Shown here: positions 1-37,013 of the stretch, piece after piece
How positions within the stretch are numbered: position 1 is the stretch's first letter
How the letters are laid out: each line of letters starts with the position of its first letter
Notes under the pieces: generated by a model
What the model saw: only the letters and a program-made list of their open reading frames with translations
Told to the model about the DNA's origin: nothing
Database searches by the model: none
Program-made: the position numbers and the translations under genes
Source: Caldifarciminota bacterium
Lineage (GTDB): Bacteria; Hydrothermota; Tepidihabitantia; SM23-42
Direction of reading: 5' to 3'
DNA: 37,013 bases
NCBI GenBank assembly: GCA_020355325.1
Contig: CP070664.1
Span: forward strand, 1,346,728-1,383,740

Positions 1-23
1 AACGGAGAACAACATAGGGTAGA

Positions 24-1241
24 CTAATTACTCGTTACTTCCTCTCTCCCACTATGCGACAACGCATCGATAACAGTGAGCAGAGAATCGCAGTGCTGTT
101 GAAAGTCACTCATATAATTTTTCTTCACCGATGGTGCGCGTGGAATCTTTACTCTCAGTGGATTAATAGCAACTCCATTTTTTTGCATCTCAAAGTGGAG
201 ATGCGGGCCAGTTGAGAGGCCAGTCGAGCCCACATACCCTATCAATTCCCCCATTTTTAGTCGCTTGCCATTGTATAATCCCTTCACAAATTTTGATAAA
301 TGTCCATATCGTGTTTTAAAATTATTTTTATGTTTTACTTCAATGAGATTACCATACCCGTTCTTCCATCCCTTATAAGTAATAATCCCATCGCCAATGG
401 TCGCGACAGGTGTCCCTATCGGCGCGACATAATCTAAGCCATGGTGTGGACGCCACACTTTAAGAATGGGATGGAAGCGGCGTTTTGAAAAATATGAACT
501 TATGTACGAGTATCTCAAAGGCGATTTCAAGAGGGATTTCCGTAACGATTCTCCTTTGAGATTGTAGTAGTCTTCGTGAGCATCTGGATCCCGATAGTAT
601 ATTCCGTAGTAGTCACCGAGTTCTCCGTTATAGCGTGCGAATTTCACATTGCCATAGTCGAGGAAAACCGAATCACAGAAGGTCTTCTCTATAAAGACGT
701 AGAATGAATCACCCGTGCGTGTGTCGGTGATGAAATCGACTTCCCAGGCGAAAATATCAGCATAGCGAAACACCAAATAGGGCGTTTCGCCTATTTCTAA
801 TATTGACTCATAAAGTGTGGATTGAAGAGCACCCTTGAGCAGACATTGAACCGTATCAATATAAGGAAATTTTACAGCGACACAAAGAGTACCACTATCA
901 CGGAGTACATAATAGACATCCATTAAGGTCTTCCGATATTCCAATTTCAAGAACTCGTCGTCTTTTTTTGTAACAATAATTGAATCACCGGGTTTACATT
1001 TCTTAAACGAAAAGCCGGCGTTCCCTAATGCCTCAAGAATCACACCATTCATGTCTGATTGGGAGAGTAATTTTTTGAGTACGTTTTCAAGATTGTCTCC
1101 CTTTTTAACAACGTATTTTGTTTCCGTGATAACGGGTTCTACGACTTCTTTCCTTTTTTTCGGGCACGCTATAAGGATAGCGAGGAGTAATAACACTATG
1201 GTTCGGCTCAACCCCAATTTCAAATTTCCAAATTCTAACAT
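24..1241 (-). CDS. M23 family metallopeptidase, predicted lipoprotein
   Basis: A 405-residue predicted murein endopeptidase exported to the envelope. Residues 14-26 form a hydrophobic stretch ending in a lipobox (LIAC, Cys26). Residues 43-90 resemble a LysM/OapA-type wall-binding module. The C-terminal LytM domain starts near residue 255 and keeps the zinc and catalytic signatures: His266-x3-Asp270 (HHGLD), YGH at His314 and HLHFE at 347-351. The family cuts peptide cross-links in peptidoglycan. The start is ATG with GAGGGAG 7 nt upstream. The first ten codons are a run of AATTTG-like sequence, so a slightly later TTG start is possible. It has its own weak promoter and is separate from the mnmE block. 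The enzyme class is secure from the motifs; the lipid anchor is a prediction. Confidence 0.9.
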   Translation of the reverse strand: MLEFGNLKLGLSRTIVLLLLAILIACPKKRKEVVEPVITETKYVVKKGDNLENVLKKLLSQSDMNGVILEALGNAGFSFKKCKPGDSIIVTKKDDEFLKLEYRKTLMDVYYVLRDSGTLCVAVKFPYIDTVQCLLKGALQSTLYESILEIGETPYLVFRYADIFAWEVDFITDTRTGDSFYVFIEKTFCDSVFLDYGNVKFARYNGELGDYYGIYYRDPDAHEDYYNLKGESLRKSLLKSPLRYSYISSYFSKRRFHPILKVWRPHHGLDYVAPIGTPVATIGDGIITYKGWKNGYGNLIEVKHKNNFKTRYGHLSKFVKGLYNGKRLKMGELIGYVGSTGLSTGPHLHFEMQKNGVAINPLRVKIPRAPSVKKNYMSDFQQHCDSLLTVIDALSHSGREEVTSN

Positions 1242-1262
1242 CGTGTAACTCCCTCGTTAATC

Positions 1263-1292
1263 GTTATATTTTTTATTCTGGCACTAAAACAA
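1263..1292 (-). promoter_or_regulatory. Possible promoter of the M23 peptidase gene
   Basis: TTGTTT (1287-1292), an 18-bp spacer and TATAAC (1263-1268) lie about 20 nt before the ATG and its GAGGGAG ribosome site. The -35 match is weak and the spacer is longer than in the other promoters of this window. Confidence 0.35.
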
Positions 1293-1340
1293 TGCAGTAC
1301 AATAATCCGAATAGAGGAATCGATGAGATTTCTATATATG

Positions 1341-2243
1341 CTATATCTTTTTTTCAATAAAATCCTCAATCCATTCATTGTATATTCTATTCTTATATGC
1401 AAATGAACATCCCTCAATCGTCACCTTCCCTATTTTTTCGAGTGAATCGATGATTGTCTGCATGTCAGAAAAACCCCATACATCAAATTCAATCTGGAGA
1501 TATTTCTTCTTAAATCGCGAGGTGATGTTGGCTGTAAAGCCCAATTTGTTGACACATCTTCGCAGCTCTTTACTTCTCATTTTTGTAACAATGGCAAGAT
1601 GGAGGTGTAGGTAATTTTTGATAACAGTCCAGTTGAAGTGAGGGAATAATAAGACCACACCCTTTCGATTCTTCTTACTCCAGACCAATCGCGATAGATT
1701 AATCTCGGCATCGGATTTTGGTTCGTATAAAATTGTATTTATTTTAGAATAGTGTAACTTTGGCATCGTGTATAACTGAGCAATGAGTTGCCAATCATAC
1801 GCTGTGAGCACAGTCGGAATACTAACATTGTATTCATTGATTTTATAGATTTCTGCGTACCTGAGCCCCGGTGTCTTATTGATTACTCTATATGCCTCTC
1901 GCAAATTTTTAGTATAGAAAATGAGCGATACATTCGGGCACACGCCGATTGGAAATGATAAATTTTCAACGATTTCCTCAAGGTAGGGAACACATTTTTC
2001 TGGTTTGAATCGGGCTGTGGCCTCGGTTGCTGCACAACCCCAGAACCATCTGCCACCTGTGATTTTAGGAAGAAATAGTTTCAATCCGTAGCCGGTGATG
2101 AAACACGAATCCTCAAAGTTTTTAATGCGTAGGAATATTTCTTCACGAGTGATGTGGAATTTACTTACGATTTCATCAACAGAAATGCTGCCCTGTAGTT
2201 CCAACTGTCGTATCAGCTTTAGATCTATAGGGTCGATTATCAC
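1341..2243 (-). CDS. Lrp/AsnC-like winged-helix protein
   Basis: A 300-residue protein whose first 50 residues look like an AsnC-type winged helix (DLKLIRQLELQGSISVDEIV, then a recognition-helix-like TREEIFLRIKNFED). The remainder resembles an alpha/beta effector domain, and residues 165-290 may be a second, weaker copy of the same layout. Tandem Lrp-like proteins include both regulators and siroheme decarboxylase-type enzymes, so DNA binding is likely but not certain. The start is GTG at 2241-2243. It has no Shine-Dalgarno sequence and lies 6 nt from a perfect -10 box, so the mRNA is predicted to be leaderless. It is monocistronic and its target genes cannot be read from the sequence. Confidence 0.7.
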   Translation of the reverse strand: MIIDPIDLKLIRQLELQGSISVDEIVSKFHITREEIFLRIKNFEDSCFITGYGLKLFLPKITGGRWFWGCAATEATARFKPEKCVPYLEEIVENLSFPIGVCPNVSLIFYTKNLREAYRVINKTPGLRYAEIYKINEYNVSIPTVLTAYDWQLIAQLYTMPKLHYSKINTILYEPKSDAEINLSRLVWSKKNRKGVVLLFPHFNWTVIKNYLHLHLAIVTKMRSKELRRCVNKLGFTANITSRFKKKYLQIEFDVWGFSDMQTIIDSLEKIGKVTIEGCSFAYKNRIYNEWIEDFIEKKI

Positions 2244-2249
2244 TGGCGT

Positions 2250-2277
2250 ATTATAGATAGAATTCCAAAAATGTCAA
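2250..2277 (-). promoter_or_regulatory. Perfect sigma-70-type promoter of the Lrp-like gene
   Basis: TTGACA (2272-2277), a 16-bp spacer and TATAAT (2250-2255) read on the minus strand. Only six bases separate the -10 box from the GTG, so transcription should start at or next to the start codon. Confidence 0.85.
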
Positions 2278-2295
2278 GATAATGGTAAAAAGTAT

Positions 2296-2334
2296 TCGTT
2301 ATATGTTTAACGGCATCACTGCCCGTATCGTTAT
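2296..2334 (-). repeat. Palindromic intergenic repeat, copy 1
   Basis: On the minus strand this 39-bp segment matches 29316-29354 (plus strand) at 31 of 39 positions by hand alignment, without gaps. Its centre is a small hairpin, ACGGGCA-GTGA-TGCCGT with one bulged G. It lies between the mnmE end and the promoter of the Lrp-like gene. Confidence 0.55.
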
Positions 2335-2525
2335 TCGTTTTCACGTTTAAAGTTTTTCATTTTGAGGCATTAAACGACGCCGTAACAGCAGACGGTCCCT
2401 GTTAACAATTCTTATGGGTAATGCGTACTAAATTATCTTCGTTACACTGTAAATGTTTAGAAATTAAGATCAGGTTAACATCTAAAAGAGTAAATACCTC
2501 GGAATCAATATTCAGAGTTTCGAAT
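2335..2525. other. Non-coding gap downstream of mnmE
   Basis: No convincing gene is seen. On the minus strand a TAACAG-N10-CTGTTA dyad lies near 2376-2406, but it is not followed by a T run, so it does not look like a standard terminator. Sequence such as TTTAATGCC resembles parts of the nearby repeat, so the element may be larger or partly duplicated here. Confidence 0.4.
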
Positions 2526-3872
2526 CTATTTCCCAATACAGAATTCCTCAAAAATTTTATCGATAATATCTTTACGTGCTACCTGACCAGTCAATTCACC
2601 GATAATCTCGAGTGCCGCGTGTAGTTCGTAAGCTGTTGTATCAAGCGTCTGCGCTTGTAAGCTATTATGCAGATATTTTTTAATTTTTTCAAGAGCATCG
2701 ATGTGGCGTTGTCTCGTTAATAAAATATTTTTACGTTCAAATTGGGGAATTAAAACATTCTTTATGGTCTGCTTGAGTATATCAATATTTTGGCCCGTCT
2801 TTGCCGATAACTTAACCGAGTCCGATAATATTTCACTCTCATGTAAGTGCATATTCAAATCGATTTTATTTATTATGAGTATCATCGTCCGATCTTTTAC
2901 TAAGTCATAGAGGAAGACATCCCGCTCATTCATAGGTTCAGAGCCATCGAACATCAGCATTATGAGATCTGCTTCCTCAATCAGTTGTTCGGAGCGTTCC
3001 TGAGCAATTCTATCAGTACCTTGTGCTTCTGTAAAGAAACCAGCAGTATCAATGAGCCTGATCAAGAGTCCAGAGAGTTGAACGCCTTCTTCAATGTAAT
3101 CACGCGTGGTTCCGGGTTCCTCATGCACAATGACCCTGTCGTATCCCAAAAGCCTATTAAAGAGAGTTGATTTTCCGACATTTGCCCTTCCCATAATCAG
3201 TACCTTATATCCCTCTTTGATTTTCACGCCGATCTCGGCACCATGCAATAACGCGTCTATGTCGGCAATAATCGCTTCGATATCATGTCTCAATTGCACA
3301 TTGTCGAGATGCACATCGTCTTCTTCAGGAAAGTCAAGGCTCGCCTCGATGACCGCCAATAGGTCGAGAATCTTACTCTTGCAATCATACATTTTTTGTG
3401 AGAGCTTGCCCTCATACTGCGCGATCGCTAATGTTCGTGCCTCATCACACGGTGCGTAGACCGTATCTAAGACAGCCTCGGCTTGTATTAAATCGATTTT
3501 GCCATTGAGTAATGCTCGTTTTGTAAACTCTCCCCGTTGTGCAATCCGTGCACCCAAGTGCACGAATATGTTGATTATATTTTCAACAATGAGAGGATTC
3601 CCATGACAGGAAAGTTCAACGACATCTTCCCCAGTATACGAATGAGGAGCAAAAAAGAAAGCGGTAAGAACTTTGTCGATGACCTTGTTACGATCGGGTT
3701 CGACGATGGTTCCATAATATGAACGGTGCGGTTGCACATCATCCACCTTCTCTCCTAGTTGAAATATCTTCTTGGTAAACTCAATTGCTTGCTTGCCGCT
3801 GAGTCGAATAACGGCAATACTCGAATATCCTGCAGGTGTAGCACAGGCAACTATTGTATCATTTAGACTCAT
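2526..3872 (-). CDS. mnmE: tRNA modification GTPase MnmE
   Basis: MnmE, with MnmG, installs the (carboxymethyl)aminomethyl group on U34 of certain tRNAs. The N-terminal folate-binding domain is followed by a G domain with GRANVGKST (G1), PGTTRD (G2), DTAG (G3) and NKID (G4). The protein ends with FCIGK, the C-terminal Cys motif required for modification. The length of 448 residues is normal. I take ATG at 3870-3872 as the start; TTG at 3884 and GTG at 3875 are in the same frame. All of these overlap the end of jag, so translation is probably coupled. It is the last gene of the rpmH-rnpA-yidD-yidC-jag-mnmE block. No mnmG lies in the window. Confidence 0.96.
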   Translation of the reverse strand: MSLNDTIVACATPAGYSSIAVIRLSGKQAIEFTKKIFQLGEKVDDVQPHRSYYGTIVEPDRNKVIDKVLTAFFFAPHSYTGEDVVELSCHGNPLIVENIINIFVHLGARIAQRGEFTKRALLNGKIDLIQAEAVLDTVYAPCDEARTLAIAQYEGKLSQKMYDCKSKILDLLAVIEASLDFPEEDDVHLDNVQLRHDIEAIIADIDALLHGAEIGVKIKEGYKVLIMGRANVGKSTLFNRLLGYDRVIVHEEPGTTRDYIEEGVQLSGLLIRLIDTAGFFTEAQGTDRIAQERSEQLIEEADLIMLMFDGSEPMNERDVFLYDLVKDRTMILIINKIDLNMHLHESEILSDSVKLSAKTGQNIDILKQTIKNVLIPQFERKNILLTRQRHIDALEKIKKYLHNSLQAQTLDTTAYELHAALEIIGELTGQVARKDIIDKIFEEFCIGK

Positions 3873-4458
3873 CACTTGGGGCAATGATTACATTCTTACT
3901 TACCCCTTTACCAATGGTGTATAACTTGACTCCTTTAATCTCACTCAGCTTACTTTCGACAATCTGCTGTTCTCTCTTTGTCAGTGGGTCGAGAGCCATC
4001 TCTTTGCCGGTCTGTAAAACAATACGTGCAATAGCTTCAGCCTTTTTCTTCAGGAAATTTGTTCTCCGCATACGGTAGCCGCTCACATCTACTAAAATCT
4101 TTAGATTCGGGTAGAAACGTTTTACGAGCCTCGAGATTAAATATTGCAATGACCACAGCGTCTCACCCTTCTTACCGATGAGAATTGCATCAGTATGTCT
4201 CGTTTTTATATTGAGGTAAAATCCACGGTCATCCTTAGTGATGGTAATAGTTGGTTTAAACCCGCAGCTGGTAAGTATAAAATGTGTCAGTTCGTAGAGG
4301 TACTGGCGAGGTTCTTTAATTGTCAGCGTGATCTTGGTTTCCACATCATCCTGTGAGACAAGTTCATGCATTACCTCTTCTCGCCTCGCCTTGAGCATTT
4401 TTATTCCATTTTCGATGGCTTCATCAAGATCCTTACCAGATGCTTCAACCGTTTTCAT
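3859..4458 (-). CDS. jag: Jag/KhpB family RNA-binding protein with degenerate R3H domain
   Basis: A 199-residue protein with the Jag layout: an N-terminal Jag_N segment (1-50), a type II KH domain with an intact IGKKGETL loop (about 113-120) and a C-terminal R3H-like domain. KhpB proteins bind RNA with KhpA and influence cell-wall growth in Gram-positive bacteria. In the R3H segment the usual ERRxxH is replaced by EQQIVE, so the two residues that name the domain (Arg and His) are both absent. The ATG overlaps the yidC stop as ATGA, behind GAGGAGG. The gene order yidC-jag-mnmE is widespread and supports the call. Confidence 0.92.
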   Translation of the reverse strand: MKTVEASGKDLDEAIENGIKMLKARREEVMHELVSQDDVETKITLTIKEPRQYLYELTHFILTSCGFKPTITITKDDRGFYLNIKTRHTDAILIGKKGETLWSLQYLISRLVKRFYPNLKILVDVSGYRMRRTNFLKKKAEAIARIVLQTGKEMALDPLTKREQQIVESKLSEIKGVKLYTIGKGVSKNVIIAPSDESK

Positions 4459-6008
4459 TTTATGCCTCCTCTTTTCGTTATATAGTGTTCAAGTAATGTT
4501 AATATGTTATACGTGAACCAATACAGTTGTAAACCGGAAGGGAAATTTAAAAATATGATGACTAAAAATATTGGCATAAATAAAACCATAAATCTCTGCC
4601 TCGGGTCAACCGTAGTGATCAGTGATTGAACTAACATCATGACACCCATGCTAATCGGAAGTACATAGTAAGGGTCCTTCAGTGAAAGGTCAGTTATCCA
4701 TAGAACAAAGGGCGCTTGCCTGAACTCAATCGATGTGATCAGTGTTTGATAGAGTGCGAAGAAAATTGGCATTTGGACTAAAAGAGGAAGGCATCCCGAA
4801 AAAGGATTCACCTTGTATGTCTTGTAGAGATGCATCATCTCCTGATTTAACTTTTGTGAATTGTCTTTATACTTCTGCTGAATTTTTTTCAACTCCGGTT
4901 GGAGTAATTGCATCTTGTGTTGTGATATGATCATCTGCCGTGAAAGTGGGAAAAAGAGTCCCTTAACTAAAATTGCAAAGAGCATGATTGCAAAACCGTA
5001 GTTCCGCATGATGGCATAAAATAGGTTAAATAAAAATAAAATGATTCTGGAAATTGGACCGAGTAAACCTCCCGAGGTAACTTCTTCATAACTCTTTTTA
5101 TACTGGGCGAGTTCAGAATATTTTACGGGAAGGAGTAGAACAGAAACGGCTATTTTGTTACTGCCGATCATTTCAGCTCCATACCGATCACCGCCACCCC
5201 TCATGTAAAAAGGACAGCCAAAAACAGCCAGGTCTCTTTCATCGTCCATGTTGTTGTCATTGCCAAGAGCCGTTTCCTTTTTCTCTTCATCTTTTGGTAG
5301 TTTATACAGATGGAGAGTATCTATGACAGCCAGGTTATTAACGATTATGATAAAATACTTATTTCTTAAGGCAAACCAATCTATCATTCCTGTGTAATCA
5401 AATATATCTTTGATTTTTTTTGTAACGTTGTTAACCTTTTCATCTTTAATGTACACATTAAAATGCCTCAAGTCCTCTCCCCTATTCTTCACTTCGGTGA
5501 TACTGACACCAGCCTTGAGACTCAAGGTTTGCCGCATTGTTTCTGGAAAATGGGTCGTTAATTGAAATCCATAATCATGGTTAAAATGATACACCTTCTT
5601 TATCTCACCACGATCGTGAGCGTGTGTGAAAATGACAGAATCATGTAAAACGGTATATTCGAAATTAATAATTTCGCTCACGTCTTGTTGTTTCGTTATA
5701 AAAAGATACTTATCTTCGGGAACGATATCAATGTTATACTTTTTGAGGTAGAATGTCTTGACCGAACCACCGATACTGGAGAGGACTACCGTAATATCCT
5801 TTTTATCGATGACGATCGTGTCGCCATCTTGTGGTACTGTTTCGACTTCTAGGGCTTCTTCTGAAACTCTGGTCGGTACCTCTACGGTATCACGCGTTAC
5901 AGCTTCAGGAGGAGTGGGCGTCGGCTTCGGCCTACTCATGATGCTCCAGATGAAGAGGATGGCAATGACGAGAATAAATGCCAGTGCGGTTCTTACCCGG
6001 TCGCTCAT
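4455..6008 (-). CDS. yidC: Membrane protein insertase YidC
   Basis: YidC inserts and folds inner-membrane proteins alone or with SecYEG. The 517-residue protein has the diderm layout: an N-terminal membrane anchor (about 8-25), a large periplasmic domain (about 30-310) and the conserved core of five membrane segments (about 325-510). The core contains [14 protein letters not shown] and the amphipathic coiled C1 loop ([19 protein letters not shown]). The ATG overlaps the yidD stop (ATGA). The C-terminus is short and has no long basic ribosome-binding tail. Confidence 0.97.
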
Positions 6009-6241
6009 GCGACGACCTCCTTTCTGTCTTTTCGCGGCACCGGGTCAAACCCTCCGGCACACAATGGTTGACATCTCAGGATACGCCATATCGTCAAAAG
6101 ACCGCCCTTCAGCACGCCGTGTTGCTCGATTGCCTCGATTGCATAGTGTGAACATGTCGGTTCAAATCGACAGACACGAGGATGCAGTTGTCCGAGGGTA
6201 CGTTGATAGGTCTTGATAAGAAATATGGCTATATGCTTCAT
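6005..6241 (-). CDS. yidD: Membrane protein insertion efficiency factor YidD
   Basis: A 78-residue YidD. The family signature is clear: [10 protein letters not shown] near the start, [15 protein letters not shown] with its Cys residues, [18 protein letters not shown] and GGFDPVP. YidD lies at the inner membrane and assists YidC. The ATG overlaps the rnpA stop, and its own stop overlaps the yidC start by four bases, so this is a tightly coupled operon. Confidence 0.96.
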
Positions 6242-6609
6242 TTTCGCCCCCCGAATTCCTTAAAAATATCTATGACACCCTTGAAAGCAAGGGTCCCTCG
6301 TGCGTAGAATATAACGTTTATTCCTTTAAAAATTCCTTTGTTCATCCGATATGCCTCCCTTAAAATTCTCTTCATTCTATTTCGTTTAACAGCGCCACCA
6401 ATTCGTTTGGAGGCAATAAATCCAGCCTTCTGCTCTGCACCCGGTAGGTAGATGATGATGAGGTTATCACGACAAAATCTACGTCCCTGAGAAAAGAGAT
6501 GCTGTATGTCCTTCGCTCCCCGAAGTCGTTCTGTTTTCGATAATCCGAACTGTTTTACGGTGTTTTGCTTTTTATTACTTTTTTTCTTGTCTGGTATCCG
6601 CTCCTTCAG
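6238..6609 (-). CDS. rnpA: Ribonuclease P protein component with no standard start codon
   Basis: RnpA is the protein subunit of RNase P, which trims the 5' leader of pre-tRNAs. The translated frame gives [23 protein letters not shown] and the RNR signature [13 protein letters not shown], and it ends in a TGA overlapping the yidD ATG. The frame is open back to a TGA inside rpmH, yet it contains no ATG, GTG or TTG before the internal RNRM. I place the start provisionally at CTG (6607-6609), 13 nt after the rpmH stop, with GAGG four nt upstream; this gives 123 residues. ATA at 6595-6597, behind AAGGAG, is an alternative. The first 25 residues are Lys-rich and extend beyond the usual family start. 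Gene identity is certain; the start is not. Confidence 0.9.
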
Positions 6610-6622
6610 AACTCCTCTACCC

Positions 6623-6757
6623 CTATACTGTAAGCTTTTTGCGTCCCCTTTTTCTTCTTCTCATTAACACTTTTCGACCACTTTTTTTCTTCATTCGTTT
6701 GCGAAATCCGTGCGTTTTTTTCCGTTTCCGACGATGCGGTTGATACGTCCGTTTCAC
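6623..6757 (-). CDS. rpmH: 50S ribosomal protein L34
   Basis: A 44-residue L34 with the signature [18 protein letters not shown], then a basic tail ending KLTV. It is one of the last proteins added to the large ribosomal subunit. The start is GTG at 6755-6757. There is no Shine-Dalgarno sequence, and the -10 box ends six bases before the GTG, which predicts a leaderless mRNA. It is the first gene of the operon leading to mnmE. Confidence 0.97.
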
Positions 6758-6763
6758 GTTTTA

Positions 6764-6791
6764 ATTATATACAGAAATTTAGATAAGTCAA
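6764..6791 (-). promoter_or_regulatory. Strong sigma-70-type promoter of the rpmH operon
   Basis: TTGACT (6786-6791), a 16-bp spacer and TATAAT (6764-6769) on the minus strand. The expected transcription start falls at the GTG of rpmH. The rest of the 160-bp divergent gap holds the plus-strand promoter at 6880-6907. I see no DnaA-box cluster. Confidence 0.85.
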
Positions 6792-6879
6792 TATCTATCT
6801 GGTACGCTTTGAGATTATTGAAAAAAGCCATAAATTTTTACAGTGATGAATACTTTTTCATGCCTCTTGAACAAACATC

Positions 6880-6907
6880 TTGACAAAATATTGCAATTGT
6901 TTATAAT
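6880..6907 (+). promoter_or_regulatory. Perfect sigma-70-type promoter of the HEAT/HD-GYP operon
   Basis: TTGACA (6880-6885), a 16-bp spacer and TATAAT (6902-6907). It lies inside the longest open frame that begins at 6843 and 13 nt before ATG 6921, so it excludes the upstream ATGs as starts for this transcript. Confidence 0.85.
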
Positions 6908-6920
6908 ACTTAAGTGTAAC

Positions 6921-8456
6921 ATGGCCACAACTGTTGATGATATAATGCTGGCATTGACAAAGACGATGAAATCAGCACAAATCTATGGTACAAACCATCC
7001 TTCGTTTCAAAATTTTTATATGCCATTTTATCAAAAACTAACAGATTACCTTAAAGCCTTTCACGAATTGAATTTTCAGGTTGAACGGTTCACCTTTCTC
7101 CATGAAGATCGTGTTGTCTATGAAGACAAAGAAAAGGATATAAATATAGCCTTCAGACTTTTCCGAGACGGCGTGAGGAGTGTCGGTTTTAGTGACGGGC
7201 TGCCGTCTGATGAACTCGTACGCTTCTTGGAGGTAATCTGTCAATCGACGAAAGAACAGGATGTTGCCCTGTGTCTATGGGAAAGTGATTTTAGCCACAT
7301 CACTTTTTATGTCGTGGAAGAGGAAGAAGAAGTCATCGATTACACAATGCCAGATGCACAAATTGAGGATATCGACTATGATGCATTTGTGAATGAAGTA
7401 GTCGCAAAAGAAAAACTCGATGTGGATACCCCCATCGTTCCGGATCTCAGTTTCGATGAATTGAATAGCCTCAGGACCGAAATCGTAAAGAGTGAGCAAC
7501 GGTCCATTATTCCGCTAGCGATTACTACGCTCACTGATTTTTTGAGTAGGGACAAATCGCAGGAAGTTATTAATAGTTTAATAGAACTGTTTGAACAATG
7601 CATCGATAAGAGAGATTTTTATAATGCACGAAAAATTCTGCATGCGTTGAAAGAGTATCCTGACATTAATATTGTCACAAAGTTGGAAAACGAGACGACG
7701 ATTATGGGTTTTGCGAATATGTTTAATATACCAGAGAATGATATCTTTAATGAGTTCGTTGAATTTGTCGGTCTCTTCTCAAAGAAATCGATTCCGTATT
7801 TCCTCAAAATGATTGCTTCTGTTGGTCGAGAGGACCGATTAGATGCTTTGAGACAGAAGATTGCTCACGTTACGCAGGGAGATGTTTCACTCATTTCACC
7901 CTTTTTGCAGAGCGAGAATATTCAAACCGTCATGAATGCCGTTGCCATCCTCGTCCTCATGAACGCGAAAGAGACGCCATCATTGCTCGAGCCACTGTCT
8001 CAGCATCCAGATCCAAAGGTGAGAGCCGAAGTCATTTTATCACTAGCACAGCTTACTGAACCGACAAGGATCGTCAAATTTCTCGATGACCCGAGTAGCG
8101 ATATACGCATCAAAATGCTTCTGGCTCTAACACGGAGTAAGTGTTCAGATATTTATCCTGAATTACTCCGTCGAGTAACGCGAAAAGATTTCTCAAATAA
8201 AGATCTCTCCGAACAGAAAGAGTATTTCAGTTGTTTAGTCGCTCATGGTGACAATAATCTCATAACAACATTGAAAAAAATTCTTTTTAAATGGGTACTG
8301 TTTGGCCGGAAAAAATACAAGAATATGAGAACCTTGGCTGCGATGAGTTTAATTGAAATAGGGAGTAACGAGGCGCTGGAGATTTTACGGCAGGGAACGA
8401 GAAAACGGAATCGAGATATACGGCTTGCTTGTGAAATGGCATTGAAGGAAACATGA
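6921..8456 (+). CDS. HEAT-repeat protein with an HD-GYP-partner N-terminal domain
   Basis: A 511-residue protein of unknown function with no signal peptide, so probably cytoplasmic. Residues 1-135 form an alpha/beta region (YGTNHPSF near the start, an acidic EEEEE stretch at the end) that resembles the N-terminus of the HD-GYP protein encoded next. From about residue 330 to the end there are HEAT-type helical repeats such as HPDPKVRAEVILSLAQL and DIRIKMLLALTRS, a protein-binding scaffold. The start is ATG 6921, fixed by the promoter at 6880-6907; the frame is open 26 codons further upstream. There is no Shine-Dalgarno sequence and the leader should be about 7 nt. The stop overlaps the HD-GYP start (ATGA). 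A scaffold or regulator for the phosphodiesterase is a reasonable inference, not shown. Confidence 0.8.
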   Translation: MATTVDDIMLALTKTMKSAQIYGTNHPSFQNFYMPFYQKLTDYLKAFHELNFQVERFTFLHEDRVVYEDKEKDINIAFRLFRDGVRSVGFSDGLPSDELVRFLEVICQSTKEQDVALCLWESDFSHITFYVVEEEEEVIDYTMPDAQIEDIDYDAFVNEVVAKEKLDVDTPIVPDLSFDELNSLRTEIVKSEQRSIIPLAITTLTDFLSRDKSQEVINSLIELFEQCIDKRDFYNARKILHALKEYPDINIVTKLENETTIMGFANMFNIPENDIFNEFVEFVGLFSKKSIPYFLKMIASVGREDRLDALRQKIAHVTQGDVSLISPFLQSENIQTVMNAVAILVLMNAKETPSLLEPLSQHPDPKVRAEVILSLAQLTEPTRIVKFLDDPSSDIRIKMLLALTRSKCSDIYPELLRRVTRKDFSNKDLSEQKEYFSCLVAHGDNNLITTLKKILFKWVLFGRKKYKNMRTLAAMSLIEIGSNEALEILRQGTRKRNRDIRLACEMALKET

Positions 8457-9814
8457 ATATTTATAAAGCAGGGAAAAATCTTGTCTCTTTTTTCTATACC
8501 TTGATCAAAGCTGTGCAGGTATACGATTTCAAGAACGATGTTGTCCAGAATGCCGCTCAAAAATTTGTCGACCATATCAATTACCTCTTTGGAACAATGG
8601 CGACGATAGAGCTCGTCCGTTTTCGCGACTACGTATTCTTTTATAAACAGCGACTCAGGTTTGAAATTGATGGTTATGCGAGTCTTCAGTTTATTGATGA
8701 CAGAATGAAGAAGCTTAAAATTAAATCTTTAACATTTTTGCCTGGGCTCAACCGAAATGAGGCCATCGAATTAGCCTCTATTTTTAAGGAAGAACAAGAT
8801 GTGTTCTTAAAAAAATTTGGTAAGGGTACTTTCGAACACACGCTTATTGAGTTTGTGACTGAAGAGGATGAGATTCCAGAGTTTCTGAAGGATGGTCAAC
8901 GGACAAAACAGTCATATTTTAGGGCATTGAAGACGACGCGAGACTTGATGCAAAACTTATGGCAAAATCAACCCGTCGATGTTCGAAGTTCAAAGCGCAT
9001 CATCTACAACCTCATTGACTCGCTCTCACACGATGAAGTTGGACTTTTAGCACTCACCACGATAAAAAACTTTGACGAATATACGTTTAATCATTCACTG
9101 AATGTCGGTATTCTTGCCCTCTTACTGGGGCAGAGGATTGGTTTAAGTAAGAAAAGCCTTGCGCAGCTTGGAACGGCTGGCATACTTCATGATATTGGTA
9201 AGGTCGCTATTCCCAAGACAGTCATTTATAATGCTGATAGGCTAACACCAGAAGAATGGGAGATTATAAAACGCCACTCAAATTACGGCGTCGAGGAAAT
9301 TCTGAAATTAAGGGGTCTCGATGAGATTGCCATGGCCTCGTTGATCGTCTCATATCAGCACCACTGGAATTATGATGGAACAGGATACCCACGGAGAGAG
9401 GTAGATGCAAAACCCGTTCTCTATGCAAAAATATTGCGCATCTGTGATTCCTATGATGCGATGACGACAGCGCGCGTATATCAACCCATCCCCTATGTGC
9501 CTCATTTAGCACTCAAGTACATTTGGGCACGAAAAAACAGGTTCTTTGACCCGATATTAGTGAAAGTATTTATTCAACTTTTAGGCTTATACCCTGTAGG
9601 AAGCTGTCTCGAACTATCTTCCCGAAACATTGGCTTGGTGATAAGACAAAATCCAGGCTATCTCGACCTGCCGATATTAAAAATTGTAGTGGACGAAGAT
9701 AGTAAGAGAGTCGATGGACAGATAATTGACCTTTCGGTGAAAAGAGACATTACAATCGTAAAACCTGTGTATCCTCAAAAGTACGGTATTAATCCCGCAT
9801 CGTACTTTGTGTAG
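8453..9814 (+). CDS. HD-GYP domain protein, predicted c-di-GMP phosphodiesterase
   Basis: A 453-residue protein. Residues 1-145 are an alpha/beta domain with similarity to the upstream HEAT protein N-terminus. The HD-GYP domain spans about 205-370. It has a first His (FNHSLNVG), the HD pair in GILHDIGKVAIP, a further His in KRHSNYG, and the GYP segment HHWNYDGTGYPR. These are the residues expected of an active metal-dependent enzyme that linearises c-di-GMP. A C-terminal region of about 70 residues follows and resembles the tail seen in many HD-GYP proteins. No membrane segment is visible. Translation is coupled to the preceding gene. Confidence 0.9.
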   Translation: MNIYKAGKNLVSFFYTLIKAVQVYDFKNDVVQNAAQKFVDHINYLFGTMATIELVRFRDYVFFYKQRLRFEIDGYASLQFIDDRMKKLKIKSLTFLPGLNRNEAIELASIFKEEQDVFLKKFGKGTFEHTLIEFVTEEDEIPEFLKDGQRTKQSYFRALKTTRDLMQNLWQNQPVDVRSSKRIIYNLIDSLSHDEVGLLALTTIKNFDEYTFNHSLNVGILALLLGQRIGLSKKSLAQLGTAGILHDIGKVAIPKTVIYNADRLTPEEWEIIKRHSNYGVEEILKLRGLDEIAMASLIVSYQHHWNYDGTGYPRREVDAKPVLYAKILRICDSYDAMTTARVYQPIPYVPHLALKYIWARKNRFFDPILVKVFIQLLGLYPVGSCLELSSRNIGLVIRQNPGYLDLPILKIVVDEDSKRVDGQIIDLSVKRDITIVKPVYPQKYGINPASYFV

Positions 9815-9827
9815 ATACGGCAGAATG

Positions 9828-9856
9828 TTGACTTTTATTTGTTATATAGATATAAT
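9828..9856 (+). promoter_or_regulatory. Sigma-70-type promoter of the folP operon
   Basis: TTGACT (9828-9833), a 17-bp spacer and TATAAT (9851-9856). The GTG start of folP lies 5 nt after the -10 box, predicting leaderless translation. Confidence 0.8.
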
Positions 9857-9861
9857 AAACA

Positions 9862-11040
9862 GTGAGACGGTTGATTTTAGATAAAACAGAACTTGTGGTA
9901 GAAGAGCTCGAACGGATTGGTGTCGACAAGAATGCATATTCGTTATTTGTCAATAAAACAAAAACCTTCGCAGTGAAGTTTGAAGGGCTCTCCTGCGCAC
10001 AGGCCAATATATTGAAGCAGACTGCCCTTATCTGTGGCGCCGATGTTGCGATTCCAAAAATTGCCTACCGCGGAAGTAAAAAGAGACGGATTGCTGTCAT
10101 TCTCTTTGCTAATATACGTGAGATCGAGAAAATTGAAAAACGTTTAATCGAGCAACCGTGGATGGATTCGTTACGAAAGCAGCTGTACTCTCTTTTGGAA
10201 ACGAAACCTGCCCCAACGTTGAAAATTGGCAGAAAGCAGATCGCATTTAATCGCACGTACATAATGGGTGTTATAAACATCACACCCGATTCGTTCTATA
10301 GTGGCAGTCGTTACACAACAAGGTCGATGGTTGAGAAGGTCGCAACAGCCATGGAACAAGAGGGTGCTGATTTTATCGACATTGGTGCCGAATCGACACG
10401 ACCGGGAGCAGAGTCACTCGAGACGAAAGAGGAAATTAAACGATTGAAAAAGATCCTGCCAGGAGTAGTAAGATCTATCGATATTCCCTTATCGGTTGAT
10501 ACGTACAAAGCAGATGTTGCAGAATTTGCTATCGAATGCGGCGCCAGCATCATAAACGATATCTCCGGACTCAGTTTTGATAAAAGGATGCCTAAAATCA
10601 TTGCTAAAAACAGAATCGGTGTTGTCCTTATGCATATCAAGGGCACTCCCAAGACGATGCAGGTGCAGCCCGAGTACGATGATCTTATGGCCGAAATACA
10701 CCATCACTTCAAACAGAAAATAGATTTTGCCGTTGAATCCGGTATCAAGCAGAATCGCATTATAATCGATCCCGGACTCGGTTTTGGGAAGAGGCTTGAA
10801 GATAATTATGAGATTATGCGGCGATTACAAGAGTTAACGATCTTCGATCGACCAATCATGGTTGGGCATTCACGGAAATCATTTATTGGTAAACCATTTA
10901 ATCTTGATCCGGAAGAGCGGCTCGAAGGAACGCTCGGCGTTGAGGCTCTTTTGATTAAAAACGGTGCCTCTATCCTCAGAGTTCACGATGTCCATGAAGC
11001 AAAAAAAGTTGCTGTCTTAATTGATAAAATCGAACGATGA
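9862..11040 (+). CDS. folP: Dihydropteroate synthase, long form
   Basis: FolP condenses p-aminobenzoate with the pterin pyrophosphate in folate synthesis. The TIM-barrel domain starts near residue 134: MGVINITPDSF, DIGAESTRPG, a VDTYKADVAE strand, IINDISG, and GHSRKSFIG near the end. About 130 residues precede it (IGVDKNAYSLF, LSCAQANILKQ). Such an extension occurs in long DHPS proteins of several anaerobic groups and has no known function that I can name. The start is GTG 9862 without a ribosome site; TTG 9871 is the nearest alternative. The stop overlaps the cdaA start (ATGA). The folP-cdaA order is also common in other bacteria. Confidence 0.95.
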   Translation: MRRLILDKTELVVEELERIGVDKNAYSLFVNKTKTFAVKFEGLSCAQANILKQTALICGADVAIPKIAYRGSKKRRIAVILFANIREIEKIEKRLIEQPWMDSLRKQLYSLLETKPAPTLKIGRKQIAFNRTYIMGVINITPDSFYSGSRYTTRSMVEKVATAMEQEGADFIDIGAESTRPGAESLETKEEIKRLKKILPGVVRSIDIPLSVDTYKADVAEFAIECGASIINDISGLSFDKRMPKIIAKNRIGVVLMHIKGTPKTMQVQPEYDDLMAEIHHHFKQKIDFAVESGIKQNRIIIDPGLGFGKRLEDNYEIMRRLQELTIFDRPIMVGHSRKSFIGKPFNLDPEERLEGTLGVEALLIKNGASILRVHDVHEAKKVAVLIDKIER

Positions 11041-11792
11041 AGCTCTTTGGATTTATTTCTGTACGAGCAATTGATGTTATTGATATCATCGTCGTCGCCT
11101 TTTTGCTCTATCAATTCTTCAGATTCATTAGGGGCACAAAGGCAACACCGATACTCGTTGGCTTGGTAATATTTTTTGTCATATCATTTGTTGCGCGGTG
11201 GCTCGATCTCAAGGCACTTTCCTGGATCATGAGTTCAATTCTTGCGGTTTGGGTCGTGGCATTCGTCATCGTCTTCCAACCCGAGATAAGAAATGCCTTA
11301 GCCCGTATTGGCCGTCAGCGTCCAATAAAATTCTTCCTCAAAGTTGAGGAATCGCCGGTAATAGGCGAAATCATCGACGCAGTAAAAAAAATGGCTGAAG
11401 AAAAAACAGGAGCATTGATATTGATTCAGCGCGATATCGGACTCCAAGATATTATTGATACTGGCATACGCATTGATGCACAGGTGAATTCTTCAATCCT
11501 GCGCACAATATTCTTCCCCGATGCACCTCTCCATGATGGGGCATGTGTTATCCAGCGGGATACGATTGTTGCTGCAAGTTGCGTGCTCCCTTTGAGTGAA
11601 AACCCGAAACTCGGCAAGCGCTATGGTCTGAGACATCGTGCCGCCCTCGGCATTGCAGAACAGAGTGATGCACTCTGCATTGTTGTGTCTGAAGAAACCG
11701 GTAAAATATCATTTGCCCACAAGGGGAAACTTCTCACCAAGGTGGATATTGATATTTTACAGAGGGTGTTGGAAAGTGTCTTGAGGGAATAA
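11037..11792 (+). CDS. cdaA: Diadenylate cyclase CdaA
   Basis: CdaA makes c-di-AMP from two ATP at the cytoplasmic face of the membrane. The 251-residue protein has three N-terminal membrane segments (about 10-85) and a DAC domain (about 95-245). The DAC domain carries both catalytic signatures: HDGACVI, and GLRHRAALG in place of GTRHRAA. The length matches the family. No cdaR or glmM follows; instead sppA comes 12 nt downstream. An HD-GYP enzyme for c-di-GMP lies in the preceding operon. Confidence 0.95.
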   Translation: MKLFGFISVRAIDVIDIIVVAFLLYQFFRFIRGTKATPILVGLVIFFVISFVARWLDLKALSWIMSSILAVWVVAFVIVFQPEIRNALARIGRQRPIKFFLKVEESPVIGEIIDAVKKMAEEKTGALILIQRDIGLQDIIDTGIRIDAQVNSSILRTIFFPDAPLHDGACVIQRDTIVAASCVLPLSENPKLGKRYGLRHRAALGIAEQSDALCIVVSEETGKISFAHKGKLLTKVDIDILQRVLESVLRE

Positions 11793-11804
11793 CCCGGAGG
11801 AGTA

Positions 11805-12635
11805 ATGAAAAGATTGCATATTATCATTATTGTCGGCGTCGTTATTGCAGTTATTATCGGCTTGAGTATCGGCCTTGGAATGCGGGGTTTTACTCCGAGC
11901 GGGAGTATCGGCGTCATTGAAATTGAGAATATGATACTATCTTCCAAGATTATAGTCAAAGATTTAAAGAATTTTGCCGATGACCCGGCAATCAGCGCGG
12001 TCATCATGAGGATCAATTCACCGGGTGGTGTGGCTGCTGCTACCCAAGAAATTTACAGGGAGGTGAAAAAATTACAAGAAAAAAAGAAAGTTATTGTGTC
12101 GATGGGGGTCGTTGCAGCGTCGGGAGGCTATTATGTAGCACTCCCTGCTGATGTAATTGTCGCAAATCCGAGTACCATTACCGGGTCAATCGGTGTCATC
12201 ATGCAATTCCCTGTCATTGAAGAATTACTCAAGAAAATAGGGATCGACTTTACAGTCATTAAATCGAAAGACTATAAAGATATTGGGTCACCGTATAGAC
12301 GGATGGGTGACAAAGAAGAAGAACTCCTTCAGGATGTAGTGTTAGACGTATATGATCAATTTTTCAACGCTACAGTTGAACACCGTAATTTGCCAAAAGA
12401 CAGCGTTCTAAAATTTGCCGATGGAAGGATACTGACGGGTCGGCAAGCAAAGGAAATCGGTCTCATTGATACGCTCGGTTCTTTTGAGGATGCTGTGGAA
12501 ATTGCCGGTGATCTGGTCGGCATTGAGAAACCACGCCTCATATATCCTCCAAAGAGGTTCAGCTTTGTTGATATGTTTATTAAACCTATGGAAACCCTCA
12601 TGATGCCCAAATTGCAGTTTCTCTGGCGTCCATAG
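11805..12635 (+). CDS. sppA: Signal peptide peptidase SppA, short form
   Basis: An S49-family serine protease that degrades cleaved signal peptides at the inner membrane. The 276-residue protein has one N-terminal membrane anchor (about 5-25) and a single S49 domain. The nucleophile Ser is in VAASGGYYVALPAD, the general-base Lys in KSKDYKDIG, and the oxyanion region is INSPGG. The start is ATG with GGAGG four nt upstream. It is the single-domain 36-kDa type, not the double-domain E. coli type. Confidence 0.94.
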   Translation: MKRLHIIIIVGVVIAVIIGLSIGLGMRGFTPSGSIGVIEIENMILSSKIIVKDLKNFADDPAISAVIMRINSPGGVAAATQEIYREVKKLQEKKKVIVSMGVVAASGGYYVALPADVIVANPSTITGSIGVIMQFPVIEELLKKIGIDFTVIKSKDYKDIGSPYRRMGDKEEELLQDVVLDVYDQFFNATVEHRNLPKDSVLKFADGRILTGRQAKEIGLIDTLGSFEDAVEIAGDLVGIEKPRLIYPPKRFSFVDMFIKPMETLMMPKLQFLWRP

Positions 12636-12652
12636 GAGTGATAGAACATCAT

Positions 12653-12916
12653 ATGCGTCATATTTTTATACTCATTGCTATTCTCATTTTTTTGTTGCCT
12701 TACTGTACAAAACACGATTATAATCCTCGATTGGTGGATTATCTGAAGACAGCGAAAGATTTGAGTGCGAGAGTAACCCGAGAGAACGGGCTCGATGATT
12801 CAACGAAGGTATTACAAAAAAAATATGAAATTGATTTTGAAAAAGAATTAACAAAGTTACACGATAATCCGCAAACCTGGCTTACATTATTCGAAGAATT
12901 ACAAGGTGAAAGATAA
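12653..12916 (+). CDS. Small predicted lipoprotein of unknown function
   Basis: About 87 residues. It begins with a typical lipoprotein signal (MRHIFILIAILIFLLPYC, Cys at 18), followed by a charged, probably helical segment that matches no family I recognise. I take ATG 12653 as the start because the signal peptide then begins cleanly; GTG 12638 is in the same frame but abuts the AGGAG. Its end overlaps the GTG of the GH84 gene by 11 bases, so the two are translationally linked. Whether it works with that enzyme is unknown. Confidence 0.65.
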   Translation: MRHIFILIAILIFLLPYCTKHDYNPRLVDYLKTAKDLSARVTRENGLDDSTKVLQKKYEIDFEKELTKLHDNPQTWLTLFEELQGER

Positions 12917-13763
12917 ATTTTTTGGTGTCGTTGAAGGTTTCTATAGAAAACCGTATACCTTCAAGCAACGTCTCGATTTAATTTCTTTTTTATCTAACAT
13001 TGGGCTCAATACATACGTGTATGGTCCAAAGGCGGATCCATTTCACCGCACGTCGTGGCACAAACCATATCCTGTCCGTACGTTAAAAGAATTTAAAACA
13101 TTGAGTGAATGCGGCAGAAGACACTCGATTCACTTCAACTATGCCCTCTCCCCTATGTCCAAACCGAATACAGAGAAGATAGTGAAGAAAATAAACGCAA
13201 TGGTGCGTATCGGCATAACGGACTTCAGTCTCTTTTATGACGACATTAAGGTGCCACTCACGAAAGAAACTGCTGAAGCGCAGATCGAAACTGCAAATCG
13301 GTTGTATGAATTTTTAAGGGATACCATCACAAATCCGACCTTATTCTTCTGTCCAACACAATACCACGGTTTTGATAAGACAGAATATATCGTGACCATC
13401 AGTGAAAAACTGCACAAAAACATCCACATCTTCTGGACGGGGAATAGAATTGTAGCCAGAAAGATAACTGCAAGGGATGTCGATAAAATGAAAACCATTA
13501 TGAGGAGACCGCCTCTGATCTGGGATAACTTCTTTGCTAATGATTATGTTCCATGGATAATATTTAAATTCCCGTATCGTAATCGTGAACCAGCAATTGT
13601 CCAGAAGGTGAGGGGTATTCTCATCAATCCGATGAACGAATATCGCCAGTCAAAACCACTGATTTACACTGCAGCAAAGTTTTTTAAAGATCCGTATGGT
13701 TATCATGCCAGACGAGCATGGGGAGAAGCGAAGTCCCTTCGGGAAATGTCAAATTACAAATGA
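12906..13763 (+). CDS. GH84 family beta-N-acetylglucosaminidase (O-GlcNAcase-like)
   Basis: A 285-residue protein made only of a GH84 catalytic domain. Characteristic segments are GVVEGFYRKPYTFKQRLDLI at the start, LNTYVYGPKADPFHR, and FSLFYDDI near residue 115, whose paired Asp residues are the catalytic pair of substrate-assisted hydrolysis. IFWTGN and WDNFFANDY complete the site. GH84 enzymes remove beta-linked GlcNAc from glycans or from Ser/Thr of proteins. No signal peptide or accessory domain is visible, so it should act in the cytoplasm, which is unusual for bacterial members. The start is GTG 12906, inside the preceding lipoprotein gene. The substrate is unknown; muropeptide turnover or protein O-GlcNAc removal are both possible. 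Confidence 0.88.
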   Translation: MKDKFFGVVEGFYRKPYTFKQRLDLISFLSNIGLNTYVYGPKADPFHRTSWHKPYPVRTLKEFKTLSECGRRHSIHFNYALSPMSKPNTEKIVKKINAMVRIGITDFSLFYDDIKVPLTKETAEAQIETANRLYEFLRDTITNPTLFFCPTQYHGFDKTEYIVTISEKLHKNIHIFWTGNRIVARKITARDVDKMKTIMRRPPLIWDNFFANDYVPWIIFKFPYRNREPAIVQKVRGILINPMNEYRQSKPLIYTAAKFFKDPYGYHARRAWGEAKSLREMSNYK

Positions 13764-13846
13764 TATCTAATATCAAAATCCAAAACATTATTAGAAAATT
13801 TATGTACTAGAATCTTAAAATTATTTGTAATTTAAATTGAAGAGCC

Positions 13847-13874
13847 TTGATTGTAACTCGCTTTTATGTATAAT
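13847..13874 (+). promoter_or_regulatory. Sigma-70-type promoter of the barrel protein gene
   Basis: TTGATT (13847-13852), a 16-bp spacer and TATAAT (13869-13874), followed by AAGGAG (13881-13886) five nt before ATG 13892. The AT-rich stretch 13764-13846 holds nothing else recognisable. Confidence 0.8.
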
Positions 13875-13891
13875 GGCAGAAAGGAGAAACG

Positions 13892-14602
13892 ATGCTATTA
13901 TTGCTGATTTTGCTTATATCCGTGAATCCCTTCTATGAAGCAAACTTTACGTCGCTCGCCATGCGCTCCATCAGTGTTTTTTCTAATCCTGGAGGGTTGG
14001 GTATACTACCCGGAGCCGAATGCTTTTTTGCATATGATCCTGATAGACTGGTAACTGGTGCATCACTGGCTAACCTCGGTATTGGGATGACCAAGGACGA
14101 TAGTATTACATACTATGAAGTGGGATTAGGATATAAGCTGCCGGGTGCATTTTCATTGGGGTACGCACATCAATTTGATGTTAAAGATTTTGATATCTCC
14201 AATCACATTTTTGGTCTTATTTGTAGTCCGAACCGATATATTTCAATCGGTTATAAAACAACCATCGGTGAAAAAAATCATATGTTCGGCGGAATGAGCA
14301 TAAAGCCACTTCAAGAATACATCACCGTGAGTGTTGACCTTGAATATGAAGGGAATGATAGTATCTTCACCTACTATTACGGTGCGATGCTGCGGCCAAT
14401 ACAAGGTTTGACAATTCACTTCCGAGCTGATGAGGATTTCAATTGGCACGCTGGAATTGGACTCTCGCTCGAAAAAATAAAATTGGCTGGTGCCTACTCA
14501 AAGGCAGACAAAAAATTTAGTGGTGGCATTATATTGTCGGCACAGAGCTATGAAACACTATTGCCAAAGAGTGGCGACAATTACGGAGACGCCTTTTATT
14601 AA
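13892..14602 (+). CDS. Predicted outer-membrane beta-barrel protein (PorV/FadL-like)
   Basis: A 236-residue protein with a very short hydrophobic leader (MLLLLILLISV) lacking the usual basic start. It is followed by SMAR-like sequence and SNPGGLGILPG, which resembles the NPAGLA hallmark of PorV/PorQ/FadL-type barrels. The rest is a series of alternating amphipathic strands (YYEVGLGYKL, FSLGYAHQF, ISIGYKT). The same kind of domain precedes the protease in some long SppA proteins, but this gene stops after the barrel and SppA is encoded separately 1.3 kb upstream. It is monocistronic with its own promoter and ribosome site, and converges on the surface-protein gene. Function is unknown. Confidence 0.7.
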   Translation: MLLLLILLISVNPFYEANFTSLAMRSISVFSNPGGLGILPGAECFFAYDPDRLVTGASLANLGIGMTKDDSITYYEVGLGYKLPGAFSLGYAHQFDVKDFDISNHIFGLICSPNRYISIGYKTTIGEKNHMFGGMSIKPLQEYITVSVDLEYEGNDSIFTYYYGAMLRPIQGLTIHFRADEDFNWHAGIGLSLEKIKLAGAYSKADKKFSGGIILSAQSYETLLPKSGDNYGDAFY

Positions 14603-14654
14603 TACGTTACTGTATCGTTTTATAATAAGGTGGAGATTATTTTGTGTGCGCACA

Positions 14655-16202
14655 TTATTTAACGACGACGATTTTTGTACAGTCATGCTCGACATTATTT
14701 AACCTTAGGAAATAAATACCCGCAGGCACATCGAGTTTCGCCTCTGGTCTCGAGACTTCCGCAATCATTTGACCGGTGACATTGTAAATCCTTATCGGAT
14801 ATAAATCATCGGCTGTGATCATGTGTGCACAATCGATACCAGAGAAGACCAAATTTGTGATGACGGGTAGTCTCGCCGTTGAGGAATTATTTTCTCTCAT
14901 ACCGACTGCCGGGTTGGGTTCGCCCGCTGTTTGTGTATCGTAGTCATAGAAATCATCAACATTATTATCAGTATCATATCCATCGGGATGACGTCCAAGA
15001 CAATGACCACTCGCAACATCTGTCGCCGGCGTCCATTCTCCGGTGAAATCCCAGCCATTCAGATCTCCATAACCCAAGGCATCGATTGTGATATTGTAAA
15101 ATCTCAATTCAACGTTGTCGGGACCATTGTGGAGATTAGCATCTGCATTTATGAGGTCAACATGTGGTACACTCGCATCGTCACCAACCACAAAGAAGCC
15201 ATCACTCGGTATCGAATAACCATCCAAATCGATAGTAGCGTATTCTGTACCATCATTACCATTTACCCCGACGAGCGTAAAACCATCAAGACTTGTATCT
15301 CCAGCACCATACAGTTCAATAAAACATCCTACATCGATTCCTGGCGTATCGTAATAAAGTTCATTTATGGTAACGCCGAATACCCCGACATAGTAAGCGT
15401 GTGTATCAGAAAATGTTTGGAGGCCTTGATCATCAATGCATAGAAGATAGTAAAAGACGGTGTCGCCAGAGGATTGGCCTGGAATCTGATACTGGAATGT
15501 GTCACTACTGATTGCGGTGTGTGTTATGGCAGTAGGACTCGCAAGATTGTTTGTACCGTAATAGAGCGTATCATAATCGATCGTTCCATCATCAGTTGCC
15601 CAGGCATAAACATTTTCAGTAACACCGGGGTCAGGATTTATCGGATCATGCCATACCCTGTTGATGACCGGCGTCTGTAATAATGGTGCTTCGAAGGATG
15701 CGTCATCAATATAAAGAATCGCCCAACCATTCCATACAGCGGCACTATCATAGGCTCGTACGCAAACGAGAGCCGAATCAGCATCCGATGGCGAAAGAGT
15801 ATCCATAGTTAATTCTTGCCAATCTGGTGAATTTATTGAATATGAGGGAGACCAGTGATTCGTCCATCCGCTGGTAGTGTGCCATCGTATCCATTGCCTT
15901 AGTCTTCCACGTAAATCATTATCAACGACCCAGAGTGAATAAACGTATCGAGTATTCGGTGATACAGCGATCGGTCCTTGAAAAAAATCTGCCGAGTCCT
16001 GTGTTTGTGTGATGAGACGTTCTCGAACACTGTATGTCCCGCCACGGACGATGATATCTTCCTGGAAAATCTCAATGCCGATCTCCTTTTCCCAGTGATC
16101 GGGCATGCCTGCTGTCCAGTCCTCAAAGCCCGGGTTCTGTAGCAGGTTTTGGGCGAACCCAAACGTTACGATAACCACGACTGTTCGTATATATTTTTTC
16201 AT
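14655..16202 (-). CDS. Secreted surface protein with lamin-tail domain and T9SS-type C-terminal sorting domain
   Basis: A 515-residue exported protein. A signal peptide (1-18) is followed by a CBM4/9-like jelly roll (NLLQNPGFEDWTAGMPDHWE, about 19-170), an Ig-like linker (about 175-270) and a lamin-tail domain (GVTINELYYDTPGIDVGCFIE to about 420). The last 80 residues match the type A sorting domain of type IX secretion (IRIYNVTGQMIAEV, LDVPAGIYFLRL, TKIVVVK). Such proteins are moved across the outer membrane and fixed to the cell surface. The ATG lies 16 nt after cheW with no clear ribosome site, so it may be read with the chemotaxis-like genes. Binding to polysaccharide is inferred from the N-terminal domain only. 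Confidence 0.85.
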   Translation of the reverse strand: MKKYIRTVVVIVTFGFAQNLLQNPGFEDWTAGMPDHWEKEIGIEIFQEDIIVRGGTYSVRERLITQTQDSADFFQGPIAVSPNTRYVYSLWVVDNDLRGRLRQWIRWHTTSGWTNHWSPSYSINSPDWQELTMDTLSPSDADSALVCVRAYDSAAVWNGWAILYIDDASFEAPLLQTPVINRVWHDPINPDPGVTENVYAWATDDGTIDYDTLYYGTNNLASPTAITHTAISSDTFQYQIPGQSSGDTVFYYLLCIDDQGLQTFSDTHAYYVGVFGVTINELYYDTPGIDVGCFIELYGAGDTSLDGFTLVGVNGNDGTEYATIDLDGYSIPSDGFFVVGDDASVPHVDLINADANLHNGPDNVELRFYNITIDALGYGDLNGWDFTGEWTPATDVASGHCLGRHPDGYDTDNNVDDFYDYDTQTAGEPNPAVGMRENNSSTARLPVITNLVFSGIDCAHMITADDLYPIRIYNVTGQMIAEVSRPEAKLDVPAGIYFLRLNNVEHDCTKIVVVK

Positions 16203-16218
16203 TGGTTGCGTTTGCAGG

Positions 16219-16626
16219 TTATTTTTTTAATTTAAATCCAGCAACTATTTTTTTTAATGAGAGGACCTGAATAACGGTGTCGTCCTCTTTAATGATGCCT
16301 TGAAAATAACGCTTCGGTTTAACGAGTTCTGGGAATGGAAACATATTTATTGCCGTAATGATGCCCAAGACTTTATTGACCTTAAACCCGAAAAACTTTT
16401 TATCTATTTCAGAAATAATTGCCTCAAATTTCTCTTCAGCCTCGAGGTCCAATAATTTTGGCAGATCGTATAACGGCACTTTCTTTTTTCGTAAATCGAT
16501 AATACCAACGACATGCTTTCCAATTTTGCGCTTGGAAACACGCTTTGGCCGAGCAACTTCTTTCACTTCTTCAATAGGTGTAGCGAAATGTATGTTACTG
16601 ATGGTATATTTAAGATAGTAGTTCAT
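16219..16626 (-). CDS. cheW: CheW-like coupling protein
   Basis: A 135-residue single CheW domain ([41 protein letters not shown]). CheW links chemoreceptors to the CheA kinase. The ATG overlaps the MCP stop (ATGA). It is divergent in sequence from the second CheW of the cluster, so the two may serve different partners. No CheA, CheY, CheR or CheB lies in the window. Confidence 0.88.
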
Positions 16627-18197
16627 TTTTTGAAATCGATTAATAATTCATCTAATTTTGCCGCGATCGAGGTGAGTATCTGTACGGTGGATGTAAATTG
16701 TTGCATAGAGGCAGTCTGCTCTTGAACCGATGCAGAAACCTCCTCGGTTGCTGCTGCATTATCAGTGGCTACCTGCGCTATTTGTTCTACTTGCGTAACG
16801 AACTCCTTCGTTTTTTCTGATTGGGCTGCGGCAGCTTCATTGATTTGTGTAATCATACCTGTCACCAGGTCCACTGCCTTCGCGATGCTGGTGAATTGTT
16901 GTTCAGTTTGTGCTGCTAACTCGTTTGATTCATTGATTTTCTCTCGTTCCGAGGCTAGCAGATTATTCAGTTCCTGAATTGTATTATTGATTTCCGAAAT
17001 GAGATTTTCAACAACAGCAGATGAATGTTGAGTTTCAGTCGCAAGATTTCTTATTTCATCAGAGACGACTGCAAATCCTCTCCCCTGTTGACCAACGCGT
17101 GCAGCCTCGATTGCAGCATTGAGTGCCAAAAGATCGGTCTGCTCAGCAATACTACCAATGATATCTAATATTTTTTTGATTTCATTCGCCTGGTCACGGA
17201 GTTCTGCCATCTTATCTTCGATAAATCTCGTTTGATTAAAAATCTCTTTGGTTATTGTGGCTTCTTTTCTGGAGAATTCCATACCTTGTTTTGCTGAGTC
17301 AGTCGTCTTCTGAGATGATTCAGTCGCGTCCTTTACCTGCGTTGAGATAGACTTTGTGAGGTCATACAGCTCTTCAATTGAACGTACCATTGTCATAATA
17401 GAAGCGGATTGTTCTTGGGTACCTTTGGAAATATTCTGAATCGTGGAAGAAACCTCCTGCAATGAAGCATTGATCTGCTCGGATGTACTTGAGAAGTCTT
17501 CTGTGGAGGTCTTTATTTTTGAACCAGTACTACTGATTTCATGCAGCGTTTTCTTAACCGAACCAAAAATGCTGCTCAGCAACCTGTTGATGTTCTCAAC
17601 CATTGTGTTGTGCGCTGAGGGGAAATCATCTAATGCCTGCCAATTTTTTACAGAATTTAAAATCATCTGTAGTGATCTATTCAATGGAATCGTCAGCGCG
17701 AAACCAATGAGTACCGAGACAGCAAACAAAACGATGATCAGTATCAGCGCGTCGATGAGTGTAAAGGGCACATACACGAGTACTGGATATGTTGCACAGG
17801 CAAAGAAGGTGATGCTTATTTCTGCGAAATAAGGAAAACCACGCTCGGATGCCGCATGTAGTACAAAGAGATGTACTGCGTGATATACGATTGTCGCTAC
17901 CAGAAGTCCTGTGATTACTCCATAGAGAAGAAGCCAAACGATACCGATGAGTGAAACACCAGAAACTATCCCGGAGAGTAGAACAGCAATGATGATCCCA
18001 AAAAAAGTGTGTATACAATACGATTTAAGTGGTGCACCCCGACGCATGATGATGAGATAGAGTAATACACCAACTGCGAGGATACTATACGATACATATA
18101 TTTTATTCCATAATTCGAATCTTCGTGTGATGAGGAACATAAATACGACGAGGAGAATAAACGTGAAAAGTATTATCGGTATTTTAAACTTTTTCAC
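16623..18197 (-). CDS. Methyl-accepting chemotaxis-type receptor with multi-pass membrane domain
   Basis: A 524-residue receptor. About six membrane segments fill residues 1-175, with no sizeable periplasmic ligand domain. A linker leads into the long helical signalling domain, whose tip is nearly canonical: [37 protein letters not shown]. The C-terminus has no CheR-docking pentapeptide. The sensing mode is unknown; membrane or energy state is possible for this layout. I choose GTG 18197 (GGAG eight nt upstream, [10 protein letters not shown] start) over TTG 18218. The start lies inside the preceding cheW, and the stop overlaps the next cheW, so the three genes are coupled. Confidence 0.9.
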
Positions 18198-18747
18198 CCT
18201 GTTCTCTCCAACCTCCAAGAACCTCGAGTGCCCGCAAAGGATTCAGAATGCCGATGAATTTATCGCTTAACCAAAATATCCCTTCGATAAAATCTGCTTC
18301 CTCTTTTGAAAAACTATCGGGTAGTGGACAGAATTTCCCTGCCTTCAGGTCCACAATCTCGGGGTCAGAATCAACCAGAAACCCTATTTTTGATGCACCG
18401 ACCATCGTCATCAGGCAGGTTCTTACCTCAGGTTCATGTGAATCTTCCTTCAATAACCGACGTAAATCAACGACTGGTATAGATTCCTCGCGCACATAGA
18501 CAACGCCCGAAAACAATTCGGCGAGGTGAGGAACAGAGACAAGGTTGAACGCATGCAGAATTTCGAGTACCAAATCGAGGTCAAATGCATACCATCCTTT
18601 TCCAACGGTAAAAACTGCGAAGGTTCTTTCGGTACCAGTCTGACCAAGGTGAAATTCAGAGAATTCACCTTTAACAGCCTGCACGGCGGTCTTCTTTCGC
18701 TTAGGTTTTCTTTTGGTTCGAGAAATTTTCTGCGCCCTTTCTGCCAT
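18184..18747 (-). CDS. cheW: CheW-like protein with basic N-terminal extension
   Basis: A 187-residue protein. About 40 Lys/Arg-rich residues ([13 protein letters not shown]) precede a CheW domain ([53 protein letters not shown]). The basic tail could contact nucleic acid or the membrane, which is speculation. It is the first gene of the cheW-MCP-cheW set. The ATG has no obvious Shine-Dalgarno sequence and follows a leader of roughly 90 nt with possible hairpins. Confidence 0.85.
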
Positions 18748-18785
18748 TAGTTCGTGATATTCACTGATATTTTTACTTGAAATCT

Positions 18786-18815
18786 GCTCTCCCCAGCCAG
18801 AGCACTCGGTTCTGG
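18786..18815 (-). promoter_or_regulatory. Two mutually exclusive short hairpins in the cheW leader
   Basis: In the predicted transcript, CCAGA (18811-18815) can pair with TCTGG (18797-18801). GCTCT (18799-18803) can instead pair with AGAGC (18786-18790). The two share bases 18799-18801, so only one can form. The stems are only 5 bp, and the match to any known riboswitch class is not apparent. Confidence 0.3.
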
Positions 18816-18822
18816 AATGCCG

Positions 18823-18844
18823 CTATGCACTACTACATGCATAG
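18823..18844. promoter_or_regulatory. Inverted repeat, candidate operator of the cheW-MCP operon
   Basis: CTATGCA (18823-18829) and TGCATAG (18838-18844) form a perfect 7-bp dyad with an 8-bp centre. It lies across the expected transcription start of the minus-strand promoter (-10 at 18848-18853). That position suits a dimeric repressor. The regulator is unknown. Confidence 0.45.
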
Positions 18845-18847
18845 TTT

Positions 18848-18875
18848 ATTGTCCTCATAATTTATTGATTGTCAA
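18848..18875 (-). promoter_or_regulatory. Probable promoter of the cheW-MCP-cheW operon
   Basis: TTGACA (18870-18875), a 16-bp spacer and GACAAT (18848-18853) on the minus strand. The -35 box is perfect and the -10 box matches at four of six positions. Confidence 0.55.
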
Positions 18876-18951
18876 GGGCTTAGTTTGTGAAAAAGATTAC
18901 AGTGAGTAAAGAATAGTAGCGGTGATTTTTCAGTGCTTAATATCCGCATTG

Positions 18952-18979
18952 TTGACATTTTCATTTTTATGTATAAAAT
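18952..18979 (+). promoter_or_regulatory. Sigma-70-type promoter of the lolA operon
   Basis: TTGACA (18952-18957), a 16-bp spacer and TAAAAT (18974-18979). AAGGAG (18988-18993) follows, five nt before ATG 18999. Confidence 0.8.
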
Positions 18980-18998
18980 TATCTAAAAAGGAGACTAC

Positions 18999-19619
18999 AT
19001 GAAAAGAAAACTAGGCATTTTTTTACTGATGGGTTTGATTTTCAAAGCATTCGCCGTCGACGTAGGCGAGATTATAGACAAAACCCTTGAAAAATATGAG
19101 AACATGACGAGTTTTTATGCTGAATTTAATCAGGAATACTGTGACGAGGTCACAGGCATGTGCACACGCTATGAGGGTAAGATTTACTTTCAAAAACCAA
19201 ATTTTTTCCGTATGGAAATGGACGACCCAAAACAGATTTACGTTGGTGATAGTATGTCTCTCTGGATATATATGCCTGCGCAAAAGCGCGCAGTACGACA
19301 GAATTTAGGTAAGGTGCCATTTCAAATTAGTCCAGATATGTTTTTAAAAGACTATGAAAAGACATTTCATGCTGAACTTACAAAAGAGTCTCAGGGCCAT
19401 TTTGAAATTACGCTCAAGCCAAAAGAAGAGACAGAAATATACGAGAAAATAACAATTACAATAAAGAATAAGACGTACGAGATCACCGGTATTTCAATAA
19501 TCGACGAAGTTGGTTCTGAGAGTAAATTTAGTTTTGATAAGATTGATATAAACAAGAAATTTTCAAAAGATTTATTTCTTTTCAAACCTCCAAAGGGAAC
19601 CACAGTTGATGAGTACTGA
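18999..19619 (+). CDS. lolA: LolA-like lipoprotein carrier protein
   Basis: A 206-residue periplasmic protein with a signal peptide (MKRKLGIFLLMGLIFKAFA). It has the LolA fold signatures: YENMTSFYAEFNQEY, GKIYFQKPNFFRMEMDDP, and a C-terminal FKPPKGTTVDEY that is nearly the family consensus. LolA ferries lipoproteins from the inner to the outer membrane. A Cys pair (CDEVTGMC) may form a disulfide, which is unusual. First gene of a run of six close or overlapping genes. No other Lol gene is in the window. Confidence 0.88.
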   Translation: MKRKLGIFLLMGLIFKAFAVDVGEIIDKTLEKYENMTSFYAEFNQEYCDEVTGMCTRYEGKIYFQKPNFFRMEMDDPKQIYVGDSMSLWIYMPAQKRAVRQNLGKVPFQISPDMFLKDYEKTFHAELTKESQGHFEITLKPKEETEIYEKITITIKNKTYEITGISIIDEVGSESKFSFDKIDINKKFSKDLFLFKPPKGTTVDEY

Positions 19620-20007
19620 ATTCCTGATGGATAATTATTGTTTTGCATGCGGGAAGGAAAACGAGCATGGACTAAAACTCGCCATTGTCGAGTCTGATAA
19701 AGGCGTGGAAGCAAGAATTCAACCTCCGCTGTGGACGCAAGGTTATGAAAAAGTCGTCCATGGTGGTATCATTTCCACCATACTCGATGAAATGGCTGTC
19801 TGGGCAGCATACAAGAAGGGATATAAATCGGTGACAGCAGAATTGAACGTTCGCATTAAAGAGGCGATGCCTGTCAATGATGTCTATATTGCACGATCTC
19901 AAGTTCTGTCGGTGAGACACGGCTTGATTCAGGCAGAATCAAGAATCGTGAATGGCGATAACAAATTAATTGCGTTTGCACATGTTAAATTAATGACGAT
20001 TGACTGA
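19609..20007 (+). CDS. Hotdog-fold thioesterase, PaaI-like
   Basis: A 132-residue single-domain hotdog protein. The core motif VVHGGIISTILDEMAVW matches the PaaI/4HBT family, whose HGG loop and acidic residue form the acyl-CoA thioesterase site. It starts within the last codons of lolA; ATG 19609 is chosen, with TTG 19606 and ATG 19627 as alternatives. The N-terminal CFACGKEN segment is typical of the small PaaI-like subgroup. The substrate is unknown. Confidence 0.85.
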   Translation: MSTEFLMDNYCFACGKENEHGLKLAIVESDKGVEARIQPPLWTQGYEKVVHGGIISTILDEMAVWAAYKKGYKSVTAELNVRIKEAMPVNDVYIARSQVLSVRHGLIQAESRIVNGDNKLIAFAHVKLMTID

Positions 20008-20026
20008 ACATGCTCCAGATAAGCAT

Positions 20027-21292
20027 ATGAAAATAAATTTTATCTCACTGGGCTGTCCAAAAAATTTAGTCGATTCCGAAAAAATACTCGGCGCACTTGG
20101 AGCATCAGGAGTAGCGATAAACTCCTCTCCTCTCGATAGTGACATTATTATCATCAATACCTGCGGGTTCATTAAACCAGCGCTGGAGGAGACCGAAAAT
20201 GAGATAAGGAGAGCACTCCGTATTACAAATAGCACTAATAAGAAGGTTTACGTATTCGGATGTGCGGTCAATCGAAGTGAAGCAGAACTCAAGGAGAAAT
20301 ATCCTGGGGTAGCTGGATGGTTTCGGCTCGGCGATAAAACTAAATTATTAGATGCTATTAATGCACGGGCTGCACATATCGATGCCCGGTTGCCAACAAC
20401 CACTGGCTATGCCTACTTAAAAATTGCCGATGGCTGTTCGAATCATTGCACCTACTGTACTATTCCTCAGATAAAAGGAGCATACCGCAGTTATGATTTA
20501 GAGAATCTTGTACGAGAGGCATACGAGCTGGCATACCTCGGAGTACGAGAAATCATACTAATTGCGCAGGATACCACTCGATACGGTGTAGAGAGGTACG
20601 GAAAACCCATGCTCAGTTCGCTTATCAAAGAGATATCGAAGATTCCGAGAATTCAATGGATTCGCATCATGTATGCACATCCCAAAACTTTAACCGAAGA
20701 TATACTCAGCGAGATAGCGAGGAACCGTAAGGTGTGCAATTACATTGATCTGCCTATTCAGCACATAAATGACCGAATCCTCAATCTTATGAATCGTGGT
20801 GCGACCAGAACGAGAATTGAAGCCCTCATTAAAAAGTTGAAAGATATTAAAGCAATTTCTATAAGAACAACGGTAATTGTTGGTTTTCCGACCGAAAATG
20901 AATATGAGTTCAAGGAATTAATTGATTTTTTAAAAGAGATCAATTTTGATTGGCTTGGAATATTTCCATATTACCGTGAACAAGGAACACAGGCTGCACA
21001 ATTGAAACATGTCTCACATCGTGTCATAAAGGAACGTTACAATCGAGTTATTAGGTTACAGAAACGGCTTATGAGGCAGCGACTCGCACAGCACATAGGT
21101 AGAGACTATAAAACCTTGATACACGGCTTAAATGGCAATTATAGAGGGCACACAGCATTTTCAGCACCAGAGATCGATGCTCAGGTTCTATCTTCTGCTA
21201 AAAACCTGAAAATTGGCGATTTCTACAGGCTCAAAATAACAAAAGCACGGGGTTGTACTCTCTATGCGGTAGGCACAGATGGCACAGATTAA
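20027..21292 (+). CDS. rimO: Ribosomal protein S12 methylthiotransferase RimO
   Basis: RimO adds a methylthio group to the conserved Asp of ribosomal protein S12. The N-terminal MTTase domain begins MKINFISLGCPKNLVDSE, and Cys residues in INTCGF and VFGCAV bind the auxiliary cluster. The radical-SAM cluster motif is CSNHCTYC (CxxxCxxC). A C-terminal TRAM-like segment follows (about 355-420). I use ATG 20027, where the conserved start lies; TTG 20000 is in frame. The last nine residues, VGTDGTD and neighbours, are read from a CACAGAT repeat, so the original C-terminus may have been altered. Confidence 0.95.
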   Translation: MKINFISLGCPKNLVDSEKILGALGASGVAINSSPLDSDIIIINTCGFIKPALEETENEIRRALRITNSTNKKVYVFGCAVNRSEAELKEKYPGVAGWFRLGDKTKLLDAINARAAHIDARLPTTTGYAYLKIADGCSNHCTYCTIPQIKGAYRSYDLENLVREAYELAYLGVREIILIAQDTTRYGVERYGKPMLSSLIKEISKIPRIQWIRIMYAHPKTLTEDILSEIARNRKVCNYIDLPIQHINDRILNLMNRGATRTRIEALIKKLKDIKAISIRTTVIVGFPTENEYEFKELIDFLKEINFDWLGIFPYYREQGTQAAQLKHVSHRVIKERYNRVIRLQKRLMRQRLAQHIGRDYKTLIHGLNGNYRGHTAFSAPEIDAQVLSSAKNLKIGDFYRLKITKARGCTLYAVGTDGTD

Positions 21293-21334
21293 ATACACTA
21301 ATGACACAGATACAAGGACACAGATGACACAGAA
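21272..21334 (+). repeat. Degenerate CACAGAT repeat tract at the rimO 3' end
   Basis: Five copies of a G(G/A)CACAGA(T/A) unit begin at 21272, 21281, 21303, 21317 and 21326. The tract covers the last codons of rimO and the 5' end of the next open frame. Similar ACACAGAT tracts occur in intergenic DNA of several unrelated bacterial groups. Confidence 0.7.
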
Positions 21335-22154
21335 GAAAAGAGTAGATTACAGACATACATCACCCGTGCTCCGTTTCACCCTTGCTCCGTTTCTCTTATT
21401 GCTGCTTCTCCCCTTGTTCGCTTACGGCATTGGTCTTGAGGTTCCACTCGAATTTCATGGATCTGGATTTCTGGGCAAATATCTGAATAGCGACACTATT
21501 CGATACAACATGGATGCTTCGGTCGAGTTATTTTGCACACTTCTCAGATACCATAACCTTTCGCTCTTTGTCCGTTACCGCGATGACCTCGATATGGCAG
21601 AACAGAAAGGGGGCGTAACACTCGATCCACGATATACACATTACTATATATCCGGCGGGTTTGACTATTTGGCTCGGCATGTCTTCTTTACGATGTATTA
21701 CATGCATGATTGTGTTCATGATATCGATTATGATGTTGAAGGAACACCGGTTTTTAACCGTGTTCGGTTACGGTGTGCATCAACAGATTTCCATGATTCT
21801 CGGCGTCTGGTGACGAGTCGGAAGTTTTTATGGTCTCTTGATGTGGGGTTTTATCCCCATTGGTCATATCATGGTTGGGATATTAATGCAGGGGCTGATT
21901 ACAAATATGACGCCATCATTGAATTATTCTTGAACATTTTCCAGAAAAATCAATTTGGCGTAGCCTTCAACCCAACATTTACAATTGCACGTGGTGACAC
22001 GATGTTCTACCATCAACATGTTATTCGATTCATGAGTTATTATACGAATGGAAAAGGACGAATTGGTCTCAGGCTCGATTATAATATTTATAACAATGAT
22101 CCAATTAAAAACCCGGATAAATTATGGCTATTATCACTTTTTCTCGGATTTTAA
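21324..22154 (+). CDS. Predicted outer-membrane protein of unknown family
   Basis: About 276 residues. A basic N-terminus (MTQKKRVDYRH) leads into a strong hydrophobic segment (FLLLLLLPLFAYG), then strand-rich sequence with many aromatic residues (LSLFVRYRDDL, VFFTMYYMHD). The protein ends in LFLGF; a terminal Phe is the usual BAM recognition feature of barrel proteins. The start is uncertain. The frame opens at 21279 inside the CACAGAT tract, ATG 21324 is the last ATG, and GTG 21366 would give a clean signal peptide. The 3' end overlaps the TPR gene by 31 bases. Confidence 0.65.
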   Translation: MTQKKRVDYRHTSPVLRFTLAPFLLLLLLPLFAYGIGLEVPLEFHGSGFLGKYLNSDTIRYNMDASVELFCTLLRYHNLSLFVRYRDDLDMAEQKGGVTLDPRYTHYYISGGFDYLARHVFFTMYYMHDCVHDIDYDVEGTPVFNRVRLRCASTDFHDSRRLVTSRKFLWSLDVGFYPHWSYHGWDINAGADYKYDAIIELFLNIFQKNQFGVAFNPTFTIARGDTMFYHQHVIRFMSYYTNGKGRIGLRLDYNIYNNDPIKNPDKLWLLSLFLGF

Positions 22155-23752
22155 TAAGCATTGTAATTTTTTCAAACAGCAGTACGAGCTACGAGCTCTT
22201 CAGTATTGGTAGTCAATTAGAATTAGATGGGAATGTAAAAGAGGCCGTTGTTTATTATAAAAAGGCACTCGAGATAGACCCTGGGGCGGCCGAGGTGTAT
22301 AGAGCGCTTGTGAATGCCCTGTACAAAATCAGGAAATTCGATGAGGGCATACAATTCGCATCAGAGGGATTGTCTCTCTTCCCTGCTGATGTTGAGTTTC
22401 TTAAGGTTCTTGCACTCGGGTATATCGGCAAAGGTGATATCAGAAGGGCCGTCGAGATCTATGAAAAGGTACTCCCTCTGGAATCTGAAAATATTGATGT
22501 TTATACAACACTTTCTATCCTCTATGAGGGCACAGACCAATTAACGAAGGCACGAGAGGTTCTCGAGGATATGCCTGTGGACTTGAAAACAACAGATGTT
22601 TTTACGCGATTAGGGACACTGTCTGGCAAAGAAAACAACCATGAATCGGCTATTCGTTACTACCACGAGGCTTATACGTTAGACACAACAAATACAACTG
22701 CACTCATCGGGATTGGTACTGGTTTTGACATCCTGGGACAAGAAGATTCAGCAATCTATTATTATGAGACAGTGCTTCGAACCGATACATTGAATATCTC
22801 GGTTGGTAAACGGCTCATCGACTTATATTCGGATGTCGAACAATACGAAAAACTCATTACACTTGCAGGAGCAATGTTACAGCGCGACTTCTTCGATGGA
22901 TATGTACGCAGAACCCTGGGGTTTGCGTTCTACAAATTAGGCCTCAAAAAACAGGCGTTGAATGAATTTTTAATCGCTTCGCAAATTGACCCCAGAGATA
23001 CGTATTCACGGTTCTATGTAGGACGGATCTATCTTGAACAAGGAAACTACGAAGCTGCACAGAATGAGATTATGAAGGCGATAGGTACTAATCCCGATTT
23101 CATCGAACTCTGGGTATATCTTGGATTCATTGCTATTGATAGAGAAGACTTTGAGACGGCAGAGTATGCATTCACCGAGGCAGCACATCGCGGCGCCGAT
23201 GTGATACAGATTTATTACCTGTTGGGTGTGGTCCTAGAAATGAAGCAGCAGCATCTTGATGCTTATTCCTTTTACCACAAATCAGTAGACGAAGATCCGG
23301 ATAATCTTGCGAGTCTCGAGGCGTTGGCGAATCTATGTGAAAGAATCGACAAAAAGGATGAGGCATTTGAGACCTTCCAGAGAATCGTTGAATTGGATAC
23401 TGCCAACGCTGTCGCCCTCAACTATGTTGGCTACACCTATGCAGAGCGCAATGAGAATCTTGACTATGCCCTGGAATTAGTGAATAAGGCTCTCACAATC
23501 GAGGAGAATAATGGCTACTACATTGACTCTCGTGGATGGGTCTACTATCAGATGGGACGATACGAAGATGCACTCAAAGATTTAAAAAGAGCAGCCGATC
23601 TTACACCCGATGCAGTAATATTAGAACATCTTGGTGATGTCTATATGAAGTTAGATAATCTCGATGAGGCTCGAGCAACCTATGAGAGGGCACTCGAACA
23701 AGATCCAGAAAATGAGGTTCTCAAGAAGAAACTTCAAGATATTAATCAATAA
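22124..23752 (+). CDS. Tetratricopeptide repeat protein, exported
   Basis: A 542-residue protein with a short N-terminal hydrophobic segment (ISIVIFSNSSTS, about 8-23), then about a dozen TPR units to the C-terminus (KEAVVYYKKALEIDPGAAEVY, YEDALKDLKRAADLTPDAV, LDEARATYERALEQDPENEV). The TPR superhelix binds proteins. Its place behind a barrel protein and in a LolA operon suggests an envelope assembly role, but no partner can be named. It starts inside the previous gene. Confidence 0.88.
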   Translation: MAIITFSRILISIVIFSNSSTSYELFSIGSQLELDGNVKEAVVYYKKALEIDPGAAEVYRALVNALYKIRKFDEGIQFASEGLSLFPADVEFLKVLALGYIGKGDIRRAVEIYEKVLPLESENIDVYTTLSILYEGTDQLTKAREVLEDMPVDLKTTDVFTRLGTLSGKENNHESAIRYYHEAYTLDTTNTTALIGIGTGFDILGQEDSAIYYYETVLRTDTLNISVGKRLIDLYSDVEQYEKLITLAGAMLQRDFFDGYVRRTLGFAFYKLGLKKQALNEFLIASQIDPRDTYSRFYVGRIYLEQGNYEAAQNEIMKAIGTNPDFIELWVYLGFIAIDREDFETAEYAFTEAAHRGADVIQIYYLLGVVLEMKQQHLDAYSFYHKSVDEDPDNLASLEALANLCERIDKKDEAFETFQRIVELDTANAVALNYVGYTYAERNENLDYALELVNKALTIEENNGYYIDSRGWVYYQMGRYEDALKDLKRAADLTPDAVILEHLGDVYMKLDNLDEARATYERALEQDPENEVLKKKLQDINQ

Positions 23753-23761
23753 AGCAAGTAC

Positions 23762-24454
23762 ATGAAGATCGTCGGTGTTATCGGTGGAATGGGTCCGAAA
23801 GCGACCACTGATTTTATGAATAAGGTTATTGCTCTCACGCCGGCTAAAAAGGACCAGGAACATGTAAAGATGATTGTGTATATTGATCCTGAGATTCCGG
23901 ACCGAACCGAGGCCATTATGGGAAAGGGTGAGAGTCCTCAGCAGAAACTCGTAGGTGCGGCAAAATTTTTAGAAGATGCTGGAGTCGATTTCATTGTTAT
24001 GCCGTGCGTTACAGCACATGTTTGGTTCAGAGACATGCAGAGCTCTATTACCGCACAGATTCTCAACATTGTCGAGCTGACCTTGGAAAAAGTCAAAAAG
24101 GATTTTAAAAAAGCGAAGAGAATCGGAATCCTCTCTACAACTGGCACGATGCAGTCTCAACTATTTGAGAAGGTTTTTGAGCCAGAAGGATACACCATCA
24201 TTGTTCCGCAAGGGGAAGTACAGAAAAATTACGTGATGAAGGGAATCGATGAGATAAAGTTTGGCAGAGATCCTGATAAAGTAACGCCACACTTTGTGCA
24301 TGCCCATGATGACTTGGTGAGCCAGGGTGTAGATATCATCATTCTGGCATGTACAGACATTCCCCTCTCCTTAAAACAAGCCGATGCAGGAGTGCCCCTC
24401 ATCGACGTTAATAAGGTGCTTGCAGAGGCAACGGTACGGTTAGCCTTTGACTAA
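23762..24454 (+). CDS. racD: Aspartate/glutamate racemase family protein
   Basis: A 230-residue member of the Asp/Glu racemase family, closest in appearance to aspartate racemase. Conserved parts are GVIGGMGPKATTDF, MPCVTAH with the first catalytic Cys, ILSTTGTMQS, and ILACTDIPL with the second Cys. Both catalytic Cys are present. The usual Asn after the first Cys (MPCNTAH) is Val here, so substrate or rate may differ. It would supply a D-amino acid, probably D-aspartate. Ten bases separate it from the TPR gene; it is the last gene of the lolA operon. Confidence 0.85.
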   Translation: MKIVGVIGGMGPKATTDFMNKVIALTPAKKDQEHVKMIVYIDPEIPDRTEAIMGKGESPQQKLVGAAKFLEDAGVDFIVMPCVTAHVWFRDMQSSITAQILNIVELTLEKVKKDFKKAKRIGILSTTGTMQSQLFEKVFEPEGYTIIVPQGEVQKNYVMKGIDEIKFGRDPDKVTPHFVHAHDDLVSQGVDIIILACTDIPLSLKQADAGVPLIDVNKVLAEATVRLAFD

Positions 24455-24598
24455 TTAACCTTGGATTCAGAAGGACTGAGGCGATTGCAGTTAGTAGAAT
24501 CCTAGCCTTACTATGCTGTAAGACACCTATCAATAAATATTAAGTTAAACAATATAAAGACTCGGTATGTCTAACTAATGAGGAGATGGTATTAAATC
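24455..24598. other. Intergenic region between racD and clpC
   Basis: No gene is seen. Two dyads are present: GGATTC (24463-24468) with GAATCC (24497-24502), and CTTAC (24507-24511) with GTAAG (24518-24522). Neither is followed by a T run, so termination here is unproven. No CIRCE-like or CtsR-like site was recognised upstream of clpC. Confidence 0.35.
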
Positions 24599-24626
24599 TT
24601 GACAAATTGATAATTTTGACTAAAAT
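24599..24626 (+). promoter_or_regulatory. Sigma-70-type promoter of the clpC-bamA operon
   Basis: TTGACA (24599-24604), a 16-bp spacer and TAAAAT (24621-24626). AAGGAGG (24636-24642) follows, five nt before the TTG start of clpC. Confidence 0.85.
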
Positions 24627-24647
24627 GGTGTTAATAAGGAGGTTGCG

Positions 24648-27047
24648 TTGCAAGAGAGATTTACCGAAAGGGTAAGAAAGATACTGCACCTGGCCCGCGA
24701 CGAGGCTTTGCGGTTCAAACAGAATGTTATTGGTACTGAGCATTTGCTTCTCGCGATGATCAAAGAAGGCGAAGGAGTCGGGGCCATGGTTTTAATCAAT
24801 TTAGGTATTGAATTGAATGAACTTAGAAAAAGTATTGAAAATTCAATGGCCATTGGCCATGGAGGTAAATTAGACGTACCGTTTAGCAACGACGCACGCG
24901 TCTGTCTTAACTATTCAATGGAGGAGGCAAAAAATTTCGGCCATTCATATGTAGGAACAGAACACCTGCTTTTAGGTATCATACGCACCGAAGGAAGTCT
25001 CGGTGCCCAGATTCTCGAGTCGATCGGCATCGACTATGGGACGGTAAAGAATGAGATCATCCAGCTCTTAAGACCAGAGGGAGTGGTGACGGGCAAGGCA
25101 AAAGGCAAACCACGTGGTTCTGCATTGGACCTCTTCTCGAGAGACCTCACACATATGGCACAAGAAGATAAACTCGACCCGATCATCGGTCGAGAAAAAG
25201 AGATCGAACGCGTGATACAGGTTCTTTCTCGTCGAAAGAAGAATAATCCTGTCCTCGTCGGAGAGGCTGGCGTTGGGAAAACCGCAATTGTTGAGGGTCT
25301 TGCTCAGGATATCGTCGCAGACAATGTTCCCGACTCCCTGAAGAACAAACGAGTCGTTGCCCTCGACATGGCATCGATCGTAGCCGGAACAAAATATCGC
25401 GGACAGTTTGAGGAACGACTGAAGGCGGTCATCAATGAAGTAAGCAAGAATCCAGACATCATCGTATTCATCGATGAACTCCATACCATTATTGGTGCTG
25501 GTGCAGCCGAGGGAGCAATTGATGCATCAAACATGCTCAAACCTGCGCTCGCGCGAGGCGAACTCCAATGCATCGGCGCAACGACACTCGAAGACTATCG
25601 TCGGTACATAGAAAAAAATGGTGCGCTGGAGCGGAGGTTTCAGCCCATCATCGTGAGCCCGCCGACTGTTCAAGAGACGATCAATATCCTGCAGGGGTTG
25701 AGGAAGAAGTACGAGGACCATCACCAAATCAACTATACCAATGAGTCGCTCGAGGCAGCAGCACGTCTATCAAATCGATATATCACTGATCGATTCCTTC
25801 CTGATAAGGCGATCGATGTCATCGATGAGGCTGGTGCAAAGGTAAAACTCTCAACCGTCGTGCAAGATGAAGAGCTCGTAGCGCTCGAAGGAGAGCTGAA
25901 CGCAATTAAGTTGAGAAAAGAGAAGATGGTTACCGAGCAGAAATTCGAGGAAGCCGCGAGTCTACGCGATGAACAGAAAAAAGTATTGAAAAAGTTAAAG
26001 GAGCGGCAGGCAACAGTTACCTATCCACGTCCGACGGTTGTTGAAGAAGACATCGCCTTCGTCGTATCACGGTGGACAGGAATTCCCGTTTCGAAGATCG
26101 AGGAGAAAGAATCGAAACGGCTTTTACGAATGGAAACAGAGGTGGAAAAGAAAGTCGTGGGACAGAACAAGGCAATCGTTGCGATTGCAAAGGCGGTGAG
26201 GCGCAGTCGCGCTGGCGTGAAGGATCCTCGCAGACCAATCGGTTCGTTCATATTCCTCGGACCGACTGGTGTAGGAAAAACCGAACTCGCCCGCAGACTT
26301 GCTGAATTTTTGTTTGGTGACATCAACTCGTTAGTCGCCCTCGATATGTCCGAATACATGGAAAAATTTAATGTATCACGACTCATCGGTGCACCGCCTG
26401 GCTACGTCGGATACGAGGAAGGTGGTCAACTGACCGAAAAAGTTAGAAGGAAACCATATTCCGTAGTACTTTTCGACGAAATTGAAAAGGCACACCCTGA
26501 CGTGTTTAATATTCTTCTGCAGATTCTTGAGGACGGTCAGCTCACCGATTCCTATGGTCGTAAAGTAGATTTTAAAAACACGGTTATCATCATGACATCA
26601 AATATTGGTACCGCAGAGATTCAGAAAGGGAGTGGTATTGGATTCTCCCAGGCTTCAGAAGAGGCATCGTATGAAAAGATGGAAACGAGGCTCATGGAAG
26701 AGGTGAGGAAGTTGTTCTCACCAGAATTCTTGAATCGTATAGATGAAATCATTGTCTTCAGACAGCTCAACAAAGAGGACATGAAGAAAATTGTTGACAT
26801 TCTCATAAGCGAGGTTGAAGAACGACTCAGCGAAAAGAAGATGAAACTCGAACTCGATGAGTCAACGAAGGAGCTCCTGATTGAAGAAGGTTTTGACCCA
26901 GAATTCGGTGCCCGGCCCCTGAAACGGACAATCCGCAGATTAGTCGAAGACCCTCTTTCTGAGGAAATCCTTAAGGGCAATTTAAAGGAGGGTAAGAATA
27001 TTAAGTTGATACGAGCAGGAGATAAACTCGGATTCAAACAGAAATGA
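24648..27047 (+). CDS. clpC: ATP-dependent Clp protease ATP-binding subunit ClpC
   Basis: A 799-residue Hsp100 unfoldase that feeds substrates to ClpP. Domain order: double Clp_N repeat (1-145), first AAA+ module with [13 protein letters not shown] near 203, UVR middle domain ([19 protein letters not shown], about 425-445) that marks ClpC rather than ClpB, and second AAA+ module with [12 protein letters not shown] near 540 and the GYVGYEEGG loop. The start is TTG with a strong AAGGAGG. The stop overlaps the bamA ATG (ATGA). ClpP is not in the window. Confidence 0.96.
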
Positions 27048-29242
27048 TCCTCCTTCTATTCCTCCTCAACTACACGATTGTCGACATTGAAACCGATGCT
27101 CAATGGACTGATTCACAGCTCATCCTTCAGGCCTCTGGATTGCAGGTCGGTAGCGAATTTCATGATGAAGACATCACACAGGTAATACAAAACCTTTCGA
27201 AGCTGCGTCTGTTTAATTATATTGCTGTCGATACATCAATCGTTGGCGACGGAATATTTTTAACGATAGTCGTCGATGAAGCTCCATTCTTGAAAGGGTT
27301 CCCGGACTTCATTGGTAACAAAAAATTGTCAAACAAGACGCTCAGAAATAAAATTGAACTCACCAGTGGCCAGGTTCTCACTGACAAAACTGTATTCGAT
27401 GCAAAGAATAAAATTATTACGTTATACGAGGAAAAGTATTTTTACAACACCGTCGTGCGTGATAGTCTCGTTAAAGACACCCTCAACAAGGTAAAACTAT
27501 TCTTCATCGTTACCGAAGGTGTTGAGCCTCGCATCAAGAAAATCAACATTGTGGGTAATGAGACATTTACGGATCGTGAAATAAAAGGAAAAATGGCAAC
27601 AAAGGAGAAAGGATTTCTGCGTACCGGCAAGTTGACCAGAGAAAAGTTAGAAGAGGATGTTGAAAAAATAAAATCGTTTTATCAAGATATGGGATTCTTG
27701 GATGTTCATATTGACGAACCCATCATCGAAGTTGAGGGTAACAGATTTATCATCACGATTAATCTCCAGGAAAATAAGAAATATTTTTTTGGGAACACAA
27801 GCTTTCAGGGGAACACCGTCTTCGATACTCCTCTCCTTCAGAGAATGATCAAGTTTAGCAGTGGTGATGTATACAGCTTAAGTAAGGCAGAAGAGTCGAT
27901 CGGCGAACTGTATACTCTTTATGCGGATGAAGGATACATCTATTGCAACATTAGCCCGAACGAAAATGTGCGAGACAGCATCATCGATATTGCGTATACT
28001 ATTTATGAATCCTCCCCGGCATCAATCAATCGTGTGATTGTTGCTGGCAACAACAGCACCAGGGAAAATGTTATCAGGAGAGAAATCGTCACGATGCCTG
28101 GCGAGCGGTTTCGACGTTCTGCCGTGATCAGAAGTCTCAGAGAAATATTTAATCTCGGATTTTTTGAAGACGTTCAACCCCTTACGGGTCCTCCCGATGA
28201 TAGTGGTAATATAGATATCACCTATAAGGTTACCGAGAAAGAGGGTGTCGCGACTATCGGTGCGGGTATGGCATATTCGGCGCAGGATAAGTGGACTGGT
28301 TATCTTGAACTCTCTCATCCAAACCTCTTTGGAAGAGGTCAGCGCCTCTACACTAAACTGGAATTAGGCGGCCGGCTCACGAATATCCAGCTCGGATTTG
28401 TCGAACCGTGGCTTTTCAATACGAGAACATCGGTCGGTGGTGATGTCTACTATACGAATCGCCTCTGGGATTACTACACGAAACGTGATATCGGTACAGC
28501 CCTCTATGTATCATTCCCATTCTATCTTGATTATACCCGTTTTAGCTATAACTTTACACTTGAACGGACACAAGTATTCGATATCTCGGAAACCTACACA
28601 GCACCGACTTCTGGTTACAGTTTATACGATGATACTATTCCGAAGTGGACGCTCGCTAACACCTTCGGCATAACCAGAGATTCTCGAGATTATATCTTCA
28701 ATCCATCGAGTGGTTCCTACATTACGGTACGTGCTGAGGTTGCCAAGAAATTTCTATTTGCGAATGTAGACTACAACCGTGTGACATTTGAGGCACGGAC
28801 CTATTTCCCAATTTTTTGGAAATTTGTACTCATGAACCGGGTGAAGGCGGGTATCGTAACCAGTGTTGATGAAGTTCCTTTTTATAAACGATTTTATGCC
28901 GGAGGCATCGGCGATTTGGGTGTGAGGGGGTATTCAGACCGTTCGCTGTCACCCATGGAAGAGGGTCGTCGAGTCGGTGGGAAAGTCGTCTTTGTCAATA
29001 ACATCGAATTAAAATTCAAGATGTCACAGAGTTTTGCATTACTCGCTTTTTATGATGCCGGTAATGCCTTTGCCTCATATCGTGACGTTACTCTTCACGA
29101 TATCTATCGCGGTATAGGAGTTGGCATACGGCTCGAGGTTCCGATGGTGGGCGCTATTGGTTTTGATTTAGGTTATGGTCTCGATAAAGACAGACCTGGT
29201 TTTACCCCGCATTTCCAGATCAGTCCGTTCGGAATGTTCTGA
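27044..29242 (+). CDS. bamA: Outer membrane protein assembly factor BamA
   Basis: A 732-residue Omp85 protein, the core of the barrel-assembly machine. Five POTRA domains occupy about 12-385 (for example [21 protein letters not shown] and [22 protein letters not shown]). They are followed by a 16-strand barrel with the conserved [16 protein letters not shown] loop, the RGY-type lid motif (VRGY). It ends in GMF with the terminal Phe. The leader is exceptionally short: the first POTRA strand ([11 protein letters not shown]) begins about ten residues from the start. The coding frame overlaps clpC by four bases, an unusual partner. A Skp-like gene follows, as in many diderms. Confidence 0.94.
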
Positions 29243-29315
29243 TGCCACAGGAAATTTATACGTTGAAGATTAGTGGAAATCGGATTTATTTTTTTATGCC
29301 GTTTAACGATGCCAT

Positions 29316-29354
29316 ATTACGAAACGGGCAGCCATGCCCTCAAACGAATAACCA
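29316..29354 (+). repeat. Palindromic intergenic repeat, copy 2
   Basis: A 39-bp segment matching 2296-2334 (minus strand) at 31 of 39 positions by hand. Its core is GGGCA-GCCA-TGCCC. A further TTTAACGATGCC motif lies just upstream. It sits in the 139-bp gap between bamA and the Skp-like gene, 27 nt before the latter's start. Confidence 0.55.
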
Positions 29355-29381
29355 TTAACGACAATTTCTTTTGGAGGTAGG

Positions 29382-30320
29382 ATGAAGAAGTATTTAATCA
29401 TATCAATCATTCTCTTGGGTATTCTGTTTGCCAAGGAGATAAAAATAGGTTTTGTCGAATCGGAACGCATATTCAATGAATATCAGGCAACCGCAGCAGC
29501 AAACGCTGAATTTAACGAATATGTTAGTATGTACCGCGACTCAGCCGCAGTCCTTTTCACAAAGGTCGAAAATCTCAAATCAGAACTAGAGGCTCAAAAG
29601 CTTGTTTTATCAGAAGAAGCCAGGCTCAGAAAATTGGATGAAATAGAAACCTCTACGGGTGCCTATAATCAATTTCTTCAAGATGTTTTCGGCAAGGGAG
29701 GGAAACTAGAACAAAAAAATGACGAGTTGATGGCACCGCTGCTGAAACAAGTAAATGAGGCCGTCGAAAAAATCGCCCAGCAAGAAGGGTTTTCGATTAT
29801 ACTCGATCTGTCGGCAGATGTATTCTATGCATCGAGTGAATTAGATTTAACCGATTTAGTAATAGATGAGTTGAATCTCGAATATGGTCCACCAACGCTC
29901 CCGACGGGTGAAATAAAAAAAATTATTGCCATCTTTCCGTTTACGGAAACGAACCAAGAAGCGATCGACGCCGCTCTCGGTCAGCGATGTCAGACCGAGG
30001 TTTACAACGCAGTGGGCGCCTTTTCTGCGAGACTTAGAATCATTAGTCAGGCAGCAATCAATACCGAAATTATAAAACGTGGTTTGGGAAGAGATATCGA
30101 ATTGGATCAGGCATATGCGATAGGTCTTGCAGTACTCTGTGACTATATCATTGTTGGCAGCGTTTCAAAATTTGCCACAAAAATTGAGTATACTATTTCG
30201 TTGCAAGACGTTACCACAAAAAAGGAAATTGCCAAGAGGAGCAACGAGGTATCTGAGGACATAAAACTCTACGAGGCCATTAATAGTGACCTCAGAGCCA
30301 TGCTTGAAGTATTATATTAG
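29382..30320 (+). CDS. Skp/OmpH-like chaperone fused to a CsgG/LpoB/FlgO-like domain
   Basis: A 312-residue exported protein with a signal peptide of about 17 residues. Residues 20-168 have the OmpH/Skp layout: a strand (IKIGFVESERIFNEY), a long coiled-coil arm, and the closing FSIILDLSADVFYASSELDLTDLVIDELN. Skp holds unfolded outer-membrane proteins. Residues 180-312 are a second domain, beginning KIIAIFPFTE and running to a VGSVSKFATKIEYTISLQDV strand pair, which resembles the alpha/beta fold of CsgG, LpoB and FlgO type proteins. I know of no standard Skp with this tail. The ATG has GGAGG upstream. Its place after bamA supports the chaperone role. Confidence 0.82.
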   Translation: MKKYLIISIILLGILFAKEIKIGFVESERIFNEYQATAAANAEFNEYVSMYRDSAAVLFTKVENLKSELEAQKLVLSEEARLRKLDEIETSTGAYNQFLQDVFGKGGKLEQKNDELMAPLLKQVNEAVEKIAQQEGFSIILDLSADVFYASSELDLTDLVIDELNLEYGPPTLPTGEIKKIIAIFPFTETNQEAIDAALGQRCQTEVYNAVGAFSARLRIISQAAINTEIIKRGLGRDIELDQAYAIGLAVLCDYIIVGSVSKFATKIEYTISLQDVTTKKEIAKRSNEVSEDIKLYEAINSDLRAMLEVLY

Positions 30321-30335
30321 TGGCGCAGGCGTGTG

Positions 30336-30782
30336 TTAACGTCTCATTTTTTTGATATGCTTTATCATATCGAGAATCTCGCGCGTAAACTCGTCTTCAA
30401 ATATCAGAAATTTTGCCTGTTGTACTGGCGTGAGGATCTTTTCCATTTCTTTTAGACTCTTAACTTCCTGCTCAATCTTTTTGATGTGAACAGCCCGGTA
30501 CTGTTCTACAACGTTCCGAATTTCCTGATTCGATGCGCCCCTATGCAGTAAAATTCTCATCTCAGACAATAATTGCATACGTTGTTTTCGAAAATCTCTT
30601 TCGACTTTCCTAAATTCGTGTAATTTAGGAAATAGTTGTGTTGCCTGTTCTGATGTTAAATCCAACTCTTGCGTAATGCGCCAAATCCTCACCTCCTCAA
30701 TAATGACGCGCGGATCCTTTGCATCAAAATTTTGAGCAAACAGGAGCATCAGGAAAGTTAACAAACTCATAATTATTCTCAT
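30336..30782 (-). CDS. Spy/CpxP-like periplasmic protein
   Basis: A 148-residue exported helical protein with a short leader (MRIIMSLLTFLMLLFAQ). Two LTxxQ-type motifs mark the Spy/CpxP/ZraP family (LTSEQATQLFP near 45, LTPVQQAKF near 120), with long amphipathic helices between them. Family members sense or buffer misfolded protein or metal in the periplasm. It follows an ECF sigma/anti-sigma pair by 78 nt and probably serves the same stress response. A GAGGAGG ribosome site precedes the ATG. It converges on the Skp-like gene with only 15 bases between stops. Confidence 0.82.
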   Translation of the reverse strand: MRIIMSLLTFLMLLFAQNFDAKDPRVIIEEVRIWRITQELDLTSEQATQLFPKLHEFRKVERDFRKQRMQLLSEMRILLHRGASNQEIRNVVEQYRAVHIKKIEQEVKSLKEMEKILTPVQQAKFLIFEDEFTREILDMIKHIKKMRR

Positions 30783-30818
30783 TGCACCTCCTCAGCAATA
30801 AATCCGTCTATCACAAAC

Positions 30819-30830
30819 TCGTTATAACGA
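30819..30830. promoter_or_regulatory. Perfect 12-bp palindrome upstream of the Spy-like gene
   Basis: TCGTTATAACGA is self-complementary and is flanked by a wider ACTCG/CGAGT pair. It lies in the gap between the anti-sigma gene and the Spy-like gene, 37 nt before the latter's ATG. It could be an operator or part of a separate promoter; nothing in the sequence decides. Confidence 0.3.
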
Positions 30831-30860
30831 ATCGCGAGTGACGTGATTAAAATTTTCTGT

Positions 30861-31406
30861 TTACCAACCATAATCGTACTGAGTAGATACGAATTGTACG
30901 AATGTTGCCTGTTCCTCTTCAGTTAATTCGTTAATAGATTCATCTACGCCGAGTGTAAAATAGTCCTCTAAAACAGTCATATCATCAATCAACTCATCAC
31001 TAATTACACCTTCCAGGCTGATGTCGGCAATCTCCTCGTCCTCAAGCAGCGTCGAAGTCGGAATTGCAATCTCGATAGTTTCTGTGGGCCGCGGAATGAG
31101 AATAACGAGGAGCACGGCTGCAACACATGCGGGAACAAAGATTCGTAAAAACCTTTTTACCGTAAACCATCGTGGAATTATTTCACGCTGTCGCATCTTG
31201 AGTCTCAGATTATCAAAAAATTGCCTTTCAGGAAGTACAACCTCGTCTGCGTCTAATACTTCGTACAGCTTCTTGATTGAGACATATTCTTCGTGACAAC
31301 GTGAGCATTGTTTGAGATGGTCATCAAAGAGTACACGTTTGTCCTCTGATACACGACCCTCGATGAAGTCTACGATATTCTCTTTCAATCGTCCGCAGAT
31401 GTTCAT
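30861..31406 (-). CDS. Zinc-finger anti-sigma factor
   Basis: A 181-residue single-pass membrane protein. The N-terminal cytoplasmic part has the ZAS motif HLKQCSRCHEEY (HxxxCxxC), which binds the ECF sigma factor. One membrane segment lies at about 85-105 (IFVPACVAAVLLVILIP), followed by an acidic periplasmic region of about 75 residues. In related systems envelope stress releases the sigma factor by inactivating this protein. ATG 31404-31406 overlaps the sigma stop (ATGA), so the two are made together. Confidence 0.9.
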   Translation of the reverse strand: MNICGRLKENIVDFIEGRVSEDKRVLFDDHLKQCSRCHEEYVSIKKLYEVLDADEVVLPERQFFDNLRLKMRQREIIPRWFTVKRFLRIFVPACVAAVLLVILIPRPTETIEIAIPTSTLLEDEEIADISLEGVISDELIDDMTVLEDYFTLGVDESINELTEEEQATFVQFVSTQYDYGW

Positions 31407-31924
31407 AACCACTGTTTGAGGAGAACCTGCAATTTCTTAATTGCATGATAGTGATTTGCCTTCGCTGCTCCAGTCGAGATATTCATGATCGCTGCTGTTT
31501 CGGCAAACGTGTACCCTTCATAGTGATGCAGAATAAATGTCAGCCGCTGCCTTTTTGGTAGCTGAGCCAGTGCATCGTCAATGTCAGCCTTCATTCTTAC
31601 TCTCCGTTCCATGGGCAAAGGATTTGACGGCACATGATTTTTCGGCTGCAGTGGGGGATTTTTGCGTTTGAAAGAGATACAGGTATTAACGGTAATCCGA
31701 TACAGCCAGGTGAAGAATTTTGATTTTTCATTGAATTTTTTAAGATTACGATATACCTTGATAAAAATTTCTTGGGTAACATCGCGTGCATCAGCATCAT
31801 TTCTCGTGTACCTATAACAAATCGAATAGAGCGAAACACGATACTTCTCATAAAGTTGATCAAATGCCATTTCATCGCCATTCTTAAATTTCCTGACCAA
31901 AACCATATCTTCATCGTTATACAC
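31403..31924 (-). CDS. RpoE-like ECF sigma factor
   Basis: A 173-residue ECF sigma factor. Region 2 is clear (FDQLYEKYRVSLYSICYRYTRNDADARDVTQEIFIKVYRNL, then FFTWLYRITVN) and region 4 reads ALAQLPKRQRLTFILHHYEGYTFAETAAIM followed by a helix-turn-helix. It directs RNA polymerase to a stress regulon. The start is GTG 31924, five nt after a GTCTAA -10-like box and with no ribosome site, so leaderless translation is predicted; ATG 31906 is the only good alternative. It is coupled to its anti-sigma gene. Confidence 0.92.
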   Translation of the reverse strand: MYNDEDMVLVRKFKNGDEMAFDQLYEKYRVSLYSICYRYTRNDADARDVTQEIFIKVYRNLKKFNEKSKFFTWLYRITVNTCISFKRKNPPLQPKNHVPSNPLPMERRVRMKADIDDALAQLPKRQRLTFILHHYEGYTFAETAAIMNISTGAAKANHYHAIKKLQVLLKQWL

Positions 31925-31929
31925 TTTAT

Positions 31930-31959
31930 TTAGACGCCTTGTAATGTATAAAGGTTTAA
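31930..31959 (-). promoter_or_regulatory. Candidate ECF-type autoregulated promoter
   Basis: On the minus strand TTAAACC (31953-31959) precedes GTCTAA (31930-31935), with 15 nt between AAACCTT and GTCTAA. GTCTAA equals the -10 consensus of E. coli sigma-E promoters, and the AAC core is typical of ECF -35 elements. No sigma-70-type pair fits as well. ECF operons commonly control themselves. Confidence 0.5.
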
Positions 31960-32026
31960 TCCCCGCATACTCGGCAGGAACCGTGGTTGTGTATGCATAA
32001 ACAGGGTCGCGATGACCCGAATAGTA

Positions 32027-32203
32027 TTAATCTTCTTCTTCGATATAAGGCTCAAATTGGTCTTTTTCGGCGCCGCACTCAGGGCATACCCAGTCATCGG
32101 GTAAATCTTCAAATGCCGTGCCTGGCAAAACGCCGTTGTCGGGATCGCCAAATTCTGGTTCGTAGATATAGCCACAGATTGTGCATTGCCATTTACCAAT
32201 CAT
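32027..32203 (-). CDS. Rubredoxin
   Basis: A 58-residue protein with the whole rubredoxin pattern: [19 protein letters not shown], the aromatic core DWVCP, and [12 protein letters not shown]. The two CxxC pairs bind a single iron. It is a small soluble electron carrier, often found in anaerobes for oxygen or superoxide detoxification. The C-terminus is an acidic tail. ATG with AAAGGAGG six nt upstream. Expressed from its own promoter within the end of glgA. No partner oxidoreductase is adjacent. Confidence 0.96.
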
Positions 32204-32225
32204 ATACCTCCTTTTCTAAGCAAGA

Positions 32226-32253
32226 ATAATATGTAAAAAATCAACTGTGTCAA
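32226..32253 (-). promoter_or_regulatory. Sigma-70-type promoter of the rubredoxin gene
   Basis: TTGACA (32248-32253), a 16-bp spacer and TATTAT (32226-32231) on the minus strand. The TGA of the -35 box is also the stop codon of glgA. Confidence 0.8.
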
Positions 32254-33626
32254 GTATCTAAAAGTGACTCGTAAAGCATCTGATATTTTTTGGCCGATTC
32301 CTGCCAGGAAAAGTTATATTTCATACAGTTCTCTGACAGTGCTCGGAATACATCGTGGTTCTGGTAGACATCATATGCACGCTGTACTGCCTCAAGCAGT
32401 GCCGTACATGAATATTCTTTAAACAGAAAACCGTTGCCTGAGCACGTCGTTGGTTCAAATTCAGTCACGGTGTCTGCGAGTCCACCAGTTTGCCTTACAA
32501 TAGGAATTCCTCCATACTTGAGGCTGATTAACTGACCTAAACCACACGGCTCATAGCGCGAAGGCATCAGGAAAAAATCATTCGCAGCATAAATGCGGTG
32601 TGCAAGTTTGTTATCGAATTTTATGTTTATCGACACACGATTGGGATAGAGGTGTTCAAATTCTTTTAGTTTTTTGTAATAGTGCTCTTCACCGAAACCG
32701 AGCAGCACCACTGAAAAACCAGTATCCATTATACCGGGAAATGCCTTGATCAGTATATCGAATCCCTTCTGACCTGCTATCCGTGAAACCATGCCAATCA
32801 TTGGTCGCTTTGACTCGATCTGACATTCATGGGCAAGCCGCTGTTTGTTTTTCTGTTTACCCTCGAAGTCAGTGTACGCTTCGTATATCAGATTATCTGT
32901 CTCAGGATTCCAATGGTCATAGTCTATGCCATTAATAATGCCGCTCAGTTTGTCGCTCTTCTCTTTGAGAATACCCTCAAGGCCGAATCCAAACTCCGGT
33001 GTCTGAATCTCTGTGGCGTAATTTTCAGAAACCGTTGTAATCGCATCACTGTATACAATACCGGCCTTCAAAAAACTGATGTCACCGTAGAACTCTATAC
33101 CCTCGTGATTGAAATGCGTCTCATCCAAGCCTAACAAGGGAAATTTCGAACGTGGAAACTTTCCTTGATACCCCATGTTATGAATGGTGAATACTGTCTT
33201 TATTTCTGGTTTTTTTAGACGCACATACAGAGGAATCAGTCCACTCTGCCAATCATGACAATGAACGAGCGTGTAGCCACGGTCTGTGACGAGTTGACTC
33301 ACTGCTTTACAGAAGAGCGTAAACCGCTCACAATTATCTTCGTAATCGCCTTTCTCAGTGCCATAGAGGCCGGTGCGTTCAAAAAAAGATGGATAATCGA
33401 TAAAGAGGTAGTCTCCTTCACTGAATACCTTTACCGTGTACTTCTTTTGCATATCAATCTCAAGGGATTGAACATGAGTTCCCTTCATGTTCCGGTACTT
33501 TGGCATAACGATAGCCATTTCATTGCCAATTTTCTTTAAATAGTGAGGGAGTGTTCCTACTACATCGGCGAGTCCGCCAGTCTTTGCATAAGGCGTTGCT
33601 TCCGATGATACGAACGCGATTTTCAT
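32250..33626 (-). CDS. glgA: Glycogen synthase GlgA
   Basis: A 458-residue GT5 glycosyltransferase that adds glucose from ADP- or UDP-glucose to glycogen. The N-terminal domain has the substrate loop AKTGGLADVVGTLP. The C-terminal domain has the nucleotide site and PSRYEPCGLGQLISLKYGGIPIVRQTGGLADTV. The length is normal. ATG 33626 gives the conserved MKIAFVSSEATP start; GTG 33632 is in frame. It lies 49 nt behind galT and ends inside the rubredoxin promoter. Together with galT it points to hexose storage or mobilisation. Confidence 0.96.
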   Translation of the reverse strand: MKIAFVSSEATPYAKTGGLADVVGTLPHYLKKIGNEMAIVMPKYRNMKGTHVQSLEIDMQKKYTVKVFSEGDYLFIDYPSFFERTGLYGTEKGDYEDNCERFTLFCKAVSQLVTDRGYTLVHCHDWQSGLIPLYVRLKKPEIKTVFTIHNMGYQGKFPRSKFPLLGLDETHFNHEGIEFYGDISFLKAGIVYSDAITTVSENYATEIQTPEFGFGLEGILKEKSDKLSGIINGIDYDHWNPETDNLIYEAYTDFEGKQKNKQRLAHECQIESKRPMIGMVSRIAGQKGFDILIKAFPGIMDTGFSVVLLGFGEEHYYKKLKEFEHLYPNRVSINIKFDNKLAHRIYAANDFFLMPSRYEPCGLGQLISLKYGGIPIVRQTGGLADTVTEFEPTTCSGNGFLFKEYSCTALLEAVQRAYDVYQNHDVFRALSENCMKYNFSWQESAKKYQMLYESLLDT

Positions 33627-33675
33627 AGGCACATATTAACCGAGTGGAAGGCGAATGACATGAATAGGCATACGC

Positions 33676-34677
33676 CTAAATAATATTTTTAAGGTACGAA
33701 GCGGATTCCTCGGGAGCCGTGGGATTGATATAGAAACCCGTCCCCCACTCGAAGCCTGCAACATGTGTGAGTACTGGAATGATTTCTAAATGGTAGTGGT
33801 AAAATTCTATACCCTTTAATGTTACGGGTGTCGTATGTATGATATAATTGTAGGGAGGCGTCGTGAGTGCCTTCTTCACTCTCGAGAGACCGTCCTTGAG
33901 AATTGACGCGAGGTCCCGCAACTGTTGCTCTGTTGAGTCTTCAAAATTAGAGATATGCGTGCGTGGGACGATCCAGGTTTCAAATGGAAATCGAGGTGCA
34001 AAGGGACAAATCATGATAAATGAATTGTTTTCACTGATCAATCGTTTTCTGCTTTTTGTCTCTTGTACGACAATATCACAGAATATACATCTTTCGCGAT
34101 ACTCATAGTACCGCTTGGCGCCATCCATCTCTTCCATGACCCTTTTTGGTATGACTGGCATCGCGATGAGTTGCGAATGACTGTGTTCGAGAGAAGCTCC
34201 TGCTGCTGCTCCAAAATTTTTAAAAATCATAACATAACGGAGTCTCTTATCCCTTTGTAAATCGATGATGCGTTGACGATATGCATAAATGACCTTTTCG
34301 AAGGCAGTCAGTTCCAAATCAGCGAGATCTACCGAGTGATCTGGTGTCTCAATAATGACCTCATGAGCACCGATGCCATTCATACGATCGTAGATTCCTT
34401 CTCCACGACGGTCAATTTCTCCCTCGATGCGAAGTGCAGGAAATTTATTTGGTATAACCCTGAGGGTCCAACCCTGCTCATTCGGTTGTGAATTGTTATC
34501 CCGATATGCAAAGACTTCTGGTGGTGTAGCAGACTCATTTCCCGGACAGAACGGACATTCCTTTGGCGAGATAAGTTTCGCCTCGGGAGCGACCTTGAAA
34601 TCCTTTGGCCGCTTCGCCCGCTCTGTCGAGATAATAACCCAGCGACCTAAGACAGGATCTTTTCGTAGCTCAGGCAT
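33676..34677 (-). CDS. galT: Galactose-1-phosphate uridylyltransferase
   Basis: A 333-residue HIT-superfamily enzyme that exchanges uridylyl groups between UDP-glucose and galactose-1-phosphate. The N-terminal half has a Cys pair (CPFCPGN, 41-44) and the active-site HSHSQ at 165-169, where the central His is the nucleophile. The second half has another Cys pair (CIFC) and a HYHLEI strand. Start ATG 34677, seven bases after the ppiC stop, so it is co-transcribed from the ppiC promoter. No galK or galE is present. Confidence 0.93.
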   Translation of the reverse strand: MPELRKDPVLGRWVIISTERAKRPKDFKVAPEAKLISPKECPFCPGNESATPPEVFAYRDNNSQPNEQGWTLRVIPNKFPALRIEGEIDRRGEGIYDRMNGIGAHEVIIETPDHSVDLADLELTAFEKVIYAYRQRIIDLQRDKRLRYVMIFKNFGAAAGASLEHSHSQLIAMPVIPKRVMEEMDGAKRYYEYRERCIFCDIVVQETKSRKRLISENNSFIMICPFAPRFPFETWIVPRTHISNFEDSTEQQLRDLASILKDGLSRVKKALTTPPYNYIIHTTPVTLKGIEFYHYHLEIIPVLTHVAGFEWGTGFYINPTAPEESASYLKNII

Positions 34678-34684
34678 CGTTCTG

Positions 34685-36715
34685 TCAGTTCTTCTCTATT
34701 ATATCTTCGGTTGGAATCTCTTTCTCTTCTGCCTCTATTTTCTTTTCAGGCATCTTTTCTTGTTCGGGTTTTGGGATTTGCTCTTCTGCTTTTTCTTCAG
34801 GCTCTTCTAAAAATATTTGAATATCTGCCTCTTCTCTTATTGTTGCAAGAAATTCGTTTACAACTTGTCCTTGTTTTTGGCGGAGCAGGTTTGCTTCGAT
34901 GTGTTGCTGCACTTCTTCAAATGGTCGGTAGGTCTCAGGATTATACTCATCGACGACGACGATTGTATATTTTTTGTCGTCGGCGGAGAAGACTCTGCTC
35001 ATTTCGCCTGCCCTTAACGTGAATACAACATCATCAAACTTCTTGGGCTTCATGCCCCTTCTCACGAGACCGAGTGAACCGCCACGACTTTTCGCAGCGC
35101 CGATCGAGTGTGTTTTGGCAAGCGAATCAAATGCTGTGGGGTTTTTCAATAAGACATTACGTATTTGCTGCGCGAGTTCTCTTTCCTCAACAACAATTTC
35201 TCGAGCTCGAACAGACTCAGGAATTTTGAAATCATCCTTGTGTTCGGTGTAGTAGTCTTTCACCTCTTCAGAGTCAACACTCACTGCCTCGACGACGACT
35301 TTAATATAGAGACCACGGCTCATGAGTTCAGTCAGAGCGGCTTGAAGCTTGGTAAAGTAGCTGTCGTTCAAGAAATATTTATGTTGTTCTGCCCACTCCA
35401 CTTGCAATTCTTCATCAATGTACTTGTCGATGGCTTTCTTAAACTCAACGGAATCAGTCAAATTCATTTTTGCGAACTGTGGGTGTGTTTCTTGCAGCCT
35501 CTCTATGTCACTCCGGAGAATCAATCGACCGTTCACGACTGCAATCACGCTGTCCTGTGGTTCCTCGTAGATTTCAATCTGCGCACCCGACCTGAGTCGC
35601 TGTGAAAATTCCTTTTCGATTGCCCTCAGCTTCTCGGTCTTGGCCGCGGCCTCAATACTGGTTTTTACCTCTTCAAAATCACGATAACGCTTAGGATTAT
35701 GCTCGGTCACGATATAGATACCAAATTTATCATCATAAGGAACTATATCGGTCACGGTATTCATTTCCGCGCGAAAGAGCATACTGTCTACGGGAGCTGG
35801 TTTCGTTCCGCGGTATACAATGCCCATGTTCCCACCTGAATTTCGATTTGCTGCAGTCGAGTACAGTTTCGCCAGTGTATCAAAACTGGCCGCGTCGATT
35901 TTTAATGAATCGAGTATGAATTGTGCAAGGCTGTCAGAATCAACGACTATCTCCTTTCCTCTTACTTCCTCACGCAGTTTATAGTTTTCTTTGTTGTCCT
36001 TATAGTATTTTTTCATTTCTTTCTCTGTCGGTATCGACTTGCTAACGATGTCACTCTCGCGTACCTCGTCGACAAGGAACGAGCGCTTTTTGCTTGCGAT
36101 GTTTTCTTTAAAAAATTCTGTGTCTTGAACATTTTCTTTAATTGCGTTTGTGTAGATGAGCCGTTCGGTAATCATCCGGTCAAGGACGCTCTGTACATCC
36201 TTCTTGCCAAAGAGTGTACGCTTCATCTGTTCGTCTAACTCAAGCCTCGTTATATTGTAGTCATCGATTGTCGCCACAAAATCCTGATAGTTCTTCTTGA
36301 AGCACCGTTCTACTCCAGTAAGAGAAAACGAGTCGAGCGGTGGCGTACGGAACCGTGTCGCTACAATTTCATACGCCTTGGCGGCATTCAAAAAGTCCTC
36401 TTTCATTTCAAAAACCTGGGCGAGTCGATAATAAACCCAGCCATCTTTTTGCTGATACGCATCAATAATTTTCTGATAGATTTGTGCCGCGCTATCTAAC
36501 TGAGCCAGTTTATTAAAGTAGATATCACCCTTTTCTAACTCCCACATATATGTTTTTTTGCCGTTCAGACCCGAGAGCAGGAAACAGCCAGCACCTGCTT
36601 GCGGTTTACTGATCATCTCATTACAGTAAGCAATTGCCTCTTCGTACTTGCCTTGCATGAGAAGGTCTATATAGTCCTGTGGTAGACTTATCAATAGTGC
36701 AAATAATAATGCCAT
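34685..36715 (-). CDS. SurA/PpiC-like periplasmic protein with tandem parvulin domains and N-terminal TPR
   Basis: A 676-residue exported protein. A very short leader (MALLFALLISLP) is followed by TPR-like repeats (about 15-130), and then two successive SurA-N plus PPIC units. The first PPIC domain is at about 245-350 and the second at about 500-605 (AKSRGGSLGLVRRGMKPKKFDDVVF). A Glu/Lys/Pro-rich tail closes the protein. The parvulin active-site His of the HILV strand is Glu in both domains (RGKEIVV, RAREIVV), and the later His of the GYHI-type strand is absent too. So isomerase activity is doubtful and a holding chaperone role for outer-membrane proteins is more likely. AAGGAG lies five nt before the ATG. 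Confidence 0.86.
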   Translation of the reverse strand: MALLFALLISLPQDYIDLLMQGKYEEAIAYCNEMISKPQAGAGCFLLSGLNGKKTYMWELEKGDIYFNKLAQLDSAAQIYQKIIDAYQQKDGWVYYRLAQVFEMKEDFLNAAKAYEIVATRFRTPPLDSFSLTGVERCFKKNYQDFVATIDDYNITRLELDEQMKRTLFGKKDVQSVLDRMITERLIYTNAIKENVQDTEFFKENIASKKRSFLVDEVRESDIVSKSIPTEKEMKKYYKDNKENYKLREEVRGKEIVVDSDSLAQFILDSLKIDAASFDTLAKLYSTAANRNSGGNMGIVYRGTKPAPVDSMLFRAEMNTVTDIVPYDDKFGIYIVTEHNPKRYRDFEEVKTSIEAAAKTEKLRAIEKEFSQRLRSGAQIEIYEEPQDSVIAVVNGRLILRSDIERLQETHPQFAKMNLTDSVEFKKAIDKYIDEELQVEWAEQHKYFLNDSYFTKLQAALTELMSRGLYIKVVVEAVSVDSEEVKDYYTEHKDDFKIPESVRAREIVVEERELAQQIRNVLLKNPTAFDSLAKTHSIGAAKSRGGSLGLVRRGMKPKKFDDVVFTLRAGEMSRVFSADDKKYTIVVVDEYNPETYRPFEEVQQHIEANLLRQKQGQVVNEFLATIREEADIQIFLEEPEEKAEEQIPKPEQEKMPEKKIEAEEKEIPTEDIIEKN

Positions 36716-36740
36716 GCAACCTCCTTTTCAGCGATTTGCT

Positions 36741-36768
36741 ATTGTATATAAAAAATGCCGGAAGTCAA
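36741..36768 (-). promoter_or_regulatory. Sigma-70-type promoter of the ppiC-galT-glgA operon
   Basis: TTGACT (36763-36768), a 16-bp spacer and TACAAT (36741-36746) on the minus strand, ahead of AAAGGAG (36721-36727) and the ATG at 36715. Confidence 0.8.
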
Positions 36769-37013
36769 GGAAATACTTGCCTGAATTGAACTTCAGTCAA
36801 GATATATTGAGTAGTGAAGGGCTCGTATACGAGCATAACTTTCAGAATTGTTTTTCTATCGAGGACGGCCTCGTCGTGTGGCCGACAGACGGCATGATTC
36901 AACGGATATTTGAGCAGGGTCGATAATAATCCAGTAATCTATTAGCAAAAGATGCCCGTGGGAGTAGAGCAGTTGTTATCGATCACGAAAACTCGACACG
37001 GATCAATCTACGG
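36769..37013. other. Right-edge region with a 14-bp palindrome, no assigned gene
   Basis: A perfect palindrome GCTCGTATACGAGC lies at 36821-36834. On the plus strand an open frame runs through it to a TAA at 36924-36926 (CFSIEDGLVVWPTDGMIQR), but it has no ribosome site and its upstream part runs through the ppiC promoter, so I do not call it a gene. A minus-strand frame closing at 36983 has only nine codons in the window and could be the tail of an upstream gene. Confidence 0.3.

Follow-up and report, generated by a model that had tools for sequence, protein, structure and literature searches.

A two-domain Skp encoded in the window

The window, i.e. the whole stretch of 37,013 nucleotides analysed here, lies in a genome of 2.85 Mb contained in one contig and belonging to the phylum that named relatives (WOR-3, Candidatus Stahlbacteria) identify as candidate division WOR-3/Stahlbacteria. 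On its forward strand, a bamA gene encoding POTRA repeats and an Omp85 barrel is directly followed by a skp gene with an additional 3' portion (Table 1). The skp frame starts with ATG, encodes 312 amino acids and is uninterrupted, with no internal stop codon in the ORF and no N base within the window; scans for promoters and terminators stayed at chance level.

Table 1. Features of the bamA and skp genes in the window; residue numbers refer to the fused Skp protein
Feature	Position	Strand	Basis
bamA (POTRA repeats and Omp85 barrel), directly upstream of fused skp	27044..29242	+	Pfam Omp85 E 3.1e-51, POTRA E 6.5e-49
Shine-Dalgarno sequence GGAGGT of fused skp	29373..29378	+	sequence reading
Fused skp (TolB-N/LpoB/CsgG-type C-domain), 312 aa	29382..30320, stop included	+	ORF, Pfam, relatives
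Hydrophobic N-terminus, likely cleaved signal peptide, residues 1-17 (...LFA/KE)	29382..29432	+	sequence reading
OmpH/Skp domain, residues 21-164	29442..29873	+	PF03938 and fold matches
Linker, residues 169-179	29886..29918	+	predicted model and alignment of 57 relatives
C-terminal alpha/beta domain, TolB-N/LpoB/CsgG superfamily, residues 180-311	29919..30314	+	profiles and fold
Beta1-alpha1 loop, residues 186-194, candidate contact site	29937..29963	+	residue counts, fused vs free-standing

Over the whole protein, OmpH (PF03938) is the sole Pfam family listed, and its model is matched from end to end (positions 1-141 of 141; E 2.8e-26, 92.8 bits against a cut-off of 32.4). The Skp half is predicted by AlphaFold2 to form body strands and a tentacle hairpin, and its Foldseek matches include 8gl8, 4kqt, 1sg2 and 1u2m. 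The complete OmpH domain and the signal-like N-terminus are shared with Escherichia coli Skp/OmpH, but standard Skp ends after the body, whereas the window protein continues with a second folded domain of about 140 residues. A complete OmpH/Skp domain with a C-terminal extension had been proposed from the DNA letters alone (the sequence-only reading), and this is borne out by the extent of the Pfam match and by the conservation of the extension in the phylum, so that the two-domain architecture can be regarded as practically certain.

The two domains are joined by a linker which, measured between the columns of Y168 and K180 in 57 relatives, has 8 to 24 residues with a median of 10; in the AlphaFold2 model of the whole protein (pLDDT 83.4, pTM 0.53), its residues 173-176 have a pLDDT below 50. 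Conservation is lower in the C-domain than in the Skp half (means of 2.06 vs 2.68 bits per column). At the other end of the protein, the N-terminus reads as a likely cleaved signal peptide without cysteine: no cysteine was found in residues 9-40, and since none occurs at the hydrophobic N-terminus, the window protein has no lipobox. Among the 57 relatives, 11 have a cysteine in residues 9-40 and three a loose lipobox pattern; in these three, where the pattern appears to fall inside the hydrophobic stretch, a lipid anchor is conceivable.

Predicted fold and superfamily of the C-terminal domain

When modelled alone by AlphaFold2 (pLDDT 86.4, pTM 0.79; 80-93 by block of 10 residues, lower in the final block), the C-domain has, as in the model of the whole protein, a predicted topology of strand-helix-helix-strand-helix-helix, followed by a three-stranded meander and a last helix. 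Foldseek placed LpoB first (E 8.4e-8), then TolB, GNA1162 and PelC. In VIA-align, where rows less than 1 Z apart are ties, the highest score belonged to the N-terminal domain of TolB (PF04052; PDB 2hqs), with Z 14.4 over 125 residues (rmsd 3.5) and 14.3 over 122 (rmsd 2.5); PelC (13.1; dodecamer entries 13.0 and 12.9), FlgT (12.9), GNA1162 (12.4), the C-terminal domain of LpoB (11.8; PF13036; PDB 4q6l, 4q6z, 2mii) and CsgG (11.1) followed, and lower values were obtained for CadC (9.9), PqiC (8.9) and the anticodon domain of histidyl-tRNA synthetase (8.8). CsgG, PelC and FlgO/FlgT thus share the fold class with the window domain at Z 11 to 13. Each of these relatives also differs from it: CsgG is longer, whereas the window domain is hung on a chaperone and comes without a lipobox; the C-terminal helix extends beyond the LpoB match; and no beta-propeller follows as in TolB.

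The window C-domain taken singly gave no Pfam family at E 10 or at E 1, and the window protein reaches neither the LpoB (PF13036) nor the CsgG (PF03783) cut-off, so that an identity as CsgG is not given by Pfam. A search of the PDB set with a profile of 57 C-domains gave LpoB at E 1.7e-5, ahead of a first unrelated row at 0.15, and when the 57 members were scanned singly at E <=1, DUF3280 was matched by 24, FlgO by 15, LpoB by 12 (best E 7.7e-6), TolB_N by five and CsgG by one, while plainly unrelated families were each matched by at most three. Similarly, the 30 members from outside the class, which played no part in building the profile, matched TolB_N (13), LpoB (7), CsgG (6), DUF3280 (6) and FlgO (4) at E <=0.1, with at most two for each unrelated family. 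Column-shuffled C-domain profiles found nothing in 20 of 20 trials against the ORFs of all fetched loci; the real profile found 124 matches among the same ORFs, mostly its source proteins or copies of them, and 22 lay in loci of free-standing relatives.

These 22 free-standing relatives, found by the profile, were aligned to the fused C-domains by hhalign at 99.5% over 140 columns, and likewise at 99.5% when C-domains from outside the class were used, as against 0.3% for a Skp control; this is a dependent test, because the same profile had picked those 22. The Pfam identity of the scanned free-standing relatives is, by contrast, an independent support: ten were scanned, of which eight are CsgG and one is TolB_N, each over cut-off, and one shows neither. 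On the combined strength of the profiles and the predicted fold, the C-domain is assigned to the TolB-N/LpoB/CsgG/FlgO/PelC superfamily.

The motifs that had pointed to the CsgG/LpoB/FlgO fold in the first place, IIAIFPFTE, RIISQ and VGSVSKFATKIEYTISLQDV, are all present, at residues 181, 219 and 258, respectively, and the glycine at 259 is common to all groups (56/57 in the class, 29/30 outside it and 22/22 free-standing). Structure prediction and fold search agree in presenting the C-terminal part as a predicted separate domain of the CsgG/LpoB/TolB-N class and not something unrelated. The fold as named in the sequence-only reading is thereby supported by profiles and fold matches, with the correction that the top Z belongs to the TolB N-domain, then to PelC and FlgT. 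The module appears in other settings too: a relative of the C-domain, with TolB_N over cut-off, stands behind an AhpC/TSA thioredoxin-like domain (L106:967-1869), which by its sequence shows that it is also attached to other proteins.

Occurrence in the phylum

Queried with the whole protein, 58 of 61 genomes (the window's own and 60 relatives) gave a match. A profile of 57 aligned full-length relatives (A1, 317 positions) matched 142 of the 147 phylum genomes, the best match reaching at least position 280 of 317; the two shortest-reaching matches (G009, G122) run up against contig edges, and those of G001 and G117 contain a stop codon, near the end of the match as judged by frame length. PF03938 likewise gave 142 of 147 genomes over cut-off, with one row each and always in open frames of at least 291 residues, and no short Skp over cut-off was seen among the matches listed for the 147 genomes. 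In a further difference from ordinary Skp/OmpH, the lineage did not yield a second OmpH gene over cut-off. As for the five genomes without a fused match, one is 53% complete and has matches below cut-off, and four, 89 to 96% complete, have no OmpH match at all; either assembly gaps or true loss would account for them. As far as these searches go, the fused form is the only Skp found in its lineage and is nearly universal in the phylum.

A second copy in one genome (L073 in G005) comprises 1247 bases that are 98% identical to the bamA end and skp start of L015 from the same genome, and its Skp half breaks off after about 79 residues; it is either a recent partial duplication or an assembly chimera.

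The sequence-only reading had itself named a frameshift joining two genes as the alternative to a genuine fusion. Parts of the window's assembly do contain errors or pseudogenes, since a class A penicillin-binding protein (PBP) gene runs into an N gap (L151:2579-2678) and a PBP1C-like gene is split into two ORFs (L152:2121-4361). Nevertheless, the two parts are joined in one frame in 142 of 147 phylum genomes as well as in 15 of 15 genomes from outside phyla, and the window has no N; a frameshift or assembly error as the source of the fusion is thus excluded for practical purposes.

Occurrence outside the phylum and origin of the fusion

The A1 search covered 390 genomes, 243 of them outside the phylum, and 197 of the latter matched. 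Fused proteins among these outside matches are those of G248, G275, G176 and G323 (three families). Ninety of the 197 were inspected, i.e. these four, which were included deliberately, 76 chosen mainly by match strength and ten others, so that four in 90 is no frequency; the remaining matches, about 107, are weaker. In the other 86 inspected genomes the match is confined to the Skp half; in 76 inspected outside genomes the best match ends by profile position 209, the longest ones crossing stop codons. The search beyond the phylum that had been suggested for this architecture thus succeeded: three small phyla carry the fusion in 1/1, 10/10 and 4/4 genomes, i.e. in all 15, with one stop inside the matched stretch in G400.

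In a quick tree of the Skp half, the f166 proteins fall inside a starred group (SH-aLRT 96), which is otherwise Skp-only, and this placement speaks for a separate origin of their fusion. A single clade of all fused proteins was not rejected by the AU test for either half (Skp half p 0.52, C half p 0.72), and the free-standing relatives of the C-domain are separate from the fused ones except for one row; one ancient fusion is compatible with these sequence data.

TolB-like and LpoB-like readings of the C-terminal domain

The structural closeness to TolB, whose N-domain gives the highest Z (14.4) with the last helix included, raises the idea that the C-domain replaces that domain and ties Skp to a Tol-Pal-like system. 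It fits with this idea that none of the 28 genomes of families f1-f3 has TolB_N over cut-off. However, six of 13 other genomes of the class have TolB_N over cut-off in addition to a fused Skp; because TolB_N-positive genomes also carry the fusion, the latter does not track TolB loss, and replacement is very unlikely. Identity with TolB itself is rejected, as the protein ends after the domain and has no beta-propeller, and as TolB_N matches coexist with it in some genomes. By family, within 41 genomes of the same class, TolB_N over cut-off is absent from f1 (the window's family), f2, f3, f4 and f8 and is found in f5, f6 and f7.

LpoB is an outer-membrane lipoprotein whose docking site on PBP1B is the UB2H domain. 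An LpoB-like C-domain would activate a class A PBP and in this way link barrel delivery to wall growth, and two observations agree with it: among solved structures, LpoB gives the strongest match by sequence, and class A PBPs occur in 40 of 41 genomes. On the other hand, where both were sought, i.e. in 41 genomes, none of the UB2H matches (E 0.01) coincides with a class A PBP. UB2H is also missing from two PBPs of one relative that were scanned whole (a diverged UB2H could escape), and the window protein is without a lipobox. This reading is accordingly held to be most improbable, and LpoB as an identity of the domain was discarded on the missing lipobox and the UB2H not found in the synthases. 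The functional suggestion of the sequence-only reading thus survives in part: the link to a wall synthase is weakened by the absence of UB2H at the PBPs, whereas a docking role is plausible.

Of the two whole PBPs just mentioned, one is plain and the other ends with BiPBP_C and Big_7. In many genomes the UB2H model itself also matches frames about 670, 950 and 1150 residues long, whose lengths make UvrB, UvrA and Mfd the probable identities; given such matches in unrelated frames, PF14814 used alone for finding PBP1B is a trap.

A possible docking function

Domains of this superfamily mostly serve as docking or ring-building parts of envelope machines: LpoB acts on PBP1B, TolB on Pal and TolA, PelC on PelB and FlgT on flagellar rings. 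In this lineage Skp, the periplasmic holdase for outer-membrane barrels, would have gained its C-terminal module in a distant ancestor and kept it since. Trimerisation would take place through the Skp body, as in the family, and, if the known Skp fold applies, three C-domains would hang by short flexible linkers at the body side, away from the tentacle client cavity. By family analogy, the C-domain would dock the trimer, loaded with client, on an outer-membrane envelope machine, and the beta1-alpha1 loop typical of the fused domains may provide the contact. Of the roles considered, docking of the Skp trimer to an outer-membrane partner is the most likely, with roughly even chances. A strongly fixed interface is not obvious in the C-domain, because it is less conserved than the Skp half.

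The loop in question (residues 186-194) has the consensus P-F-x-E-x-N-x-E-A within the class. Three of its residues distinguish fused from free-standing domains, namely E189 (57/87 vs 2/22), E193 (54/87 vs 2/22) and A194 (70/87 vs 2/22), in counts that ignore relatedness among sequences; N191 is found in 41 of 57 members within the class and in five of 30 outside it, and P186 also occurs in nine of the 22 free-standing domains. Being enriched in Skp-fused domains and rare in free-standing ones, the loop may be a contact site.

A precedent for an extended Skp bound to an outer-membrane machine comes from Flavobacterium johnsoniae SkpA (PDB 8gl8), which is the closest solved relative of the Skp half (E 2.8e-21). 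Its description (PMC10994853) presents the SkpA trimer as part of the T9SS translocon, docked to this outer-membrane machine, with a C-terminal extension of which a helix contacts the outer-membrane protein PorV; according to the same source, removal of the contact helix did not lower export. SkpA differs from the window protein in that its extension is mostly unresolved, with one contact helix (PMC10994853), and the extension shows no sign of a C-domain of the window type, the profile match ending at SkpA residue 177 of 341. If docking is true, the fused Skp would join the Bacteroidota SkpA as the second Skp tied via a C-terminal addition to an envelope machine, and such tethering would seem to have arisen more than once.

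Two other uses of the C-domain have to be weighed against docking, both of them staying with Skp itself. In the first, it would serve oligomerisation, with several Skp trimers assembled through it into a bigger ring or cage that could take large barrels. TolB and LpoB share the fold and are not known as ring formers, which counts against this possibility; among the fold kin there are nonetheless ring-forming proteins, i.e. PelC, matched also through its dodecamer entries, and CsgG, with the Z scores given above. Moreover, PMC9820271, which describes Skp as a trimer formed via the body with clients held between the tentacles, indicates that large clients need two Skp trimers in E. coli. On balance, a ring module appears unlikely.

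In the second, the C-domain would need no outside partner and would instead extend the surface that binds clients or cover the Skp cavity as a lid. Since only one Skp was found in the phylum, the fused one, any gain in holdase activity would be kept, and the lower conservation of the C-domain relative to the Skp half is also in line with this use. It is opposed by the position of the C-domain, which, judging from the known Skp fold, would hang at the end of the body and not at the tentacle tips, and by the other superfamily members being docking parts and not holdases; we consider it quite unlikely.

With the lineage's only Skp permanently joined to a docking-type domain, Skp docking can be approached through binding, for which a defined domain and a candidate loop are at hand. 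A literature search, with most subscription papers outside its coverage, gave no description of Skp joined to such a domain; the parts are already known, while their combination is new and apparently obligatory.

Gene neighbourhood and BAM as a candidate partner

Where it can be determined, the fused skp keeps the company of outer-membrane biogenesis genes. Directly upstream there is an ORF matching the BamA profile in 26 of 26 loci from f2, f3 and the window's family, as well as in 11 of 11 fused loci from outside phyla; for six of these 37 loci, the distance from the end of the BamA frame to the Skp match is 13 to 133 bases. No such ORF was found in the 32 loci of the same-class families f4-f9, some of which are cut short upstream, and in other classes of the phylum bamA is directly upstream in four of 20 loci. 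In Skp-only loci outside the phylum this arrangement was seen in 18 of 20; bamA-skp being the common order of ordinary Skp genes, the adjacency is no mark of the fusion.

Downstream, acyltransferases with hexapeptide repeats follow skp in all four loci scanned by Pfam out of the 19 listed (L049, L055, L063 and, from another class, L132). Two of the four have an LpxD N-domain match, one of them over cut-off, and this lpxD-like gene elsewhere in the phylum, like bamA upstream in the window and the nearest families, recalls the gene order of Skp/OmpH. A UPF0004/radical-SAM protein precedes skp in L049 and L055, the two loci scanned upstream, and at least five more of the 19 loci (L133, L139, L140, L142, L145) have their next downstream ORF on the opposite strand, as has the window for its next gene downstream. 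The gene context search revealed no partner for the C-domain.

The BAM machinery would be the first candidate for such a partner on account of the position of skp immediately behind bamA, both in the window and in the nearest-family and outside fused loci counted above; support from this adjacency is weak, because the same order is common among ordinary skp genes, and BAM is proposed as the partner with low confidence. To our knowledge, a direct link between Skp and BAM has never been shown in E. coli. The more specific arrangement, in which three TolB-N/LpoB-type heads per trimer would hold loaded Skp against BAM in WOR-3 and a few small phyla, so that Skp would be a fixed subunit of the outer-membrane assembly site and not a freely diffusing chaperone, is doubtful.

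Finally, the minus strand of the window carries further envelope-related genes. Convergent with skp, positions 30336-31924 encode a small LTXXQ/Spy-like protein (E 1.1e-4, just below the Pfam cut-off), an ECF sigma factor and an anti-sigma-like protein of the zf-HC2 type; the set resembles an envelope-stress cassette. At 34685-36715, a SurA/PpiD-like protein of 676 residues, with a weak TPR signal and two PpiC rotamase stretches, is a second candidate for barrel handling near the fused skp.
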